Source: Polyangiaceae bacterium (GTDB lineage: Bacteria > Myxococcota_A > Polyangia > Polyangiales > Polyangiaceae). From it: DNA of 64,000 nt. The notes beneath the pieces were generated by a model. That model had not been told where the DNA came from. It was given only the letters and a program-made list of their open reading frames with translations, and made no database searches. Each line of letters opens with the position of its first letter. Positions within the stretch are counted from its first letter, which is position 1. Shown here one piece after another: positions 1 through 64,000 of the stretch. The position numbers and the translations under genes were made by a program. Location: positions 1 to 64,000 of the forward strand of contig JADLEQ010000011.1 in the NCBI GenBank assembly GCA_020846005.1, written 5' to 3'.

Positions 1-228
1 CCGCTCCCGCTCCCGCTCCCGCTCCCGCTCCCGCTCCCGCTCCCGCTCCCGCTCCCGCTCCCGCCCCCGCTCCCGCACTCGCTCTCGCTCCCGCACTCGC
101 TCTCGCTCTCGCTCCCGCACTCGCTCTCGCTCTGGCTCTCGCTCTCGCTCCCGCTCCCGCCCCCGCTCTCGCCCTCGCCCCCGCCCTCGCCCTCTCCCCC
201 GCCCTCGCACTCACTCCCGCACTCGCCC
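1..228. repeat. Hexanucleotide (CCGCTC)n low-complexity array
   Basis: A six-base array runs from the window edge. It is pure CCGCTC for the first 60 bases, then degenerates (CCGCAC, TCGCTC, CCGCCC, TCGCCC) while keeping the 6-bp register up to the pirin stop codon. It probably extends left of the window. The plus strand shows no stop here, so it could be the low-complexity end of a neighbouring gene (Pro-Leu, Arg-Ser or Ala-Pro dipeptides depending on frame), but no start or domain supports that. Confidence 0.9.
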
Positions 229-231
229 CCC

Positions 232-1332
232 TCACCCCGGCCTCGCGACCCTCCCGTCCGGATACCTCGCGAACCGCTCGTCCTCCCCGCCGTGCACCGG
301 ATCCTCCCGATCCCACGGCCACCCTCCGAACCCCGTCGCCCGGAAGTCGGCGTACGCCCGCGCGAGCTCCTCTCGCGTGTTCATGACGAACGGCCCGTGC
401 TGCGCGACCGGCTCGCCGATCGGCCGCCCGCCGAGCAGCAGCAGCTCGGCCTCCGCGTCGCCGTTGACGAGCGGCACGGCGCCGTCCCGCAGCGTGATCC
501 GGTGCCCGACGCCGACCGCTCTCTGCCCGACGCGGAGCTCCCGCCCGGCGAAGAAATAGAGCGCGCGGTTCGTCCCTGGGCGCGCCGGCAGCTCCCAGCG
601 CGCGCCGGGCGCGAGCTGGATCGTCCAGATTTGCACGTCGTTGCCCGGCCGCGCCGCCCACGAGTCCGGCGGCGGCGCGGGCGGCGTCGCCGTGCCGAGC
701 ACCCCCGCTACCACGGTGACCTCGACCCCCGGCGCGGTGTACCGCGGGATCGTGGGCGCCCACAGCATGGAGAAGCTCGGCGCAGCGAGCTTCCTCGACG
801 CCGGCAGGTTGAGCCAGAGCTGGAAGAGCTCCACCGGGTTGCGCTCGGCCCGCCGCAGCAGCGGGAACATCTCTGCGTGCTGGATGCCGGCGCCGGCCGT
901 GAGCCACTGCACGTCGCCACGGCCGTACCTGGCCGCCGCGCCGAGCGAGTCGGCGTGGTCGAGGAGCCCGCGCCGGACGACCGTCACCGTCTCGAAGCCG
1001 CGGTGCGGGTGCTGCGGGAAGCCGGGGACGACGCGCCCGTGGTACATGCGCCAGCCGTCCTTGCCGGCGAAGTCCTGCCCGAGGTCGCGCCCCGCGAGCG
1101 ACCCGACCGGCCCGAACCTGGCATCCCCAGCGGGGTAGTCGTCGTCGTGGTGGACGCAGAACAGGAAGGGATCCGCGGTCCGCCAAGGCGGCGCGCCGAG
1201 CGGCTCGACGCCGAGGATGGGATCGATGGCCGGCCGCGCCTCGTCACGCGAGGCCCCGCCCGGCTCGCACGCCGCCGCCGCCACGGCCGAGAGCGCGCCA
1301 GCCACGACCTGTCTACGAGTGGGATCGTTCAC
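232..1332 (-). CDS. Pirin-family protein, probably exported lipoprotein
   Basis: Pirin-type bicupin protein of 366 residues. Pirins bind a non-haem metal; some oxidise quercetin and others act as regulators, and the substrate cannot be read here. The N-terminal cupin has the HPHRGFETVT block, and all four family metal ligands are present: His108, His110, His152 and Glu154 (GIQHAE). Most pirins are cytoplasmic, but this one begins with a twin-arginine-like TRRQVVAG stretch and a lipobox ending at Cys22, so it looks like a Tat-exported lipoprotein. The start is GTG. No Shine-Dalgarno or promoter is obvious. Family assignment is secure; export is inferred from the signal. Confidence 0.9.
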   Translation of the reverse strand: MNDPTRRQVVAGALSAVAAAACEPGGASRDEARPAIDPILGVEPLGAPPWRTADPFLFCVHHDDDYPAGDARFGPVGSLAGRDLGQDFAGKDGWRMYHGRVVPGFPQHPHRGFETVTVVRRGLLDHADSLGAAARYGRGDVQWLTAGAGIQHAEMFPLLRRAERNPVELFQLWLNLPASRKLAAPSFSMLWAPTIPRYTAPGVEVTVVAGVLGTATPPAPPPDSWAARPGNDVQIWTIQLAPGARWELPARPGTNRALYFFAGRELRVGQRAVGVGHRITLRDGAVPLVNGDAEAELLLLGGRPIGEPVAQHGPFVMNTREELARAYADFRATGFGGWPWDREDPVHGGEDERFARYPDGRVARPG

Positions 1333-1438
1333 GGGCGGATCGTGGGGCCGCCGCCCGCGCGCGTCACTCCCCCGCGCGGCGCGAGCGCGCTCGCGGGCCG
1401 GCGCGTCGCGCGGCCCGCGAGCGCGCTCGGCTACGCGG

Positions 1439-1513
1439 CGTCCCCAACGGGATTCGAACCCGTGTTACAGCCTTGAAAGGGCCGTGTCCTGGGCCGGACT
1501 AGACGATGGGGAC
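1439..1513 (-). tRNA. tRNA-Glu (anticodon UUC)
   Basis: A full cloverleaf can be drawn on the minus strand. The acceptor stem is GTCCCCA pairing with TGGGGAC, with discriminator G. The anticodon stem-loop is GCCCTTTCAAGGC with anticodon TTC, and the T arm is ACGGGTTCGAATCCCGT. The ATCGTCTAG D-arm is typical of bacterial tRNA-Glu. CCA is not encoded. It lies alone between the pirin gene and the carboxypeptidase gene, with no sign of an integrated element or duplicated attachment site. Confidence 0.97.
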
Positions 1514-1560
1514 CTGGGAGGGCGCGCACCGTAGCTCACGGGGCCGCTCCGAACAAACGC

Positions 1561-2550
1561 TCACTCCGGCCCGCCCACCCCCCGGACGAAGGGCAGGCAC
1601 GCGGCCGCGATGGCGGTCGCGACGGGCGCCGGCTCGCGCGGGTTGAACCACGCGAACGGCTCGCTCGCCGCGCGGGCCAAGTCACCCCAGGGACGCCCGG
1701 CGAGGCCGCCCCGCGAGCACTCGACCAGCAGGGCGAGCGCGCCGTGGTGATCGTAGAACCAGTCGATCTCCATGCCCGTGGCGGTGAACCCGGGCACCCA
1801 CCGCGACGACTGCGCGACGCGGTAGGGGCGGCGCGGGTCGGAGGCGCGCGCGATCTCGCCGGCGTGCTCCTCGAGCTCCGCGAGGCGCCCGGGCCGCGCG
1901 AGGCGCGCGCCGTACGGGTGGAGCACCGCCCCGCCGAAGCTGTGGAGCGAGAGCGCGCGGTCGATCGGGAGCGCCACGAGGGTGTCCACCAGCGCGCGCA
2001 CCTCGGGCTCGCTCGCGGCCGCCTTCCCTCGCGCGAACACGGGCCCGAGGAGCAGGCGCGCCAGGCTCGGCCAGCCCCAGAAGCTCGGGAAGTTCCGGTT
2101 GAGATCGACGCCCCGGGCGTTGTGCCGCACGAAGCGTCGCCTGCCGGCGCGCAGGTTGGCCTCGACCTCGGCGAAGCCGTCGGGGTTGGCGATCGGGACG
2201 ACGAACACTCGCCGGTCGGGGGGCGGACGCTCGGCGAGCGCCTCGAGGAGCGTCATCGCCGTCTCGACGCCGATCCACTCGATGGGGTGGAGGCCGGCGA
2301 CGACGACCGTCACGTCGGTCGCCTCTGGCGGCCCCACCTCGAACCCGAACAGGCGGAGCCCCCGCGCGCTCCGCCCGACGAGGCGCACCCGCGCGCCGCG
2401 CGCCACCGGCTCCGCGAGCGCGCCGAGCAGCTCGTGCATGCCGCGGTAGCCGCCGAGATCGCGCCGCCCGAGGATCGGACCGATCGGGGTAGGCTCGAGG
2501 CGCCCGCGCTCGTCCGTCAGCTCGGCGGCGGCGAGCGCGGGATCCGACAT
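1561..2550 (-). CDS. M14-family zinc carboxypeptidase
   Basis: Zinc metallo-carboxypeptidase of 329 residues that would remove C-terminal residues from peptides or cell-wall stem peptides. The family zinc site is intact: His88 and Glu91 in HPIEW, and His203 in LSLHSFGG. The substrate-binding GVDLNRNFP block is at 148-155, and the likely catalytic glutamate is Glu277 in LLVECSRGG. No signal peptide is visible, so it is probably cytosolic. The start is fixed at ATG 2550 because a TTGCGT-N17-TACGGA promoter ends 8 nt upstream; longer open frames in this phase are ignored. Peptidase family is clear; substrate is unknown. Confidence 0.85.
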   Translation of the reverse strand: MSDPALAAAELTDERGRLEPTPIGPILGRRDLGGYRGMHELLGALAEPVARGARVRLVGRSARGLRLFGFEVGPPEATDVTVVVAGLHPIEWIGVETAMTLLEALAERPPPDRRVFVVPIANPDGFAEVEANLRAGRRRFVRHNARGVDLNRNFPSFWGWPSLARLLLGPVFARGKAAASEPEVRALVDTLVALPIDRALSLHSFGGAVLHPYGARLARPGRLAELEEHAGEIARASDPRRPYRVAQSSRWVPGFTATGMEIDWFYDHHGALALLVECSRGGLAGRPWGDLARAASEPFAWFNPREPAPVATAIAAACLPFVRGVGGPE

Positions 2551-2558
2551 GGCGCGCC

Positions 2559-2587
2559 TCCGTAGGCGCGCCCCCGCCACGACGCAA
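2559..2587 (-). promoter_or_regulatory. Vegetative promoter of the M14 peptidase (leaderless type)
   Basis: TTGCGT (2582-2587), 17-bp spacer, TACGGA (2559-2564) on the minus strand. The -10 box ends 8 nt before the ATG, so transcription would start at or beside the start codon. No Shine-Dalgarno sequence is present. Confidence 0.4.
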
Positions 2588-2658
2588 CGGGCCTCGGCCC
2601 GCCGTGACGCCGGAGCCCGGGCGACTTCGGCCTCCGCCCGTGATATCCGAGGGCGCGC

Positions 2659-3399
2659 ATGCGGCACCTCGCGTTCGTCGTTGCGGTCTCCGCGCTCGGC
2701 TGCGCCTCCACCGTCGCGCGGCTCGACGGCGAAATCCCGACTCCGGCCGGCCCGGCGCGCGACGGCTGCGAGAAGCGGACGTGGCTCGTCATCGGGCGCA
2801 CGCGCACGGAGTACGTCCCGAAGGGCTCGCGCACCGCCCAGCACCGAGACGACGGCGTCGGGCTGTATCGCGTGGGCGGTCGTCACCCGGAGGACGTGCT
2901 CGCGCTCGAGGAGGAGCTCGGCTTCACGCCGCTGCTCGCGCCGCACCGCGAGGGCGTGAGCGACTACGATCGGGACAGCTGGATCGCCGCGGGGCTCGGC
3001 ACGGCGGGGCTCATCGCCATCGGCATCGGCTCGTATCTGTTCGTGGACGGCTTCGAGACGAAGCGTGTCCCGCGCGCGGACGGCACGACGGACGAGAAGA
3101 CGGAGGCCACCGATCGCGTGGGGATCGGCGCCGGGATCGTGGGGCTCGGCTTCGCGCTCGGCATCACCGGCATCGTGCTGACGCCGGCGCTCGGCGAGCG
3201 CGCCGAGGCGCAGTCGTACCGGTATGCGTTCTTGCCCGGGCGCGACGACCTCGGCCAGGTGAACGCGCTGGTCGAGAAGCACAACCGCGAGGCGCGGGAG
3301 CGCTGCGGGGGGGAGGCCGGCGGGTCCGGCGAGGAGGCGCCGGCCGCCGCGCCCGAGGCGGCGACGTCGGCGAGCCCCGCCGATCCCCCGGCGCCCTGA
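2659..3399 (+). CDS. Putative membrane lipoprotein, function unknown
   Basis: Protein of 246 residues with no recognised domain. A short signal peptide ends in a lipobox (SALGC, Cys15). Two hydrophobic segments follow at about 112-138 and 157-182, and the C-terminal tail is rich in Ala, Glu and Pro. This suggests an envelope-anchored protein. The start at ATG 2659 has a TATCCG box 9 nt upstream, the spacing seen at several other genes here, but no convincing -35. It is convergent with ddl. The coding call rests on the signal peptide and a clean reading frame; the function is not known. Confidence 0.7.
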   Translation: MRHLAFVVAVSALGCASTVARLDGEIPTPAGPARDGCEKRTWLVIGRTRTEYVPKGSRTAQHRDDGVGLYRVGGRHPEDVLALEEELGFTPLLAPHREGVSDYDRDSWIAAGLGTAGLIAIGIGSYLFVDGFETKRVPRADGTTDEKTEATDRVGIGAGIVGLGFALGITGIVLTPALGERAEAQSYRYAFLPGRDDLGQVNALVEKHNREARERCGGEAGGSGEEAPAAAPEAATSASPADPPAP

Positions 3400-3453
3400 G
3401 CGACCGGCGCAGCCCGGCTCGAGCGACCGCCCCCGCCCGCTGGCCGCGCGCGC

Positions 3454-4467
3454 TCAGCCCGCGCGACGGACGGGCTCCGCGGGGCGCACGGAGGCCGGCG
3501 CGACGCCCGAGGTCCGCACGGCGCGCGGCGCCTCCACGGTCGCCGCGGCGAGGATCGCCTGGCACAGATCGCGGAAGCCGAAGCCGGCCGCGGCGGCGAT
3601 CTTCGGGAGGAGGCTCGTCTGCGTCATCCCGGGCAGCGTGTTCACCTCGAGGACGTACTCGTTGCGGCCCTCGGTGACGATGAGGTCCACGCGCACCGCG
3701 CCCCGCGCGCCGATCGCCTGAGCGGCTCGCTCGGCGAGGTGGAGCACCCCCTGCAGGCGGACGGCCGGGAGCCGCGCGGGGAGGAAGTACTCTGTCATGC
3801 CGGGGGTGTACTTCGCCTCGTGGTCGTAGACGCCGCTCTTCGGCGCCACCTCCAGCGCACCGAGCAGGCGCCCGTCGAGGAGCCCCACCGTGACCTCGCG
3901 CCCCGCCACGTATCGCTCGACGAGCGCCTCGCTGTCGTACTCGAGCGCGTGCTCGACGGCCTGCTCCAACGCGGCGAAGTCGTCCGCGCGCGAGATGCCG
4001 AAGCTCGAGCCTTCGCGTCGCGGCTTCACGAAGACGGGGTAGCCGAAGCTGCCGTGCAGCTCGGCAAGGTCCCCGAGATCCGTGGCGCGGGCGACGTAGT
4101 ACGGCGGCGTCGGGACGTTGTGCAGGCGGAACAGCTCCTTGGCCTTCGCCTTGTCCATCGCCAGGGCGCTCGCGAGGACCCCCGACCCGGTGTAGGGGAT
4201 GCCGAGCAGCTCGAGCACGCCCTGCACGCAGCCGTCCTCGCCGCCGCGGCCGTGGAGCGCGAGGAACGCGGCGTCGATGCGCGCGGTGGTGACGCGCTGC
4301 GCGAGATCAGAGAAGTCCGCCAGCGCCAGGCGGACCACGTCGTGCCCCACCTCCTCCAGCGCCTGCGCCACGGCCTCGCCGGAGCGGAGCGACACCTCCC
4401 GCTCGCTCGAGCTGCCACCCATCACCACACCGACACGCCTGCTCGCGAACGCGGGACTTCTGGTCAT
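3454..4467 (-). CDS. ddl: D-alanine--D-alanine ligase
   Basis: ATP-grasp ligase of 337 residues that makes the D-Ala-D-Ala dipeptide for peptidoglycan precursors in the cytoplasm. It opens with the family signature VMGGSSSEREVSLRSG. The ATP-grasp core contains GIPYTGSGVLASALAMDK, and the metal/substrate site is EVNTLPGMTQTS. Length fits the family, apart from a C-terminal tail of about 25 residues that looks unstructured. It is not flanked by mur or fts genes as in many bacteria; the neighbours are a lipoprotein (convergent) and sctV (upstream, same strand, about 130 nt gap). Assignment is firm. Confidence 0.95.
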   Translation of the reverse strand: MTRSPAFASRRVGVVMGGSSSEREVSLRSGEAVAQALEEVGHDVVRLALADFSDLAQRVTTARIDAAFLALHGRGGEDGCVQGVLELLGIPYTGSGVLASALAMDKAKAKELFRLHNVPTPPYYVARATDLGDLAELHGSFGYPVFVKPRREGSSFGISRADDFAALEQAVEHALEYDSEALVERYVAGREVTVGLLDGRLLGALEVAPKSGVYDHEAKYTPGMTEYFLPARLPAVRLQGVLHLAERAAQAIGARGAVRVDLIVTEGRNEYVLEVNTLPGMTQTSLLPKIAAAAGFGFRDLCQAILAAATVEAPRAVRTSGVAPASVRPAEPVRRAG

Positions 4468-4598
4468 GGATCCGTCACCGGGACCGGCGCGCGGGCGGCC
4501 TCACCTGGCCGAGCCGGCTGCCGGGTCCTCTGGCTGGTACGGGAGGGCGGGCCGCCGGGCCAAGATCCTGGCGCCCCGCCCGCGCACCGGCGCGGGCC

Positions 4599-6569
4599 TC
4601 ACGCGGTCGCGGCCAGCGTCGCGCGCCCGACGGGCTTCACGGCCACCTCGGGCAGCAGCTCCGCGTAGGAGACGACGCGCAGCTCCGGGAGCTCGACCTC
4701 GACGAGCTTGCGCACGAAGCGGCGGACGTCGGGCTGGGCGAGCAGCACCGGGGGCACGTCGGTCGCCGGCGCGTCGGCGAGCGCGCGGCGGATGGCGCGC
4801 ACGATGTCGCGCGCGGCGGCGGGCGCGAGCGTGAGGAAGCTCCCCGACGCCGTGCGCTGGATCGCGCCGCGCACGGCCTCCTCGATGTGGTGGTCGAGCA
4901 GCAGCACGGGCAGCTCGGCGCGCCCCTCGGTGAGATCGTGGGTGAGCGCGCGCCGGAGCTGCGAGCGGACGAGCTCCGTCAGGTGGAGCGGCTCCTTCTC
5001 CGAAGGCGCGAACACCGCGAGCGCCTCCAACACCGCGCGCAGATCCCGGACGCTGACGCGCTCCTCCACCAGCCGGCGCATCACGTCCGCCAGGAGCGGG
5101 ACGGTGACCGGCTTGGGGACGACCTGCCTCACCACGGCCGGCGACACCTGCTCGAGCTGATCGAGGAGCGCCTGAGTCTCCCCGAGCCCGAGGTAGTCCG
5201 CCGCGCGCTGGCGGATCACCGGCAGCGCGCCGTCCACGAGGACGCTCGCGACGTCGGCGTCCGGCACCTCCGCGAGCTCGAAGGACCGCGCCGGGATCTC
5301 GCGCAGGCAGAGGAGCGCGACGCGCGGCCCCAGCGCGGGATCCACCTCGACACGGCCCGGGGGGAGCGGCACGCCGAGCTCGCGGAAGGTGAGCTCCCGC
5401 ACCGCCGCCGCGGCCGAACGGATCCCGGGCCGCACGTTGCCTCCGCGCGACTCGTCGTCGAGCAGCGACGCCAGCTCGGACCCCACCTGAAACGCCCACG
5501 GGACCACGACCGGCACGAACTGCGCCGCCGCCGGCTCGCCCGGCTTGAGCACCGCCGGGCGGAGCGCCGCCTCGACGGATGCGCGCCCGAGGGAGGCCGC
5601 CCGCGCCCGCGAGACCACCAGGAGCAGGCCGCCGATCGCCAGGAAGGGCAGCGCCGGCAGCCCGGGTACCACGGCGAGCAGCAGCACGAAGCCCCCGGCG
5701 ACGCGGAGCGCCCGCGGGACACCGAGGAGCTGCGCGGCGAGCTCGTCGCCGAGCGCGCTCCCCTGCTCCTCGGAGGCGACGCGCGTCACCAGGATGCCGG
5801 CGGCCGTCGCCAGCACCAGCGCCGGGATCTGGCTCACCAGGCCGTCTCCGATGGTGAGGAGCCCGTACCGCTTGAGCGCCGCGGTCGCGTCCATCCCGCG
5901 CTGCGAGACGCCGATGGCGAGCCCCGCGAGGATGTTGATGATCGTGATGAGCACCGACGCGATCACGTCGCCCTTCACGAATTTCATCGCGCCGTCCATC
6001 GCGCCATAGAACTGGCTCTCGCGGCCGAGCTGCCGGCGGCGGCGGCGCGCCTCGGTGGCGTCGATCGAGCCGGCGCGGAGCTCGGCGTCGATGGCCATCT
6101 GCTTGCCGGGCATCGCGTCGAGCGTGAAGCGCGCCCCGACCTCCGCGACGCGCTCGCTCCCCTTCGCGATCACGACGAACTGGATGATCGTCAGGATGAG
6201 GAAGATGACGGCGCCGACTACGTAGTTGCCCCGAACGACGAAGCCGCCGAAGGCTTGGATCACGTGGCCGGCGTCGGCCTGCAGGAGGATCAGGCGCGTG
6301 CTGGAGACGTTGAGCGCGAGGCGGACCAGGGTCGTCAGCAGGAGCACGGTCGGGAAGGCCGCGATCTGGAGCGCCTCGCCGACGTAGAGCACGGCGAGCA
6401 AGAGCGCCACGGAGAACGCGAGGTTCGAGGCGAGCAGCAGATCCAGCAGCCAGGTCGGCAGCGGCACGATCATCATCGCGACGATCGAGATGACGATGGC
6501 CGCGAGCACGGCGTCGGCGCCGCCGAAGCGGCGCGCGCGCTGGGTCGAGAGCTTCACCGTGGTCGCCAT
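4599..6569 (-). CDS. sctV: Type III secretion export gate protein SctV (FlhA/InvA family)
   Basis: Inner-membrane export-gate protein of 656 residues. About seven to eight transmembrane helices fill residues 1-320, and a cytoplasmic ring-forming domain follows. Family blocks are visible: FPTVLLLTTLVRLALNVSST, GNYVVGAVIFLILTIIQFVV, ARFTLDAMPGKQMAIDAELR and YGLLTIGDGLVSQIPAL. Wording such as VIAKGSERVAEVGARF and YGAMDGAMKFVKGD matches non-flagellar SctV better than FlhA. It sits 12 nt downstream of a FIST-domain gene, with a GGAGG site before the ATG. No other type III secretion or flagellar gene is in the window, so whether a full system exists cannot be judged here. FlhA remains the main alternative. 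Confidence 0.88.
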   Translation of the reverse strand: MATTVKLSTQRARRFGGADAVLAAIVISIVAMMIVPLPTWLLDLLLASNLAFSVALLLAVLYVGEALQIAAFPTVLLLTTLVRLALNVSSTRLILLQADAGHVIQAFGGFVVRGNYVVGAVIFLILTIIQFVVIAKGSERVAEVGARFTLDAMPGKQMAIDAELRAGSIDATEARRRRRQLGRESQFYGAMDGAMKFVKGDVIASVLITIINILAGLAIGVSQRGMDATAALKRYGLLTIGDGLVSQIPALVLATAAGILVTRVASEEQGSALGDELAAQLLGVPRALRVAGGFVLLLAVVPGLPALPFLAIGGLLLVVSRARAASLGRASVEAALRPAVLKPGEPAAAQFVPVVVPWAFQVGSELASLLDDESRGGNVRPGIRSAAAAVRELTFRELGVPLPPGRVEVDPALGPRVALLCLREIPARSFELAEVPDADVASVLVDGALPVIRQRAADYLGLGETQALLDQLEQVSPAVVRQVVPKPVTVPLLADVMRRLVEERVSVRDLRAVLEALAVFAPSEKEPLHLTELVRSQLRRALTHDLTEGRAELPVLLLDHHIEEAVRGAIQRTASGSFLTLAPAAARDIVRAIRRALADAPATDVPPVLLAQPDVRRFVRKLVEVELPELRVVSYAELLPEVAVKPVGRATLAATA

Positions 6570-6581
6570 TCGCCCTCCGCC

Positions 6582-7724
6582 TCAGCTCGGCGCCCCGAAC
6601 AGCGCGACGACCCCCGCGTAGAAGTGGAGCGCGGGCCGGCCCTCGAAGGGCGCGATCTCGAACGACGACGCGAGCCCCGCGATCGGGACCTCGCCGAGCT
6701 TGGACCTCAGGATGCGGAGCTCCACGTCGGGCTGCCCGTGCAGGCCGGCGCCGCGCGCGCCGCAGCTCAGGTAGAGCAGGAAGCGCGGGTGCGCGCCGGC
6801 GCTGGCGCGGACGACCCGGCGCACCGCGCTCTCGAGGTCGGCGCGCGCCGCGGCGGAGTCGCGCACCGCGAACGCGAGGCGCAGGCCGAGCCGCACGTCG
6901 TCGTCGAGCAGCACCCCGCCGCGCACCGGGTCGAGGCCGCGGGCCGCGCGGATCACCAGCCCGGGGCGCTCGTCGCCGCCCGCGCCGGGCTCCTCGCCGA
7001 GCGCGACCAGGACCAGCGACTCGTCCTCGACCGCCTGCCCCACCTCGCCCAACACCTCGAGGACGGGCCGCCCGCCGATCTCGGTGACGAGCGAGCCGCG
7101 CAGGCCCGTCACGGGCGCGAGCGGGCAGAGCAGCCGGCACGCGGGCGAGGCCGCGACCGCCGGCAGCGGCACCCCGCGGAGCACGAGCAGCGCCGCCTCC
7201 GCCGGCTCGGGCTCCCCGCCGGGGTGGACGACGACCGGCGGGTGGCGCCCTACCGTCCCGGCGCCGAGCAGGCCGCGCGCGCCCTGCAGGCCATCGAGCG
7301 GGTGGAGCGACTCGGGGCCGAAGGTGCCCGGGTGCGCGAGGAGCAGCGCGGGCGCGGGGCGCGACCCCAGCCGGTCCGAGAGCGCGAGCCCGAGCGCCTC
7401 GCCCACCTCCGGGGCGTCGGCGCCGCGGAGCGCGATCCCCTCGGCCGGCGCGCCGGACCACACGATGCCGGTCGCCGCGGCCTGCGCCTCGAGCTCACCG
7501 CGCTCGCTCACCACCCCGGCGCCCGACGCCACGACGAGCGGGACGCCGAGCGCGAGGCGACCGAGCTCGTGCCCGATCGCGGGGACCTGCTCGGTCAGGC
7601 TGCCGCTCACGAAGACGACCGCCCCAGCCGCCCGGCCGAGGCTCGACACGGCGCGGCCGACCTCGGCGGCGACCTCGGCCGGCGACTGCGAGCGCACCTC
7701 GAAGCTGGCGGCCGTGGCGCCCAC
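6582..7724 (-). CDS. FIST-domain sensory protein
   Basis: Protein of 380 residues with FIST_N and FIST_C organisation, a cytoplasmic sensory fold thought to bind small ligands such as amino acids. The C-terminal block GLASSFEIAPFEG followed by HFYAGVVALF is characteristic. I chose GTG 7724, giving a start of V-GATAASFEV, because a TTGCGG-N17-TACCGT promoter ends 8 nt upstream. Longer starts at 7745 (GTG) or 7844 (ATG) would run into or past that promoter, and the latter also overlaps the divergent phosphatase gene. It is co-transcribed with sctV (12 nt gap). The link between FIST sensing and export is inferred only from this arrangement. Confidence 0.72.
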   Translation of the reverse strand: MGATAASFEVRSQSPAEVAAEVGRAVSSLGRAAGAVVFVSGSLTEQVPAIGHELGRLALGVPLVVASGAGVVSERGELEAQAAATGIVWSGAPAEGIALRGADAPEVGEALGLALSDRLGSRPAPALLLAHPGTFGPESLHPLDGLQGARGLLGAGTVGRHPPVVVHPGGEPEPAEAALLVLRGVPLPAVAASPACRLLCPLAPVTGLRGSLVTEIGGRPVLEVLGEVGQAVEDESLVLVALGEEPGAGGDERPGLVIRAARGLDPVRGGVLLDDDVRLGLRLAFAVRDSAAARADLESAVRRVVRASAGAHPRFLLYLSCGARGAGLHGQPDVELRILRSKLGEVPIAGLASSFEIAPFEGRPALHFYAGVVALFGAPS

Positions 7725-7732
7725 GCCGTGGG

Positions 7733-7761
7733 ACGGTATTGGCACGGGGGCCGTCCCGCAA
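7733..7761 (-). promoter_or_regulatory. Promoter of the FIST-sctV operon (leaderless type)
   Basis: TTGCGG (7756-7761), 17-bp spacer, TACCGT (7733-7738) on the minus strand, 8 nt before GTG 7724. It supports the short start of the FIST protein. Confidence 0.5.
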
Positions 7762-7813
7762 GTGCCGGGTCGGGGCGCCTCGATTCGTCCTTCCCTGGCC
7801 GCAGGCGATCCCC

Positions 7814-7819
7814 TATCTT
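7814..7819 (+). promoter_or_regulatory. Probable -10 box of the PP2C gene
   Basis: TATCTT lies 11 nt before ATG 7831, which would give a near-leaderless mRNA. No good -35 hexamer is visible at 16-18 bp. Confidence 0.35.
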
Positions 7820-7830
7820 GGTCGGATCCG

Positions 7831-8595
7831 ATGGCGGACGACACCCTGCGCCTCCAGTCCTACGCGCTCTCCGACGTGGGGAGGAAGCGCAAGGTGAACG
7901 AGGACGCCTTCCTGCGGGACGACGAGCTCGGGCTCTGGGTCGTCGCCGACGGCATGGGGGGCCACGCGGCCGGAGAGGTCGCGAGCCAGGAGGCGGTCGA
8001 CACCGTGTTCGGCATGGTGAAGCGCGGGAGGAAGACGCTCGACCTCACCGGCGCGTTCAGCGAGGAGAAGGCGCGCGCCGCGGCGCGCCTCCTCGAGGGC
8101 GCGGTGCAGGCCGCCACGTACATGGTGTTCGCGATGTCGGAGCTCGACCGCGGCAAGGCGGGGATGGGCACGACCATCTCCGCGATGATGAGCTTCGGGG
8201 ACTACGCGGTCACCGCACAGGTGGGGGACAGCCGGATCTATCGTGTCCGCAGCACCAGCGTCTCGCAGCTCACCAAGGACCACACGCTCATCGCCTGGCA
8301 GCTCGAGCAGGGCCTGATCACCGAGGAGGAGGCCCAGCGCTCCCGCCACAAGAACGTGATCACGCGCGCGGTAGGCAACCGCGACTACGTCCAGGTGGAC
8401 ACCACCGTCTTCGAGCTCGAGCTCGGGGATCTCTACCTGCTCTGCTCGGACGGCCTCTACGGCTACCTGAGGGAGGAGGAGATCCCCGTCGTCGCGGCCC
8501 CCGGCGGTGACGCTGCGGTCCGCGCCTTCATCGACCTGGCGAACGACCGCGGCGGCCGCGACAACATCACCGCCATCCTGGTCGAGATCTGCTGA
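7831..8595 (+). CDS. PP2C-family serine/threonine phosphatase
   Basis: Metal-dependent phosphatase of 254 residues, the bacterial PP2C type (Stp/PrpC) that reverses Hanks-type kinase signalling. The family motifs run in order: VNEDAFL, VADGMGGHAAGEVASQ, GMGTTISAMM, VGDSRIYR, LTKDHTL, ITRAVGN, LLCSDGLYG and GGRDNITAIL. The metal-binding aspartates in these motifs are all present. It is a stand-alone catalytic domain with no membrane segment. It is divergent from the FIST-sctV operon and convergent with the next gene. No kinase is adjacent; the nearest one in the window starts near 30.3 kb. Confidence 0.94.
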   Translation: MADDTLRLQSYALSDVGRKRKVNEDAFLRDDELGLWVVADGMGGHAAGEVASQEAVDTVFGMVKRGRKTLDLTGAFSEEKARAAARLLEGAVQAATYMVFAMSELDRGKAGMGTTISAMMSFGDYAVTAQVGDSRIYRVRSTSVSQLTKDHTLIAWQLEQGLITEEEAQRSRHKNVITRAVGNRDYVQVDTTVFELELGDLYLLCSDGLYGYLREEEIPVVAAPGGDAAVRAFIDLANDRGGRDNITAILVEIC

Positions 8596-8596
8596 G

Positions 8597-8611
8597 CGGC
8601 GCTCAGCGCCG
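8597..8611. terminator. Possible shared hairpin between convergent genes
   Basis: CGGCGC-TCA-GCGCCG forms a 6-bp perfect stem immediately after the phosphatase stop. The loop TCA is the complement of the opposite gene's TGA stop. No clear T-run follows, so terminator function is uncertain. Confidence 0.3.
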
Positions 8612-9526
8612 TTGCACGACCATCTTGCGCGGGACGACGCCGCTCCGCTCGATGAGCTTCCGCGCCTCCTTGGCGAGGAGCGGGTGCGTCTTCGGCTGCA
8701 GGAAAGGGCCGAGCAGACGGGCGTCGATCTCGAGCATGCGGCGCAGCGCCTTGCGCATCCCCTTCTCGTCTCCCACCTGGACGCAGGCGTAGGCGCGAGC
8801 CCGATAGAGCTGGGGCCGGAGCGCCTCGTAGGTGGAGTCCTCCGCGTCGAAGAGATCGAGCGTCTCCTTGGCGCGGCGCGCGTGCCCGCCCCGCGCCCAG
8901 GCCTCTGCGACGACCGCGGCGAGCATGGCGCGCGTCCGCGCCTCCTGGTGCCGATCGAGCTGGATCCCCTCCACCAGCTCCCGGGCCCGGGCGACCTCGC
9001 CGAGCACCAGGTGGATCATCGCGCGCTGGCCCCGCGCCTCGTCGGCCACGGTCGCCATCACCTTCGAGAGATCGATGCGCTCCAGCGTCCCGAGGGCCTT
9101 GCGCGGGTCCTCCTGCATCTCGAGCTGTGCCCGCGCGAACACGGCCGCGGGGTCGTTCTTCGCGTAGCCTGCCTCCAGCTCGGCCAAGGCCGCCTTGCGG
9201 TCCTCGGCCGTCTCCACGTTGCGGAGCAAGCTCGCCACGCCGCGAGCCTTCCTCGCCTGCCGGACCGCCCACACCACGACGCCGACGAGCAGCGCCGTTA
9301 CGACCGCCGGGATCCCGAGCGCGAAGCCCGTCGCCCAGCCGGAGTGGGTCACCGCCGCGATCAGCCCGCCGAGCACCCAGACCGCCGCGAGCGGGATCCC
9401 GAGCCGTGGGACCAGCTTCTTCAGTTGCTCCGGCGCGAGCGGGTCCGGCACCTCTGGCGCCTTCATCCGCAGCGGCTCCGAGAGCGCCTTCTGCTTCGCC
9501 TTGCCGCCCGATCGAGGTTGCGTCAC
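8603..9526 (-). CDS. Membrane-anchored helical-repeat protein, function unknown
   Basis: Protein of 307 residues with a Lys-rich N-terminus, two transmembrane helices (about 44-64 and 67-90) and a soluble helical domain from about 100 onward that resembles degenerate TPR-like repeats. Examples are EDPRKALGTLERI, GEVARARELVEGIQLDRHQE and GHARRAKETLDLFD. No enzyme motif is seen. A scaffold or assembly role is plausible but not shown. The start is GTG 9526, supported by a TTGACC-N17-TAGGCC promoter ending 9 nt upstream. It is convergent with the PP2C gene. Confidence 0.75.
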   Translation of the reverse strand: MTQPRSGGKAKQKALSEPLRMKAPEVPDPLAPEQLKKLVPRLGIPLAAVWVLGGLIAAVTHSGWATGFALGIPAVVTALLVGVVVWAVRQARKARGVASLLRNVETAEDRKAALAELEAGYAKNDPAAVFARAQLEMQEDPRKALGTLERIDLSKVMATVADEARGQRAMIHLVLGEVARARELVEGIQLDRHQEARTRAMLAAVVAEAWARGGHARRAKETLDLFDAEDSTYEALRPQLYRARAYACVQVGDEKGMRKALRRMLEIDARLLGPFLQPKTHPLLAKEARKLIERSGVVPRKMVVQRR

Positions 9527-9535
9527 GCCGCGCGC

Positions 9536-9564
9536 GGCCTAGCCCACCGGCGCCGGCTGGTCAA
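9536..9564 (-). promoter_or_regulatory. Promoter of the 8603-9526 gene (leaderless type)
   Basis: TTGACC (9559-9564), 17-bp spacer, TAGGCC (9536-9541), 9 nt before GTG 9526, with no Shine-Dalgarno sequence. Confidence 0.5.
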
Positions 9565-9618
9565 CGACGAGCCCAGGTCTCGACGCCCGCGTCGCTGGCC
9601 CCGGGGGCGCCGCGCGAC

Positions 9619-10887
9619 TCAGCGCCTGCGCCCGGACAGCGGCAGCAGGCTGTCCATCGGCGCGTCCGGCATCGAGGCGTAGCGGAAGTGGTGGAACACG
9701 CTGAGCACGAGCGACATCGCCGGCACCGCAAACAGCGCGCCCCAGAGCCCGTAGTAGTGCTCGCCGACGAACAGCGAGAAGACGACGAGCACCGGGTGGA
9801 TCTTGGCGGCGTCACCGATGATCTTCGGGTTCAAGAAGTTCGCCTCGATCTGGTGGATACCGAGGATCCACAGCAGCACCCACAGCGCCGTCCAGAAGCT
9901 CTGGGTGAGCGCGATGAGGACGCAGGGGACGGTGCTCAGGATGGCGCCGAAGATCGGGATGAGGCTCATCAGCCCTGCGATCAGCGAGAGGATGGGCCAG
10001 TAGCGCACCTCGAACAGCCAGAGGCCGATCGCGGTGAGCACGCCGTTCACCAGGCAGATGAGGAGCTGCCCGCGCACCACCCCGGAGAGCCCACGATCCA
10101 TGCGCGCGAGCAGCCGCTCGAAGCCGGGCCGCGACGCGGGGGGTGGCAGCGAGCGCAGGAACGCGAGCACGTCGTCCCGCGTGTACATGAGGTACCCGGC
10201 GACCATGAGCGTCATGAAGGTGAGGAAGATCGCGCGCGAGAGCCCGCTCACGATCGCCTGCCCCACCCGGAGCAGCACCAGGGCGTTGTGCCTCGCGTAG
10301 CTCAGCGCCGAGTCCATCCCCTCGGACAGGACCTTCGCCAGGCTGAAGCCGGCGCGCTCCTCCGCAGCGGGCGTGATCGTGTAGCCGCCCTCACCGTCCG
10401 GCACGACCCGGACGCCGCCCTTCACGTCGACCGCGAGCGAGCCGTCCGCGCGCTGCACCACCTCGAACGCGGGCGGCGGCGGCCCGGGCGGCGCCTCGTG
10501 CGACTCCGGGCGCGCCATCACCCCCTGCACCCACCCCTCGATCCGCGGCCCCCACTGCTCGCCCGCGGCGCGGGCCATCGCCGGCGCCTCACGGCTGAAC
10601 GCCACGACCTCGTGGACGAGGCGCGGCACGATCGCCGCGCCGATCAGGTACGTCCCCCCGAGCGTCACGACGTAGACCAGCAGGATCGCCGCCGACCGCG
10701 GCACTCGCGCGCGCTCGCACGCGGCAACGAGCGGCGTGAGCACGTACGCGACGATCAGCGCGACGATGAACGGGAGCAGCACGTCCGCCGCCCAGACGAG
10801 CAGCGCGACGAGCCCCAGCGCGCTCAGCGCCAGGAAGACCACGCGGGCTCGGGTCCAGCCGCCGGGCTCGGTGGCCTCCTCGTTCAT
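9619..10887 (-). CDS. AI-2E family (YdiK/PerM-type) membrane transporter
   Basis: Polytopic membrane protein of 422 residues in the AI-2E exporter-like superfamily. Members move small solutes or ions, and the autoinducer role holds for only a few. Hydrophobic segments begin at about 16, 30 and 66. After a soluble insertion at about 110-200 come the conserved membrane blocks LFEVRYWPILSLIAGLMSLI, IHPVLVVFSLFVGEHYYGLW and GALFAVPAMSLVLSVFHHF. The insertion carries Pro/Gly-rich sequence not expected to be structured. A TAGGTT box ends 9 nt before the ATG. No luxS-like gene is nearby, so the substrate is unknown. Confidence 0.88.
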   Translation of the reverse strand: MNEEATEPGGWTRARVVFLALSALGLVALLVWAADVLLPFIVALIVAYVLTPLVAACERARVPRSAAILLVYVVTLGGTYLIGAAIVPRLVHEVVAFSREAPAMARAAGEQWGPRIEGWVQGVMARPESHEAPPGPPPPAFEVVQRADGSLAVDVKGGVRVVPDGEGGYTITPAAEERAGFSLAKVLSEGMDSALSYARHNALVLLRVGQAIVSGLSRAIFLTFMTLMVAGYLMYTRDDVLAFLRSLPPPASRPGFERLLARMDRGLSGVVRGQLLICLVNGVLTAIGLWLFEVRYWPILSLIAGLMSLIPIFGAILSTVPCVLIALTQSFWTALWVLLWILGIHQIEANFLNPKIIGDAAKIHPVLVVFSLFVGEHYYGLWGALFAVPAMSLVLSVFHHFRYASMPDAPMDSLLPLSGRRR

Positions 10888-10896
10888 CGCGCGCTC

Positions 10897-10902
10897 AACC
10901 TA
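10897..10902 (-). promoter_or_regulatory. Probable -10 box of the AI-2E transporter gene
   Basis: TAGGTT on the minus strand, 9 nt before ATG 10887. No matching -35 is seen. The position matches the leaderless pattern found elsewhere in the window. Confidence 0.35.
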
Positions 10903-11016
10903 CCACGGACGCGCGCGTGAGCCCGGCGGGATCGAACCCGCGCGCGACGCCTCACCTCGCGGGCTCGTCGCGAGCGCGCCGGGGCGCCCGCGACGGCTGC
11001 GTGACGCGCGCCGGGC

Positions 11017-12756
<1,740 letters not shown>

Positions 12757-13032
12757 GGGGTAGGAGGAAGTGGAGCGGGGTGGATGGGATTCGAGGCGCC
12801 CTCGGACGTGCCGGGAGCCCGTGGAGGCGTGGCGCGGGCGAGCGAGAGCGCGCCCTCGAGCCACGAGGGGTCGCAGGGGCTAGCGCAACGGTCCCGCCCG
12901 GTCAAACGCCGCGGCGACCGGGGCCGCGCCGGAGCCGCCGCCGCGGGGGGCTGCCCGGCTCGCGGCCGGCCGGGGCCCCGCGGGGAGCGAGCGCCCGGGC
13001 GCCGCCTGCACTAGGAGGGCCGGCGCCCGACC

Positions 13033-13914
13033 ATGCTCCCTCCCCGCGCCTCGCGCCATCCCGTCGCCACCGGCCTCTCCCTGAACGTCCTCGAGTGGGG
13101 CGCGGAGGACGCGAGCCGCGCGCACACCGTCGTGCTCGTGCACGGCTTCCTCGATCTCGCGTGGGGCTGGGAGGCGACGGTCTCGGCGGGGCTCGGCGAT
13201 GGCCTCCACGTCGTGGCGCCCGACCTGCGGGGCCACGGCGAGAGCGACCGCGTCGGGACGGGCGGGTACTACCACTTCATGGACTACGTGGCGGATCTCG
13301 CGAGCCTCGTGGAGCGGCTCGGGCGCGACCAGGTGTCGCTCGTGGGGCACTCGATGGGTGGCTCGGTCTGCTCGTATCTGGCCGGGGCGTTCCCGGATCG
13401 GTTCCGCCGGCTGGCGCTGCTCGAGGGGCTCGGGCCCCCCGAAGACGACGGCCCGCTCGGCGACCGCCTCCGCACCTGGATGGCGGGCTGGCAGCGGATG
13501 CGCGAGCGCCCCCCGAAGCTCTATCCGACCGTCGAGGCGGCGGCCGAGCGCATGCGCGACGCCGATCCGCTGCTCGACGCCGCGCTCGCCCTGGACCTCG
13601 CACGGAAGTCGACGGCCTGCGTGGAGGGCGGCGTGGTGTTCCGCCACGATCCGATCCACCTCACGCGGGCGCCGTACCCGTTCCGGTTCGAGGCCGCCCG
13701 CGAGCTGTGGGCCGGGATCGAGTGCCCCGTGCTCCACGTGGACGGCAGCGAGTCGCCGCTGCTCGCGATGGAGGCCGAGGTGGAGCGGAGGCTCGCCTGC
13801 TTCCGCGTCGTCCGTCGGGCACGGATCGAGGGCGCGGGGCACATGATGCAGCGGCATCGCCCCGGTGAGGTCGCCGGCGTGCTCCGCGACTTCCTGGAGC
13901 AGAGTGCCCCTTGA
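13033..13914 (+). CDS. Alpha/beta hydrolase
   Basis: Soluble alpha/beta-hydrolase-fold enzyme of 293 residues. It has the oxyanion-hole stretch VVLVHGFLDLAWGW, the VAPDLRGHGESD strand, the nucleophile elbow GHSMGG (Ser107), the acid region LHVDGSES and a late GAGHMMQRH histidine. No signal peptide is seen. The spread of motifs resembles epoxide hydrolases, haloalkane dehalogenases and esterases, so the substrate cannot be named. AGGAGG stands 15 nt before ATG 13033. The gene is followed closely by the GH92 gene, whose own promoter overlaps this gene's stop codon. Confidence 0.88.
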   Translation: MLPPRASRHPVATGLSLNVLEWGAEDASRAHTVVLVHGFLDLAWGWEATVSAGLGDGLHVVAPDLRGHGESDRVGTGGYYHFMDYVADLASLVERLGRDQVSLVGHSMGGSVCSYLAGAFPDRFRRLALLEGLGPPEDDGPLGDRLRTWMAGWQRMRERPPKLYPTVEAAAERMRDADPLLDAALALDLARKSTACVEGGVVFRHDPIHLTRAPYPFRFEAARELWAGIECPVLHVDGSESPLLAMEAEVERRLACFRVVRRARIEGAGHMMQRHRPGEVAGVLRDFLEQSAP

Positions 13915-13939
13915 GCCGCCCCCGGCGGGGCGCTAGGTT
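13911..13939 (+). promoter_or_regulatory. Promoter of the GH92 gene (leaderless type)
   Basis: TTGAGC (13911-13916, overlapping the previous stop codon), 17-bp spacer, TAGGTT (13934-13939). Only 6 nt separate the -10 box from GTG 13946, so transcription would begin at the start codon itself. Confidence 0.5.
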
Positions 13940-13945
13940 GGCGAC

Positions 13946-16198
13946 GTGAGACGCCTCGCGCTCCTGACGGTCCTCGGCGCGGTGCTCGGCGCGGTCGCGT
14001 GCGGCGAGGAGGCGCGGCAGGCGAGCTCGACGCCGCCTCCCCCTCCCGCGCCCGATCTCTTCGAGGCGGCCGATCTGCGGATCGGCACGGGCGGGGTCGG
14101 GTTCGGGGTGGGGTCGGCCTACCCCGGGCCGGCGGTGCCGTTCGCGCTCATCCACCCCGGCCCGGACACGCGCAGCGGCACCGGGGCGCCCAGCTTCTAC
14201 CACTGCTCCGGCTACTACGCGGAGGACGAGTGGCTCGGCGGCTTCAGCCTGCTCCACTTCCACGGGACGGGCGTGCCCGACTACGGCGTCGTCGGCTTCA
14301 TGCCGATCGACTCGATGACAGCGGAGAAGCGCGAGCAGGCCGGCTACATGAGCCGCCTCGACCGAGCGTCCGAGGTGACGCGCCCGGGGTATTACTCGGT
14401 CCGCGTCGAGTCGGGGATCCAGAGCGAGATCACCTCGAGCGAGCACGCCGCGGTCTTCCGGTTCACCTACCCGGATGGCGTATCGCCGGCACTGGTGGTC
14501 GACCTCGCCCACACCCTCACCGACGGTCACATCGAGAGCGCGGACGTGGCGCTCGATCCCACCGCGGGGAAGCTGTCGGCGCGCGTGCACAACATCGGCG
14601 CGATGAGCGGGCGCTTCGGCGGCTTCCAGGTATGGGCCGAGGCGGCGTTCGACCTCCCCCCGAGCGCCGTTGGGACGTTCGACGCGGCGGGCCTCGCCCC
14701 GGGCGGCGCCAGCGCGACGGGCTCCCCGATCGGCGCCTGGCTGGAGTGGCCGGCGGGCACCACCACCGTGACGATGCGCGTCGCGGTGAGCCTGGTCGAC
14801 GCCGAGGGCGCGCGCGCGAACCTGGAGGCCGAGGCGCCGAGCTTCGACTTCGACGCCATGCGATCGGCCGCCGAGGCGAAGTGGCGAGCGGCGCTCGGCG
14901 CCCTCCAGGTGCACGGCGCGAGCGAGCGCGACGCGCGGATGCTCGGCGCCGCGATGTACCACGCGCTCCTCATGCCCACGCTCACGAGCGACGTGGATCT
15001 CCGGGCGCGCGACGCGCTCGGTCAGATCGCCGCCCAGCCGCGCCCTCGGTACAGCGATCTCTCGCTCTGGGACACCTACCGGACGCTCCACCCGTGGCTG
15101 CTGCTCGCCCAGGATCCGCGCAACGCGGATTTCGCCGCGACGATGGTCTCGATGGCGCGCGAGGGCGGCGCGGTCCCCGTGTGGGCCCTCGCGCACGGCG
15201 ACACCCTCACGATGCTCGGCTCCCCGGGCGAGATCGTGCTCGCCGAGTCGGCGCAGAAGGGCGTCGTCTTCGACGACGAAGCCGAGGCGTACGAGCTCTC
15301 GCGCGTTGCGGCCTTCGGGCCCTCGCCGGGGCCGATCGGAGGGCGCGACGGCGACCTCCCCGAGTACCTGCGCCTCGGGTGGGTGCCGATCGAGGCGGGC
15401 GACGACTCGGTGTCGAAGACCCAGGAGTACGCGGTCGCCGACGCCGCGCTCGCGCGGTGGGCGACCCGGCTCGGCCGCACCGAGGACGCCGCGGCCCTCG
15501 GCGCCCGCGGCAGCTCATGGAAGAATCACTGGGATCCGGAGGTGGGGTTCTTCCGGGCGCGCCACGCGGACGGCACGTTCGCCGCCTGGGCCGGCCCGGA
15601 GCTGATGGGCGGCCCGTACGTCGAGGGCGACGCCTGGCACTACCTCTGGATGGTCCCCCACGATCCGGACGGCCTCGGCCAGACGCTCGGCGGCCGCGAG
15701 GCAGCGCTCGGGCGGCTGCGCGAATTCTTCGAGCTCTCCGTCGAGGAGATGCCCATGCTCGGCGTCCGCAGGTTCTACTGGCCGAGCAACGAGCCCGATC
15801 TCTCCGCGCCGTGGTTCTTCGCCGCGTGGGGGGAGCCCGGCGAGAGCCGCCGTTGGCTCGACTGGATCTTCGACACGCTCTACACCGATGGCCCGGAGGG
15901 CATCCCGGGCAACGACGACGGCGGCACGATGAGCACGTGGCTGCTCTTCGCGGCGTTGGGCCTCTACCCGCTGCCCGGCACGGATCTGTACGTCGTCGCG
16001 GCGCCGCGCTACCCGCGCGTGGTCCTCGAGCGGCCGGGCGGCGCGCTCGTGATCGAGTCCTCCCCCGCCCCGTCACCCGGCCTGGTGCCACGGCGGGTGA
16101 CGGTGAACGGCGAGGCGCTCGAGGGCCCGTACATCGAGCACGCCCAGCTCGTCGGCGAGACGCTCGTGCGGTTCGAGCTGGCGCCCGCCCTGGACTGA
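13946..16198 (+). CDS. GH92-family alpha-mannosidase lipoprotein
   Basis: Glycoside hydrolase family 92 enzyme of 750 residues. The family consists of calcium-dependent exo-alpha-mannosidases acting on N-glycan-type mannose chains. A signal peptide ends in a lipobox with Cys at about residue 18 (GAVAC). The N-terminal beta-sandwich domain opens with IGTGGVGFGVGSAYPG and contains FYHCSGYYAEDEWLGGFSLL. The (alpha/alpha)6 domain holds LSLWDTYRTLHPWL and the calcium/catalytic block PGNDDGGTMSTWLLF. Length matches the family. It probably acts on the cell surface on glycans from prey or environment. The start is GTG with no Shine-Dalgarno. Family is certain; exact linkage is not. Confidence 0.93.
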   Translation: MRRLALLTVLGAVLGAVACGEEARQASSTPPPPPAPDLFEAADLRIGTGGVGFGVGSAYPGPAVPFALIHPGPDTRSGTGAPSFYHCSGYYAEDEWLGGFSLLHFHGTGVPDYGVVGFMPIDSMTAEKREQAGYMSRLDRASEVTRPGYYSVRVESGIQSEITSSEHAAVFRFTYPDGVSPALVVDLAHTLTDGHIESADVALDPTAGKLSARVHNIGAMSGRFGGFQVWAEAAFDLPPSAVGTFDAAGLAPGGASATGSPIGAWLEWPAGTTTVTMRVAVSLVDAEGARANLEAEAPSFDFDAMRSAAEAKWRAALGALQVHGASERDARMLGAAMYHALLMPTLTSDVDLRARDALGQIAAQPRPRYSDLSLWDTYRTLHPWLLLAQDPRNADFAATMVSMAREGGAVPVWALAHGDTLTMLGSPGEIVLAESAQKGVVFDDEAEAYELSRVAAFGPSPGPIGGRDGDLPEYLRLGWVPIEAGDDSVSKTQEYAVADAALARWATRLGRTEDAAALGARGSSWKNHWDPEVGFFRARHADGTFAAWAGPELMGGPYVEGDAWHYLWMVPHDPDGLGQTLGGREAALGRLREFFELSVEEMPMLGVRRFYWPSNEPDLSAPWFFAAWGEPGESRRWLDWIFDTLYTDGPEGIPGNDDGGTMSTWLLFAALGLYPLPGTDLYVVAAPRYPRVVLERPGGALVIESSPAPSPGLVPRRVTVNGEALEGPYIEHAQLVGETLVRFELAPALD

Positions 16199-16223
16199 GG
16201 CCGCTCGCCCGCCGCTCGGGCGC

Positions 16224-18104
16224 TCAGCCCTGCGCCGCGACGAGCTCCGCCAGCTTGCGCGCGAGCGCGGCCGGATCCTCGACCGGGCTGCCCTCCGCGA
16301 GGAGGGCCTGCTCGTGGAGGAGCAGGACGCTGGCGTCCAGCTCGCCGGCGTCGGCCCCGGCGTCCAACCGCGCCTGGAGCCGCTGCAGCCACGGGTGCTC
16401 GAGGTTCACCTCGAGCGCCCGACGCTGCGGCGGGAGCTCGACGCTCGACGCGCGCAGCATGCGCTCCACGTGCGGCGCCACGCCGCCCTCCGGGAGCACG
16501 AGGCACGCCGGCGATCCGACGAGCCGCTCCGAGGCGCGCACGGCGCTCACGCGCTCGCCCAGGGCGCGCTGGATCCGCTCGAGCAACGGCGCCGACGCGC
16601 TCGCCCGCGCCTTGTGGGCCTCGGCGTCCTCCGACTCCGGCAGCTTCACGCCGGACGCCGCGGCGTCCGCCAGCGGCTTGCCGCCGTGCTCTCGGAGGCC
16701 CGCGACGGCGAACGTGTCGACGGGATCGGTGAGCAGCAGCACCTCCCAGCCTCGCTCGCGGAGCGCCTCCAGGTGGGGGCTCGCGGCGAGCGCCGCCTCG
16801 GTCGGGCCGACCACGTAGTAGATCGCCGGCTGCACGAGCGGCATCTTCTCGACGTACGCGTCGAGCGTGACGAGCCCGTCCCCCCGCGTGGAGCGGAAGC
16901 GCGCGAGCCGCGCCAGCCGCTCCCGGTGCTCCGGCGCGAAGTGGAGGCCCTCCTTCAGCACGGCCCCGAACGCCCGCCAGAACAGCGCGTAGTCGTCCGG
17001 CCGATCGCGCGCGAGCTCGTCCAAGAGATCGAGCGTCTGCACGACGAGCTGCTTCTCGATCACGCGGACCGCCCGCGAGTCCTGCAAGAGCTCCCGCGAG
17101 ACGTTGAGCGGCAAGTCCTCGGAGTCGACGACGCCGCGCACGAAGCGCAGCCAGCGCGGCACGAGCTCCTCCGCGCTCTCGAGCACCAGCACACGCCGGA
17201 CGTGCAGGCGCACGCCGTGGTGGGTCTCCCGCGCGAAGAGATCGACCGGCGGCCGGCGCGGCACGTACACGATGCCGGAGAACATCTGCGTGCCCTCGAT
17301 GTGGAAGTGCCGCCACGCGAGCGGCTCCTCCCAGTCGTGCGTGAGGTGCTTGTACAGCTCGACGTACTGCTCGCGCTCGACCTCGCGGGCCGGGCGCTGC
17401 CAGAGCGCGCTCGCGGTGTTGACCCGCTCGAAGGCGAGCTCGTGGCGCCTCTCCTCGCCCTCGCCGACCTCGCGCGTGACGGCCAGCTCGATGGGGTGCG
17501 GGACGAAATCCGACCACTGGCGGACGAGCTCTCGGAGGCGCCACGGCTCGAGCAGCTCGCGCTGCTCCGGCTTCAACGTGAGGACCACGCTCGTGCCGCG
17601 AGAGGCGCGCTCCGCCGGCTCGACGACGAAGGTGTCCCCACCCTCGCACGACCAGCGGTGCGCGCCCGCCTCGCCCGCGGCGCGGCTCGTCACCTCGACG
17701 CGACTCGCGACGAGGAACGCGCTGTAGAAGCCGACCCCGAACTGCCCGATGAGCTCGAGGCGAGCCTTCGCGTCCCCCGCGCCGCCGAGGCGCTCCACGA
17801 GCTCGCGGGAGCCGGAGTGCGCGATGGTGCCGAGGTTCTTCGCCAGCTCCTCCGCCGTCATGCCGACGCCGTCGTCGGCGATGGTGAGCGTGCCGGCGTC
17901 GCGATCCGGGATGAGGCGGAGCGCGAGCGCCTCGCCCTCGGCCAACAGGTGGGGCTCGGAGAGCGCGCGGAAGCGCAGCTTGTCGAGGGCGTCCGCGGCG
18001 TTCGAGATGAGCTCGCGGAGGAAGATCTCACGGTTGGAGTACAGGGACTCGACCACGAGCCGGAGGACCCGGCTCACGTCGGCTTCGAATCGATGCTCGG
18101 TCAT
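16224..18104 (-). CDS. htpG: Hsp90-family chaperone HtpG
   Basis: Cytosolic ATP-dependent chaperone of 626 residues, the usual HtpG length. The GHKL ATP-binding domain shows NREIFLRELISNAADALDKL, DDGVGMTAEELAKNLGTIA, SGSRELVERL and GQFGVGFYSAFLVA. The middle domain has LPLNVSRELLQDSR. The C-terminal dimerisation region is present but rich in Ala and Leu. A perfect TTGACA -35 stands at 18169-18174 on the minus strand, with only a weak -10 (CGATTC at N18). No CIRCE-type inverted repeat was seen. It is convergent with the GH92 gene. Confidence 0.97.
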   Translation of the reverse strand: MTEHRFEADVSRVLRLVVESLYSNREIFLRELISNAADALDKLRFRALSEPHLLAEGEALALRLIPDRDAGTLTIADDGVGMTAEELAKNLGTIAHSGSRELVERLGGAGDAKARLELIGQFGVGFYSAFLVASRVEVTSRAAGEAGAHRWSCEGGDTFVVEPAERASRGTSVVLTLKPEQRELLEPWRLRELVRQWSDFVPHPIELAVTREVGEGEERRHELAFERVNTASALWQRPAREVEREQYVELYKHLTHDWEEPLAWRHFHIEGTQMFSGIVYVPRRPPVDLFARETHHGVRLHVRRVLVLESAEELVPRWLRFVRGVVDSEDLPLNVSRELLQDSRAVRVIEKQLVVQTLDLLDELARDRPDDYALFWRAFGAVLKEGLHFAPEHRERLARLARFRSTRGDGLVTLDAYVEKMPLVQPAIYYVVGPTEAALAASPHLEALRERGWEVLLLTDPVDTFAVAGLREHGGKPLADAAASGVKLPESEDAEAHKARASASAPLLERIQRALGERVSAVRASERLVGSPACLVLPEGGVAPHVERMLRASSVELPPQRRALEVNLEHPWLQRLQARLDAGADAGELDASVLLLHEQALLAEGSPVEDPAALARKLAELVAAQG

Positions 18105-18275
18105 GGGGTGGGGCCGCCCGCGGCGTCCGAGGGGCGGGCGCGCCGAATCGTGAGCACGGCCGGTCGCGTGTCAAGGCGCGCGGGGCCCTCACGCGAGCCC
18201 GCCCGGCGCGCGGGCGATCCGGCGCGCCGCCCCGGAAGTTGCCCGCTTCGTCCGGCCTGAGGTGAGCCTCGGGCG

Positions 18276-19100
18276 GTGCGCGCGCCCCAAGCTCCCCCCG
18301 CCGATCCCCGGCCCCGGGCGCGGACCGTGCTCGGGCTCCCCGCGGCCGCGCCCTGCGGATGGCTCGCGCTGGCCGCGCTCGCCGCGCTCGCCGCGGGGTG
18401 CACCTCGGGCGCCGAGGCGGCCGAGCGCGCAGCCGAACCGGCTCGGCCGCGCGCAGCGAACGCCGCGCCGGTCGCGTCGGGCTCGGCGCGGATCGCCACG
18501 TCGGCGAGGGCGCGGGCGACGACGCCGGGCGCCGCGCGCGCGCCAGCGTCGGCGTCCGCGCCGCGGGGGCCGGCCGCGCCGGGTCCGCCGGTGGCCGGTG
18601 CGTCCTCGGCTGGGCCCGCCCCTTCGCTGGCGGCGCCGTCCCCGATCCTCGACCCCGGCTGCCCGGAGAACCGCTGCCTGGCGCCCGACGCCGCCGACGA
18701 TCTGGCGCGCAAGGCCGCACTCCTGGTCGAGGCGCTCACCGCGCGGGATCCGAGCCCGGCCGAGCCCTGCTTCTTCCCGCTCGAGCCGTTCCTGGTGCTC
18801 AAGGCCGCGCGCGCGCCCGGTCGCTACCACGGGCTGCTGCTCGACACGTTCCGCCGGGACGTGTCCGCCCTCGCGGAGGCGGCCACCGACGGCGGCCGCG
18901 ACGCCCCGGGCGCGCGGGTCCTCCGCGTCCACGCCGTGGCGCCGGAGTGGATCCCGCCGGGGCGGGAGCAGAACCGCGTCGGCTACTACCGCGCGCGCCG
19001 CGTGCTCGTGCGTTGGGCCGCGGGGGGCCGGGAGCGCGAGCTGCTCGTGGCGACGGCCATCACGTGGAACGGCCGCTGGTTCGTGACGCACCTCCGTTGA
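18276..19100 (+). CDS. Lipoprotein of unknown function
   Basis: Protein of 274 residues with a long signal peptide whose lipobox is ALAAGC. A low-complexity Ala/Pro/Arg linker covers about residues 45-125. The C-terminal domain, about 130-274, contains two conserved-looking cysteines (DPGCPENRCLAPDAA) and a compact alpha/beta region ending ATAITWNGRWFVTHLR, which resembles NTF2-like or DUF4440-type endings but was not matched with confidence. The start is GTG 18276. Surface location is likely. The next gene also encodes a lipoprotein on the same strand. Confidence 0.65.
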   Translation: MRAPQAPPADPRPRARTVLGLPAAAPCGWLALAALAALAAGCTSGAEAAERAAEPARPRAANAAPVASGSARIATSARARATTPGAARAPASASAPRGPAAPGPPVAGASSAGPAPSLAAPSPILDPGCPENRCLAPDAADDLARKAALLVEALTARDPSPAEPCFFPLEPFLVLKAARAPGRYHGLLLDTFRRDVSALAEAATDGGRDAPGARVLRVHAVAPEWIPPGREQNRVGYYRARRVLVRWAAGGRERELLVATAITWNGRWFVTHLR

Positions 19101-19149
19101 CGCGGGCGACGGGAAGGTGCGACGATCCGGCTTCCGCTCGGAGCCCCTC

Positions 19150-19566
19150 ATGCGCCACTCGATCGCCACGCTCGGTCTTCTCCTCGTCGCCCTCCTCGCC
19201 TGCAAGAAGAGCGACCCGACCCCCGCGCCCGTCCCGGAGAGCCCCACCCCGCCGGCGGCGGCGACTCCTCCGCCGCCCCCGGCCGCCGAGGAGATCGAGA
19301 AGTTCGCCGGTGCCTACACGACCAACTGGGGCAAGGCGAACTGCACCCAGGTGAAGAAGAACGTGAACTGCCTCTACGCGGGGAAGAGCGGCTCCCTCGA
19401 CTGCAAGGTGGTCGACAAGATGGAGCTCGACTGCGACTGGTCGGAGACGGGCACGAGCGGCAAGGCGAAGCTCACCAAGCAGGCCGATGGGAAGCTCAAG
19501 GGCTCCTGGGGCCGCGGCGAGAGCGCCACCAACGGCGGTCCCTGGATCTTCACGCCGACGAGCTGA
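19150..19566 (+). CDS. Small lipoprotein, function unknown
   Basis: Protein of 138 residues. The signal peptide ends in the lipobox ALLAC with Lys-Lys just after the cysteine. A Pro/Ala linker follows, then a small soluble domain with four cysteines (CTQVKKNVNCLYAGKSGSLDC and CDWSETG) that alternates strands and turns and may be a mini beta-barrel. ATG 19150 was preferred to an in-frame upstream GTG because the signal peptide begins there and GGAG precedes it. A TTGACG-N18-GACGAT promoter may lie upstream. Similar small cysteine lipoproteins are common in myxobacteria; the role is unknown. Confidence 0.68.
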   Translation: MRHSIATLGLLLVALLACKKSDPTPAPVPESPTPPAAATPPPPPAAEEIEKFAGAYTTNWGKANCTQVKKNVNCLYAGKSGSLDCKVVDKMELDCDWSETGTSGKAKLTKQADGKLKGSWGRGESATNGGPWIFTPTS

Positions 19567-19623
19567 GCGCGCGCCCGGGGCCCGGCTGCCCGCCGGCGGC
19601 CTCGCCGAGCCCCCCCTCGGGGA

Positions 19624-20967
19624 TCAGAGGGCCTCGCGGTACTCGCCGACGAGGGGGTACCGGGCCTCGATCCCGGCCAGCGCCGCCGCCCGGTCGTAGC
19701 AGAGGAGGGTCTCCTCCAGCACCGCGGTGGTCGCGAAGCGCACGATGTTCATCGACTCGGCTTCCGGGGTGTCCGTCGGATCGCAGCCGTCCCACAGGAA
19801 GCTGGCGAGGTTCGCGTTCTGGATCTGGTACTGCTGCGCGACCTCGACGAAATCCTTCCCCTGCGAGTTCTTGTATTCGCAGAGGTTGCTGAAGGCGAGG
19901 TGCCCGGCGTCGGTGATGCCGACCAGGCGCTTCTTCGTGGGCGAGGAGTCGTAGCCGCTCACCTGGCCGGAGTACTGGGCGACGCCGTCCGACATCCCGC
20001 CCATCACCAGCGTCGAGACGAGGGACGAGCCCGCCGCCACGCCACGCGCCGCGAGCGGCATCAGCACCAGGACCCCCGGACGGCTCCCCTGGTTCGCGAT
20101 GGCCCCGCCCCCCGCCGAGTGGCCGCTCATGCCCATGTGGGCGAGGTCGAGGCGCCCGGCGAGGAAGGCGAGATCCCCGGCCGGGGGATTGAGCCCTCCG
20201 AAGAGCTGGATGATGTCCCCCGAGAGGTTCTGCTGGAGCTGGAAGCTGAGCAGATCCCCCAGGTAGAGGCCCGGGTGATCCGCGGCGAGCACGACGAAGC
20301 CGCGACTGGCCCAGTGCACGACGGGCTCGATCGACTGCGCGCGGAACGCGCCCGTCCCGTGCACGAAGATCACGACGGGGTACGGGCCGTGGGCGGTGTC
20401 GAGCGGGAGGTCGCGGTAGCACCCGTCGCAGGAGAAGTACGGGTTGTCCGCGTCGGGGATCTTGCTCTGCTCGCTCGCCGGGAGCCACTCGCGGGGGTCG
20501 TAGCGGACCTCTGCCTTCCCCGCCTCGCTGCCCGGCGTCGCGGGGTACCAGACCTCGGCGGTGAGCCCGCCCACGTCGATCAGGCGAGAGCCGACGGGCC
20601 ACGGCCCGCGCGCCGCCGGATCCTCCGGGCTCTGGAGCATCGACTGGCCGCTGCACGCCTGCGTCTCCGGAAGCCCCCCGCCCCCACCCGCGCCGGCGCC
20701 GGCCTGGCCGCCGCCCGCGCCTGCGCCGCCGCCCGCGCCGCCCGCGCCGCCCGTCGCCGCGCCGCCCGCGCCCGCCGCGCCGCTCGCGCCACCCGTCGCC
20801 GCGCCGCTCGCGCCACCCGCCGCCGCGCCGCCGGAGCTCGCGCCGCTCGCGCCGCTCGCGCCGCCCGCCCCGCCGCTGGCCGCCGCGCCGCCGCCGTCCT
20901 CGCCGCCTCCGCAGGCGGCCCCCGCGAGTCCCAGAACCATCCCGATCGTGCCGACGAGCCGTCTCAT
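19624..20967 (-). CDS. Alpha/beta-hydrolase lipoprotein with Gly/Ala linker
   Basis: Secreted esterase-like protein of 447 residues. The signal peptide and lipobox (GAAC) come first. Then a Gly/Ala/Ser linker of roughly 85 residues (repeats of GGASGA and GGAAAG) precedes a catalytic domain related to PAF-acetylhydrolase, chlorophyllase and PET-hydrolase-type enzymes. YPVVIFVHGTGAF gives the oxyanion hole, and MSGHSAGGGA holds the nucleophilic serine. CDGCYRD and later cysteines may form disulfides. The start at ATG 20967 is fixed by GGAGGT 5 nt upstream and a TTGCGC-N17-TAGAAA promoter. Substrate is unknown. Confidence 0.85.
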   Translation of the reverse strand: MRRLVGTIGMVLGLAGAACGGGEDGGGAAASGGAGGASGASGASSGGAAAGGASGAATGGASGAAGAGGAATGGAGGAGGGAGAGGGQAGAGAGGGGGLPETQACSGQSMLQSPEDPAARGPWPVGSRLIDVGGLTAEVWYPATPGSEAGKAEVRYDPREWLPASEQSKIPDADNPYFSCDGCYRDLPLDTAHGPYPVVIFVHGTGAFRAQSIEPVVHWASRGFVVLAADHPGLYLGDLLSFQLQQNLSGDIIQLFGGLNPPAGDLAFLAGRLDLAHMGMSGHSAGGGAIANQGSRPGVLVLMPLAARGVAAGSSLVSTLVMGGMSDGVAQYSGQVSGYDSSPTKKRLVGITDAGHLAFSNLCEYKNSQGKDFVEVAQQYQIQNANLASFLWDGCDPTDTPEAESMNIVRFATTAVLEETLLCYDRAAALAGIEARYPLVGEYREAL

Positions 20968-20995
20968 GGTGACCTCCGAAAGTGGCGCTTCCAAC

Positions 20996-21024
20996 TTTCT
21001 AGTCGCCGTCACCGCGTCGCGCAA
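20996..21024 (-). promoter_or_regulatory. Promoter of the 19624-20967 hydrolase gene
   Basis: TTGCGC (21019-21024), 17-bp spacer, TAGAAA (20996-21001), followed by a leader of about 20 nt with a GGAGGT ribosome site. Confidence 0.5.
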
Positions 21025-21140
21025 TCGTCGCCGGGCGAATTGTCCGGAGGACCCGCGCGCACCCGGGCCAGAATTCTCCGTCGCCACCGCGCCACGCGCG
21101 TGCTTCGCTCGGCGCCGCTCCACCCTCCTCGGAGAACCAC

Positions 21141-22199
21141 ATGGCGAACGGAATCCTGCTCTACGGCGCGAACGGCTACACCGGCGAGCTCACCGCGCGC
21201 CTCGCGCGCGAGCAGGGCGTCGAGCTCGTCCTCGCCGGCCGCAACGCGGCCGCCGTCGCGGAGGTCGCGCGCCGCCACGGCATGGAACACCGCGCGTTCC
21301 CGCTCGACGACGCGGCGGCGCTCGAGCGCGGCCTCGACGGGATCGCCGCGGTGCTCCACTGCGCAGGGCCGTTCTCGGGCACGTCCCGCCCGATGGTCGA
21401 CGCGTGTCTGCGGACCCGCACGCACTACCTCGACGTGACGGGCGAGGTCGACGTCTTCGAGGCCATCGCGGCGCGGGACGCCGAGGCGCTCGCGGCAGGC
21501 GTCATGCTCCTCCCCGGCTCGGGCTTCGACGTGGTCCCGAGCGATTGCCTCGCCGCGCACCTCGCCCGGCGCCTCCCCCAGGCCGACTGGCTCGAGCTCG
21601 CGATCCTCGGCCTCACGAACGTCTCGCACGGCACCGCGCTGAGCGTCCTCGAGGGGTTCGGCCGCGACGCGCTCGTGCGCCGCGGCGGGCGGCTGGTCGG
21701 CGTGCCCCTCGGCTCGATCCGGCGGGACATCGACTACGGCGACGGCCGGGCGCGGCCCTCCGTCGCGATCCCGTGGGGCGATCTCTCCACCGCCTACCGC
21801 TCCACCCGGATCCCCAACGTGACGACGTACGCCGCGGTGCCGGGCCACGCGACCGCGCTCGCGCTGCGCCTCGTCGGGCGCGCGCCATGGCTCCTCGGCA
21901 GCGGGCTCGTGAAGCGCCCGCTCCGCGCGGCGATCGAGCGCCGCGGCCGCGGGCCGGACGACGCCGCGAGGGCCCGCGGCTTCGGGCGCGTGTGGGGGGA
22001 GGCGCGCGCCCGGGGCGGCGAGCGCGTGGCCGCCACCCTCCGCACCCCGGAGGTCTACACGTTCACCGCGCTCGCCGCGCTCCGCCTCGCGCAGCGCGCG
22101 ACGGGCGGCGACGCCCCGCCGGGCTTCCAGACCCCAGCGAGCGCCTATGGCCCCGATTTCGTTCTTGAAATCCCCGGGGTCGCGCGCTCGGACGCGTGA
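21141..22199 (+). CDS. Saccharopine dehydrogenase-like NAD(P)-binding reductase
   Basis: Rossmann-fold oxidoreductase of 352 residues in the saccharopine dehydrogenase-like group, which includes the trans-acting enoyl reductases of lipid synthesis. The nucleotide-binding start is ILLYGANGYTGELTA, followed by VLAGRN. VLHCAGPFSGTSRPMVDACL and HYLDVTGEVDVFEAI are typical of the family, as is LLPGSGFDVVPSDCLA. GGAGAA stands 5 nt before ATG 21141. The acyl-CoA dehydrogenase gene follows on the same strand after 155 nt containing a likely operator, so lipid metabolism is a fair guess, not a proof. Confidence 0.86.
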   Translation: MANGILLYGANGYTGELTARLAREQGVELVLAGRNAAAVAEVARRHGMEHRAFPLDDAAALERGLDGIAAVLHCAGPFSGTSRPMVDACLRTRTHYLDVTGEVDVFEAIAARDAEALAAGVMLLPGSGFDVVPSDCLAAHLARRLPQADWLELAILGLTNVSHGTALSVLEGFGRDALVRRGGRLVGVPLGSIRRDIDYGDGRARPSVAIPWGDLSTAYRSTRIPNVTTYAAVPGHATALALRLVGRAPWLLGSGLVKRPLRAAIERRGRGPDDAARARGFGRVWGEARARGGERVAATLRTPEVYTFTALAALRLAQRATGGDAPPGFQTPASAYGPDFVLEIPGVARSDA

Positions 22200-22222
22200 C
22201 CTCGCGGGGGCCCGGAGACACA

Positions 22223-22255
22223 GACCGCTCGGTCGGATTTCGTCTACCGATCGGT
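22223..22255. promoter_or_regulatory. Paired palindromic operator, TetR type
   Basis: Two similar palindromes, GACCGCTCGGTC (22223-22234) and ACCGATCGGT (22246-22255), have centres exactly 22 bp apart, about two helical turns. The ACCGAnCGGT-like shape is typical of sites bound by TetR-family regulators of fatty-acid catabolism in GC-rich bacteria. It lies about 100 nt before the acyl-CoA dehydrogenase start. The regulator is not in the window. Confidence 0.6.
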
Positions 22256-22354
22256 CAGATTCCCCATTGCGCGCCGGGAGCCCGCGGGCCACATTCCCGA
22301 TCGTAGCGGCGCTCCCCCACTCGCGCGCGCCGCCCCCGTCACAAGGAGTCCGCC

Positions 22355-24199
22355 GTGGGCCACACCGCCATCAACCGATACAAGGCCGATCTTCGTGAGC
22401 TCGATTTCGTCCTCTTCGAGCAGTTCGGGCTCGCCGACTTGCTCGGCCAGGAGCCGTTCGCCGACTGGGGCGTGGAGGAGGTGCGGGCGACGCTGCAGGA
22501 GGTGTATCGGTTCTCGCAGGAGGTGACCGGGCCGCTCAACGCGGTGGGCGACGCGCAGGGTTGCCGCCTGGTGGAGGGCCAGGTGCGAACGCCGGACGGC
22601 TTCAAGGAGGCGTGGGAGAAGCTCTACGCGGCCGGCCTCAAGCTGCTGAAGGCGCCCGTCGAGCACGGCGGCACGGGTGCGCCCGCGTCGCTCGCCGCCA
22701 TCGCGAACGAGCTCGCGAGCGGCTCGAACACCGCCTTCGACATGTACCCCGGGCTCACGCTCGGCGCCGCCGATCTCATCGAGGAGTTCGGGACGCCGGA
22801 GCAGAAGGCGCGCTACTGCGGCAACATGTTCACCGGGGTCTGGGCGGGGACGATGTGCCTCACCGAGCCGGCGGCGGGCAGCGACGTGGGCGCCGCGGCG
22901 ACCACCGCGACCCCCAACGGAGACGGCACCTACACGATCTCCGGCACGAAGCTCTTCATCAGCGGCGGCGATCAGGACATCACCGAGAACATCGTCCACA
23001 TGGTGCTCGCGCGGACGCCCGGCGCGCCGAAGGGCACCAAGGGGCTCTCGCTGTTCATCGTCCCCAAGCGCCGCGTGAACGCCGACGGCTCCAGCGGCGA
23101 GCCGAACGACGTGAAGTGCATCGGGCTCGAGCACAAGATGGGCATCAACGGCTCAGCCACGGCGATGCTCCAGTTCGGCGAGGACGGCGGGTGCCGAGGC
23201 GAGCTCTGCGGGACGGTGGAGCGCCAGGGCATGCGTCAGATGTTCCAGATGATGAACTACGCCCGCATCGGCGTCGCGCTCCAGGGCCTCGGCATCGCGA
23301 GCGCGGCGTACCTCTCGGCGCTCGAGTACGCGCGGGAGCGCAAGCAGGGGTCGTCGATCGAGAACTTCAAGGATCCCGAGTCGCCGCGCGTCCCGATCCT
23401 CGAGCACCCGGGAGTCCGCCGCATGCTGCTCGACATGAAGAGCCGCGTCGAGGGCATGCGCGCCATCGTCGTGAAGCTCACGCTCCACCTGGACCGCGCC
23501 ACGGCGCTCCAGGGCAAGGATGACGACGCGGCGGCGTACCATCAGGGGCAGGTCGAGCTCCTCACCCCGATCGCGAAGTCGTACGCGAGCGACCAGGCGT
23601 TCCGCGTCTCCGAGCTCGCGATCCAGGTGCACGGCGGGGTCGGCTACACGCGCGACTACCCCGTCGAGCAGCACGCCCGCGACGCGAAGATCTTCAGCAT
23701 CTACGAGGGCACGAACGGCATCCAGGCGCTCGATCTCGTGGGCCGGAAGCTGTCGCAGCGCGGCGGCAAGAACGCCCAGGACTTCCTCGGCGACATCCAG
23801 CGCTTCGTGGACGGCCACCGCGCCCACCCCACGCTCGGCGCCCAGGTGGCGAAGCTCGCGCTGGCGCAGGAGGCCGTGGCGAGCTGCGCGATGCAGTTCA
23901 TGGCGTGGGCGGGCGGCGGCGAGCTCGTCCGCATCCCGCTCGCGTCGGACCGCTTCCTCGCCTTGATGAGCGACCTCACCGTCGGGTGGCTGCTCCTCGA
24001 CGCGGCCTCCATCGCGGAGAAGCGCCTGCTCGAGCTCCCCGCGGACCACCCCGATCGCGCCTTCTACCTCGGCAAGCGCCACGCCGCGGTGTTCTTCGCA
24101 GAGAACACGCTCTCGCTGGTCCCGGCCGGCGCGCAGTCCGTCCTCGCCGGGGATCGGTCCCCGCTCGAGATCGCGGACGCGTCGTTCGCGGGCGTCTAG
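22355..24199 (+). CDS. Acyl-CoA dehydrogenase, long (about 610-residue) type
   Basis: FAD-dependent acyl-CoA dehydrogenase of 614 residues, the first oxidation step of fatty-acid beta-oxidation. The sequence contains CLTEPAAGSDVGAA, KLFISGGDQDITENIVHMVL, HKMGINGSATAML, RIGVALQGLGIASAAY, QVHGGVGYTRDYPVEQ and IYEGTNGIQALDLVGRKL; the last carries the catalytic glutamate. The N- and C-terminal extensions are those of the long bacterial FadE-like subfamily. The start is GTG 22355 with AAGGAG 6 nt upstream. A pair of palindromic operators upstream suggests acyl-CoA-responsive repression. Confidence 0.95.
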   Translation: MGHTAINRYKADLRELDFVLFEQFGLADLLGQEPFADWGVEEVRATLQEVYRFSQEVTGPLNAVGDAQGCRLVEGQVRTPDGFKEAWEKLYAAGLKLLKAPVEHGGTGAPASLAAIANELASGSNTAFDMYPGLTLGAADLIEEFGTPEQKARYCGNMFTGVWAGTMCLTEPAAGSDVGAAATTATPNGDGTYTISGTKLFISGGDQDITENIVHMVLARTPGAPKGTKGLSLFIVPKRRVNADGSSGEPNDVKCIGLEHKMGINGSATAMLQFGEDGGCRGELCGTVERQGMRQMFQMMNYARIGVALQGLGIASAAYLSALEYARERKQGSSIENFKDPESPRVPILEHPGVRRMLLDMKSRVEGMRAIVVKLTLHLDRATALQGKDDDAAAYHQGQVELLTPIAKSYASDQAFRVSELAIQVHGGVGYTRDYPVEQHARDAKIFSIYEGTNGIQALDLVGRKLSQRGGKNAQDFLGDIQRFVDGHRAHPTLGAQVAKLALAQEAVASCAMQFMAWAGGGELVRIPLASDRFLALMSDLTVGWLLLDAASIAEKRLLELPADHPDRAFYLGKRHAAVFFAENTLSLVPAGAQSVLAGDRSPLEIADASFAGV

Positions 24200-24218
24200 C
24201 GACCGCGCGGGCCGCTAG
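24196..24218. terminator. Possible bidirectional hairpin between convergent genes
   Basis: CTAGCG and CGCTAG arms, with an inner CCGC/GCGG pairing, form a near-perfect palindrome that holds the TAG stop codons of both convergent genes. There is no T-run, so its action as a terminator is a guess. Confidence 0.35.
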
Positions 24219-24964
24219 GCGTCGCGCGCCTCATCGTCCAGGCGCGAGGCCTCGAGCATCAGCATCCCGAGGGCGGGCGCGGAGTCGCTCGCGCCCTCGA
24301 TCGCCGCCGGCCGAAACCAGAAGCGCCCGTCGCGCCACGCGAGCACCGTGCGGACCGCGGCGAGCGGCTCGCACGGGCGCTCGTCGAGCGTGGCACGAGC
24401 CAGGCGACCGTCGGCGATCTCGAGCGTGGCGCTCTGCCCGGCGCGGCGCATCTTCAGGCGCCCAGACCGGCGTTCCATCTCGAGGATCGAGAGGATGGTG
24501 GCGATCGACATCTCCGCGGTGTCCCCCCGGAGGGCCGGCGCCGTGAGCGACGAGGCCGGGCCGAGGGAGTCCGGGGCACCGCGGAGCCGCTCCGCCATGC
24601 CGATCAAGGCGGCGATCTGGGCGACCACCTCCTGGTGGCGGAACGGCTTCGTCAGGTAGGCATCCGCGCCCACGTTCAGCGCCTGCAGGTGGGACTCGAG
24701 ATCGTCGGCGTTGGTGAGGAAGAGAAACGGCGTCCCGGCGATGCGACCGCCCTCCATGCGCACCTTGCGCGCCACCCAGAGGCCGTCGATGTCCGGGAGG
24801 GTCACGTCACAGACGATGCAGTCCGGCACGAAGGAGAGCGCTCGCTCGAACCCGCCGCGCGCGTCCCCCCGCTGATCGACCTCGTAGCCGCGATCCCGCA
24901 GGTACTTGCCGAGCAGAGTCGCCACCCACTCGTCGTCCTCGATGATCAGCACGCGGCCCGACAT
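24215..24964 (-). CDS. Response regulator with DUF4388 (PatA-type) output domain
   Basis: Two-domain protein of 249 residues. Residues 1-125 form a receiver domain with phospho-acceptor Asp53 (CDVTLPDIDG), the acidic pair Glu9/Asp10 and Lys106 (TKPF). After a short linker, about 150-249 form the domain seen in PatA/DUF4388 proteins: EMSIATILSILEMERRSGRLKM, then a strand-rich tail. Such proteins occur in myxobacterial signalling and are not DNA-binding in any obvious way. No cognate kinase is adjacent. An extended -10-like TGC-TAGCCT lies 15 nt upstream. The ATG is clear. Confidence 0.88.
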   Translation of the reverse strand: MSGRVLIIEDDEWVATLLGKYLRDRGYEVDQRGDARGGFERALSFVPDCIVCDVTLPDIDGLWVARKVRMEGGRIAGTPFLFLTNADDLESHLQALNVGADAYLTKPFRHQEVVAQIAALIGMAERLRGAPDSLGPASSLTAPALRGDTAEMSIATILSILEMERRSGRLKMRRAGQSATLEIADGRLARATLDERPCEPLAAVRTVLAWRDGRFWFRPAAIEGASDSAPALGMLMLEASRLDDEARDA

Positions 24965-25061
24965 GACACTCGAAGCCAGGCTAGCACGGCCGCTCCGCGC
25001 GCCGGCTGCGCGGCGCTCCCCCCACTCGGGCTCCGGCGGCGCCCGCGCTCGGTGTTCGGGC

Positions 25062-25090
25062 TTGTCGCGCCGGCACGGCCGGGGTAGCGG
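25062..25090 (+). promoter_or_regulatory. Promoter of gcvT (leaderless type)
   Basis: TTGTCG (25062-25067), 17-bp spacer, TAGCGG (25085-25090), 7 nt before GTG 25098. No glycine-riboswitch core is recognisable upstream, and the short leader leaves no room for one. Confidence 0.42.
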
Positions 25091-25097
25091 CGCCGGC

Positions 25098-26213
25098 GTG
25101 ACCGACGCCCTCCGCGAGACCCCGCTCGCCGCCGCCCACCGCGCCCTCGGCGCGCGGATGGTGCCCTTCGCCGGCTGGTCGATGCCCGTCCAATACGAGG
25201 GGCTGGTCGCCGAGCACCACGCCGTTCGGCAGCGGGCTGGGCTCTTCGACGTGAGCCACATGGGCGAGCTCGAGCTCGAGGGGCCGGAGGCGCTCGCGGT
25301 CATCGACGAGCTGGTGACGAACGACCTCCGCGCCGCGGCGATCGGCCAGGCGGTGTACACCTGCTGCTGCGACGAGCGCGGCGGCACGCTGGACGACCTC
25401 ATCGTGTACAAGCGCGGCGAGGAGCGGATCCTGGTCGTCTGCAACGCCAGCAACCGGGAGAAGATCTCCGCGCACGTCGCCCGGCACGCCGCCGGGCGCG
25501 CCGCCTTCCGGGACGCGAGCGACGCGACCGCCCTCCTCGCGCTCCAGGGTCCGCGCGCGTTCGCGGTGCTCGACGCCGTCGGGACGGAGCCCGCGCCCCT
25601 CGGCCAGGCGCTGCGCCCCTTCCGGCTGTGCGACGCGCGCGTCGCCGGGGTGGAGTGTGTCGTGGCGCGCACGGGCTACACCGGCGAGGACGGCGTGGAG
25701 CTCTTCTGCGCGTGGGACCGCGCCGCCGCCCTGTGGTCCGCGCTGATGGAGGCGGGGCGGCCGCTCGGCCTCGCCCCGGCGGGCCTCGGCGCGCGGGACA
25801 CGCTGCGCCTCGAGGCGCGCCTCTGCCTGTACGGTCACGAGCTCGACGAGGACACCACGCCGCTCGAGGCGGGGCTCGCGTGGGTCGTCAAGCTCGGGAA
25901 GCCGCGGTTCGTCGGCAAGGACGCGCTCGCCGCCGCGGCCGCGGCGCCCCTCCGTAAGCAGCTCGTCGGCTTCGAGGTCACCGGGCGGGGCATCGCGCGG
26001 TCCGGATACCCCCTTCAGGATTCCGCGGGCGCGGTGGTCGGCACCTGCACCAGCGGGTCCCCGTCGCCGACGCTCGGCAAGAACCTCGGGCTCGGCTGGG
26101 TCCCCCCGGGCCTCACGGCCGTCGGCACGCGCCTGCAGGTCGACTGCCGGGGCAAGCCGGTCGAGGCCGTCGTCGTCCCCACGCCGTTCTACAAACGCCC
26201 CCGCGCCGGCTGA
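25098..26213 (+). CDS. gcvT: Glycine cleavage system T protein (aminomethyltransferase)
   Basis: Folate-dependent aminomethyltransferase of 371 residues that transfers the methylene group from lipoylated GcvH to tetrahydrofolate and releases ammonia. Family blocks are visible: MVPFAGWSMPVQYEGLVAEH, RAGLFDVSHMGELELEG, VVCNASNREKI, ARTGYTGEDGVELF and GLGARDTLRLEARLCLYGHE. GTG 25098 begins the conserved part (MTDALRETPLAAAHR), and the promoter just upstream agrees. gcvH follows after 37 nt. gcvP is not in the window, because the next gene is on the opposite strand. Confidence 0.95.
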   Translation: MTDALRETPLAAAHRALGARMVPFAGWSMPVQYEGLVAEHHAVRQRAGLFDVSHMGELELEGPEALAVIDELVTNDLRAAAIGQAVYTCCCDERGGTLDDLIVYKRGEERILVVCNASNREKISAHVARHAAGRAAFRDASDATALLALQGPRAFAVLDAVGTEPAPLGQALRPFRLCDARVAGVECVVARTGYTGEDGVELFCAWDRAAALWSALMEAGRPLGLAPAGLGARDTLRLEARLCLYGHELDEDTTPLEAGLAWVVKLGKPRFVGKDALAAAAAAPLRKQLVGFEVTGRGIARSGYPLQDSAGAVVGTCTSGSPSPTLGKNLGLGWVPPGLTAVGTRLQVDCRGKPVEAVVVPTPFYKRPRAG

Positions 26214-26250
26214 GCCGACCGCCGCGCCCCCCAACTGGAGCCCGAAGGAA

Positions 26251-26634
26251 ATGAGCGAAGTGAAGGATGACCGCCGCTACACCAAGGACCACGAGTGGGC
26301 CCGCCGCGAGGGCAGCGAGCTCGTGATCGGGATCACCCAGTACGCCGTCGAGCAGCTCGGCGACGTGACGCTCGTCGATCTCAACGTGAAGCCGGGCAGC
26401 GAGGTCACCGCGGGCGCGACCTTCGGTACCGTGGAGAGCGTCAAGACGCTGAGCGATCTGTACGCACCCGTCACCGGCAAGGTCACGCGCGTGAACGGCG
26501 AGCTGACGAACGCCCCCGAGCTCGTCAACGACGACCCCTGGGGCCGCGGCTGGATGCTCGCGATCGAGCCGGCGGACGCGGGCTCCTACGACACGCTGCT
26601 CGACGCCGCGGCGTACGGCGCGCTCACCGGCTGA
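26251..26634 (+). CDS. gcvH: Glycine cleavage system H protein
   Basis: Lipoyl carrier protein of 127 residues that shuttles the aminomethyl group between GcvP and GcvT. It has YTKDHEWARR at the N-terminus and the lipoyl-lysine loop VESVKTLSDLYAP (Lys65). Length and order are typical. A GAAGGA ribosome site precedes the ATG. It is surely co-transcribed with gcvT. It is convergent with the cysteine-rich lipoprotein gene. Confidence 0.97.
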   Translation: MSEVKDDRRYTKDHEWARREGSELVIGITQYAVEQLGDVTLVDLNVKPGSEVTAGATFGTVESVKTLSDLYAPVTGKVTRVNGELTNAPELVNDDPWGRGWMLAIEPADAGSYDTLLDAAAYGALTG

Positions 26635-26661
26635 CGCCGCGCCGCGAGCGCGACCCGTCGC

Positions 26662-27777
26662 TCACTGGCACGGTGCCCCGCCGACTGCGGCGGCGCACGC
26701 GGACGAGTCCGCGAAAGCCCGCGTCACGTGGAGCGCGCGGCAGGCGAGGGTGTCGCCCGTGGCTGCCGCCACGGCGTAGTGCGAGTCCGCGGCCGCGCCC
26801 GGGACGCCAGCGCACGCCGCGCGGCACGCCGCGGGGCCGCCGAGCGTCGCGGCCTCGGCGGGACACGCGGCCTCGAGGAGGAGGCAGTAGCTCTCGCAGT
26901 TGCCCGTCTCCGTGGGGGTCGCGTCGTGCCCGCAGTGACCATCCCCGAGGGGGCTCGCGTGCGGGCAGTGCGTCCCCGGATCGCCGAGGGCCGCGTGGGC
27001 GTGGTACTTTCGGCAGCCCACCGTGTTCTCCATGCGGTCGTCGACGGTGCCGGCGGGGATCGCCGCGCACGCCGCCACGCACTGCGCCTGCGACTCGTAG
27101 ACGCCGAGCGCTCCCGCGCACGCGGCGTTCACCAGCGCGCAGTACTCCTCGCAGTCCGGGACGGTGCCCTGCGGATCCGTGCACGGCGCGGTGGCGGTCA
27201 ACCGAGCGTGCTCACAGTGCACGTCGGGCGCCACGGCGGCGCTCGACACGTGCACGAGGCGACACTGCAGTGAGTCGCCGTCGTGGTCCAGCACCACGTC
27301 GAAGCGGCCGGTGTCTCGAAGTCCGGCGGCGCACTTCGTCGGGCAGTCCTGGTAGCGCGCGGCCTCCTCGGGGCAGGCGCTCTCGAGGAGCGAGCAGTAG
27401 CTGGCGCAGTCGTCGCCGCAGAACCCTGCGCCGCCCGGTCCAGCCCGCGGGCAGTTCAGCTCGGGCTCGAACGCGCGCGCGTCCTTCGCCGACTTCAGCC
27501 GACACGCCACGGTGTTGCCGGCCGGCTCGAGCGGATCACCGGGATCCAGCAGCGCGCAGGTGGCGAGGCAGGTCTGCTCCGTGGTGTACACGGCGAGCGC
27601 TCCGGTGCACGACTCCAGCACCTCGGCGCAGTATTCGACGCAGAGCGGGCTCGCCTGCGACCCACCGGAGTCCGGCGCCTCGAAGCGGCGATCCTCGATG
27701 CCCGCGATCGACTCGCACCCGACGAGCGCCAGCCACGCGGGCGCCGCGACCGCCCCGAGCCTCGAGAGCCAGCGCAT
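26662..27777 (-). CDS. Lipoprotein with four tandem eight-cysteine modules
   Basis: Protein of 371 residues of unknown function. After a signal peptide with lipobox ALVGC (Cys21), the whole mature part is four repeats, starting at Cys46, Cys124, Cys209 and Cys294. Each has the same spacing: C-x3-C-x6-C-x9/12-C-x3-C-x17/23-C-x14/16-C-x8/10-C. That gives 32 cysteines, most likely 16 disulfides, in a stiff extracellular array. Each module opens with CxxYC and contains a CR block near its sixth cysteine. ATG 27777 overlaps the stop of the upstream TPR gene (TGATG), so translation is coupled. It is the third gene after the kinase. Confidence 0.8.
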   Translation of the reverse strand: MRWLSRLGAVAAPAWLALVGCESIAGIEDRRFEAPDSGGSQASPLCVEYCAEVLESCTGALAVYTTEQTCLATCALLDPGDPLEPAGNTVACRLKSAKDARAFEPELNCPRAGPGGAGFCGDDCASYCSLLESACPEEAARYQDCPTKCAAGLRDTGRFDVVLDHDGDSLQCRLVHVSSAAVAPDVHCEHARLTATAPCTDPQGTVPDCEEYCALVNAACAGALGVYESQAQCVAACAAIPAGTVDDRMENTVGCRKYHAHAALGDPGTHCPHASPLGDGHCGHDATPTETGNCESYCLLLEAACPAEAATLGGPAACRAACAGVPGAAADSHYAVAAATGDTLACRALHVTRAFADSSACAAAVGGAPCQ

Positions 27778-28865
27778 CAGAAGCGCCCTCCCAGGCCGAG
27801 CGTCGCGCCGCCGGTGGACGGGCGCACCTCGACCGCGACTTGCTCCGGGGCGCTCGGCGCCGTCAGCCACAGCACCACGCCGCCGGCCAGCGCGACGGCG
27901 CCGAGCCCCACGGCGACGTTGGAGACGAACGCCGCGTCCTTCGCCTCCTCGGTCAGCTCGACGCCGCGCCGCGTGTCGCACACGTCACCCCGCGGGCACT
28001 CGTCCTCGGCCTCGGCGTTCCGCGAGAGCGCGCGGAGCCCGAACACCGTGCCGATCCCCACGCCGACCAGCCCGACGCCCCCGGCCACCCAACCCCAGGT
28101 GCGCTGGGACGTCCCGGCGTCCGCCTCGGGGGCGCGCGGCGGCGGCGCGGCGGGCGCAGCGGCGCGGGGCGGCGGCGGCGGCGCAGGCTCCACCGCGCGC
28201 TCGGCCGGCGGCGGCTCCGGGAGCCGCTCGAGCGCAGGGACCGCGACGCGCGTCGTCTTGCCCTCGCCCTCCACCTTCGCGCTCGACGTCCACTCGGCGT
28301 GGCCGGCGGCCCGCGCGACCAGCTTGCGCTCCCCGGCGTCCACTGGTACCGGTACCCCGTACAGGGCAGGCGCGACCGGAGCGCCGTCGCGCTCCAGCAC
28401 GAACCCGGGGAGGCTCTTCACGGCGTCCGGCACGTCGAGCGCCAGCCGGCTGAGCCGCGGCTCGAGCCGGTCGGCGCGCTCCTGCCCCTGCCGCGCCCGC
28501 GCAGTCTGCCCGGCGGCGCGCGCCGCGGACGCTGCCTCGCGGAAGGTCGCCCAGGCGCTCGCGAGCCGCCCCGACTTCTCGTAGCACTCGCCGAGGTAGA
28601 GCAGCGTCCCCACCGCCGCGTCGAGGCGCTGGCTGCCCTCGAGCTTCGCGCACGCCTCCGTCAGCTTGCCCGCCTTGAGCAGCGCGAGGCCTTCATCGAA
28701 CAGCGCCTCCGCGGCGGCCTTGTCGGCCCCTTGGGCGCGCGCGGGGCCCGGCTGGCCCGCGACGGCAAAGCACGCGATCGCGAGCGCCGCGTGGGACGGC
28801 GCGCGCCACCTCCGCGCGCGGCGGGCGTCACGCAGCTCGGGCACCTTCGAGGTCGATCGATCCAA
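27777..28865 (-). CDS. TPR / PEGA-like membrane protein
   Basis: Protein of 362 residues: a signal peptide ending near GPARAQ, two to three TPR-like helices (AAEALFDEGLALLKAGKL, YLGECYEKSGRLASAW), then a beta domain (about 150-210) resembling PEGA or similar surface beta-sandwich domains. A Pro/Ala linker and two hydrophobic segments (about 260-280 and 310-335) with a small cysteine loop between them follow. This layout recurs in myxobacterial genomes next to serine/threonine kinases. Here it follows the kinase by 24 nt and overlaps the cysteine-module lipoprotein. Role unknown; envelope location is likely. Confidence 0.75.
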   Translation of the reverse strand: MDRSTSKVPELRDARRARRWRAPSHAALAIACFAVAGQPGPARAQGADKAAAEALFDEGLALLKAGKLTEACAKLEGSQRLDAAVGTLLYLGECYEKSGRLASAWATFREAASAARAAGQTARARQGQERADRLEPRLSRLALDVPDAVKSLPGFVLERDGAPVAPALYGVPVPVDAGERKLVARAAGHAEWTSSAKVEGEGKTTRVAVPALERLPEPPPAERAVEPAPPPPPRAAAPAAPPPRAPEADAGTSQRTWGWVAGGVGLVGVGIGTVFGLRALSRNAEAEDECPRGDVCDTRRGVELTEEAKDAAFVSNVAVGLGAVALAGGVVLWLTAPSAPEQVAVEVRPSTGGATLGLGGRF

Positions 28866-28889
28866 GGGCTCATCTCCCTGTGAGCGGGC

Positions 28890-30323
28890 TCAGCGGCGAC
28901 CACCGAAATCGGTGACGCCGGTATCCGGGCGAGGCGGCGGCGCGCCGCGGGGCGCGGCGCGCCCGCGCGCGGACGCCGCCGCGGCGGGGGCGGTCGGCGC
29001 GACCCCTGCGGGCGCGGCGGGGACCGCGGGCGCGCTCCCGACGGGCGGCGCGGGGTTGGCCGCGCTCGCCTCGGGAGCCGGGAGCGTCGCCGCGGGCAGC
29101 GGGACGGACGGGGCGGCGGCGGACGCCGCCGACGGGGCGGCGGCGGGCGGCGCCGCGCTCCCCGCCCCGAGCCACGCGGCCGCGCCCCCCACGACGATGG
29201 CGGCACCGACCGCGGCGAGCGCGAGCCCCGACCTCCGGCTCGGCGCCGCGCCCTCCGCCGGGGCCGGCCCGGTGCGCCCCCACGACGCTGCCGTCAAGCC
29301 GCCCGGATCACCCACCTCCGTCGCCGCCCCGCTCGCGGCCGCGGCGGCCAGGCTCGGGGCCGGCTGGGCGCCGGCCTGCGAGTCGCCGGGCAGCGATCCG
29401 GCGCGCACCCCCGGGCTCGTGCCGAGCAGCCGCGCCGCGCGCTCGGCGTGGACGCGCCCCGCCGGCGCAAGCTCGGAGAGCGCCGCGGCGAGCTCCGCGA
29501 CGGACGCCCAGCGCCGGGCGCGATCGCGCTCGAGCCCCCGGCGGACCGCCGCCTCGAGCGCCGCGGGTGCGTCCGACCGAAACTGGGCGAGCGGCGGCGG
29601 ATCCTCCGTCAGCAGGAGCGAGCAGAGCTCCGGGATCGTCTCCGCGAGGAACGGCGGCCGCCCCGCGACCAGCTCGAACAGGATGGCGCTGAGCGACCAG
29701 ATGTCGGCGCGCACGTCGACATCCTTCGAGTTTCGCATCTGCTCCGGCGACATGTAGAGCGGCGAGCCGACGATCGACGCGGTGCGCGTGAGCGAGAGCT
29801 CCGATGTCGAAGCGAGCGCCTTGGAGATACCGAAGTCGAGCACCTTGACGATCGCGGTACCGTCCGCGCGGCGAGAGAGGTGCAGGTTCCCGGGCTTGAG
29901 GTCGCGATGCACGATCCCCGCCGAGTGCGCCTCTGCGACCGCTTCGGACGCCTGGAGGACGTACTCGCACGCCTCCTCGACGGGGAGCTGCTGCCGCTCG
30001 CGGAGCTCCGCCGCGAGATCGCGACCCTCGAGGTACTCCATCACCATGTAGGGCACGGGAGGCTCGGACATCGTGCCCACGTCGAGCACCCGCGCGACGT
30101 GCTCGCTGCGGATCTTCACCGCCGCGCGGGCCTCTCTGCGGAAGCGCTCCGCTGCGTCGCTCCGCTCGGCGAGCTCCGGGAGGAGGAACTTCATCGCGAC
30201 CCGCTGCTCGAGCTCGAGGTGCCAGGCCGCCACCACCACGCCCATCCCCCCGGCGCCGAGGACCCGCTCGACGCGATACTTGCCAGCGAGGAGATCACCG
30301 GGCTGGACGGGTGCGTCGGGCAT
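28890..30323 (-). CDS. Hanks-type serine/threonine protein kinase, membrane-anchored
   Basis: Receptor-like kinase of 477 residues. The cytoplasmic kinase domain (about 15-285) is complete: glycine loop GAGGMGVV, Lys45 (VAMKF), catalytic Asp141 (HRDLKPGNL), DFG at 163-165, a Ser/Thr-rich activation segment and SPEQM. A linker, one transmembrane helix (near 355-375) and an Ala/Pro-rich outer tail follow. ATG 30323 was chosen over a TTG nine bases upstream. A perfect 17-bp inverted repeat ends 3 nt before this ATG. It heads a three-gene operon with the TPR protein and the cysteine-module lipoprotein. Confidence 0.93.
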   Translation of the reverse strand: MPDAPVQPGDLLAGKYRVERVLGAGGMGVVVAAWHLELEQRVAMKFLLPELAERSDAAERFRREARAAVKIRSEHVARVLDVGTMSEPPVPYMVMEYLEGRDLAAELRERQQLPVEEACEYVLQASEAVAEAHSAGIVHRDLKPGNLHLSRRADGTAIVKVLDFGISKALASTSELSLTRTASIVGSPLYMSPEQMRNSKDVDVRADIWSLSAILFELVAGRPPFLAETIPELCSLLLTEDPPPLAQFRSDAPAALEAAVRRGLERDRARRWASVAELAAALSELAPAGRVHAERAARLLGTSPGVRAGSLPGDSQAGAQPAPSLAAAAASGAATEVGDPGGLTAASWGRTGPAPAEGAAPSRRSGLALAAVGAAIVVGGAAAWLGAGSAAPPAAAPSAASAAAPSVPLPAATLPAPEASAANPAPPVGSAPAVPAAPAGVAPTAPAAAASARGRAAPRGAPPPRPDTGVTDFGGRR

Positions 30324-30325
30324 GC

Positions 30326-30342
30326 GGCGCAATCATTGCGCC
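30326..30342. promoter_or_regulatory. Perfect inverted repeat at the kinase start
   Basis: GGCGCAAT-C-ATTGCGCC: two 8-bp arms with a single central base, 3 nt upstream of the kinase ATG. It could be an operator for a dimeric repressor or an RNA hairpin masking the start codon. No Shine-Dalgarno sequence is otherwise present. Confidence 0.5.
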
Positions 30343-30360
30343 GATGGGGCTCCGCGTCGA

Positions 30361-30939
30361 CTAACGAGGTACGCCGGCCTCTTCGGGCCGATACGCCGGG
30401 AACGGATTCTCCCACCACGATTGGCCCGTGCGGCGATAGACGGTCAACCTCGCGAGGTCTACGCCGAACGACGCGGTGTAGGTCGTCGCGTCCGCGTCCC
30501 CCACCCCGCCGCCCACCGAGAGCACCAGACCCCACGGCGCGCCGAGGACGAGGTTCCCGCTCCAGCCCGCGTGCTCCCGCCCCCACCACCGCTGGTAAGG
30601 GCCGAGATCCACCGCCGCGCCCCAGCCACCGTTGGCGAAGCCGTGCGTCGCCGTGCGGACCAGGAGGGCTACGTCGGTGCCCCTCGAGAAGTGCGTGTGC
30701 GTGCGGAAGAGCCCCCCGACGACGACGTCGCCGGCCGGAGGCGAGCCCATGCCCGTCTCGAGCAGCATCGCCCCTTGCTCGGACCGCGGGCTTCCGCGCC
30801 ACTCGACGGACGAGCCGCCGCCGGCCAGCGTCAGCCAGGACGACACGTCCGCGCTCGCGTGGCCCCCGAGCGTGAGCACCAGCGCGCCGAGGAGCGCCGC
30901 CCGGCGGGCGGGGCGCGAGCGGGTGAGGTGGCGGTGCAC
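30361..30939 (-). CDS. Secreted beta-rich protein, function unknown
   Basis: Protein of 192 residues with a signal peptide cleaved near GHASA. The mature part has alternating strand pattern and many Gly, Trp and Thr residues (TGMGSPPAGDVVVGGLFRTH, DVALLVRTATHGF, GWSGNLVLGAPWGLVLSVGG), as in a small outer-membrane barrel or lectin-like fold. No family is named with confidence. The start is GTG 30939, backed by a GTGACA-N18-TACCGA promoter ending 7 nt upstream. It lies upstream of the kinase on the same strand with a 37-nt gap. Confidence 0.68.
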   Translation of the reverse strand: MHRHLTRSRPARRAALLGALVLTLGGHASADVSSWLTLAGGGSSVEWRGSPRSEQGAMLLETGMGSPPAGDVVVGGLFRTHTHFSRGTDVALLVRTATHGFANGGWGAAVDLGPYQRWWGREHAGWSGNLVLGAPWGLVLSVGGGVGDADATTYTASFGVDLARLTVYRRTGQSWWENPFPAYRPEEAGVPR

Positions 30940-30946
30940 GGCGGCG

Positions 30947-30976
30947 TCGGTAGCACGCCGGCCCGCGTCATGTCAC
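30947..30976 (-). promoter_or_regulatory. Promoter of the 30361-30939 gene (leaderless type)
   Basis: GTGACA (30971-30976; five of six match TTGACA), 18-bp spacer, TACCGA (30947-30952), 7 nt before GTG 30939. Confidence 0.45.
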
Positions 30977-31026
30977 GCCGCCCGGCGCCGCGCGCCGACC
31001 GTCCGCGGCCTGCGAGGCTCCGTCGC

Positions 31027-32001
31027 TCAGTGGAACGAGACCGTCGCGAGGAGGCTGACGGAGTAGCCCGCAACGTCGATGGGGTCGATCTCCTCGAGGT
31101 CGCTCGTCTCCACGAGGGAGCCCTCGGAGTACTGGAAGCGCAGCAACGGGCCCAGGCTCCACTGCTCGCCGATCCAGAACTCGTAGCCGCCGCCGAGCAC
31201 GACCGACCAGCCGCTCCCCTGGACGGCCTCGTCCGGCTCGACCTCGGGGTCGGCGCTGTCCACGATGCCGGCGGGCAACCCGGCGAGCGAGAGCCCGCCC
31301 ACCGTCAACGCGAGCTGCACGTGCCCGCCCGCCTTGGCGTCGAAATACCAGTCGACGAACGGGCCGACGCCAGAGACGACGAAATCACTGCCGTCGCGCT
31401 GGACCGACGCGCCTCCCGTCTCGACCTCGTACGAGGGGCGGCCGGTGGAGGTGCCGTAGATGCCGCCGCCGATCACGAACCCCGAGCCCACGGTGCCACC
31501 CATCGCGAACTCCATCGCGGCGCCGCCGCCCCTCGCCGTCCACTTCTGGCCGAAGGCCTTCGTGCGCTCCGTCTTCAACGTGAACGCGTGGGTCGCCGCG
31601 CCGAGGCCGACGCGGAGGTAGAAGCCGTCGTGCTCACGGATCCCGCGGCGCTCGCGCAGGCGCGGCGGCGGCGGCTCCGTGTAGGCGGGCGGGTACTGCT
31701 GCGGCGGGTACTGCTGGGGGGGGTACTGCTGGGGCGGGTACTGCTGCGGCGGGTACGGCTGCGGCGGGTACTGCTGGGGGGGATACGGTGGAGGGGGCGC
31801 CTGCGCCCCGGGTGGGTACTGCGGCGGTGGAGGCGGCGGAGCCGGCGCAGCGGGCCCGGGCGCTGGCGCGGACCCCGGCGGCGCGGGCGGAGGCGGCTCC
31901 TGCGCGGACGCCTGCGGGATCGCGACCCCCGAGAGCCAGAGCGCGGCGAGCGCCCCCCACCCGCGTCGTCGACACCGGCTCGCGCTGGGGATCGTCGTCA
32001 C
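31027..32001 (-). CDS. Outer-membrane beta-barrel-like protein with PPQQY repeat
   Basis: Protein of 324 residues. A signal peptide ends near IPQASAQ. A Pro-rich segment follows, including five-residue PPQQY repeats at about 73-105. The C-terminal 200 residues are a glycine- and aromatic-rich antiparallel strand pattern (GFYLRVGLGAATHAFTL, GSGFVIGGGIYGT, WSVVLGGGYEFWIGEQWSLG) ending in SLLATVSFH, an outer-membrane-barrel-like C-terminus. It is probably an OmpA/porin-like barrel with an exposed or periplasmic proline spacer. Start is GTG 32001; an earlier ATG cannot be excluded. Confidence 0.75.
   Translation of the reverse strand: MTTIPSASRCRRRGWGALAALWLSGVAIPQASAQEPPPPAPPGSAPAPGPAAPAPPPPPPQYPPGAQAPPPPYPPQQYPPQPYPPQQYPPQQYPPQQYPPQQYPPAYTEPPPPRLRERRGIREHDGFYLRVGLGAATHAFTLKTERTKAFGQKWTARGGGAAMEFAMGGTVGSGFVIGGGIYGTSTGRPSYEVETGGASVQRDGSDFVVSGVGPFVDWYFDAKAGGHVQLALTVGGLSLAGLPAGIVDSADPEVEPDEAVQGSGWSVVLGGGYEFWIGEQWSLGPLLRFQYSEGSLVETSDLEEIDPIDVAGYSVSLLATVSFH
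31687..31785 (-). repeat. 15-bp coding repeat (PPQQY units)
   Basis: About six to seven 15-bp units encode Tyr-Pro-Pro-Gln-Gln/Pro within the barrel-protein gene. Near-identical units suggest recent copy-number change; each change keeps the frame. Confidence 0.85.
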
Positions 32002-32054
32002 GGCGGAGGACTCCAGCACGATCCGGGCGGTTCGCACAAGCGGCGCAGGCCGGA

Positions 32055-32774
32055 TCACGCCGCCGGCGCCACGACGCCGCGCGCGCGAACGCGGTCGGCC
32101 ACCACCTCGGCGACGCGGGCGTGGTAGAGGAGCGCGTTGTGCCCGACGGCCGGGACGACCCAGACCTCCCCGATCGGCAGCGCGGCGGGGCCGTCGACCA
32201 CCGAGTCCCCGCCGGCGACGATGGAGAGATGCGGGACGTGCGCCGTCTCCGCGGCGCGGGCCGCCAGCCGGCGGAGCAGGTCGCTGTCCGGCGCGATGTC
32301 CCGCCCGGCGGTGGCGGGGAGGAGCCGGGCGCGGCTCGTCCCGCCGAACGGGCTCGCGAGCGAGATCGTCTGGACGACGCTCGCTGCGCCCGGGTGCTCC
32401 TGCGCGAACCACCGGGCGACCACGCCGCCCATGCTGTGACCCACCAGGTGCACCCGCGCGCCGCTCGGGAGCTGCGCGACCAGGCTCGCGAGGCGCTCCG
32501 CCACCCACTCGACCCCGGGCCCCGGGACGTAGCTGAACGACGCGGTGTGGGCGCCCGTCCGCTCCTCGATGCGCTCACGCAGCGGGCGCAGCACACCGGC
32601 GCTGGCGAACAGCCCGTGCAGGAGCACCACCACGTCCGGGCCGCCCTCCAGCCGGCGCGGCACGATCGCGGCCACGTCTCGGTGGAGCAGCGTCGCCTGC
32701 CTCGCGAACGCCGCGACCTCGCGCCCGGCGCCGAGGAGCCGGGCCAGGCGGTCGGGGCGGCTCGCGGCGGTCAT
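32055..32774 (-). CDS. Lipase-like alpha/beta hydrolase
   Basis: Enzyme of 239 residues with VVVLLHGLFASAG, nucleophile elbow LVGHSMGGVVARW, LASPFGGTSRARLL and a late VGHNALLYH histidine. This is the layout of bacterial triacylglycerol lipases and PGAP1-like hydrolases. No signal peptide is clear. ATG 32774 was used; an in-frame GTG 6 nt upstream is possible. It starts 42 nt after the DUF3501 stop, so it may be the last gene of the rubrerythrin operon, though a TAGAAT box at 32814-32819 could give it its own start site. Confidence 0.85.
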   Translation of the reverse strand: MTAASRPDRLARLLGAGREVAAFARQATLLHRDVAAIVPRRLEGGPDVVVLLHGLFASAGVLRPLRERIEERTGAHTASFSYVPGPGVEWVAERLASLVAQLPSGARVHLVGHSMGGVVARWFAQEHPGAASVVQTISLASPFGGTSRARLLPATAGRDIAPDSDLLRRLAARAAETAHVPHLSIVAGGDSVVDGPAALPIGEVWVVPAVGHNALLYHARVAEVVADRVRARGVVAPAA

Positions 32775-32816
32775 CTCCACCCATCTCTACACGATCGGCG
32801 CGCCCGCACCAGCATT

Positions 32817-33401
32817 CTACGGGGACGCCGCGGCGAGATCCTCGCGGAGTGACGCGAGCGTCGCCGGCGCCAGCTCGAGCTCGTGCGTGTACGCCGGGTG
32901 GGCGACGCCGACGGCGGCCGTGGAACCCGCCCGGAGCCGCGCTGCGGCCTGCGGACCGAGCGGGAACCGCACGTAGTGCACGGCCGTCGTGCGGGTCGCG
33001 TGCTCGGCCGCCCGATCGCAGACGCCGGGGTGTCGCGCGCCGCCCACGGCCACGTAGAAGCAGGCCTCTAGCCCCGCGAGCGCGACCAGCATGCGCTCGC
33101 GCTCCGCGCGCTCGGGGTACTCGACGAACACCGTGGCGCTGAGCTCGTCCGCGCCGGGCACGAGCGCGTTGTACGTCTCGAGCTCGTGCAGGATGGCGCT
33201 CTCCCGCGTGATGCGCTCCGTGCGCAACATCTCCTGGATCTGGAAGAGCACGGTGTCGTGGTTCTCGAAGAGGACGGTCATGTGGTCGCCGAGCGCCACG
33301 CGACGTGCCCGCTTCTCCTCGATCAGCCGAGCGCGGAAGCGGTCGCGCACCTGCTCGTACGCCTCCAGCCCAAGCAGCTCCCCGCGCGTGACCAGCCTCA
33401 C
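32817..33401 (-). CDS. DUF3501 family protein
   Basis: Protein of 194 residues matching the DUF3501 pattern: VTRGELLGLEAYEQVRDRFR, then ALGDHMTVLFENHDTVLFQIQEMLRTE, ELETYNALVPGADELSATVFVEY and a C-terminal AVHYVRFPLG region. The family has no known activity but is repeatedly found with rubrerythrin and CCG-domain Fe-S proteins. Its GTG start overlaps the stop of the Fe-S gene by 4 nt (GTGA), showing coupled translation. His and Glu residues in the GDHMTVLFENHDTV segment could be functional. It is cytoplasmic, with no signal peptide or cysteine cluster. Confidence 0.85.
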   Translation of the reverse strand: MRLVTRGELLGLEAYEQVRDRFRARLIEEKRARRVALGDHMTVLFENHDTVLFQIQEMLRTERITRESAILHELETYNALVPGADELSATVFVEYPERAERERMLVALAGLEACFYVAVGGARHPGVCDRAAEHATRTTAVHYVRFPLGPQAAARLRAGSTAAVGVAHPAYTHELELAPATLASLREDLAAASP

Positions 33402-34753
33402 CGCGCCTCCGCGGCGCCCGGGCCGAGCACGTCGTCGAAGCCGTACGCGTGCGCGAGCGCCTGCACGGGATGGACGAGGGGGCGACCGAGCGACTTCTGC
33501 ACGCGCAGCCCCGAGAGGCTGCAGTCGCCGACGAGCAGCGTCGCCTCGCTGGCGGCCAGCTCCTCCACGAGGCGCGCTGCGTAGCGGGCGCCCTCCTCGT
33601 AGTAGGCGGCCTTCAGGCCCCACGTGCCGTCGATCGCGGAGCAGCGCTCCACCACGCGGACCTCCGTCTCGGGGACCAGCCCGAGCAGGCGCGCGCCGGG
33701 GATCCCGATCTTCTGGGCCCGGAGGTGGCACGACGCGTGGTACGCCACCTTCCCGAGCGAGCGCTCGAAGCGCTTGTCGAGGCGCTTCTGCCGGCGGAGC
33801 TGCTCGAGCCACTCCATGAGGTCGACCGTCGCCGCGGCGACCTGCGCCGCCTCGCCCGTCCCGACGTAGCTCGCCCACTCCTTCTTCATCGTGTAGCCGC
33901 AGGTGGGCCCCGGCACGATCACCTTCGCCCCGCGCCGCACGTGGGGCAGCAGCGCCTCGACGCTCGCGCGCATCTTCTCCGTGGCGGCGGGCACGTCGCC
34001 GCCGTCGAGGTTGGGCATGCCGCAGCAGCGCAACCCGGGGGGCACGACGACCTCGAAGCCGTTCCGCTCGAGGACGAGCGCGGCCGCCCGGGGCACCTCC
34101 GGGTAGTTGTACTCGCCGTAGCAGGTGGGGAAGAGCACGACGGTGCCCGCCTCGACCGCCTCGACCGGCGCGCCGCCACGCGCGCGCCACCACGCCGAGA
34201 ACGTCTCGCGCGCCATCGGCGGCAGTGGCATCTCGGCGCTGACGCCCGTGACCAGCTCCGCGGCCTTCCGCGCCAGCCGGTTCGCGTTGACGAAGTTCAC
34301 GAGCGGCGCCTGCGGGCCCGCGCCCGCCGCGCCGATAGCCTCCGGCTCCCCGAGGACGCGGTCCACCAGCGCGATGCCGTCGCGCCGCGCGCGCACCGCC
34401 TTCTCGCGCGCCAGCAGCCGCGGGAAGTCGAGCGCCTCGTACGCGCCCTCGTCTGGCGTGTAGGGGCACTTGATGTAGCAGAGCTTGCACTGCCAGCAGT
34501 GGTCGGTCACCGCCGCGATCGTCGGCGGGTCGACGCGCTCCACCGAGTGGGCGCGCCCGGCCTGCACCTCACGGTCGACGGCCTCGAACAGGATGGGGAA
34601 GCTGCCGCAGTACGTGACGCACATGCGGCAGTCGGCGCAGATGTGGTACGCGCGGAGCAGCTCCTGCTCGAGGTCTCGCTCGTCCCAGTAGCGCGCGTCG
34701 TTGGCATCGACGCAGGGCGGACGGAGCGGCGCGCGCGGGGGCACGGCGGGCAT
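33398..34753 (-). CDS. GlpC-like Fe-S oxidoreductase (two 4Fe-4S, two CCG domains)
   Basis: Electron-transfer protein of 451 residues in the GlpC/HdrD-like family. Two ferredoxin-type clusters are bound by Cys39/42/45/49 and Cys86/89/92/96 ([22 protein letters not shown]). Two CCG-type domains follow: the first has [15 protein letters not shown] and [12 protein letters not shown]; the second has [10 protein letters not shown] and [11 protein letters not shown], where the usual CCG is replaced by CSAIDG. ATG 34753 with GAGGG upstream was preferred to a GTG at 34789. It lies between rubrerythrin (93-nt gap) and DUF3501 (4-nt overlap). The likely role is passing electrons to or from rubrerythrin. 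Confidence 0.9.
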
Positions 34754-34846
34754 GGCACCCTCGCTAGCGTGGCGCGGCCGGGGCGTCACCCTCGCCGCCG
34801 CGCCGGGCGGCGCGAGGCGACGACGCCCCGACCCGATCGAGCCGCC

Positions 34847-35269
34847 TCAGTCGTCGAGGGACTCGGCCGCCTTGGCGAAGCGCCCCGCGTGGGAGCGCTC
34901 GGCCTTCGCCAGCGTCTCGAACCACTCGGCGATGTCGGCGAAGCCCTCTTCGCGCGCCGTCTTGGCGAAGCCCGGGTACATCGTCTCGTACTCGTACGTC
35001 TCTCCCGCGACCGCAGAGCGGAGGTTGGCGATCGTGGAGCCGATGGGCTTGCCGGTCGCCGGATCGCCTACCTGTTTCAGGAAATCGAGGTGGCCGTGGG
35101 CGTGGCCCGTCTCGCCGTCCGCGGTGTCCTTGAACAGCCCGGCCACCTCGGGATACCCCTCCACGTCAGCCACCTTCGCGAAGTAGAGGTAGCGGCGGTT
35201 GGCCTGCGACTCCCCCGCAAACGCCTCCTTGAGGTGTTCGTGGGTCTTCGTTCCTTCGAGCTTGGGCAT
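34847..35269 (-). CDS. Rubrerythrin (diiron domain only)
   Basis: Ferritin-like peroxide-reducing protein of 140 residues. Candidate diiron ligands sit in four helices: Glu20 (AGESQANRR), Glu53/His56 ([10 protein letters not shown]), Glu90/Glu93 ([11 protein letters not shown]) and Glu124/His127 (AERSHAGRF). The C-terminal rubredoxin domain of classic rubrerythrin is absent, with no cysteines at all, so it needs an outside electron donor; the adjacent Fe-S oxidoreductase is the obvious candidate. GGAGGAG precedes ATG 35269, and a strong promoter lies upstream. It is the first gene of an oxidative-stress-type operon. Confidence 0.94.
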
Positions 35270-35298
35270 GTTCTCCTCCCGGTGCGGGCTGGCGCGGA

Positions 35299-35326
35299 AA
35301 CATAGGGCGGTGGACCACGGGGTCAA
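35299..35326 (-). promoter_or_regulatory. Promoter of the rubrerythrin operon
   Basis: TTGACC (35321-35326), 16-bp spacer, TATGTT (35299-35304) on the minus strand. The leader is about 24 nt and carries GGGAGGAG. This is one of the best promoter matches in the window. Confidence 0.6.
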
Positions 35327-35454
35327 CGCCCCTCCCCGCGCCTCGCAGGCGGAGCGCTGCGGCTCGGCGCCGAGCCGCCGGCCGCGGCGCCACGGAACCC
35401 AGCGCCCCGCCGCGCGGGGTCGACAAACCCTCTCCCCTCGGCGACGATCGCCGG

Positions 35455-36126
35455 GTGAAGCGCGCGCTCCGCCGGCGCCCCCCCGAGGCGAAGTCGCCGT
35501 CGTTCAGCGAGCTGTTCGAGCGCCGGCCGCTCCCAGCGCCGGAGCCCGCGCGGGTCGCGACGCCGGCTCCCGTGACGCCCGAGCGGCTCGAGCAGCTCGC
35601 CGCCCGCTTCTCGACGCGCGCGCGGCCGCGACCCACGCACCCCCGGCGCGGCCCGCGACCTGCCGACCTGCCCCGCGACGAGCCGCACGTCGCGGAGCGC
35701 GCCCTCCCCCCGCGACGCCCAGCAGCGCCGGCGCGCGACGCGAGCAGGAGCGAGCGGGGACCGCGGCTCCCCGACGAGTGGGCGTGGCGCGACGCGGCGC
35801 GGCGCCTGCGCGTGGTCATCGTCGGCGGGGTAGAGCGGGCGGCGGCCCTCCGCACGCTCCAGGAGGCGTTCGCCTTCCGCTCGATCGCGTGGGTGGAGCC
35901 GGGGCGGCCGCGGGTGCTCGCCAGCCTGTGCGAGCGGATCCTGGCCGGGAGCGTCGACCTGGTCGTGATCAACAAGTACCTGCAACACAAGGACTCGCAG
36001 CCGGTCACGGACGCCGCGCGCCGTGCCCGCGTGCCGGCCGTCGTGCTGCCGCACGGCTACGGGATCGGCGCGCTGCGCGCCGCCATCGAGCGCGAGGTCG
36101 CCGCGACGCCGCGCCGCAGCGGCTGA
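35455..36126 (+). CDS. DUF2325-like protein with disordered N-terminus
   Basis: Protein of 223 residues. The first 110 are Arg/Pro/Ala-rich and probably disordered. The last 110 form a small alpha/beta domain: LRVVIVGGVERAAALRTLQ, SLCERILAGSVDLVVINKYLQHKDSQPV, ARVPAVVLPHGYGIGALRAAI. The order (GG loop after strand 1, D-L-V before an H, then a V-P-A-V-V strand) resembles DUF2325, a domain often linked to Fe-S or metal stress proteins. GTG 35455 is the start. It is divergent from rubrerythrin. No function is claimed. Confidence 0.62.
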   Translation: MKRALRRRPPEAKSPSFSELFERRPLPAPEPARVATPAPVTPERLEQLAARFSTRARPRPTHPRRGPRPADLPRDEPHVAERALPPRRPAAPARDASRSERGPRLPDEWAWRDAARRLRVVIVGGVERAAALRTLQEAFAFRSIAWVEPGRPRVLASLCERILAGSVDLVVINKYLQHKDSQPVTDAARRARVPAVVLPHGYGIGALRAAIEREVAATPRRSG

Positions 36127-36178
36127 CGCGAAGCCGGGTCATGCTGGCGGGGTATTCGCGGACGCCGGCTCCTGCCGA

Positions 36179-36595
36179 TCAGGTGTCGCACCGCGCGGTG
36201 TCCCAGCGCAGCCACCGCTCGTGGACCACGGAGTACACGAGGTTGCCGAGCAGGACGCCGCCGAGCGTGAACAGCGCGCCGAGCTGGCCCTCGCCGATCT
36301 GGACGAGCGCCACGGCGGGGCACGCGCCCGCGATCGCCCACCCCAAGCCGAACAACGCGCCCCCGAGCACGGTGCCGCGGTGGATGGGGCGCGGCGCCCA
36401 GCGCGGGCGGCTCACGCGGCGAACGGCGATCCAGGCCACCGCGAGGAACCCGACCGCGGAGGCGAAGGTGAGGAACAGCCGCAGGTCGCTGAAGAGGAAC
36501 ATCGCGTGCACCTCGTCCCACGAGCTGAAGCCGATGCGGTTCAGGCTGAAGCCGAGCGCGACGGCGACGAGCGCGACGAACACCTTCTCTCTCAT
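36179..36595 (-). CDS. YeeE/YedE-type sulfur transporter half (DUF6691-like)
   Basis: Membrane protein of 138 residues with four hydrophobic segments. It resembles the C-terminal half of split YeeE/YedE sulfur transporters (PmpB/DUF6691 type): GTVLGGALFGLGWAIAGACP, ALVQIGEGQ and LGALFTLGGVLLGNLVY. The cysteine in GACPAV is the conserved thiol thought to relay thiosulfate-type sulfur. Its ATG overlaps the upstream YeeE half by 4 nt (ATGA). It is the last of three overlapping genes. Family inference is good; transported species is inferred. Confidence 0.84.
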   Translation of the reverse strand: MREKVFVALVAVALGFSLNRIGFSSWDEVHAMFLFSDLRLFLTFASAVGFLAVAWIAVRRVSRPRWAPRPIHRGTVLGGALFGLGWAIAGACPAVALVQIGEGQLGALFTLGGVLLGNLVYSVVHERWLRWDTARCDT

Positions 36596-37191
36596 GTGAG
36601 CCCCGCGAGCGCGAACGACACCGCGACCCCGACCCCAAAGAAGGCCGCGGTCGCGAGCAGGCTCCCCGGCTGCAGCCGGCTCACGCCGCACAGCCCGTGG
36701 CCGGAGGTGCACCCGCCGGCCATGCGGGTCCCGAAGCCGACCAGCGCCCCCCCCCCGACGAGGAGCGCCGCCTGGCCTGGCCCGCTGCCCCCCGCGAGCG
36801 CCTCGAGCTCGGAGCTCCTGAGGAGCGTCGTCACGGAGAACGTGCCGCTCAGCGTGGCGCCCAGCAGCCCCCCCACGCCGAGGCCGCCGAGGAACAGCAG
36901 GTGCGTCGAGACCGGCTGCGGGGGCCGGATACCTTCCTGGGGAACGGGTAGGGACGCGGGCGGCGCCGGGACGCCCACGCCCGCCTCGGCCTGGGTCGCC
37001 GCGAGGAGCGCCTCGCGCAGCTCCTCCGGCGAGAGCGCCTCGACCGGCTCGGCGCGTCCCCAGCGGACCCGGTCGACCACCGCGGAGAACCGGCTAGACA
37101 CGCTCATCATCCGGTGGACGGTGAGCCAGTGCAGGAGCATCACGCCCGCGAGCGCCAACCCGCCGGCCCAGAACGGCCAGCGCTCGGTCAC
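36592..37191 (-). CDS. YeeE/YedE-type sulfur transporter half
   Basis: Membrane protein of 199 residues. It starts with a helix (WPFWAGGLALAGVMLLHWL), has a soluble linker of about 60 residues rich in Glu, Ala and Pro, then the YeeE/YedE half: FLGGLGVGGLLGATLSGTFS, GFGTRMAGGCTSGHGLCGVS and a last helix. The CTSGHGLCG motif is the hallmark of this transporter family. GTG 37191 overlaps the stop of the small cysteine protein by 4 nt (GTGA), and its own stop overlaps the next gene. It would form one transporter with the downstream half. Confidence 0.87.
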   Translation of the reverse strand: MTERWPFWAGGLALAGVMLLHWLTVHRMMSVSSRFSAVVDRVRWGRAEPVEALSPEELREALLAATQAEAGVGVPAPPASLPVPQEGIRPPQPVSTHLLFLGGLGVGGLLGATLSGTFSVTTLLRSSELEALAGGSGPGQAALLVGGGALVGFGTRMAGGCTSGHGLCGVSRLQPGSLLATAAFFGVGVAVSFALAGLT

Positions 37192-37418
37192 GTCCGCGCT
37201 CCCGGCTTGCGTAGCAGCGAGCCGTTCGGGAGGAGGTTCGGCGCCACCGGCCTGCCGCGCGCGGACGCCTCGAAGCGCGCGCACCGGGTGAAGTCGGCGC
37301 GGCAGTAGTTGGTCTTCCAGACCTCCAGGGAGGCTGCGAGGCTGAACCACTCGAACATCGGGCAAGCCCCGAGGTGGGGGCACGAGGAGCCGGAGCGTTC
37401 GTCTGCTAGGGGCGGCAT
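37188..37418 (-). CDS. Small four-cysteine protein heading the sulfur-transport operon
   Basis: Protein of 76 residues with Cys13-x5-Cys19-x19-Cys39-x6-Cys46 (CPHLGAC, then NYC and TRC) and a Pro/Asn-rich tail (GRPVAPNLLPNGSLL). It has no signal peptide, so the four cysteines may hold a cytosolic Fe-S cluster or zinc. I recall similar short proteins in other deltaproteobacterial-type genomes, but cannot name a family. The start ATG 37418 is the only one upstream of the cysteines in the right range; no Shine-Dalgarno is seen. Its stop overlaps the YeeE half, so the two are co-translated and may work together in sulfur handling. Confidence 0.75.
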   Translation of the reverse strand: MPPLADERSGSSCPHLGACPMFEWFSLAASLEVWKTNYCRADFTRCARFEASARGRPVAPNLLPNGSLLRKPGART

Positions 37419-37471
37419 CGGCGAGCGGGGGCGGGGGGGGCGCCGCGGGGAGGCCGGGCGCCGCGCGCTGG

Positions 37472-37500
37472 ATTGTAGAGCCTCCGCTTGGTGCTGGCAT
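37472..37500 (-). promoter_or_regulatory. Promoter of the sulfur-transport operon
   Basis: ATGCCA (37495-37500), 17-bp spacer, TACAAT (37472-37477) on the minus strand. Its -35 occupies the same bases as the -35 of the divergent esterase promoter. Confidence 0.48.
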
Positions 37501-37522
37501 CCGTCCGAGGCGCCCGTATACT
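37494..37522 (+). promoter_or_regulatory. Promoter of the 37567 esterase gene
   Basis: CTGGCA (37494-37499), 17-bp spacer, TATACT (37517-37522). A leader of about 38 nt follows, carrying GAGAGG before ATG 37567. Confidence 0.58.
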
Positions 37523-37566
37523 GACTCACGGCCGGCGGGCCGGCCCAGCTATCGAGAGGCTCCCCC

Positions 37567-38868
37567 ATGTCAAGACGCTTCAGGTTCGGTTCGGTGGCCC
37601 TGGCGGCGTTCGCCGTCGCCTGCGGTGGAGACTCGATCGGGGACGCGGCGCCGCGTGGCGACGCGGGCGGCGACGGCCCGGCGAGCGACGGCGCGGCAGC
37701 CGACGGCGCCGCCCACGACTCGGGGGCCGGCGGAGCCGCGGGCTCGGGAGGCACCGCCGCGACGGGGGGTGCGGGCGCTACGGGCGGTGGCAGCGCGGGC
37801 GGGACCGGGGGCGCGAGCACCGGCGGCGGTGGGACGGGCGGCGCCGCGTCTGGAGGCGCGAGCGGCGCCGACTCCGGCGCCGACGCGGCGCCGGGTGGCG
37901 CCGGCGGCGCGAGCGGCGGGACCGGGCCGGTGGACGACGCCGGGCGCCCGCTCGTCGGGCGCTGCGGCGACCCGGTGCCCCCCGGAGCCCCTGCTCCCCC
38001 TCCCCCTCCGACCTATACCCGGGGCACGTGCCCGACGCTCGTCGGCGGCGCCAATCAGATCGCGACCCAGGGGGGGACGCGAGACTTCTTGCTCACCCTC
38101 CCCGCCGATCCGCAGCCGGGCGAGCAGTTCCCCGTGGTGTTTCTGTGGCACTGGCTCGGCGGCAGCGCCAACAGCTTCCTCACCAAGGGTGAGGTGCAAG
38201 CCGCGGCGGATCAGCAGCGGTTCATCGCGGTGATCCCCGAGGCGAAGGACGACCCGCTGAACCTCTTCAAGTGGCCGTACTCGATCGTCGACCCGGAGCC
38301 CCGCGTGCAAGAGGAGCTCGCGTTCTTCGACGACATGTTCGCGTGCCTCGCCGAGCAGCAACCGCTCGATCTCCAGTGCGTCTCGACGGGCGGCGTGAGC
38401 GCGGGGGCGCTCTGGACGGACCAGCTCGCCGGGCACCGCGGCCAGTACTTCTCCAGCATCCTGTCGCTCTCGGGAGGGACGGGCGGCCTCATCAAGCCGT
38501 GGACCCCGCCGGTCCACAAGATGCCTGCGTTCGTCCTCTGGGGCGGGCCGACCGATCAGTGCGTGACGATCCAGTTCGAGCTGACCTCGAAGGAGCTCGA
38601 ACAGAGGCTCACCGAGGGCGACCACTTCTTCGTCGAGTGCGTCCACAACTGCGCCCACGCGGAGCCGCCCTTCGATCCGCCCGCGGGGAAGTCGAAATAC
38701 GCGGGGATGTGGCAGTTCTTCCTCGACCACCCCTACTGGCTCGCGGACGGCGCCTCCCCGTGGTTGGTCGACGGCGTCCCGGACGGGACGCCCGAGTGGT
38801 GCGGGATCGGCCCGGGGAGCTCCATCCCCCGGACGGGCGACTGCCCGCCGCCGGCCTGCCCCTTCTGA
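37567..38868 (+). CDS. PHB-depolymerase-like esterase lipoprotein with Gly/Ala linker
   Basis: Secreted alpha/beta hydrolase of 433 residues. After a signal peptide with lipobox FAVAC come about 110 residues of Gly/Ala/Ser/Thr/Asp linker, then a catalytic domain similar to polyhydroxybutyrate depolymerase or feruloyl-esterase-like enzymes: FPVVFLWHWLGGSANSF, FIAVIPEAKDD, the nucleophile elbow GVSAGALW and a late VHNCAHAEPP histidine region. Several cysteines in the catalytic part may pair. It probably attacks polyester or ester-linked polymers outside the cell; the true substrate is open. It is followed by a repeat lipoprotein on the same strand. Confidence 0.83.
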   Translation: MSRRFRFGSVALAAFAVACGGDSIGDAAPRGDAGGDGPASDGAAADGAAHDSGAGGAAGSGGTAATGGAGATGGGSAGGTGGASTGGGGTGGAASGGASGADSGADAAPGGAGGASGGTGPVDDAGRPLVGRCGDPVPPGAPAPPPPPTYTRGTCPTLVGGANQIATQGGTRDFLLTLPADPQPGEQFPVVFLWHWLGGSANSFLTKGEVQAAADQQRFIAVIPEAKDDPLNLFKWPYSIVDPEPRVQEELAFFDDMFACLAEQQPLDLQCVSTGGVSAGALWTDQLAGHRGQYFSSILSLSGGTGGLIKPWTPPVHKMPAFVLWGGPTDQCVTIQFELTSKELEQRLTEGDHFFVECVHNCAHAEPPFDPPAGKSKYAGMWQFFLDHPYWLADGASPWLVDGVPDGTPEWCGIGPGSSIPRTGDCPPPACPF

Positions 38869-38921
38869 GGCCGCCGCTCGCCCCGAAGGAGCGACGCCGC
38901 GTGTGAGACGCGAGCCCGTGC

Positions 38922-38927
38922 TAGGGT
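38922..38927 (+). promoter_or_regulatory. Probable -10 box of the 38935 lipoprotein gene
   Basis: TAGGGT ends 7 nt before ATG 38935, the leaderless spacing seen elsewhere. No good -35 is present. Confidence 0.33.
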
Positions 38928-38934
38928 GCCACCC

Positions 38935-39894
38935 ATGAAGCTGATGCGGGGTGTCTGGGCGATCGTCGTCGTGGGTGGCGTCGCCGCGGCGTGCTCCACG
39001 GAGTCGGAGAGCGGCTCGTCCGGCGGGACGGGCGGTGCGGGCAACGCGAGCAGCGGCGGGAGCGGCGGCGCCGACGCGTCGACCGGCGGCAGCGCGGGCT
39101 CCGCGACCGGCGGCAGCGCGGGCTCGGCGACCGGCGGCAGCGCGGGCTCCGCGACCGGCGGCAGCGCCGGCTCCGCGACCGGCGGCAGCGCGGGCTCCGC
39201 GACGGGCGGCAGCGCAGGCACCGCGTCCGGCGGCAGCGCGGGCCCCGCGAGCGGCGGCAGCGCAGGCACCGCGTCCGGCGGCAGCGCGGGCTCCGCGACC
39301 GGCGGCAGCGCAGGCACCGCGTCCGGCGGGTCCTCCGGGGCGCCCTCGGACGCAGGGACCGACGGCAACATCCAGTTCCCGCTGAGCTGCGCGTCGTTCA
39401 CGCCGTGCGGCGGCTCGCTCGTAGGCACGTGGAACTACGCGGGCGTGTGCATCCCGCGAGACGACGCCTTCCGCCGCATCCTCGACGCGTGCCCCGCCGC
39501 GACGATCGACCAATCCGGCGGCACCGTGACGGGCAGCCTCACCGCGACGACCAGCAACGTGCTCATCAACGCGACGATCACGCTCGCTGCCACGGTAGGG
39601 GTCCCGGTGCAGTGCTCCCTCGGCCAGTGCGCGCAGCTCCAGACGGCCCTCGCTCCGCACTTCGACTCGGCGACCTGCGCGGCGACGTCCGGCGGAGGGT
39701 GCAGCTGCTCGGTGGCGCTCAGCTACCCGCACGTCGCGGCGGACGGCTACACCGCGGCCGGCGACACCGTCACGACGTCGGGCGGGCGCACGTTCGACTA
39801 CTGCCAGCAGGGCAACGAGCTGGTCTACCGAGAGACGACGCTCGTCGACGGCAGCCCCGCCTCGGCAGCCATCTTCGAGCTCACGCGCAACTGA
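38935..39894 (+). CDS. Repeat-containing lipoprotein with cysteine domain
   Basis: Protein of 319 residues. It has a signal peptide with lipobox VAAAC, then a Gly/Ser/Ala/Thr stalk made of eleven eight-residue units (GGSAGSAT and variants), then a domain of about 180 residues with eight or more cysteines (CASFTPCGGSLVGTW, CIPRDDAF, CSLGQCAQL, CSCSVALSY). The GTW-...-C and strand pattern suggests a lipocalin- or META-like small barrel with disulfides, as in other myxobacterial surface lipoproteins, but no family is named. The stalk would hold the domain away from the membrane. Confidence 0.75.
   Translation: MKLMRGVWAIVVVGGVAAACSTESESGSSGGTGGAGNASSGGSGGADASTGGSAGSATGGSAGSATGGSAGSATGGSAGSATGGSAGSATGGSAGTASGGSAGPASGGSAGTASGGSAGSATGGSAGTASGGSSGAPSDAGTDGNIQFPLSCASFTPCGGSLVGTWNYAGVCIPRDDAFRRILDACPAATIDQSGGTVTGSLTATTSNVLINATITLAATVGVPVQCSLGQCAQLQTALAPHFDSATCAATSGGGCSCSVALSYPHVAADGYTAAGDTVTTSGGRTFDYCQQGNELVYRETTLVDGSPASAAIFELTRN
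39085..39348 (+). repeat. 24-bp coding tandem repeat, eleven units
   Basis: Eleven 24-bp units encode GGSAGSAT-type octapeptides. The first five are the same peptide; later ones alternate TAS, PAS and SAT endings, and the last is GGSSGAPS. The exact frame-preserving period suggests expansion by slippage or recombination. Confidence 0.92.
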
Positions 39895-39933
39895 GCGTGC
39901 TCGCGCGCCGCGGCGCAACCCGACCACGAGCGC

Positions 39934-40941
39934 TCAGCCCACCCCGACGAGCAGCGCGCCCAGGGCCTTCGCGTCGAGGACCGCGAAGTTCCGCACGCAG
40001 TTGTTGAAGACCGCGTGCACCTCTGCGGCCTGCGCCGCGAGCGCCCGCACCCGCGGCACCCACTCGCGGAGCTCGGCGCCCGAGTAGAGCCAGTCGAAGC
40101 GCTCGTGGACGGTCGCGCCGCGGCGCGACCACCCCGCCACGTTGTGCCCGTGAAACCTCACCACGGCGAGGCGATCGGTGGTCGCCGCGACGATGGGCGG
40201 GACGCCTCCGCCCGGCACGTCGGGCTCGTCGACGACGACGTACGACAGCCCGCGGCGCCGGAGCACGTCGAGGACGCGCTCGCGGCGCTCGGGCGCCAGC
40301 CACGACCGATGGCGGAACTCCACCGCGAGCGGGATCCCGGCCCACCGCTCCGCGGTCGCCTCGAGCCGGCGAACGCCGCCGCGCGTCGCGCCGACCCACG
40401 GCGGATACTGGAGCATCACGCACCCGAGGCGCCCAGCACGGTGGAGGACCTCGACCATCGCCCGGAACCGCTCCTCGATCGCGCTCGCGACGCCCGGCGG
40501 CAGCGCGTCGGCGCGGACGCGACCACGCTCGGGGCTCGGGCCCAGGCGCGCGCGCAGGTCCGCGGGCAACCGCGCGACCTCGACGGGGTGGCCCGTCAGG
40601 ACCGGGTGCGCCTTCACGTCGAACGTGAACGCGGCGGGCGTCCACTCGACCCAGCGCTCGGCCACGCTCGGCGCGACGAGCGTGTAGTAGGTCGCGTCGA
40701 CCTCGACCAGGGGGAAGTGCGCCGCGTAGTGGCGCAGGCGCGCCTCGGCCGTAGAAGCCCCCCGGGGGTAGAACGCGTGGCTCGCGAGCAGCGTGCGGTC
40801 CGTCCACCCCGCCGTCCCGAGGCGCACGCGACCCACCGCTGCTGGGAGGGGCGCCCGGGCCGCGAGCGCCTCCACCTCGTGGAGCCGCGCCGCCGACATC
40901 CCGGCGAGGCTGCCCGCCTCCGCGACGTCCGGGCGCGTCAC
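39934..40941 (-). CDS. DUF72 family protein (second of a tandem pair)
   Basis: Protein of 335 residues with the DUF72 pattern, a TIM-barrel-like family of unknown activity. It has VRLGTAGWTDRTLL, FYPRGASTAEARLRHYAAHF, VEVDATYYTLVAPSVAERWV, FTFDVKAHPVLTGH and PLAVEFRHRSWL. Its GTG start overlaps the stop of the upstream DUF72 gene by 4 nt. The two copies are clearly diverged, so they are old paralogues, not a recent duplication. Conserved Glu/Asp/Tyr residues hint at an enzyme acting on a phosphate or nucleic-acid substrate, but this is not established. Confidence 0.87.
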   Translation of the reverse strand: MTRPDVAEAGSLAGMSAARLHEVEALAARAPLPAAVGRVRLGTAGWTDRTLLASHAFYPRGASTAEARLRHYAAHFPLVEVDATYYTLVAPSVAERWVEWTPAAFTFDVKAHPVLTGHPVEVARLPADLRARLGPSPERGRVRADALPPGVASAIEERFRAMVEVLHRAGRLGCVMLQYPPWVGATRGGVRRLEATAERWAGIPLAVEFRHRSWLAPERRERVLDVLRRRGLSYVVVDEPDVPGGGVPPIVAATTDRLAVVRFHGHNVAGWSRRGATVHERFDWLYSGAELREWVPRVRALAAQAAEVHAVFNNCVRNFAVLDAKALGALLVGVG

Positions 40942-41960
40942 CCCGTCCCCCCCTCGTCGCCGCACGTCGGCGAGCCGACCTCGGCGAGCCGCTCGGCGAG
41001 GGCGAGCACGGTGAGCGGCGCGGAGCCGTCGACCTTGTTGTTCACGAGGACGAACAACGTCCGCCGGTCCCGGGCGCAGGCAGCGGCGAGGCGTACGATG
41101 GCGTCACGCAGCGCGGGCTGTGGCTCGACGATGCGGTCGAAGGGCGCGAACCGCTCGCGCTGCTCCGCGTAGCGCACGCCGGGCGGCAGGAGGAGCCTCG
41201 CCACCACGTGGGGCGCGGTGAGGATCCCCGGCACTTCGAGCTGCTCGCCGAGCGGCGGCATCCGCTCCCAGGAGGACACCACGTGCGCGACCCGGTGCCT
41301 CGCGAGCACCTCGAGGTACGCCGGAGTCAGGAGCTCCCGGTTCCGCAGCTCGACGGCGAGGGGGAGCTCGCCGGCGACCTCGGCGAGGAACGAGTCCAGG
41401 CGCTCGGCGAACGCCGCGGGCGCCGGGAGCTCCCGGCGCCGGAGCGGCGCGAGCTCGAGGACGATCGCCCCGACGTGGCTCGGCACCTCGGCGCGCATCG
41501 GCTCGATCACCGCCTCGCGGCAGAGCCGCGCGTCGAGGAACCGCGGGTTGGGCGCCCGCGTGCGCGCGTCCACCGCCGCGGTGATCTCGCTCCACGCCTT
41601 CCACACGCACGGGAACCGGGGCGGGAGCTGGGCGCCGAGCGCGGCGAGCGTGCCGCGATCGAGCGGCCGGTAGTAGGAGCGATCGACGCCCACCGTGCGG
41701 AACAGCGGGTGCTCGACATAGTGGCGGAGCCCCTCACGCACGAGCTCGCGCTCGCTGACGCCCGCCGGATAGACCGTCCCGCCCCATCCGGGGAAGGTCC
41801 ACGACGAGGTCCCGAGCCGAACATGGCCGGGCACCCGGCGCGCGAGCTCGCCGAGGCGCTGCCGCGCTCGTTCCCACTCGGGCGCGTCGGGGGCCCGCGG
41901 CGCCGGCGCGAACAGCTCGAGCTGCCCCGTCGCCGCCCGCGGGCGCGCGCGGCGCGCCAC
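40938..41960 (-). CDS. DUF72 family protein (first of a tandem pair)
   Basis: Protein of 340 residues with VRLGTSSWTFPGWGGTVYP, LRHYVEHPLFRTVGVDRSYY, FPCVWKAWSEITA, PLAVELRNRELL and FVLVNNKVDGSAP, all DUF72 features. It has an extra Arg/Ala-rich N-terminal arm. The start was set at GTG 41960, just after the phosphotransferase stop (4 nt apart), with GGGGAG upstream. It forms an overlapping pair with the next DUF72 gene. Together with the kinase-like gene upstream this is a three-gene operon of unknown purpose. Confidence 0.87.
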   Translation of the reverse strand: MARRARPRAATGQLELFAPAPRAPDAPEWERARQRLGELARRVPGHVRLGTSSWTFPGWGGTVYPAGVSERELVREGLRHYVEHPLFRTVGVDRSYYRPLDRGTLAALGAQLPPRFPCVWKAWSEITAAVDARTRAPNPRFLDARLCREAVIEPMRAEVPSHVGAIVLELAPLRRRELPAPAAFAERLDSFLAEVAGELPLAVELRNRELLTPAYLEVLARHRVAHVVSSWERMPPLGEQLEVPGILTAPHVVARLLLPPGVRYAEQRERFAPFDRIVEPQPALRDAIVRLAAACARDRRTLFVLVNNKVDGSAPLTVLALAERLAEVGSPTCGDEGGTG

Positions 41961-41964
41961 GCGC

Positions 41965-43038
41965 TCAGAGCTCCCCGCGACCGATCGCGTCCACCGCCGC
42001 GTTGCCGAGGACACCCACGCCGAAGATGAGCGGCGCGAAGCGTTCGTCCTTCGTGAGACCCTGCCGGTCCCGGTAGTAGATTTGCTGGAGGACGACCGCG
42101 GTCTTGAAGAGGCCGAACACGTAGTAGTAGACGGCGTTCGAGACGTCGCGCTGCGACCGCTCCCCGTAGCGCGCAGCGAGCTCCCGCCGCGTCAGGCTCC
42201 CCGGCAGGGCCGTCGGCCCCCAGAGCAGGGCCTGCCTCGACTCGTCGTCCGTCGCCTCCACCCAGTAGGAGAGCGTCGTGCCGAGGTCCATGAGCGGGTC
42301 TCCGAGAGTGCTCATCTCCCAGTCGAGGACACCGACGATGCGCGTGGGATCGTCCGGATCGAGCACGACGTTGTCGAGCTTGAAGTCGTTGTGCACCAGC
42401 GCGGCGCCGCTCTCGCCGGGGAGGTGGGCGGCGAGCCAGCGCGCCGCCTCCTCGACGCTCTCGATGGGATCGGTCTTCGAGCCCTCCCAGCGCTTCGTCC
42501 ACCCCGTCACCTGGCGCTCGACATAGCCCACCGGCTTGCCGAGGTCGGCGAGCCCGGCCGCCGCGTAGTCGACCGCGTGCAGCTCCGCGAGGCCGTCGAC
42601 CAGCGCCTCGTGGATGGCGCGGATCCGAGCCGGGGAGGTGTCGAAGCCCGCGGGCGGGTGCTTGCGGAGGATGATCCCGTGCAGGCGCCGCATCAGGTAG
42701 AACGGCGCGCCCATCACGCCCTCGTCCTCGCAGTGGACGAGCGGTCGCGGGGCCTTCGGGTACACCGCCGAGAGGCGAGAGAGGATCCGGTACTCGCGCC
42801 CCATGTCGTGCGCGGTCTTCACGCGGCTGCCGAAGGGCGGGCGTCGAAGCACGTACTCGCGCGCCCCGGCCCGGACGAGATACGTGAGGTTCGAGTGACC
42901 GCTGGGGAACTGCTCCACCGTGAGGTCGGCGGCATCGGCGAGCTCGGGGAGCGCCCCGCGCAGGTACCCGGCGAGCCGCCCCACGTCGAGCTCCTCGCCC
43001 GATCGCACCGCGCGCGGCCGGTCGGCGAGATCCGTCAA
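41965..43038 (-). CDS. Aminoglycoside-phosphotransferase-like kinase (APH/ACAD10 type)
   Basis: Small-molecule kinase fold of 357 residues. It has [36 protein letters not shown], the catalytic loop [13 protein letters not shown] and metal-binding [18 protein letters not shown]. This is the APH family branch related to the kinase half of ACAD10/ACAD11, which acts on 4-hydroxy acids in mammals. The start is TTG 43038, with AGGAG 8 nt upstream; upstream ATGs are out of frame. It leads the operon with two DUF72 genes. No acyl-CoA dehydrogenase is adjacent, so the substrate is only guessed. Confidence 0.88.
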
Positions 43039-43123
43039 GCCGGCACTCCTCGGCGCGACGCGCTCATGAGGCGGAGGATCGCCGGAGCCCCCCGGCGCGT
43101 CAACGCGCCTTGGCCCCGGCACC

Positions 43124-43840
43124 TCAGCGATAGGTGCGCAGCGGCCCCGGGGGCAGGTGCTCGACGGCGTTGAACCGAGACAGGCTGGTGCGGCTCCCCG
43201 ACCAGAAGAGCTCGACCACGCCCGAGTTGTGGAGGGTCCACCCGAGCTCGAGCCGGGTCGGCGGGGAGGCCTCGAGGACTTGGCCGACGAAGGCGCCGAT
43301 GGCGCCGCCCGAGCTCACCGCGACGACGTTCGCGCCGCGGCCGCCACCGACGAGCCGCGCCCGGGCGCGCGCGATCCGCGCCTCGAACTCCGCCCAGCTC
43401 TCCATCTCCAGCTCCGCGCCCGCGCCCTCGATCCAGGCGCGGAGCAGGTACTGCAGCGCGCGGTCGAAGGCGCGCGCGAGCACCGCTCTCTCGACCGCGC
43501 CCGCGAGCTCCCCCGCGAGCCCGGCGACGACCGGATCCGACGCCGCCAGCGACGGCAGGAGGTGGGTGAACAGCTCGTCGCTCCGATACTCGTCCAGCTC
43601 CTCCATCACCTCGACCTCCGGAGCGGGGAGCCCGCGCCGGGAGAGCACGTCCCGGAGGATCTCGGCGGTGTGGAGCTGTCGCCGCCGCGGCCCGGCCACG
43701 ATCCGGTCGAGTCGAAGATCGAGCCCCGCCCAGTGCTCCCCGAGGCGCGCGGCCTGCTCCTCGCCGCGGGACGAGAGCCGATCGTAGTCTGCCTCGAGGA
43801 AGCTCGCCTGCCCGTGGCGCACCAGCCAGAGCGTGCTCAT
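43124..43840 (-). CDS. Histidine phosphatase family protein lacking the usual second His
   Basis: Phosphoglycerate-mutase-like protein of 238 residues. The phospho-acceptor LVRHGQAS (His9) is present, as are Arg/Gly residues in [14 protein letters not shown] and the acidic [12 protein letters not shown]. The second catalytic motif, normally SHGG, reads [10 protein letters not shown]: Ser177 replaces the histidine. Related TSGG/SSGG subfamilies exist, so this may be a known variant with altered chemistry or a dead enzyme. ATG 43840 was preferred to a GTG 21 nt upstream. It is upstream of, and on the same strand as, the phosphotransferase (85-nt gap). Confidence 0.87.
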
Positions 43841-43901
43841 CCCAGGCGGGCTCCCGTCCACCGTGCACCTGCAGCCGACGAGCGCGCCCGCCCGGGGACG
43901 C

Positions 43902-44627
43902 TCACCCGCTCGCGCTCACGTCATCGGCTGCGTCGGCCGCGTCGACCGAGACGTCCGTCGAGGCGTCGGCGGGGCTCCCCGAGGCGCCCGAGGCCGCGCC
44001 GGACCCGCCCGCGCCGGACGTACCGCCGCCGCCCGCCGCGCCGCTCGAGCCGCTGGCGCCCGCGGTGCCGGAGGTCCCGGACGCCCCGCCCGCGCCCGAG
44101 GCGCCACTGGCTCCGCCGGACCCGGCCGTGCCGCCCGCCCCGGAGGTCCCGCCCGTCCCACCGAAGCCGGAGGTGCCACCGAAGCCGGAGGTCCCACCGA
44201 AGCCGGAGGTCCCACCGAAGCCGGAGGTCCCGCCGACGCCACCCGTACCCTGGACGGGCATGCAGCCCGTCCCGGTGTCGACGCCGCAGTCACCCTCCGT
44301 CGTCGACAGACAGCAAGGCGTCCCGATGCCGGTGTTGGGACAGAAGGCGGCGTTGCAGGTCCCGGCGCCGCCCGTCCCGCCGAAGCCGCCCGTGGCGGAG
44401 GTGCCGCCGGTGCCGCCCGTCGCGGAGGTGCCGCCCGTCCCGCCGGAGCCGCCCGTGACGCCGCCGCCCGAGCCGCCCGACGTACCGCCGCCGAACCCGC
44501 CGGTGCCGCCGGTGGGGCCGTCGGTGGGGGCGAGGCCCTGGTTCTCGGGCTCCGCGCATGCGTACGCCACGGAGCCGGCCGCCATCGCGGCAAGAAGTGA
44601 AAGAGCGAACCTGGAACGAGCCGTCAT
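43902..44627 (-). CDS. Gly/Ser/Thr-rich lipoprotein with cysteine module
   Basis: Protein of 241 residues. A signal peptide leads to Cys24 (AYAC). Two Gly-rich low-complexity arms (GGTSATGG and GGTSGFGG units) flank a compact module of about 40 residues with seven cysteines (CNAAFCPNTGIGTPCC, then a CG and a late C). The end is Asp/Ala/Ser-rich. The cysteine module is of a kind common in Polyangia lipoproteins, probably disulfide-bonded. Function unknown; surface location is likely. An extended -10-like TGC-TACGGT stands about 20 nt upstream, without a -35. Confidence 0.75.
   Translation of the reverse strand: MTARSRFALSLLAAMAAGSVAYACAEPENQGLAPTDGPTGGTGGFGGGTSGGSGGGVTGGSGGTGGTSATGGTGGTSATGGFGGTGGAGTCNAAFCPNTGIGTPCCLSTTEGDCGVDTGTGCMPVQGTGGVGGTSGFGGTSGFGGTSGFGGTSGFGGTGGTSGAGGTAGSGGASGASGAGGASGTSGTAGASGSSGAAGGGGTSGAGGSGAASGASGSPADASTDVSVDAADAADDVSASG
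44158..44229 (-). repeat. 18-bp coding tandem repeat, four units
   Basis: Four 18-bp units encode GGTSGF on the minus strand inside the lipoprotein gene. They differ at one or two bases, so are likely recent. Confidence 0.9.
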
Positions 44628-44788
44628 CGGGGAGTGCCTCGCGCCGCACCGTAGCACAACCCAAATGCTGCGGAGGAGCCTCGGACGGTGCACGTGGCGC
44701 GTGCGAACGGCCCGGATCCGGCGCTTGCTGCGCTGCGTCGTCGGACCGCCTCCGCGCCGGACGCCTCCCAGCGGGCTGCAGCGCCCCC

Positions 44789-45598
44789 TCACGCGAGCCG
44801 CGTCGCCGGGTCGAGCAGCGCGGCGCGGAGCTCTCCGGCGAGCCGCCCCGCCTGGTACCCATCGGCGACGCGGTGGTCGAACGCCGCCCCGAGGACGAGC
44901 GTACGCTGCGCGACGACCTGACCGGCGACCACCGCGGGGCGCTCGCGGACCGCCCCGACCGTGAGGATCATCGGGCAGCGGCCCGGCGGGAAGAGCGGCG
45001 CGAGCCCGACCTCGAGGCCGAAACCCGCGACGTTCGTGATCATGCACGAGCCGATCGCGTCGTACGGGATGCCCAGGCGGGACAGGTCGACTCCGTAGTC
45101 GTAGCTGAGCGTCTCCCCGGCTCGCATCGCCGCGCGCAGCAGGCGGGGCGGCAGGCGAGCCAGCGTGCGGGTGCTCCGCACCGTCGGGTCGTCGCGGCGA
45201 TCACGGATGCGGCTCGCGCACGCCGCGAGCTCATCCGCGATCTCCAGCACGCCCTTGCGATCCGCGGCGCACACCTTCGCGCCCGCGAGGTTCTCCCCAC
45301 CCTCGAACGCCACCTGAAAGAACACGTCGATCGTGTCTCGCTGCCAGAGCCTGCCGCGCCGCACGATCGAGTTCGTCTCCGGGCGCGCCGCGATCGCCAG
45401 CGCGGCCGCCTTGCCGATCAGGTGCGTCAGGGTGACCCGCTTGCCGCTCGCCTCGCGTAGCCGCGCGACGTGCGCCTCGAGCGGCGCGGCGGGGACCTCG
45501 AGGATGCCGTAGACCGTGGGGTCGCTCGGCGGCGCCCACGCCTCCAGCGCCATGCGGCGCCACGAGGAGACCCGCTCCAACCTGCGAAAGTGGCTCAT
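44789..45598 (-). CDS. Stand-alone 2-oxoacid dehydrogenase acyltransferase (E2) catalytic domain
   Basis: Protein of 269 residues made of only the chloramphenicol-acetyltransferase-like E2 catalytic domain. It has RVTLTHLIGKAAALAI, SYDYGVDLSRLGIPYDAIGS and the active-site AAFDHRVADGYQAG, with the conserved catalytic His and Asp. The lipoyl and subunit-binding domains of normal E2 proteins are missing, so it cannot work as a standard dehydrogenase core; it may transfer acyl groups from another carrier. ATG 45598 overlaps the stop of the thioredoxin-like gene by 4 nt. It is the last gene of a four-gene operon. Confidence 0.88.
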   Translation of the reverse strand: MSHFRRLERVSSWRRMALEAWAPPSDPTVYGILEVPAAPLEAHVARLREASGKRVTLTHLIGKAAALAIAARPETNSIVRRGRLWQRDTIDVFFQVAFEGGENLAGAKVCAADRKGVLEIADELAACASRIRDRRDDPTVRSTRTLARLPPRLLRAAMRAGETLSYDYGVDLSRLGIPYDAIGSCMITNVAGFGLEVGLAPLFPPGRCPMILTVGAVRERPAVVAGQVVAQRTLVLGAAFDHRVADGYQAGRLAGELRAALLDPATRLA

Positions 45599-46161
45599 GG
45601 GCGTGATCCCAGCCCTTGCTCGGCCGCGTTGGCAAGAGCCCGCTCGAGCCGGCGGGTCGAGACCAGCCCGGCGTGGCGCCAGCGCTCGCGCCCGGCGCGG
45701 TCGAGGACGACGACCACCGGCACGCGGTCGACGCGCCCGAACGGGCCGTCCCCGCGCCGGGTCGCCTCGTCGGCCAGGGCGACGGGGTAGCCGAGCCGCA
45801 GCGTCTCGCCGAACACCTGGACCAGCGGCGCGTAGCGGGGGGCCTCGAGTACGACCGCGCAGGCGTTGATCCGCGGCCGCATGCGCCGGGCGAGATCGGC
45901 GATCCGCTGCGCGAGCACCTGGGACGCGGCGTCGTAGGTGGTGACGAAGACCACCGCCGTCGCGCGACCGCGGGCCGCCGCGCTGGTGAAGGCGCCGCCG
46001 TCCGGCGTGGGGAACGAGAACTCGACCCGAGGCGCGTCGCTGGTGGACGCGGCGGGCCCCGGGGCGCTCGCGGGGCGGCCGCCACAGCCCCCCGAGCCGA
46101 GCGCGAGGGCGGCGCCGACGGCCCACGGGACCGCGCGGCGGCGGGCGAGCGCGCCGCTCAC
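45595..46161 (-). CDS. Thioredoxin-like lipoprotein without the CxxC pair
   Basis: Protein of 188 residues with a signal peptide and lipobox SGGC (Cys26). The mature domain follows a thioredoxin-like/AhpC-like order: FSFPTPDGGAFTSAA, then TAVVFVTTYDAASQVLAQRI, GYPVALADEATRRGDGPFGRV and the cis-Pro strand VDRVPVVVVLDRAGRERWRHAG. The redox CxxC is replaced by YDAAS, so it should lack thiol-disulfide activity. GTG 46161 overlaps the previous stop, and its own stop overlaps the E2 gene start. A binding or assembly role is possible. Confidence 0.75.
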   Translation of the reverse strand: MSGALARRRAVPWAVGAALALGSGGCGGRPASAPGPAASTSDAPRVEFSFPTPDGGAFTSAAARGRATAVVFVTTYDAASQVLAQRIADLARRMRPRINACAVVLEAPRYAPLVQVFGETLRLGYPVALADEATRRGDGPFGRVDRVPVVVVLDRAGRERWRHAGLVSTRRLERALANAAEQGLGSRP

Positions 46162-46856
46162 GGCACCGCGCACACCTGCGCGCGATCGACCCCGAACAGG
46201 TCGACGAAGATCCGAAGCGCCTCCGGGAGGACCCTCCCCGCGCGCACGTGAGCCAGCACCGCCAGCGCGAGATCGTCGACGACCTGCTCGACCGGCACGC
46301 TCTCGAGCACCACCTCTGCGAGCCGATCCCCGGGCCGCGGGGTCTGCCGGCGATCGACGATCGGGTCGTGGCGCACCCACTCGAAGCCGTTGGCGCGCCG
46401 GTAGCCGCACGCGAGCACCTGCACGAAGTCCAGGTAGAGCGGGCTCGCCACGACGGCGACGCGGAGGCCCCCCGCGCCGAGGCCGAAGCGCGCCTCGACG
46501 CGCGACTGCGCGGCGGCGGCCGGCGACGGGCCGATCGCTTGCAAGATCCTCGCGCGCCGCTCCGGCTCCGACTCGACGGCGAGCAGCGGCGCGTAGATCG
46601 CGATCGGGGGGACGTTCAGGCGCGGCGCGTCGTGCTCGAGCGCGTCGAGCCAGGTCGTCCGTGAGGCGGCGTCGAGGTCACGGTACGCGATCGCCGCCGC
46701 GAGCGCGGCCTCCGCGTTCGTCGCGAGCTGGCCGAGCCAGGTGCACCAGACGTCCACGACGCGCGGATCGAGCTCCGCGACGCTCGGGTGGCGGAGCCGC
46801 TCGTGCACGTCCGGCACGCTGCCCAGCCGCGGGCGCTCGCGCGAGCCGCTCGTCAT
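46158..46856 (-). CDS. Conserved-looking protein of unknown function
   Basis: Soluble protein of 232 residues with no recognised domain. It appears largely helical, with WCTWLGQLATNAEAALAAAIAY, NVPPIAIYAPLLAVESEPERR, a central VAVVASPLYLDFVQVLACGYR segment and the ending DLFGVDRAQVCAV. A GGGGAG site sits directly before ATG 46856. It lies between the DUF4911-like gene (10-nt gap) and the thioredoxin-like lipoprotein (4-nt overlap), so it belongs to the same operon. It has no signal peptide or metal-binding cluster. Function not guessed. Confidence 0.7.
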   Translation of the reverse strand: MTSGSRERPRLGSVPDVHERLRHPSVAELDPRVVDVWCTWLGQLATNAEAALAAAIAYRDLDAASRTTWLDALEHDAPRLNVPPIAIYAPLLAVESEPERRARILQAIGPSPAAAAQSRVEARFGLGAGGLRVAVVASPLYLDFVQVLACGYRRANGFEWVRHDPIVDRRQTPRPGDRLAEVVLESVPVEQVVDDLALAVLAHVRAGRVLPEALRIFVDLFGVDRAQVCAVP

Positions 46857-46866
46857 CTCCCCGACG

Positions 46867-47154
46867 CTAGAGGATCGGCGCCTCGCTCGCAACGCGGTCG
46901 GGCTCGCCGACCCGATCGTCGACGACGCACTCGGGGCCGAGCTCGAGCCGAAGATCCCGCACGATCTCGTCGAGCGCCGCGGCGCGCTCGTGGGGCGCCG
47001 CGAGGACCAGCTCGCCGCCGCGCTCTGCGAACAGCGACGCGACGCCCTCGCTCGCCTCCAAGATCCCCTTGACGAACACGACGTCCCTCCGGCGGACCGA
47101 GAGCCGCCGCACCACGAGGCCGCGCTCCAGTCGCTCCTGCACGCGCGTCGGCAC
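46867..47154 (-). CDS. Small DUF4911-like protein
   Basis: Protein of 95 residues with one alpha/beta domain: VVRRLSVRRRDVVFVKGILEA, then SEGVASLFAERGGELVLAAP and a helix ALDEIVRDLRLELG. The order matches short DUF4911-type proteins, which often sit beside translation or RNA-modification genes; the match is from memory. GTG 47154 is supported by a GTGACG-N17-TAGCGT promoter 9 nt upstream. It is the first gene of the four-gene operon. Confidence 0.65.
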   Translation of the reverse strand: MPTRVQERLERGLVVRRLSVRRRDVVFVKGILEASEGVASLFAERGGELVLAAPHERAAALDEIVRDLRLELGPECVVDDRVGEPDRVASEAPIL

Positions 47155-47163
47155 GGAGCGCCG

Positions 47164-47192
47164 ACGCTAGCGTGGAGCGCCGGCTGCGTCAC
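47164..47192 (-). promoter_or_regulatory. Promoter of the DUF4911-E2 operon (leaderless type)
   Basis: GTGACG (47187-47192), 17-bp spacer, TAGCGT (47164-47169), 9 nt before GTG 47154. The divergent promoter for 47239 starts 8 bp away. Confidence 0.45.
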
Positions 47193-47200
47193 CGGGGACG

Positions 47201-47229
47201 TCGACGAGCGTGGCGCCGGAGACTAGCTT
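47201..47229 (+). promoter_or_regulatory. Promoter of the 47239 gene (leaderless type)
   Basis: TCGACG (47201-47206), 17-bp spacer, TAGCTT (47224-47229), 9 nt before ATG 47239. Confidence 0.45.
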
Positions 47230-47238
47230 CCCTCCACC

Positions 47239-48645
47239 ATGGTCGATGAGCCCGGAGCGCATGTCCCCGTCGCGTTGCCGGAGCTCGGCCCGCTCGAGGA
47301 GAAGGAGGAGGACGACCTCCCGCTGGAAGACGAGCCCTCCAGCGCCGCCGACGAGCCGGAGCCGCGCGTCGATCTGGACGACTCCGTCGCCGAGGACCTC
47401 GATCCGGGCGTCCACGTCGACGAGCCCACCGACGAGGGGGACTCCGACGAGGCCGGCGACCTCGTCGCGCCGCTCGACGGCGGGCTCTTCGCGGTGGCGC
47501 CCGACACCGACGCGGACGAGGACGACGCGGGCGTCGGAGACGTCGAGCTCGACCTCGGCGGCGACGTCGAGCCGTCTGCTGGCACCTCGGATCCGGAGGG
47601 CGCCGTCGACGGCTCGCTCGAGGCGCTCGTCGAGGGAGAGCTCCCCGAGCTCGACGACGGCACGGACGACTCCGACGGCGCGCTCGACCCGGCGAGCCTC
47701 GAGCTGGAGGGGGCCGCGCGAGACGAGCCCCGCCCGCCGCCCGCGCCGGTGCCGTGGACCAGCGCCGCGCTCGCGGCCGGGGCGCCGCTCCTCGCCGTCG
47801 CCGTGACGACGCGCGGGGTGGTCGGCGCGGGGCGGAGCGTCGTGTGGCTGCCGGCGCGCGACCCGGAGCCGCACCCACCGACGGCGCCTCTCGAGTCGCT
47901 CGCGGTCGGCGCCGACGACACGCTGCTCGCCACGACGACGACGGGCGAGCTCGTGCGGCTCGCGCGAGGCGGCGACCGGTTCGAGGCCGTGCCGCTCAGG
48001 GCGACCGCGGCCGGCGTGGATCACGTCGCGCAGGTCGTCGCGGTCGCGCAGTGGTGGCCGCTGGTGCTCGCGCGCACCTCCGCCGGCGAGGTCTTCGCGA
48101 GCCGGGACGGCGGGCAGCGCTTCGCGCCCCTGGAGCTCCGGGCGCGCGTGATCGAGCTCTGCGCGGCGGAGAGCGCCGTGGTGGCGCTGGCGGAGGATCG
48201 GGCCGGGCGCACGCTCCTCCGGACGGTCGACGCTGGCGCCGAGTGGCGATCGGTCCCGCTCGACGAGTGGGCGCGGCAGGTCGGCGGCGGCCCCGCGCCG
48301 CTGCTCGCAGCGGCCGGCCCGGTCGTGGCGCTGGCGGACCCGGAGCGCGGCCTGGCCGTGTCCGGCGACGGCGGCGTCACGTTCCGGCGCGTCGCGGGGT
48401 GCGCCGCCGTGACCGCCCTCGCCGCGAGCCACGGCGCGGACGGCGGCCGCGTGTGGGCGGCCCTCCGGGACGAGCTCGAGGGCCGCTCGTGGCTGGTCGA
48501 GGTGGACGCCGAGCGCGCCGTCGCCCACGTGGTGGCCGCGACCGGAGCGGCGATCACCTCGCTCGCGTGGGGCGAGGCGGAGGGGGTCGTCCACTCCGCC
48601 GGGCTGGACGGTCTGCACGCCTGGCGCCCGCCGGCCGCCCGCTGA
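47239..48645 (+). CDS. Acidic-tail protein with propeller-like domain
   Basis: Protein of 468 residues in two parts. Residues 1-170 are extremely Asp/Glu-rich and low complexity (for example EEKEEDDLPLEDEP), probably disordered and calcium-binding or solubilising. Residues 175-465 form repeated four-strand units with SxDGG-type turns (ASRDGGQRFAPL, SGDGGVTFRRVAG, RTVDAGAEWRSVP), as in BNR/YCF48-like beta-propellers. No signal peptide is present, which is odd for this kind of propeller. The start is ATG 47239 with a matching promoter. lysC follows after 60 nt. Function unknown. Confidence 0.75.
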   Translation: MVDEPGAHVPVALPELGPLEEKEEDDLPLEDEPSSAADEPEPRVDLDDSVAEDLDPGVHVDEPTDEGDSDEAGDLVAPLDGGLFAVAPDTDADEDDAGVGDVELDLGGDVEPSAGTSDPEGAVDGSLEALVEGELPELDDGTDDSDGALDPASLELEGAARDEPRPPPAPVPWTSAALAAGAPLLAVAVTTRGVVGAGRSVVWLPARDPEPHPPTAPLESLAVGADDTLLATTTTGELVRLARGGDRFEAVPLRATAAGVDHVAQVVAVAQWWPLVLARTSAGEVFASRDGGQRFAPLELRARVIELCAAESAVVALAEDRAGRTLLRTVDAGAEWRSVPLDEWARQVGGGPAPLLAAAGPVVALADPERGLAVSGDGGVTFRRVAGCAAVTALAASHGADGGRVWAALRDELEGRSWLVEVDAERAVAHVVAATGAAITSLAWGEAEGVVHSAGLDGLHAWRPPAAR

Positions 48646-48705
48646 CGCGCGCCCGCGCCGGCTTCTTGGCCCGGGCGCGGCCGGGCGTGGTAGCCGGACC
48701 GATCG

Positions 48706-49890
48706 ATGAGCACCGTCGTCCAGAAGTTCGGGGGTTCGTCGGTCGCCGACCTGGAGAAGATCCGCGCCGTCGCCGCGCACGTCGCCCGCACCCGGGAGGC
48801 CGGCCACCGCGTCGTCGTGGTGGTCAGCGCCATGGGCAAGACGACCGACGGCCTCCTGGCGCTGGCGCGCGACGCCGCGCTCGGGCCGGACGCCGCGTCG
48901 ACCGAGCCACCGCGCCGCGAGCTCGACATGCTCGTCAGCACCGGCGAGCGAGTCAGCATGGCGCTCCTCGCGATCGCCATGCACGCGCGAGGGATCGAGT
49001 CGATCAGCTTCACCGGCTCGCAGTCGGGCATCCTGACCAACGACCGGCACTTCGACGCGCGCATCCTCGAGGTCCGCCCGCACCGGATCGAGGACGAGCT
49101 CGATCGGGGCCGGGTCGTCATCGTCGCCGGCTACCAGGGGATGAGCTACCGGCGCGAAATCACAACCCTCGGTCGCGGGGGCTCGGACACCACCGCGGTC
49201 GCGCTCGCCGCCGCGCTCGGCGCCGAGCGCTGCGAGATCTACAGCGACGTGGACGGCGTCTACACCGCCGATCCCCGCTCCGTGGCCGGCGCGGCCCACC
49301 TGCCCGAGCTCGACTACCAGACGATGCAGGAGATGGCCGAGTCGGGCGCCAAGGTGCTGAACGCGCAGGCCGTCGAGTGGGCGCGGCGCAACCGCGTCGT
49401 GCTGCACGCGCGGCGCACCGGCGACGCGGCGAACGGGCGCGAGACGATCATCCACGCCGGCGCCGCCCCGACCGCCCGAGCCGTGGTCGTCCAGGGCAAG
49501 CTGGCGCTGCTGCGCGCGCGCGCGCGGGATCTGGGCGCCTTGGTGCGCGCCGCCGCGGAGCAGGCCCTCGCGCTCGGAGATCTCGCCGTCCAGGGAGAGC
49601 GCGTCTTCGCGACCGCGCCGCTCGGCGGCGTGCCGGACTGGCAGCGCATCCGAGCCGAGCTGCAGCGCGCGACGCCGGGCGGCCTCGAGGTCGAGGAGGG
49701 GTGCGCGGCCGTGAGCCTGGTCGGGGTCGACACCGGCGCGCGCGCCGACGTGGTCGCCCGCGCGCTCGGCCTCGTGCAGGGCACGCCCGAGTGGGTCTGT
49801 GCGCATCCGCTCCGGCTGAGCGTCGTCGTGCCGACGGGCGACGCGCCAGCCACCGAGCGCGCCTGGCACGACGGCCTCGTCGCCGCGTGA
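48706..49890 (+). CDS. lysC: Aspartate kinase
   Basis: Aspartokinase of 394 residues, first enzyme of the aspartate pathway to Lys, Thr, Met and diaminopimelate. The kinase domain carries [16 protein letters not shown] (Lys7), [35 protein letters not shown] and [16 protein letters not shown]. The C-terminal ACT region (about 265-394) is present but diverged and Ala-rich, so feedback control by Lys or Thr cannot be predicted. ATG 48706 has a TAGCCG box 9 nt upstream, with TTGGCC at 19-bp spacing, a weak fit to the local promoter type. It is convergent with the TPR gene, 7 nt away. Confidence 0.93.
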
Positions 49891-49897
49891 GGTGTCC

Positions 49898-51781
49898 TCA
49901 GGGCGTGGGGTCGTGCGCAGCGGCCGCTGCGCTCACGCGCCCTGCGGCGTCACGGTAGGCGGCGGCGATCGCCGGATCCCGCGGGCGCGCTCGGAGCGCG
50001 ACCGCCAAGTGGCGCTCCGCGGCGCGGACGTCGCCGCGCTCGAGCTCGTACCGGCCCGCGTCGAGCAGCAGCGCGCCCGCCTCGAGCGCGACGCGTCCGG
50101 TCTCCACCAGCTCACGGAGCCGCGCCCAGGCGAGCGACGCGCCCTCCACGTCCCCGACCGCGGCACGCCACCGCGCCTCGAGTCCACGCGCGTCCGCGGC
50201 CTCGGCCGCGCCGGCGGGCACCTCGCGCACGCGCGCGATGGCCTGCGGGAGATCGCCCAGGCGCTCGGCGAGCACCCGCGCGAGCTCGACGAGCGCGCGA
50301 CTGGAGCGGACGCCCCGAGCCTCGGCGAGCGCCACCGCCCGCTCGAGCAGCGCGAGCCCACGCTCCGCGCGGCCGGTGGCGAGCAGGGAACGCGCCAGCC
50401 CGGTCGTCGCGTCCACGTCGTCCGGCACGTAGCGCAGCGCGCGCTCGAACACGCGGCCCGCCTCGCGCACGAAGCCCGCCTCGATGAGCTGCGCCCCGAC
50501 GCTCGCGCACACCTCGTGCCGCGCGCGCGCGCCGGACGCCGCCGCCTCGAGCATCGCGGCGTCGGAGAGCGCGTCGTCGACGTCCCCGATCGCCAGCCGG
50601 CAGCCCAGCCGCCGGCGGCGCGCCTGCTCGAGCGCCGGCGCCAACGCGACGGCCTGGTCGAGCGCCCGCAGCGCCGCGGCGGGCTCAGCCTCGAGCTCGG
50701 CGAGGCGCACGAAGATCCCCGCCGCGGCCGGCGCGAAGCGCTCCAGGCGCGCGGCGGCGGCCGCGGCCTCTCGGGCGCCGTCGAGATCGCCGGTGCTCGC
50801 GAGCAGCTCAGCGGCGATCAGCCCCCCGTGCAGCGCCGGCGTCGCCTCGGCGAGCAGCCCGAGCGCTGCCTCCGCGCGCCCCCCCGCGGCGACGTCGAGC
50901 TCCGCCACGAGGCGCGCGAGCTCCGGGTGCCGGGGGGCGCGCTCGAGCGCCGCGAGGTATCCAGCGCGCGCTGCGTCCCGCTCGCCAGCGGCGAGCGCGT
51001 CGTCGGCGGCGACGACGAGCCCCGCGAGCTCCAGGTGCCGCGTCGCCTCGCCGCCGGCGGGCGGCATCGGCGCGTCCGCGTCGAACCCGATCCGCAGCTC
51101 GTCCCCCTCGACGGAGGCGGAGGCCAGCCGTGCGGCGGCGGCCGACGGCGCGCGCATCCCGATGTCGGGCAGCACGAGGCGCGCGACCGCGCGGGCCGGG
51201 CCGGCCAGCGTCACGGTGCGACCGGCGCGGGCCGCGACGGGGCCGAACGCCGCGTCGACGGCGCGGAGCGCGTGGCCGAGCGCGGGGCCGCCCAGCCCGG
51301 CGCCCCGCGCGTTCGCGACGACCAGCTTGAGATCCACCGGATCGGCCACCCAGAGCAGCTCGAAGGCGAGCACCGCGGTGCGCCCCACGAGCCCGACCGC
51401 GAGGCCGCCCTCGACGCCCCACAGCGTCGGCGGGCGCACCGGCTCGCGGAGCACCTCCCGTAGCCGCGGCTCGAGGTACGCGCCGAGCCGCGCCAGGCTC
51501 GCGCGGAGCTCGAGCCGCGACAGCTCGCCGCGTCGATGACGGAACGTCCGCACGCCGCCCGATAGGTCAACGGGGAAGCGCAGCCCCACCAGAGACGTGA
51601 CGAGCTCGGACACCTCGACCGGCCCGAGCTCGACCGGCGCGTGCAGCTCGATGCCGAGCCTGCCGCGCGCGACCGCCAGCCGGAGCGGGAGCCCCCGCGG
51701 CGGACGCGCCCCGGCCCCGGCGGGCTCCGGAGGCTCGGCGGCTCTGGGGGCAGGCGAGCTGGTCGACACGGGACGGAGCAT
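49898..51781 (-). CDS. Large TPR-repeat protein
   Basis: Protein of 627 residues. The first 270 form an alpha/beta domain of unknown type (GLPLRLAVARGRLGIELHAP, VGLRFPVDLSGGVRTFRHR, LVVADDALA). The rest is a run of at least eight helix-turn-helix TPR-like units (AARAGYLAALERAPRHPELA, AGRVFERALRYVPDDVDATT, AERHLAVALRARPRDPAIAA). No signal peptide or membrane helix is seen, so it is likely a cytosolic scaffold. ATG 51781 was chosen since it begins the structured part and lies 41 nt after the mlaC stop; the two may be co-transcribed. Partner proteins are unknown. Confidence 0.78.
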   Translation of the reverse strand: MLRPVSTSSPAPRAAEPPEPAGAGARPPRGLPLRLAVARGRLGIELHAPVELGPVEVSELVTSLVGLRFPVDLSGGVRTFRHRRGELSRLELRASLARLGAYLEPRLREVLREPVRPPTLWGVEGGLAVGLVGRTAVLAFELLWVADPVDLKLVVANARGAGLGGPALGHALRAVDAAFGPVAARAGRTVTLAGPARAVARLVLPDIGMRAPSAAAARLASASVEGDELRIGFDADAPMPPAGGEATRHLELAGLVVAADDALAAGERDAARAGYLAALERAPRHPELARLVAELDVAAGGRAEAALGLLAEATPALHGGLIAAELLASTGDLDGAREAAAAAARLERFAPAAAGIFVRLAELEAEPAAALRALDQAVALAPALEQARRRRLGCRLAIGDVDDALSDAAMLEAAASGARARHEVCASVGAQLIEAGFVREAGRVFERALRYVPDDVDATTGLARSLLATGRAERGLALLERAVALAEARGVRSSRALVELARVLAERLGDLPQAIARVREVPAGAAEAADARGLEARWRAAVGDVEGASLAWARLRELVETGRVALEAGALLLDAGRYELERGDVRAAERHLAVALRARPRDPAIAAAYRDAAGRVSAAAAAHDPTP

Positions 51782-51822
51782 GGTACCAGGCCCGCCCGCG
51801 AGCCGGACAAGCGAGCCGCCGC

Positions 51823-52437
51823 TCAGCCCGTCCGCTCCTCCTTGGCGAGCTTCTTCTTCATCTTGTCGACCAGCGCCGCGAAGCTCTCCTTCCGGATGAC
51901 TCGCTGGAACTGCCGGCGGTAGTTGCGCGTCAGGCTCGATCGCTCGGTGACGATGTCCACCACCCGCCACTCGTCGCCCTGCAGGCGCATCACGTAGTCG
52001 ATGGTCACGGGCTCCTCGCGGGTGTTCTTGCGGTGCTTCGCCACCGTCATCACCACCACGCCGCGCTTCTTCTTCTTGAAGCCCTTGAACTCTACGTCAT
52101 AACCCTTGGTTTTCTCTAGATTTTTTCGATACGCGGCGCGCACGAGGCGCTTCAACAGATCCGTGAACTCCCGGCGCTGGTCGTCGTTCAGATCCGCCCA
52201 GCTCTTCCCGAGCGAGTCCTTGGCGAACGCCTCGTAGTCGATCAGCTCGTCGAACAAGGAGTCGACGCGGGCGCGGTCGGGTGCGGGCTTCGCCACCTCC
52301 GCGGTGAGCTGGCCTTGCTTGTCCTTGAGCCGCGCCTCGGCGGCCGGGTTGGCTCCGACGGAGGCCGGGAGGGAGAGGGCGGCCACCGCGACCGCGACCG
52401 AGAAGATGCGCCTCATCATGCTGCCGTAGTTTCTCAT
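51823..52437 (-). CDS. mlaC: MlaC-family phospholipid-binding periplasmic protein
   Basis: Periplasmic lipid shuttle of 204 residues (MlaC/Ttg2D family), which carries phospholipids between the outer-membrane and inner-membrane parts of the Mla system. A signal peptide (MRRIFSVAVAVAALSLPASVGA) is followed by the family core: YEAFAKDSLGKSWADLNDDQ, RREFTDLLKRLVRAAYRKNL, TIDYVMRLQGDEWRVVDI, SLTRNYRRQFQRVI. ATG 52437 was used; ATG 52419 or 52416 would give a more usual signal peptide. No mlaD, mlaE or mlaF is in the window. A perfect sigma-54 site lies 14 nt upstream of 52437, so expression looks NtrC-type regulated. Confidence 0.87.
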   Translation of the reverse strand: MRNYGSMMRRIFSVAVAVAALSLPASVGANPAAEARLKDKQGQLTAEVAKPAPDRARVDSLFDELIDYEAFAKDSLGKSWADLNDDQRREFTDLLKRLVRAAYRKNLEKTKGYDVEFKGFKKKKRGVVVMTVAKHRKNTREEPVTIDYVMRLQGDEWRVVDIVTERSSLTRNYRRQFQRVIRKESFAALVDKMKKKLAKEERTG

Positions 52438-52451
52438 TCTGCTCTTCCTAC

Positions 52452-52466
52452 GCAACCTCGGTGCCA
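52452..52466 (-). promoter_or_regulatory. Sigma-54 (RpoN) promoter before mlaC
   Basis: TGGCAC-N5-TTGC on the minus strand (TGGCAC 52461-52466, TTGC 52452-52455) is an exact match to the -24/-12 consensus with correct spacing and orientation. Transcription would start near 52441, just before the mlaC start. It lies in the gap right after the PilS-like kinase gene. Confidence 0.65.
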
Positions 52467-52550
52467 GATCTTCGCCGGGACGGCGCCGCGACGCGCGGCG
52501 CCCGGGCCGCGCTCGGCGGCCGTGCGCGCCCCGCGGGTGTGACCCGCCGT

Positions 52551-53882
52551 TCACTCCCCACCAGACGCGGGGATCCCGGGGTCCGCCGCCGGCCGGAGCT
52601 CCGGGCCGAGCCGCACCCGGAAGCGTGCGCCGTGGCCACGCTCGCTGTCGACCTCGATCCGGAACCCGTGATCGTCGGCGATGCGCTTCACCACCGCCAG
52701 ACCCACCCCGGTGCCCTTGGAGCGTGTGGTGAAGAAGGCGTCGAAGAGGCGCGCGCGATCGGCGGGGTCGATGCCGACCCCGTCGTCTTCCACGTCCAGG
52801 GTGAGCGCGCCGCCTTCGCCGAGCAGCCGGACGCGCACCTCGCCCCCGGCGTGCGACGCCTGGACCGCGTTCCGGACCAGGTTCCACACGAGCTGCCGAA
52901 GCTGCGCGGCGTCGGCCTCGATCAGGCCGACCTCGACGCCGTCGTAGGTGACGCCCACGTCCTCGCCCCCGCGCCCGGAGCGCGACGCGAGCGCCACCAC
53001 GTCGCGCGCGAGCGCCCCCACGTCGACCGGGCGCGGATCCGGCTTCCGCGGGCGCGCCAGGTCCATCATGTCCTCGACGAGGTCCTCGAGCCGGGCCGCC
53101 TCGCGCTGGATGATGTCGCAGAGCTGGCGATCCTCGTCGCCGAGCGCGTGCGCCGACTTCAACAGGCCGACCGAAGCGGTGATCGACCCGAGCGGATTGC
53201 GGATCTCGTGCGCCAAGCCGGCCGCCAGCGAGCCGAGCGCCGCGAGGCGCTCCGCCTCGGTCGCGCGGGCCTCGGCGCGGGCGACCTGACCCCCCGCGGC
53301 GCGGAGCCGCTCCGCCAGGTAGCCAGCGAGCTGCGTGACGACCACCACGGCCAGCGCGTTCACCGTCGCGTGGAAGCCGAGCTCCATCGGGTCGGCGACG
53401 TAGGCCTCCGCGGGCTGGTCCGGCGGGATCGGCAGCCACCCCCGGAGCTGCCCCAGCGCGAGCACCGAGTAGCTCGCCGCGGCGGCGACGGCCGCGACGG
53501 TGGCCCCCCGGAACCCCGTGAGGCTGGCGCCCGCGAGGCACGTGAGCCCGTAGAGCGAGGTGGCGCCGCTCATCGCGCCACCGGAGAGGTACGCCACGAC
53601 CGTCCACGCGATCTGGTCGAGCACGAGCTGCGCGTGGGCGAGCAGCACCAGGTGCTTCCCGCTCCGCAGGACGGCTGCGTAGCCGCCGGCGAGCGCGTAC
53701 GCGGCCGCCAGCGTGAAGAGCGAGAGCTTCGGCGTGAAGCTCGGCGCCGCGTCGACCCGAAGGTAGAGCCAGGCGAGGATCCCGAGCAGCGCGGAGAGCA
53801 GCGCGAGGCGACCGAGCGTCACCCAGGTGAGGCGACGCGCCAGCGAGACCCCGACGATCGGCTCCGCCCCGGGCTCCGGCAT
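52551..53882 (-). CDS. pilS: PilS-like membrane sensor histidine kinase
   Basis: Sensor kinase of 443 residues with about six transmembrane helices in residues 19-192 and no large periplasmic domain, a short coiled linker, the phospho-acceptor box AHEIRNPLGSITASV (His225), the N box NLVRNAVQASHAGG, and the G boxes DVEDDGVGIDP and KGTGVGLAVVKRI. The topology and its place 24 nt after pilC match PilS in Myxococcus, where the order is pilC-pilS-pilR-pilA. Here pilR and pilA are not next; mlaC with a sigma-54 promoter follows. The identity as PilS is inferred from context and topology; a general HATPase kinase is the alternative. Confidence 0.78.
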   Translation of the reverse strand: MPEPGAEPIVGVSLARRLTWVTLGRLALLSALLGILAWLYLRVDAAPSFTPKLSLFTLAAAYALAGGYAAVLRSGKHLVLLAHAQLVLDQIAWTVVAYLSGGAMSGATSLYGLTCLAGASLTGFRGATVAAVAAAASYSVLALGQLRGWLPIPPDQPAEAYVADPMELGFHATVNALAVVVVTQLAGYLAERLRAAGGQVARAEARATEAERLAALGSLAAGLAHEIRNPLGSITASVGLLKSAHALGDEDRQLCDIIQREAARLEDLVEDMMDLARPRKPDPRPVDVGALARDVVALASRSGRGGEDVGVTYDGVEVGLIEADAAQLRQLVWNLVRNAVQASHAGGEVRVRLLGEGGALTLDVEDDGVGIDPADRARLFDAFFTTRSKGTGVGLAVVKRIADDHGFRIEVDSERGHGARFRVRLGPELRPAADPGIPASGGE

Positions 53883-53906
53883 CCGTGCCCCGCGCGCCTC
53901 GGGCGC

Positions 53907-55121
53907 CTAGTCCGCCTTGATGTTGCCTGCGAGCGAGAAGATCGGCAGGTACATGGAGACGAGCACGACGCCCACCATGCCGCCGACGCCGACCATCATG
54001 ATCGGCTCGAGCGAGCTCGTGAGGGCCGCCACGGCGACGTCGGTCTCCTCCTCGTAGAAATCGGCGATCTTGTTGAGCATCTGGTCGAGCGCGCCCGTCT
54101 GCTCACCGACGGCGATCATCTGCACCACCATGTCGGGGAAGACCTTGGTCTCGGTGAGGGGCTCGGCCATGTTCTTGCCCTCGCTGATCTTCTGCCGAAC
54201 ATGCAGGACGGCCGCCTCGATGATCACGTTGCCGGCCGTCCGCGCGCAGATGTCGAGCGCGTCGAGGATGGGGACGCCGGACTGCAGCAGCGTGCCGAGC
54301 GTCCGCGTGAACCGCGCGACGGCGATCTTGCGCAGCACGCTCCCGACGATCGGCAGGTTGAGCAGCAGCCGATGCCAGAACGCCTTACCCTTGGGCTGGC
54401 GGTAGGTGTACATGAACGCCCCCACCACGCCCGCGACGACCAGCACGATGAGCGGGAGGTACGACACGAAGCCGTGGGAGACGGCCATCATGATCTGGGT
54501 GAGCTTCGGCAGCTGCTCCTTGCCCCCGCCGAAGTCCTTGAACATGTTCTCGAACGCCGGGATGACGAACGTCAACAAGACGGTCATGACGCCGGCGGCG
54601 ATCACGACGACGACGGACGGATAGACCATCGCGCCGCGGACCTGGGTGATGAGCTTCTGCCGCTTCTCGATGTACACCGAGAGGCGGGTCATGATGGTGT
54701 CCAGGATGCCGCCCGCCTCGCCCGCCTGGACGAGGTTCACGAACAGCGTGTCGAACACGGTCGGGTGCCGCCGCAGCGCGTCGCTGAAGGTCGTCCCCTG
54801 CTCGACCGAGCTCTTCACGTCCTTCAGGACGACCTGGAAGCGCTTGTTCTTCTGCTGGGACGCGAGGATGTCGAGGCACTGCACGAGCGGCAGGCCGGCG
54901 TCGATCATGGTCGCGAAGAGGCGCGTGAAGGTGACGAGCTCCTTGGTGGACACCCCGCCGCCGAAGGAGAACGAGAGCTCCCTCCCCTTCTTCTTGACCT
55001 TGACGGGGGAGAGCTGCTGCTGGCGGAGGCGGTTCTGGACGGCCTCTTCGTCGTCCGCCTCCATCACCCCCTTGCGGACCTCACCGGTGCGCGCGCGGGC
55101 TTCCCACGTGAATTCAGCCAT
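53907..55121 (-). CDS. pilC: Type IV pilus inner-membrane platform protein PilC
   Basis: Inner-membrane platform protein of 404 residues for type IV pili, which in myxobacteria power twitching (social) motility. It has the N-terminal TWEARARTGEVRKGVMEADDE domain, then two T2SSF domains: FTRLFATMIDAGLPLVQCLD and ARFTRTLGTLLQSGVPILDA, each with the GE motif (QAGEAGG, VGEQTGAL). Three membrane helices are visible, the last at VGVGGMVGVVLVSMYLPIFS. ATG 55121 has CGGAG upstream. pilB and pilT, usually just upstream, are absent; a serine hydrolase gene diverges instead. It has its own promoter and is followed by the PilS-like kinase. Confidence 0.95.
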   Translation of the reverse strand: MAEFTWEARARTGEVRKGVMEADDEEAVQNRLRQQQLSPVKVKKKGRELSFSFGGGVSTKELVTFTRLFATMIDAGLPLVQCLDILASQQKNKRFQVVLKDVKSSVEQGTTFSDALRRHPTVFDTLFVNLVQAGEAGGILDTIMTRLSVYIEKRQKLITQVRGAMVYPSVVVVIAAGVMTVLLTFVIPAFENMFKDFGGGKEQLPKLTQIMMAVSHGFVSYLPLIVLVVAGVVGAFMYTYRQPKGKAFWHRLLLNLPIVGSVLRKIAVARFTRTLGTLLQSGVPILDALDICARTAGNVIIEAAVLHVRQKISEGKNMAEPLTETKVFPDMVVQMIAVGEQTGALDQMLNKIADFYEEETDVAVAALTSSLEPIMMVGVGGMVGVVLVSMYLPIFSLAGNIKAD

Positions 55122-55146
55122 GCAGCTCCGAGAGACCTTCCGCGTG

Positions 55147-55176
55147 AGCATACGTTCCTCCGCCCCTCCCGGTCAA
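55147..55176 (-). promoter_or_regulatory. Promoter of pilC and the PilS-like kinase gene
   Basis: TTGACC (55171-55176), 18-bp spacer, TATGCT (55147-55152), leader of about 20 nt with a CGGAG ribosome site. The -35 touches the start of the divergent hydrolase gene. Confidence 0.6.
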
Positions 55177-55177
55177 A

Positions 55178-56275
55178 ATGCTCCCTGAACGCCGCCCCTC
55201 GCTCGACGAGATCGCGCGAGATCACGTGGTTCGGCCCGGCGTCGCGGCCGCGGCGGCGGTGGGCGCGGCCCGGCGCACCTCGCGAGGCTGGGACACGGCC
55301 GTCGGGTGCGCGGGGACGGGGCCGAGCGGGCCGATCGAGCCGAGCGTGCCGTTCGACCTCGCCTCGGTGACCAAGCCGCTCGTCGCCTGCGCGGCGGCCC
55401 GGCTCGCGCGCGCGGGGCGCGTCCCGCTCGAGGCGCCGGTGGGGCGCTGGCTGCCCGAGGCCCGAGGTACGCCGACGGAGAGCGTCCCGCTCGAGCTGTT
55501 GCTCGCGCACCGAGCGGGCCTCGCGGCGCACGCGCCGCTCTTCGCGCCGCTCGTCGCGCGCGCCCCGGTCGACGTGGCCGCGGGGCTGGGACTCGCGGCG
55601 CGCGGGCGCCGCGCCGACTGCCGGGGCGACGCGCCGGAGGGCGGCTTCCCGCCGCTCTACAGCGATCTGGGGTACCTGCTGGCCGGCGCCGCGCTCGCGC
55701 GGGCGACGGGCCGGGAGCTCGACGAGCTGGTGCGCGAGGAGGTCGGCGCGCCGCTGGGTCTCGGGCTGGGGTCCATCCGCCAGCTGGGCGGCGAGGCGCG
55801 GCGCGCTCCGCCCACCGAGGTCGTCAGCTGGCGCGGCGGCGCCGTCCAGGCCTGCGTCCACGATGAGAACGCCTGGGCCCTCACTGGGCACGGGCTCGCC
55901 GGGCACGCCGGCGCGTTCGGCTCGGTGGAGGACGTGCTCCGGTTCGGGGTCGGGCTGCTCGAGGCGTTGGCCGGCCAGCGCCCCGAGTGGCTGCGTCGTG
56001 AGGAGCTCGCGCGGCTGGTCGCGCGGCGACCGGGCGGGACGCTGCGGGCCGGGTTCGACGGCGTCTCGCCGACCGGTTCCAGCGCGGGGCGCCGGGCCGG
56101 GAGCGAGACCTTCGGCCACCTCGGGTTCACCGGCACGAGCCTCTGGTGCGACCCGGCCGCGGAGCGGGTGGTGGTCCTGCTCACGAACCGGGTGCACCCG
56201 ACGCGCACGCACGTCGCGATCCGGGAGGCACGCCCGGCGGTCCACGACGCCCTGTTCGCCTGGGCCGGGGAGTAG
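55178..56275 (+). CDS. Beta-lactamase-family serine hydrolase
   Basis: Class C beta-lactamase/esterase-like enzyme of 365 residues. The SxxK motif is SVTK (Ser63/Lys66), the YxN-type motif is YSD (Tyr161), and a GHLGFTGTS stretch stands in for the KTG-like third motif. LLLAHRAGL and GYLLAGAALARATG are typical. No signal peptide is seen, so it is more likely a cytosolic or peripheral esterase or peptidase than a resistance enzyme. It diverges from pilC with only 56 nt between starts. No clear Shine-Dalgarno sequence is found. Confidence 0.85.
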   Translation: MLPERRPSLDEIARDHVVRPGVAAAAAVGAARRTSRGWDTAVGCAGTGPSGPIEPSVPFDLASVTKPLVACAAARLARAGRVPLEAPVGRWLPEARGTPTESVPLELLLAHRAGLAAHAPLFAPLVARAPVDVAAGLGLAARGRRADCRGDAPEGGFPPLYSDLGYLLAGAALARATGRELDELVREEVGAPLGLGLGSIRQLGGEARRAPPTEVVSWRGGAVQACVHDENAWALTGHGLAGHAGAFGSVEDVLRFGVGLLEALAGQRPEWLRREELARLVARRPGGTLRAGFDGVSPTGSSAGRRAGSETFGHLGFTGTSLWCDPAAERVVVLLTNRVHPTRTHVAIREARPAVHDALFAWAGE

Positions 56276-56367
56276 CGAAATTCCGGCCCGCCGGCGCCCC
56301 CGGAGCGCGCGCAGCAGTCTGCCGTTGGCGCCGGAGCCTTTTCGCGGCAGGATCGCGCCGCGCCCCC

Positions 56368-57798
56368 ATGTGGAAGCTCTCCATCGAGGACGACCAGGGC
56401 AACACCACGGTCGTCAACCTCGTACGCGAGGAGTACGGGGTCGGTCGCGCGGAGGAGAACACCATCCGGCTGACGGAGCGGAACATCTCCCGCAAGCACG
56501 CGCGGCTCCGCCAGCGCGACGGCGCCTGGGTGATCGACGACCGCGAGAGCTACAACGGCGTCTGGGTGAACGGCGTCCGCATCTCGGGGCCGGAGCGGCT
56601 GAGCGACGGCGACCTGGTCCAGCTCGGGGACTACCGGCTCGAGGTGATCGACGAGGAGGCCCGCAGGCAGGCCGCCGCTCCGCGCCAGACGCTCATCGGC
56701 GCGCACGATCGCCTGGTCATGGTGGCCGGCCCCGCCCCGGGCACCGAGCTCGGGCTCACGGGCGAGCGCATGCTCATCGGGCGGGGCGAGGAGTGCGATC
56801 TGCGGGTGGACCACGCGTCGGTGAGCCGCGTCCACGCGGAGATCCAGCCGCTCGGGGATGGCCGGTACGAGCTCATCGACAAGGAGAGCGCCAACGGCCT
56901 CCGGGTGAACGGCGCGGAGATGAAGCGCGCGCTCCTCGACGGCAGGGACACGGTCGAGCTCGGTGACGTGGTGCTCAAGCTGATCCGCGCGGGTGAAATC
57001 TTCGTTCCCGGCCCCGACGACACCTACACGGTGGTGGCGACCGGGGATCGGACCAGCGCCTCGATCGCCCCGACGGGCGCCGCCGCGCTGCCGCCTGCCG
57101 TGAAGGGCGTCGCCGCGGTCCTCGGGCTGGGCGCGCTCGTGGTGCTGGGGATGCTCATCTTCGGCTCCGGGCGGGATGAGGGCCCCGCGCACCTCACGGC
57201 GCCGACCCTCGACACCGCGACGCGCGCGCTCGCCGACGCGGACGCCCTGCTCGCCAAGGGCGACGTCGAAGGCGCGTACCGGAAGGTGACCACCGAGATC
57301 GGTCCCGAGAGCAACGCGCGTCAGTCGGAGACCTTCAAGAAGGTCGTGTCCGTCTGGGCGGACGATCTGCTCCGCCGCGGCGACGACGCCGCCGACGAAG
57401 CGACGAGGCGCAGCCTCTACGGCAGGGTGGAGAAATCCGAGGCGGTCGACGCCGCCCGGCGCAAGCGGGCGTCGGACAAGATCCAGGCGCTCGAGGAGGG
57501 CGTCGCCGGGGTGGACGCCCTCCCCGAGGCCCGCCCCGCCGTGGACGCCGCCGCGCAGGCCCCGAACCTCGCGGGCGGCATCATCAAGAAGAACCCGTTC
57601 GGCGATCCGGGCGGGGCCGCCGCCGCCCCGGCGGGAGCCGCACCGCCCAAGGAGGACGACCTCGGCGATCGCGCGGCGCTCACGCGCCAGAAGAACGCCC
57701 TGAAGGCGAAGGTTCAGACGGGCAAGGCCAGCGACGCCGAGGCGCGCATGCTGCGCGCGCTCTGCCGGCAGCTCGGCGACCTCTCGTGCGTGAACTGA
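56368..57798 (+). CDS. Tandem-FHA membrane protein
   Basis: Protein of 476 residues. FHA domain 1 (about 1-95) has GVGRAEENTIRL, NISRKHARL and NGVWVNGVRI. FHA domain 2 (about 115-210) has LIGRGEECDLRVDH, SVSRVHAEI and NGLRVNGAEM. These bind phosphothreonine peptides, so the protein should read out serine/threonine kinase activity. One transmembrane helix (about 245-265) and a helical tail with Ala/Pro linkers and late cysteines follow. The first FHA begins at the N-terminus, fixing ATG 56368. The SGNH gene follows after 37 nt on the same strand. Confidence 0.9.
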   Translation: MWKLSIEDDQGNTTVVNLVREEYGVGRAEENTIRLTERNISRKHARLRQRDGAWVIDDRESYNGVWVNGVRISGPERLSDGDLVQLGDYRLEVIDEEARRQAAAPRQTLIGAHDRLVMVAGPAPGTELGLTGERMLIGRGEECDLRVDHASVSRVHAEIQPLGDGRYELIDKESANGLRVNGAEMKRALLDGRDTVELGDVVLKLIRAGEIFVPGPDDTYTVVATGDRTSASIAPTGAAALPPAVKGVAAVLGLGALVVLGMLIFGSGRDEGPAHLTAPTLDTATRALADADALLAKGDVEGAYRKVTTEIGPESNARQSETFKKVVSVWADDLLRRGDDAADEATRRSLYGRVEKSEAVDAARRKRASDKIQALEEGVAGVDALPEARPAVDAAAQAPNLAGGIIKKNPFGDPGGAAAAPAGAAPPKEDDLGDRAALTRQKNALKAKVQTGKASDAEARMLRALCRQLGDLSCVN

Positions 57799-57835
57799 CG
57801 CCGCCTCGCGCCGCACCATCGGGAGCGCTGCGCCG

Positions 57836-59347
57836 ATGACGACCCCCGCCGAGCCGCGGGAGGTCGCGGTCGACGGGCCCGTCGTGTCGGGCACGGGCGC
57901 GGTGCTCGCCTCGCGGCCGGTCCTCGCGCTCTTCGGGCTGGCGTTGCTGGTCGGGGTCGCGGAGCTGGCGCCCGGCCTGGAGGCGCTGCGGGTGCTCTCG
58001 CCACGGCCGGGCGCGGCGGCGCCCGTAGCGACGCCGCCGCACGAGGCGACCTCGCTCGCGGTGGGCGAGGCGGTGCTGCCCCAAGAGACGACGCAGCGCG
58101 CGGAGCTCGCGCAGCCGGAGCACGCGGAGGCCCCCGGCGCCGCGCGCGGGCCCATCGGCGGGAGGCGAGAGGAGGGCCCGAAGATCGACGCGGAGAAGCC
58201 GCCGGTGCCCATCGTCGACGCCGGGCACCGTGGCCTCGGCGGCTTCTACCGGGCGCTCGAGCGGACGATCGCCGGGCAGCCAGGCGCCGTCACGCGCGTC
58301 GTGCACTTCGGCGACTCCATCATCACGAGCGACTTCGTCTCCGGGACTCTCCGCCGCAAGCTGCAGGCCCGCTTCGGCGACGCGGGACACGGCTTCATGC
58401 TGCTGGCGAACCCGTGGCCCGCGTACTTCCACAACGACGTGACGCGCTTCGCCTCCGCGGGGTGGGCGGTGAGCCGGATCGTGGGGCCGCGCGCGGCCGA
58501 CGGCCTCTATGGCCTCGGCGGCGTGACCTTCACGGCCCCGCCAGGGTCTCGCGCGCGGTTCGGCACCGCGCGCGAGGGGAGGTACGGCCGCGCGGTGTCG
58601 CGCTTCGTGCTGGCGTACCTCGCGCGACCGGGCGGCGGCAAGCTCAGGCTGCTCGTCGACGGCCAAGAGCGCGAGATCCTCGACACCGCCGGCCCCGAGC
58701 CGAGGGTCGCCTACCACACGATCGGCGTCCCGGACGGCCCGCACGAGCTCGAGGTCGTCACGATCTCGGGGGCGACGCGCGCGTTCGGCGTGGTGATGGA
58801 ACGCGAGGGCCCGGGCGTCGTGCTCGACGCGATCGGCGTGCAAGGCGCCAGGGTCCGCTTCCTCGACGAGCAGGACGACGCGCACTGGGCCGACCAGCTC
58901 CGCTGGCGCCAGCCCGCGCTGCTCGCGTACCAGTTCGGCGCCAACGAGAGCGGCGACGGCTTCGTCTACCCGATGGCCGACTACAACCGGACGCTCCAGG
59001 CCGTCCTCCGACAGGGACGCGAGGCCGTGCCCGACGCGGGCTGCCTCGTCATCGGCGCCATGGATCGGGTGGAGAAGCGCGGGGAGTCGCTGACGACGCT
59101 GCCCGTCATCCCGGCGCTGGTCGAGGAGCAGCGCAGGGGCGCCGCTGCGGTCGGTTGCGCCTTCTTCGACACCTACGCCGCGATGGGCGGCAGCGGATCG
59201 ATGGCGACGTGGGTCGGGCGCGGGCTCGGGCAGGCCGATCTCACCCACCCGACCGGCGCAGGCTCCGAGGTGCTCGCGAGCTGGATCGAACGCGCGCTCC
59301 TCGACGGCCTCGAGCGCTGGCGCGCCGCCGGCGCGCCCGCTCCCTGA
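57836..59347 (+). CDS. SGNH-hydrolase-like membrane-anchored protein
   Basis: Protein of 503 residues with an N-terminal signal anchor (about 24-45), an Ala/Pro/Glu linker to about 120, and an SGNH/GDSL-type domain: VVHFGDSIITSDF (Ser161), a glycine-rich GLYGLGGVTF segment, AYQFGANESGDG (Asn) and DLTHPTGAGSEVLASWI (Asp and His). The shape resembles periplasmic polysaccharide or peptidoglycan O-acetyl esterases. A strand-rich insertion separates the Ser and Asn blocks. It lies directly downstream of the FHA protein and may be under its control, though only gene order suggests this. Confidence 0.82.
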   Translation: MTTPAEPREVAVDGPVVSGTGAVLASRPVLALFGLALLVGVAELAPGLEALRVLSPRPGAAAPVATPPHEATSLAVGEAVLPQETTQRAELAQPEHAEAPGAARGPIGGRREEGPKIDAEKPPVPIVDAGHRGLGGFYRALERTIAGQPGAVTRVVHFGDSIITSDFVSGTLRRKLQARFGDAGHGFMLLANPWPAYFHNDVTRFASAGWAVSRIVGPRAADGLYGLGGVTFTAPPGSRARFGTAREGRYGRAVSRFVLAYLARPGGGKLRLLVDGQEREILDTAGPEPRVAYHTIGVPDGPHELEVVTISGATRAFGVVMEREGPGVVLDAIGVQGARVRFLDEQDDAHWADQLRWRQPALLAYQFGANESGDGFVYPMADYNRTLQAVLRQGREAVPDAGCLVIGAMDRVEKRGESLTTLPVIPALVEEQRRGAAAVGCAFFDTYAAMGGSGSMATWVGRGLGQADLTHPTGAGSEVLASWIERALLDGLERWRAAGAPAP

Positions 59348-59396
59348 GCCACGCCAGCGCGCGCTGCGCGCGCGCTCCCTGGTGCTCCGCGCCGCG

Positions 59397-60428
59397 TCAG
59401 TACACCGGGGGATTGCAGTAGCTCTCGACGACGACCTCCTCGATCGTGGTCGCGAGCGACAGCGCGCCCGTACGCACCGCCTCGAGGTCGTAGTTGCGGC
59501 CCTGCGTGGCGAGCGGGATCGGCGCCTGCCCCTGCCAGCCGGTGCTCCAGCCGTCCGAGATGCTCGTCCACGGCCACCGTCGGCCGGTGCCGCACTTCGT
59601 CAAGCTGAACGGCCCGGGCGCCACCAGCCGCGTGAACGCAAACACCCGGATCCGCTGGGCGACGAGCGCAGCGACCGTGTCCGCGAGGGAGTGCTTCGCC
59701 GGATAGTTGCCCTCCTTCGGGTACGAGAGATCGTCCCAGTCGCCGTCACCGTCCTTGTCGCCGTAGTTGTCCGGCGCCTGGAGGAACGTGTCGTCGGTCG
59801 CGACGATGATGACCTTCGTGGCGTTCGGCCGCCACGGGAAGGCGGTCGCTGCGGTGTAGAGGCCGTCGAGCGCGTTCTCCTCGCAGATTGGGTTCTGCGT
59901 CGTCGGCCCGGTGAGGCCATCGCCGGGGTTTCGGTTCGGGTTGGTGAAGTTCGTCTCGTAGTAGGTGAACGCCGCGCTCAGCGTCGTCGCGCTCGTGTGG
60001 ACGCGCCCGCCCTCGAGCGGCCCGCTCTCGTCGAGCTCCTCGTTGTCCACGTACGCGACCAGACCGAAGCGGGCGTCCGGAGCGAGCTGGTTCGCGGCGG
60101 TGACCACGCCGGCGATCCCTTGCCGGAGGGCGTTCAGCACGAAGTTCATCGAGCTCGAGACGTCGAGCACGAAGACCACGTCCACCACGTCCGTGCACTC
60201 ACCACCGCCGCCGTCCGTCGTGAGCACGCCGCCGCCCCCGAGCGCGCCCATCCCTCCGCTCGCGCTGGCACCGCCGCCTCCGGACGAGCCGCCGCCCGCC
60301 GCCGCGCCCCCGCCCGATCCCCCCGAGCCGGGCGCCGCCCCGCCGCCGGGCGACCCGCCGTCCGCGTTCGCCGCCGAGCACGCCGCGCCGACGAGGCCCG
60401 CCGATACCACCTTCCAGATCGTGCGCAT
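59397..60428 (-). CDS. VWA-domain lipoprotein
   Basis: Surface lipoprotein of 343 residues. It has a signal peptide with Cys17 (GAAC), a Gly/Ala/Ser linker to about 75 and a von Willebrand factor A domain: VVDVVFVLDVSSSM (MIDAS Asp89-x-Ser-x-Ser), then FGLVAYVDNEEL and TKVIIVATDDTF. A calcium-loop-like DKDGDGDWDD insertion lies in the domain. VWA domains bind proteins through a metal ion, so adhesion or prey contact is possible. Start ATG 60428 has a promoter-like TTGCCT-N18-TAGCAG 7 nt upstream. Confidence 0.85.
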   Translation of the reverse strand: MRTIWKVVSAGLVGAACSAANADGGSPGGGAAPGSGGSGGGAAAGGGSSGGGGASASGGMGALGGGGVLTTDGGGGECTDVVDVVFVLDVSSSMNFVLNALRQGIAGVVTAANQLAPDARFGLVAYVDNEELDESGPLEGGRVHTSATTLSAAFTYYETNFTNPNRNPGDGLTGPTTQNPICEENALDGLYTAATAFPWRPNATKVIIVATDDTFLQAPDNYGDKDGDGDWDDLSYPKEGNYPAKHSLADTVAALVAQRIRVFAFTRLVAPGPFSLTKCGTGRRWPWTSISDGWSTGWQGQAPIPLATQGRNYDLEAVRTGALSLATTIEEVVVESYCNPPVY

Positions 60429-60435
60429 CCGGGGA

Positions 60436-60465
60436 CTGCTACTCCAGGGAGCAGCCGGGAGGCAA
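60436..60465 (-). promoter_or_regulatory. Promoter of the VWA lipoprotein gene (leaderless type)
   Basis: TTGCCT (60460-60465), 18-bp spacer, TAGCAG (60436-60441), 7 nt before ATG 60428. Confidence 0.38.
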
Positions 60466-60519
60466 TGCGCGGCGGCGGATCGCGCGACGCGCGCCGAGGA
60501 GTGCCGCCCGCGCGCTCCG

Positions 60520-62109
60520 TCAGCGCAGGCGGTAGACCGCGCCGCCCGCCAGCGCGAACAGCGCGTCGACGAAGCCGCCGTCGTAGGCGGTGCCCCACGC
60601 GACCGCGCGCACCTCGCGCCCGACGTCGTGGGACACGAGCCGCGAGCTCGCCGTCGGGCTCGGGCCCTCGAAGTACAGGACGACGACGGTGCTCGCGCAC
60701 GCGACGCCGGCGGCCTGCCCGGCGGCCGCGAGATCGACGCACGGCGCCGAGGTGACGGGCCACTCGAGGAGGTGCGCCGGCGCTCCGGAGCGCGCGAGGG
60801 TGACAGCGGCGAGCGTCGGCCCCGACGCACCGCCGGCCAGCGCGTCCAAGCTCCCGAACGCGTCGAGCTCCACGTCGACGGCGGCGAGCGACGCCGCCCC
60901 GGCGCCGAGGCCCGCGGTCGCGGCCGCCCGGAACGAACCGACCGACGCGTCCCAGGAGAACACGTCGACCCCGTGGCTCGCCGCGCCCGCGACGAGGAAC
61001 ACGGTCGACCCGTCCCCCGCCGTCTCGAGCGCGAGCACGTCACGGTAGGCCGTCCCCGACCCAAGGGTGTGCAGCGCGGTCGGGGCGGCGCTCCCGTCGA
61101 GGAGCGCGACTCCGATCCCGCCCTCGGCGAGCGTCGCGGCCGCCGCGTATTGCGCGCCAGCGACGACGCCGACCGACGTGTACGCCACCCGCTCCGCCGT
61201 CCCGCCGACCGCGATGGGCGGCCGCAGCGAGAGCACGCCCCCGCTCACCTCGATCGGCGTGACCCCGGCGCTCCCCGTCGCCGCGACCACGCGCGACGAC
61301 GAGGCCGCGCCCACCCCCCACCTGAGGTGCGTCGGCGTCGCCGCCAGCGCGTGCGTCGCCACCTGGGAGAACTCGCCCGTGTCCAGCGCCTCGAGGACGA
61401 CGACGGTCCCCGCCTCCGTACCCACCAGCAGCCCGGCGAGCGCGCCGGCGCCCACCGGGGCTGTGACCAGCGCCGTGCCGCCCGGCCCTCCCCAGACGAC
61501 CTCCGGCACGCCGACGCCCGCGCAGATGGGCCCCACCTGTCGCGTGTCGCACCACTCGGACGCACAGTCGGCGTCGACCTGGCATGCGCTCCGCTTCGGG
61601 CACTTCGGGCAGGGCCCACCGCAGTCGGTGGCCGTCTCGTCGCCGTTCGGCACGCCGTCCGTGCAGCTCGCGCACGGATCGCAGTCACCGCCGCAGTCGA
61701 CGCCCTCCTCGCCCGGATCCAGGACGCCGTTCTCGCACGGCCGGTCCGGCGGGTGGGCCCACGTGAAGTCGGCGTCCGCTTCGTCCGGCAGACCCGAGAA
61801 GCCCTGGAGCGGAGCGCAGGAGAACGCGCGTACGCCGTCGACGAGCGTCGCCGTCGGCACGTTCGGGAAGAGGCACGGCACCACCGACTCGCAGACGACC
61901 TCGCACGACGACGCGACGACCCGAAACCCCTGCCCGCGCGCGACGGCCTCGTACGACGCTCGGCGCGTCCCCGGCGGGCAGGTCTCGGAGCACGCCACGA
62001 CGCCAGCGTCCTCAGCCGCGTCGTCGCACCGCGCCGCCAGCAGGCCGAGCGCGAGCGCGCCCCAGGCGAGGAGCGTTCGGCGGCGTGGCTCGGCGGCGAA
62101 CGGGCGCAT
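60520..62109 (-). CDS. Cys-rich lipoprotein with propeller-like C-terminal domain
   Basis: Protein of 529 residues. Lipobox Cys28 (LLAARC). The first mature module has Cys40, 44, 69, 73, 79 and 98 in the order C-x3-C-P-x-G-T ... C-E-x-V-C-x5-C, shared with the small lipoprotein at 63506. A second stretch contains two DCGGxCxxC units (VDCGGDCDPC, TDCGGPCPKC) and CQVDADCASEWC. The last 330 residues are weak beta repeats (GSAGVTPIEVSGGV, GDGSTVFLVAGAAS), possibly an FG-GAP/propeller fold. Start ATG 62109 lies 5 nt after the upstream stop, so the two genes are one operon. Function unknown; likely surface-exposed. Confidence 0.78.
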   Translation of the reverse strand: MRPFAAEPRRRTLLAWGALALGLLAARCDDAAEDAGVVACSETCPPGTRRASYEAVARGQGFRVVASSCEVVCESVVPCLFPNVPTATLVDGVRAFSCAPLQGFSGLPDEADADFTWAHPPDRPCENGVLDPGEEGVDCGGDCDPCASCTDGVPNGDETATDCGGPCPKCPKRSACQVDADCASEWCDTRQVGPICAGVGVPEVVWGGPGGTALVTAPVGAGALAGLLVGTEAGTVVVLEALDTGEFSQVATHALAATPTHLRWGVGAASSSRVVAATGSAGVTPIEVSGGVLSLRPPIAVGGTAERVAYTSVGVVAGAQYAAAATLAEGGIGVALLDGSAAPTALHTLGSGTAYRDVLALETAGDGSTVFLVAGAASHGVDVFSWDASVGSFRAAATAGLGAGAASLAAVDVELDAFGSLDALAGGASGPTLAAVTLARSGAPAHLLEWPVTSAPCVDLAAAGQAAGVACASTVVVLYFEGPSPTASSRLVSHDVGREVRAVAWGTAYDGGFVDALFALAGGAVYRLR

Positions 62110-62114
62110 CGGGG

Positions 62115-63221
62115 TCACTCGCGGTACCGGACGTCGCAGTCGGCGGCGAGCTCGAAGGCGCCCGAGACCGGCAGCGGCTGATCGAGCAGCCTGGGCCCCG
62201 CCTCTCTGCGCACCGCGCCGGTGCACGAGAGGGTGAAGCGGCCAGGCGCGTCCTGGAGGGTGAACGAGCAGCGAGTCGCGGCGTCCGAGTAGGAGACGGA
62301 CGAGTAAGCGTAGAGCGTGTCGCACGCGTTGTACGCGCCCTGCCCGTCCACGTCATAGGCGTACGGCAACGTGTGCTGAAATCCAGGGACGAAGACGGGC
62401 GCCTCACCCTCGCGCTCCTCCACCAGCTCCCCGGCGACGGGACCGTACGTCCCGGGCGCCTGCACGCCGGGCGCCCGGAACACGAACCGGTTCGGGGGCG
62501 GCGCGTACGTCCGATCACAGTACTTCGGCAGGATGCCGAGGTTCATGCCGCGGAAGATCCCGAGCTCGAGCTCCACGAGCAGCGCACCCTCGCTCCGGTC
62601 GATGAGGGCGCGACACGCGGTCGCGAAGGTCCCGGCGTCGGCGCCCACCTGCTGCGGATCGAGGAACGACACCGCGTGGGTCAGCCCGAGCGCCGGCCCC
62701 GAAGGGCAGTCTTGCCGCGCATGGTAATCACACCAGTCGATTCGACCCGACACCTCCGCCGTGTCGCCCGTCGCCGTGTCCACCGCCTCGCCCGAGTACG
62801 TCCCGGCGGCGAGCCCCGTCTCCAGCTGCGTGAGGCGGATCCCGCCGCTGCGAAGCACCCAGGACCGGCCGGCGTGGTCGAGCAGGAGTGTGGCGCTGTT
62901 CGGAGCCCCGACGCCCCCCTGCTGGAAGGGCACCGCCGGGTCGTAGATGGTGTCGCTCACGAGCCCGCGACACCGGGAGTCGAACACCGAGTTGATCGCG
63001 TACGTCCCCACCAGCGAGTAGCTCTGAGCGAGGCCCACGCAGTCGACCTCGAGCCGCTGGGTGGTGGTCGCCGCTCCGTCCGTCGACGGCCCGCACCCAC
63101 CCGACGCACCGAGCACCGCGGCGACCCCGCCGAGCCACGCCGCCCGCCCGCCCGCCCCGCGCGCTGTCCCACGCTCAGCCCGAGGCGCCGCCGGCAACGC
63201 GGCACCACGGCGGGCAGACAT
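62115..63221 (-). CDS. Lipoprotein of unknown function with repeat-encoded start region
   Basis: Protein of 368 residues if the last of several in-frame ATGs (63221) is used. An Arg/Ala-rich N-terminus precedes a signal helix with lipobox GASGGC. The mature domain has about nine cysteines and strand-rich sequence (GTYAINSVFDSRCRGLVSD, RSWVLRSGGIRLTQLETG, GRIDWCDYHARQDCPSG, YDVDGQGAYNACDTLYAYSS). No family is recognised. Upstream in-frame ATGs recur every 12 nt because the start lies in a 12-bp tandem repeat. It shares a transcript with the Cys-rich gene downstream. Confidence 0.72.
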   Translation of the reverse strand: MSARRGAALPAAPRAERGTARGAGGRAAWLGGVAAVLGASGGCGPSTDGAATTTQRLEVDCVGLAQSYSLVGTYAINSVFDSRCRGLVSDTIYDPAVPFQQGGVGAPNSATLLLDHAGRSWVLRSGGIRLTQLETGLAAGTYSGEAVDTATGDTAEVSGRIDWCDYHARQDCPSGPALGLTHAVSFLDPQQVGADAGTFATACRALIDRSEGALLVELELGIFRGMNLGILPKYCDRTYAPPPNRFVFRAPGVQAPGTYGPVAGELVEEREGEAPVFVPGFQHTLPYAYDVDGQGAYNACDTLYAYSSVSYSDAATRCSFTLQDAPGRFTLSCTGAVRREAGPRLLDQPLPVSGAFELAADCDVRYRE

Positions 63222-63264
63222 GATCCGCGACATGATCCGCGACATGATCCACGTCATGATCCAC
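63217..63264. repeat. 12-bp tandem repeat over the lipoprotein start codon
   Basis: Four units of GACATGATCCGC (variants end CAC, and the last begins GTC). On the minus strand each unit supplies an in-frame ATG, giving the repeated peptide Met-Ser-Arg-Ile. The last ATG (63221) is the assumed start. Confidence 0.93.
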
Positions 63265-63289
63265 GACAAGAGCATGTCCGAGCCCACTT

Positions 63290-63433
63290 GAGAAGCCCTC
63301 TCGAGGCGAGAAGCCCTCTCGAAGCGAGAAGCCCTCTCGAGGCGAGAAGCCCTCTCGAGGCGAGAAGCCCTCTCGAGGCGAGAAGCCCTCTCGAGGCGAG
63401 AAGCCCTCTCCAGGCGAGAAGCCCTCTCGAACG
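63290..63433. repeat. 18-bp tandem repeat, eight units
   Basis: Eight units of GAGAAGCCCTCTCGAGGC with one or two substitutions (units 2, 7 and 8). Each unit contains TCTCG-AGG-CGAGA or GAGA-AGCCC-TCTC inverted arms, so the array can fold into a row of small hairpins. It fills most of the gap between the divergent lipoprotein genes. Confidence 0.95.
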
Positions 63434-63466
63434 CCCCGGGGGGCGAGAGCTCGGGAGGTCGGGGGG

Positions 63467-63496
63467 TTGCGGGCGGTCCGGCGTGGCTGGTATCCT
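63467..63496 (+). promoter_or_regulatory. Promoter of the 63506 gene (leaderless type)
   Basis: TTGCGG (63467-63472), 18-bp spacer, TATCCT (63491-63496), 9 nt before ATG 63506. No ribosome site is present. It begins 33 bp after the 18-bp repeat array. Confidence 0.5.
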
Positions 63497-63505
63497 TCCC
63501 CGATC

Positions 63506-63889
63506 ATGGTGGCTCTCTCTTCGGTCTCGAGGCGACGGATCATGGGTTGGCTGGGCGGTGCCGCATGGATCGGGCTGCTCGCTCCCGGGTGCAGCGACCC
63601 GGGCGAGGACGCGCGGGCGGTGGCGGAGTCGTGCGGCCAGCAGGAGTGCCCAGTGGGGACGGCCTTCCGCGAGAGTCGTTCGGTCACGAGCGGCGTCGAC
63701 ATCAGCGGTGGCTACGACCCCGCGACGTACAAGGCCGACGGCGCCTACCAGAAGCTGGGGGCCGGCGACTGCGAGTACGTCTGCCAGGTGATCAATTCCT
63801 GCCCGGATGGCACCTTCCCGGTCATCACCAAGGACTGCTTCACGTGCACCGCCATCGTGGGCGGCCAACCCGCCCCCACGCAATGTTGA
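63506..63889 (+). CDS. Small Cys-rich lipoprotein, paralogue of the 60520 N-module
   Basis: Protein of 127 residues with an Arg-containing signal (SRRRIMGWLGG, twin-arginine-like) and lipobox ending at Cys29 (LLAPGC). The mature domain has Cys43, 48, 89, 93, 99, 111, 114 and 127. ECPVGT and DCEYVCQVINSC match CPPGT and SCEVVCESVVPC of the lipoprotein at 60520-62109, so the two share a module. ATG 63506 is preferred because the promoter ends 9 nt upstream. The last bases overlap the next gene. Function unknown. Confidence 0.75.
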   Translation: MVALSSVSRRRIMGWLGGAAWIGLLAPGCSDPGEDARAVAESCGQQECPVGTAFRESRSVTSGVDISGGYDPATYKADGAYQKLGAGDCEYVCQVINSCPDGTFPVITKDCFTCTAIVGGQPAPTQC

Positions 63890-64000
63890 CGCGGCGGCTC
63901 TGCCTCGCCCTGGGCGGGGCGCTCGGGGCGGCGCTCGCCTTCGGCGGCTGCGAACAGGAGAGCGTATACGACCAGACACCGACCTGCGCGCGCGCGTGCC
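63883..64000 (+). CDS. Lipoprotein, N-terminal part only (cut by window end)
   Basis: The first 39 residues of a further lipoprotein. ATG 63883 overlaps the previous stop by 7 nt, so the genes are coupled. MLTRRLCLALGGALGAALAF is a signal peptide with lipobox GGC (Cys23). The mature start includes TCARAC, a C-x3-C pair like the first pair of the neighbouring Cys-rich family, so it may be a third member. The remainder lies outside the window. Confidence 0.6.
   Translation, partial: MLTRRLCLALGGALGAALAFGGCEQESVYDQTPTCARAC

Follow-up and report, generated by a model that had tools for sequence, protein, structure and literature searches.

The pilC-kinase-mlaC locus

The window (the whole 64-kb stretch of DNA that was analysed) belongs to a draft genome (5.7 Mb, 119 contigs, 99% complete) and carries on its minus strand pilC, a histidine kinase gene, mlaC and a gene for a 627-residue protein, in that order. 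The product of pilC (53907-55151, minus strand) is a type IV pilus assembly protein of the T2SSF family, which matches PF00482 with 223.9 bits and the NCBIfam Myxococcus PilC model with 600 bits, under the cut-off of 700 for the latter; a divergent beta-lactamase-like gene starts at 55178, beyond pilC. The next gene (52551-53882, minus strand) encodes a PilS-like histidine kinase of 443 amino acids, as the preliminary description had proposed for this neighbour of mlaC. Its HisKA and HATPase_c domains score above their cut-offs, the motifs HEIRNP, NLVRNA, DDGVG and GTGVG are intact, at least five hydrophobic stretches are present, and the 6TM_PilS domain (PF25323) scores 26.6 bits against a cut-off of 27 (E 5.7e-6). 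Pfam detected no PAS domain at E 0.001 between the membrane and kinase parts, where many relatives of the kinase outside the Polyangiaceae carry about 100 extra residues. Linkage of the kinase gene to pilC is class-wide and the two form an old pair in the class; mlaC was seen beside this pair only in the Polyangiaceae, in which the order is kept in many genera. Because no terminator-like site was seen between the kinase gene and mlaC on their strand, read-through from pilC and the kinase gene into mlaC is possible.

The mlaC gene (51823-52419, minus strand) encodes a protein with an MlaC domain (PF05494, 112.7 bits against a cut-off of 26) and a probable signal peptide, and in these respects, as in the presence of MCE-domain proteins elsewhere in the genome (three MCE-domain, or MlaD, genes), it resembles known Mla transport systems (MlaC/Ttg2D/HpnM). 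It differs from them in that mlaC lies apart from the MCE genes, is preceded by a putative sigma-54 promoter, has a TULIP-like/TPR partner, and encodes a product that stays under the strict cut-offs of the equivalog models (22.4 of 195 bits for MlaC and 79.7 of 160 bits for HpnM). The partner gene (49898-51781, minus strand), separated from mlaC by a 41-nt gap, is conserved next to mlaC in about 50 loci and is probably cotranscribed with it. Pfam sees only the TPR part of its 627-residue product, for which AlphaFold models (pLDDT 90 and 91) predict an N-terminal domain rich in beta structure, together with a TPR superhelix. A fold search with the full protein returned only TPR and other repeat proteins, and Foldseek found no significant match to the N-terminal domain on its own. 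The top rows of a VIA-align comparison of this domain were BPI (Z 6.7), CETP (6.6), Der f 7 (5.6) and LBP (5.5), the matches to BPI, CETP and LBP spanning 129-134 residues, with further TULIP proteins lower in the list; this agreement among the top matches is suggestive of a TULIP-like fold, although Z values all below 8 are not proof of one.

The sigma-54 element and the start of mlaC

Upstream of mlaC lies TGGCACCGAGGTTGC (52452-52466, minus strand), an exact 10/10 match to TGGCAC-N5-TTGC that reads toward mlaC and stands 14 nt before its in-frame ATG at 52437, in full agreement with the perfect, correctly oriented -24/-12 element that the preliminary description had placed there. The element has GG at -24 and GC at -12 with 10 bp between them, and both TGGCAC and TTGC are present; no sigma-70-like site was found in the upstream region searched. 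This is the sole match in the window, even at one mismatch, a tolerance at which shuffled sequences gave a mean of 1.53, and by count alone a single exact match in 64 kb is not significant. The genome-wide scan for RpoN sites that had been proposed as a check bore out the exact pattern, with 12 matches against one for the reversed pattern and several of the 12 sitting shortly upstream of open frames, but not the relaxed pattern TGGCRY, which was not clearly enriched (48 vs 40) and gave no enriched regulon in the source genome. Another exact sigma-54 site was noticed near 51644 of contig C70 (L163), upstream of a FlgD-like frame (flagellar hook protein, identified by eye).

Transcription from this element is predicted to start at 52439-52440 (minus strand), 12-13 nt after the -12 GC, as judged from sigma-54 geometry and from a pyrimidine-purine step 12 or 13 nt past the -12 C in the orthologues. 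The start codon of most orthologues with an exact site is 33-41 nt from the -12 C (in one, another in-frame ATG lies at 19), and the window ATGs at 52419 and 52416 are 32 and 35 nt from it. Because of these distances, and because the orthologue alignment starts near MlaC residue 8, the most likely first codon of MlaC is at 52419 or 52416, which would give a predicted leader of about 20-24 nt. The Shine-Dalgarno-like AGGAAG that precedes the ATG at 52437 would lie upstream of a transcript from the predicted sigma-54 start and hence would be missing from that transcript. It had been suggested that the mlaC mRNA would be almost leaderless or would start at ATG 52419/52416; the former would be true only for ATG 52437, whereas the latter is favoured by the orthologue distances, and a leaderless mlaC mRNA would not be required. 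At the pilin genes adjoining pilR (L274, L277-L280, L282, L287, L288, L291 and the pilin gene on contig C106 of the source genome) the -12 element is 13-17 nt before the nearest ATG, and their sigma-54 mRNAs would be almost leaderless.

Conservation in the Polyangiaceae

We compared the window with 60 mlaC regions from other genomes of the family (61 loci; relatives with the same gene were found mostly in Polyangiaceae, Sorangium and other myxobacterial MAGs), scoring a 155-nt stretch (160 to 5 nt upstream of the aligned mlaC start) for sites of at least 9/10 that contain the essential GG and GC. Such a site is present in 21 of the 41 Polyangiaceae loci with the kinase-mlaC order, window included, against 0.15 expected from shuffles, and controls in the same loci yielded none on the opposite strand, one in a stretch 1 kb upstream and none in the stretch after mlaC. 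Where mlaC has no kinase gene just upstream, none of 20 loci has a site of at least 9/10, and by genus the site occurs in 13 of 24 kinase-linked genera vs 0 of 10 otherwise. Co-occurrence of site and linkage gives a Fisher p of 2.8e-5 by locus, a value for which we claim neither significance nor an association of the site with the kinase neighbourhood, because the tree records only three linkage changes and the co-occurrence is inseparable from common descent.

Exact 10/10 sites, with differing spacers, are also found in L100, L105, L113, L118, L120, L121 and L134. The spacer diverges among the orthologues, while GG, GC and the distance between them are constant; in a site-anchored profile of 16 loci GGC, TTGC and then T and A are invariant, and the GAAG upstream is kept in most. 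The invariant columns GGC and TTGC are those that sigma-54 needs. On a tree built from MlaC and the next protein, the site is present in both main halves, either side of the midpoint root, and needs 8 changes vs a shuffled mean of 15. This distribution, together with the length of the end branches (median 0.34 changes per column), argues that the site outlives its surroundings, and the pattern fits an old element that would have been lost several times. A good site is missing from almost half of the loci with kinase linkage, some of them in related genera, and is therefore dispensable or replaceable. The source genome has one rpoN gene, intact (221.6 bits), and a strong sigma-54 activator domain is encoded by 24 genes; in Myxococcus xanthus, loss of rpoN by deletion is reportedly lethal (PMC12316311). 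Because the site is conserved and these genes are present, the element very probably works as a sigma-54 promoter for mlaC, as had been suggested from the window itself.

Activators, operators and a possible pilus connection

We consider it likely that this promoter drives an operon of mlaC and the TULIP-like/TPR gene from a start near 52440. RpoN polymerase would sit at 52466-52452, waiting, until an NtrC-type activator, once switched on, opened the promoter, and the resulting mRNA would encode MlaC and the TULIP-like/TPR protein. Periplasmic lipid transport would in this way be under the control of a signal, in addition to any read-through from pilC and the kinase gene. The activator is probably not PilR acting through a pilin-type operator; it may be a different activator, or PilR working in some other way, and may bind close to where the kinase gene ends.

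A search for pilA and pilR elsewhere in the genome had been proposed as a check; pilA and a pilR candidate are both on contig C106: pilA has a 9/10 sigma-54 site, TGGCACGGGAGCTGC, 49 nt before its ATG, and EBP_L008, an NtrC-type response regulator encoded directly upstream of two pilin-like genes, is a PilR candidate by position and by homology, its homologues in three other family genomes (66-69% identical over the part seen) being encoded just upstream of the pilin operon. In 15 of 18 Polyangiaceae pilin promoters the sigma-54 site is preceded by a dyad, GTGAC-N7-GTCAC (one mismatch allowed), which is likely to be the PilR operator; our literature search found no paper joining PilR, pilA and GTGAC. 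The pilin dyad loci are L271-L291 and L267, and the pilR-linked pilin gene of the source genome is at C106:14214. The same dyad was sought at mlaC and is absent from all 28 promoters examined, and none of the 61 loci has an exact copy in the 700 nt upstream of mlaC, a result that tells against direct PilS-PilR control of mlaC as a form of the pilus link hinted at in the preliminary description. When spacers of 0-15 were scanned, one excess appeared for mlaC, post hoc, at spacer 6, in 5 of 28 promoters from four genera vs 0.47 expected. The copy in the window, GTGAACGGCGGGTCAC (52539-52554, minus strand), is GTGAC-N6-GTCAC with one mismatch and overlaps the kinase stop codon; it is a weak candidate, which could be the site of a PilR relative or of PilR in another arrangement, and is offered as a lead only. 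In the search for an activator site 80-200 nt upstream that had been proposed as a check, this spacer-6 dyad was the candidate to emerge; no strong activator site common to the mlaC promoters was found. Longer shared motifs upstream of mlaC were set aside, as the k-mer lists seem dominated by kinase coding sequence.

With nearly an even chance of being right, a different activator, one not fed by the kinase of the window, controls mlaC, and the kinase neighbourhood is an inherited order of no regulatory meaning. The 24 strong activator genes leave ample choice for such a protein, pilC and the kinase gene are an old pair that mlaC has joined only in the Polyangiaceae, and the pilin-type operator is missing at mlaC. 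The promoter is unseen at the 9/10 level where mlaC lies elsewhere (0/20), however, a hint of a local link but no demonstration of it. The gene order itself makes a connection with pilus signalling through the adjacent kinase possible. In its direct form, which we regard as unlikely, the kinase would phosphorylate PilR, and PilR would activate both the pilin genes and mlaC, tying the state of the pilus to outer-membrane lipid traffic. The pilC-kinase-mlaC order in many genera, the occurrence of the sigma-54 site only with that order, the half-site GTGAC that the weak mlaC dyad shares with the pilin dyad, and the PilR candidate, which no other kinase adjoins, would all be accommodated by it; opposed to it are the contrast of 15/18 pilin promoters with 0/28 mlaC promoters in GTGAC-N7-GTCAC and the three linkage changes on the tree, too few to test an association with the site. 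The form in which the kinase acts via an activator that recognises the spacer-6 operator, so that the state of the pilus or of membrane pilin would set outer-membrane lipid transport through the MlaC and TULIP-like/TPR operon, is likewise doubtful. A search with the window kinase by tblastn, which may miss distant kinases, found no similar kinase near the PilR candidate and only one near the response-regulator activators of the source genome, 2.3 kb from EBP_L002. No partner activator adjoining the kinase was seen in the Polyangiaceae. Two genomes of a different family (L211, L212) do have activators alongside the kinase, which were rejected as partners, having no close match to any activator of the source genome.

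It is improbable that the element is a different kind of promoter or a repressor site mimicking sigma-54 DNA, although its flanks give this reading some footing. The core is bordered by GAAG just upstream of the -24 element (52470-52473, minus strand; positional profile of 16 mlaC-group loci) and by GTA immediately 3' of TTGC (52449-52451, minus strand; T and A invariant, G in 15/16 loci), neither of which belongs to the usual sigma-54 consensus, and another factor could read the same DNA. An ECF factor, for example, might read GAAG and GCGTA at -35/-10 distance, the main group keeping GAAG and GTA at a 16-nt spacing. On that account the middle TGGC and TTG would need no conservation, and the separate group of L120, L126, L129 and L145 retains the sigma-54 core only. 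These flanks around the core, as seen at 52473-52449, are typical of mlaC promoters: TTGGCAYN5TTGCGTA has 19 matches in 108 genomes vs 2 for a control, and ten of the 19 are before mlaC. A chance match in GC-rich DNA, with which the lone match in 64 kb and the unenriched relaxed pattern would agree, is rejected, since 13 genera keep the site at this position and shuffles predict it in 0.15 loci.

The sigma-54 promoter that we favour recalls the PilS-PilR control of sigma-54-dependent pilA in Pseudomonas, Myxococcus and Geobacter (PMC6058289, PMC6211767, PMC2725144), in that a PilS-like kinase gene linked to pilC adjoins a sigma-54 promoter and the source genome has a PilR candidate and sigma-54 sites at its pilin genes. 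It differs in that the target is mlaC, no pilR lies between the kinase gene and the promoter, the pilin-type operator is missing and the kinase has no PAS domain. In Myxococcus xanthus an NmpR-dependent sigma-54 promoter inside pilS drives pilR (PMC6211767); there, too, a sigma-54 promoter is found at a pilS gene and its activator is other than PilR, whereas here the promoter comes after the kinase gene and would drive mlaC. Pilus genes in Sorangiineae are scattered, with pilS and pilR apart from the main cluster (PMC6060248), in line with the arrangement in the source genome, and the mlaC promoter beside the kinase gene offers an entry to the wiring of these split pil two-component genes. Our search, which missed most subscription papers and is weak evidence in this respect, found no paper in which MlaC is connected to sigma-54 regulation or to the type IV pili of Myxococcus. 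The regulation of Mla-type lipid transport is little known, and a promoter that requires an activator would make the process switchable; a sigma-54 promoter long kept behind a pilus sensor gene suggests that a signal switches on the lipid traffic of the envelope. This gives a testable tie to the effect of Myxococcus pil two-component systems on outer-membrane vesicle chains, according to work cited in PMC6060248.

Elsewhere in the window, the minus-strand frames at 63254-63702 contain a run of near-identical repeats (REGFSPREGFSP...).
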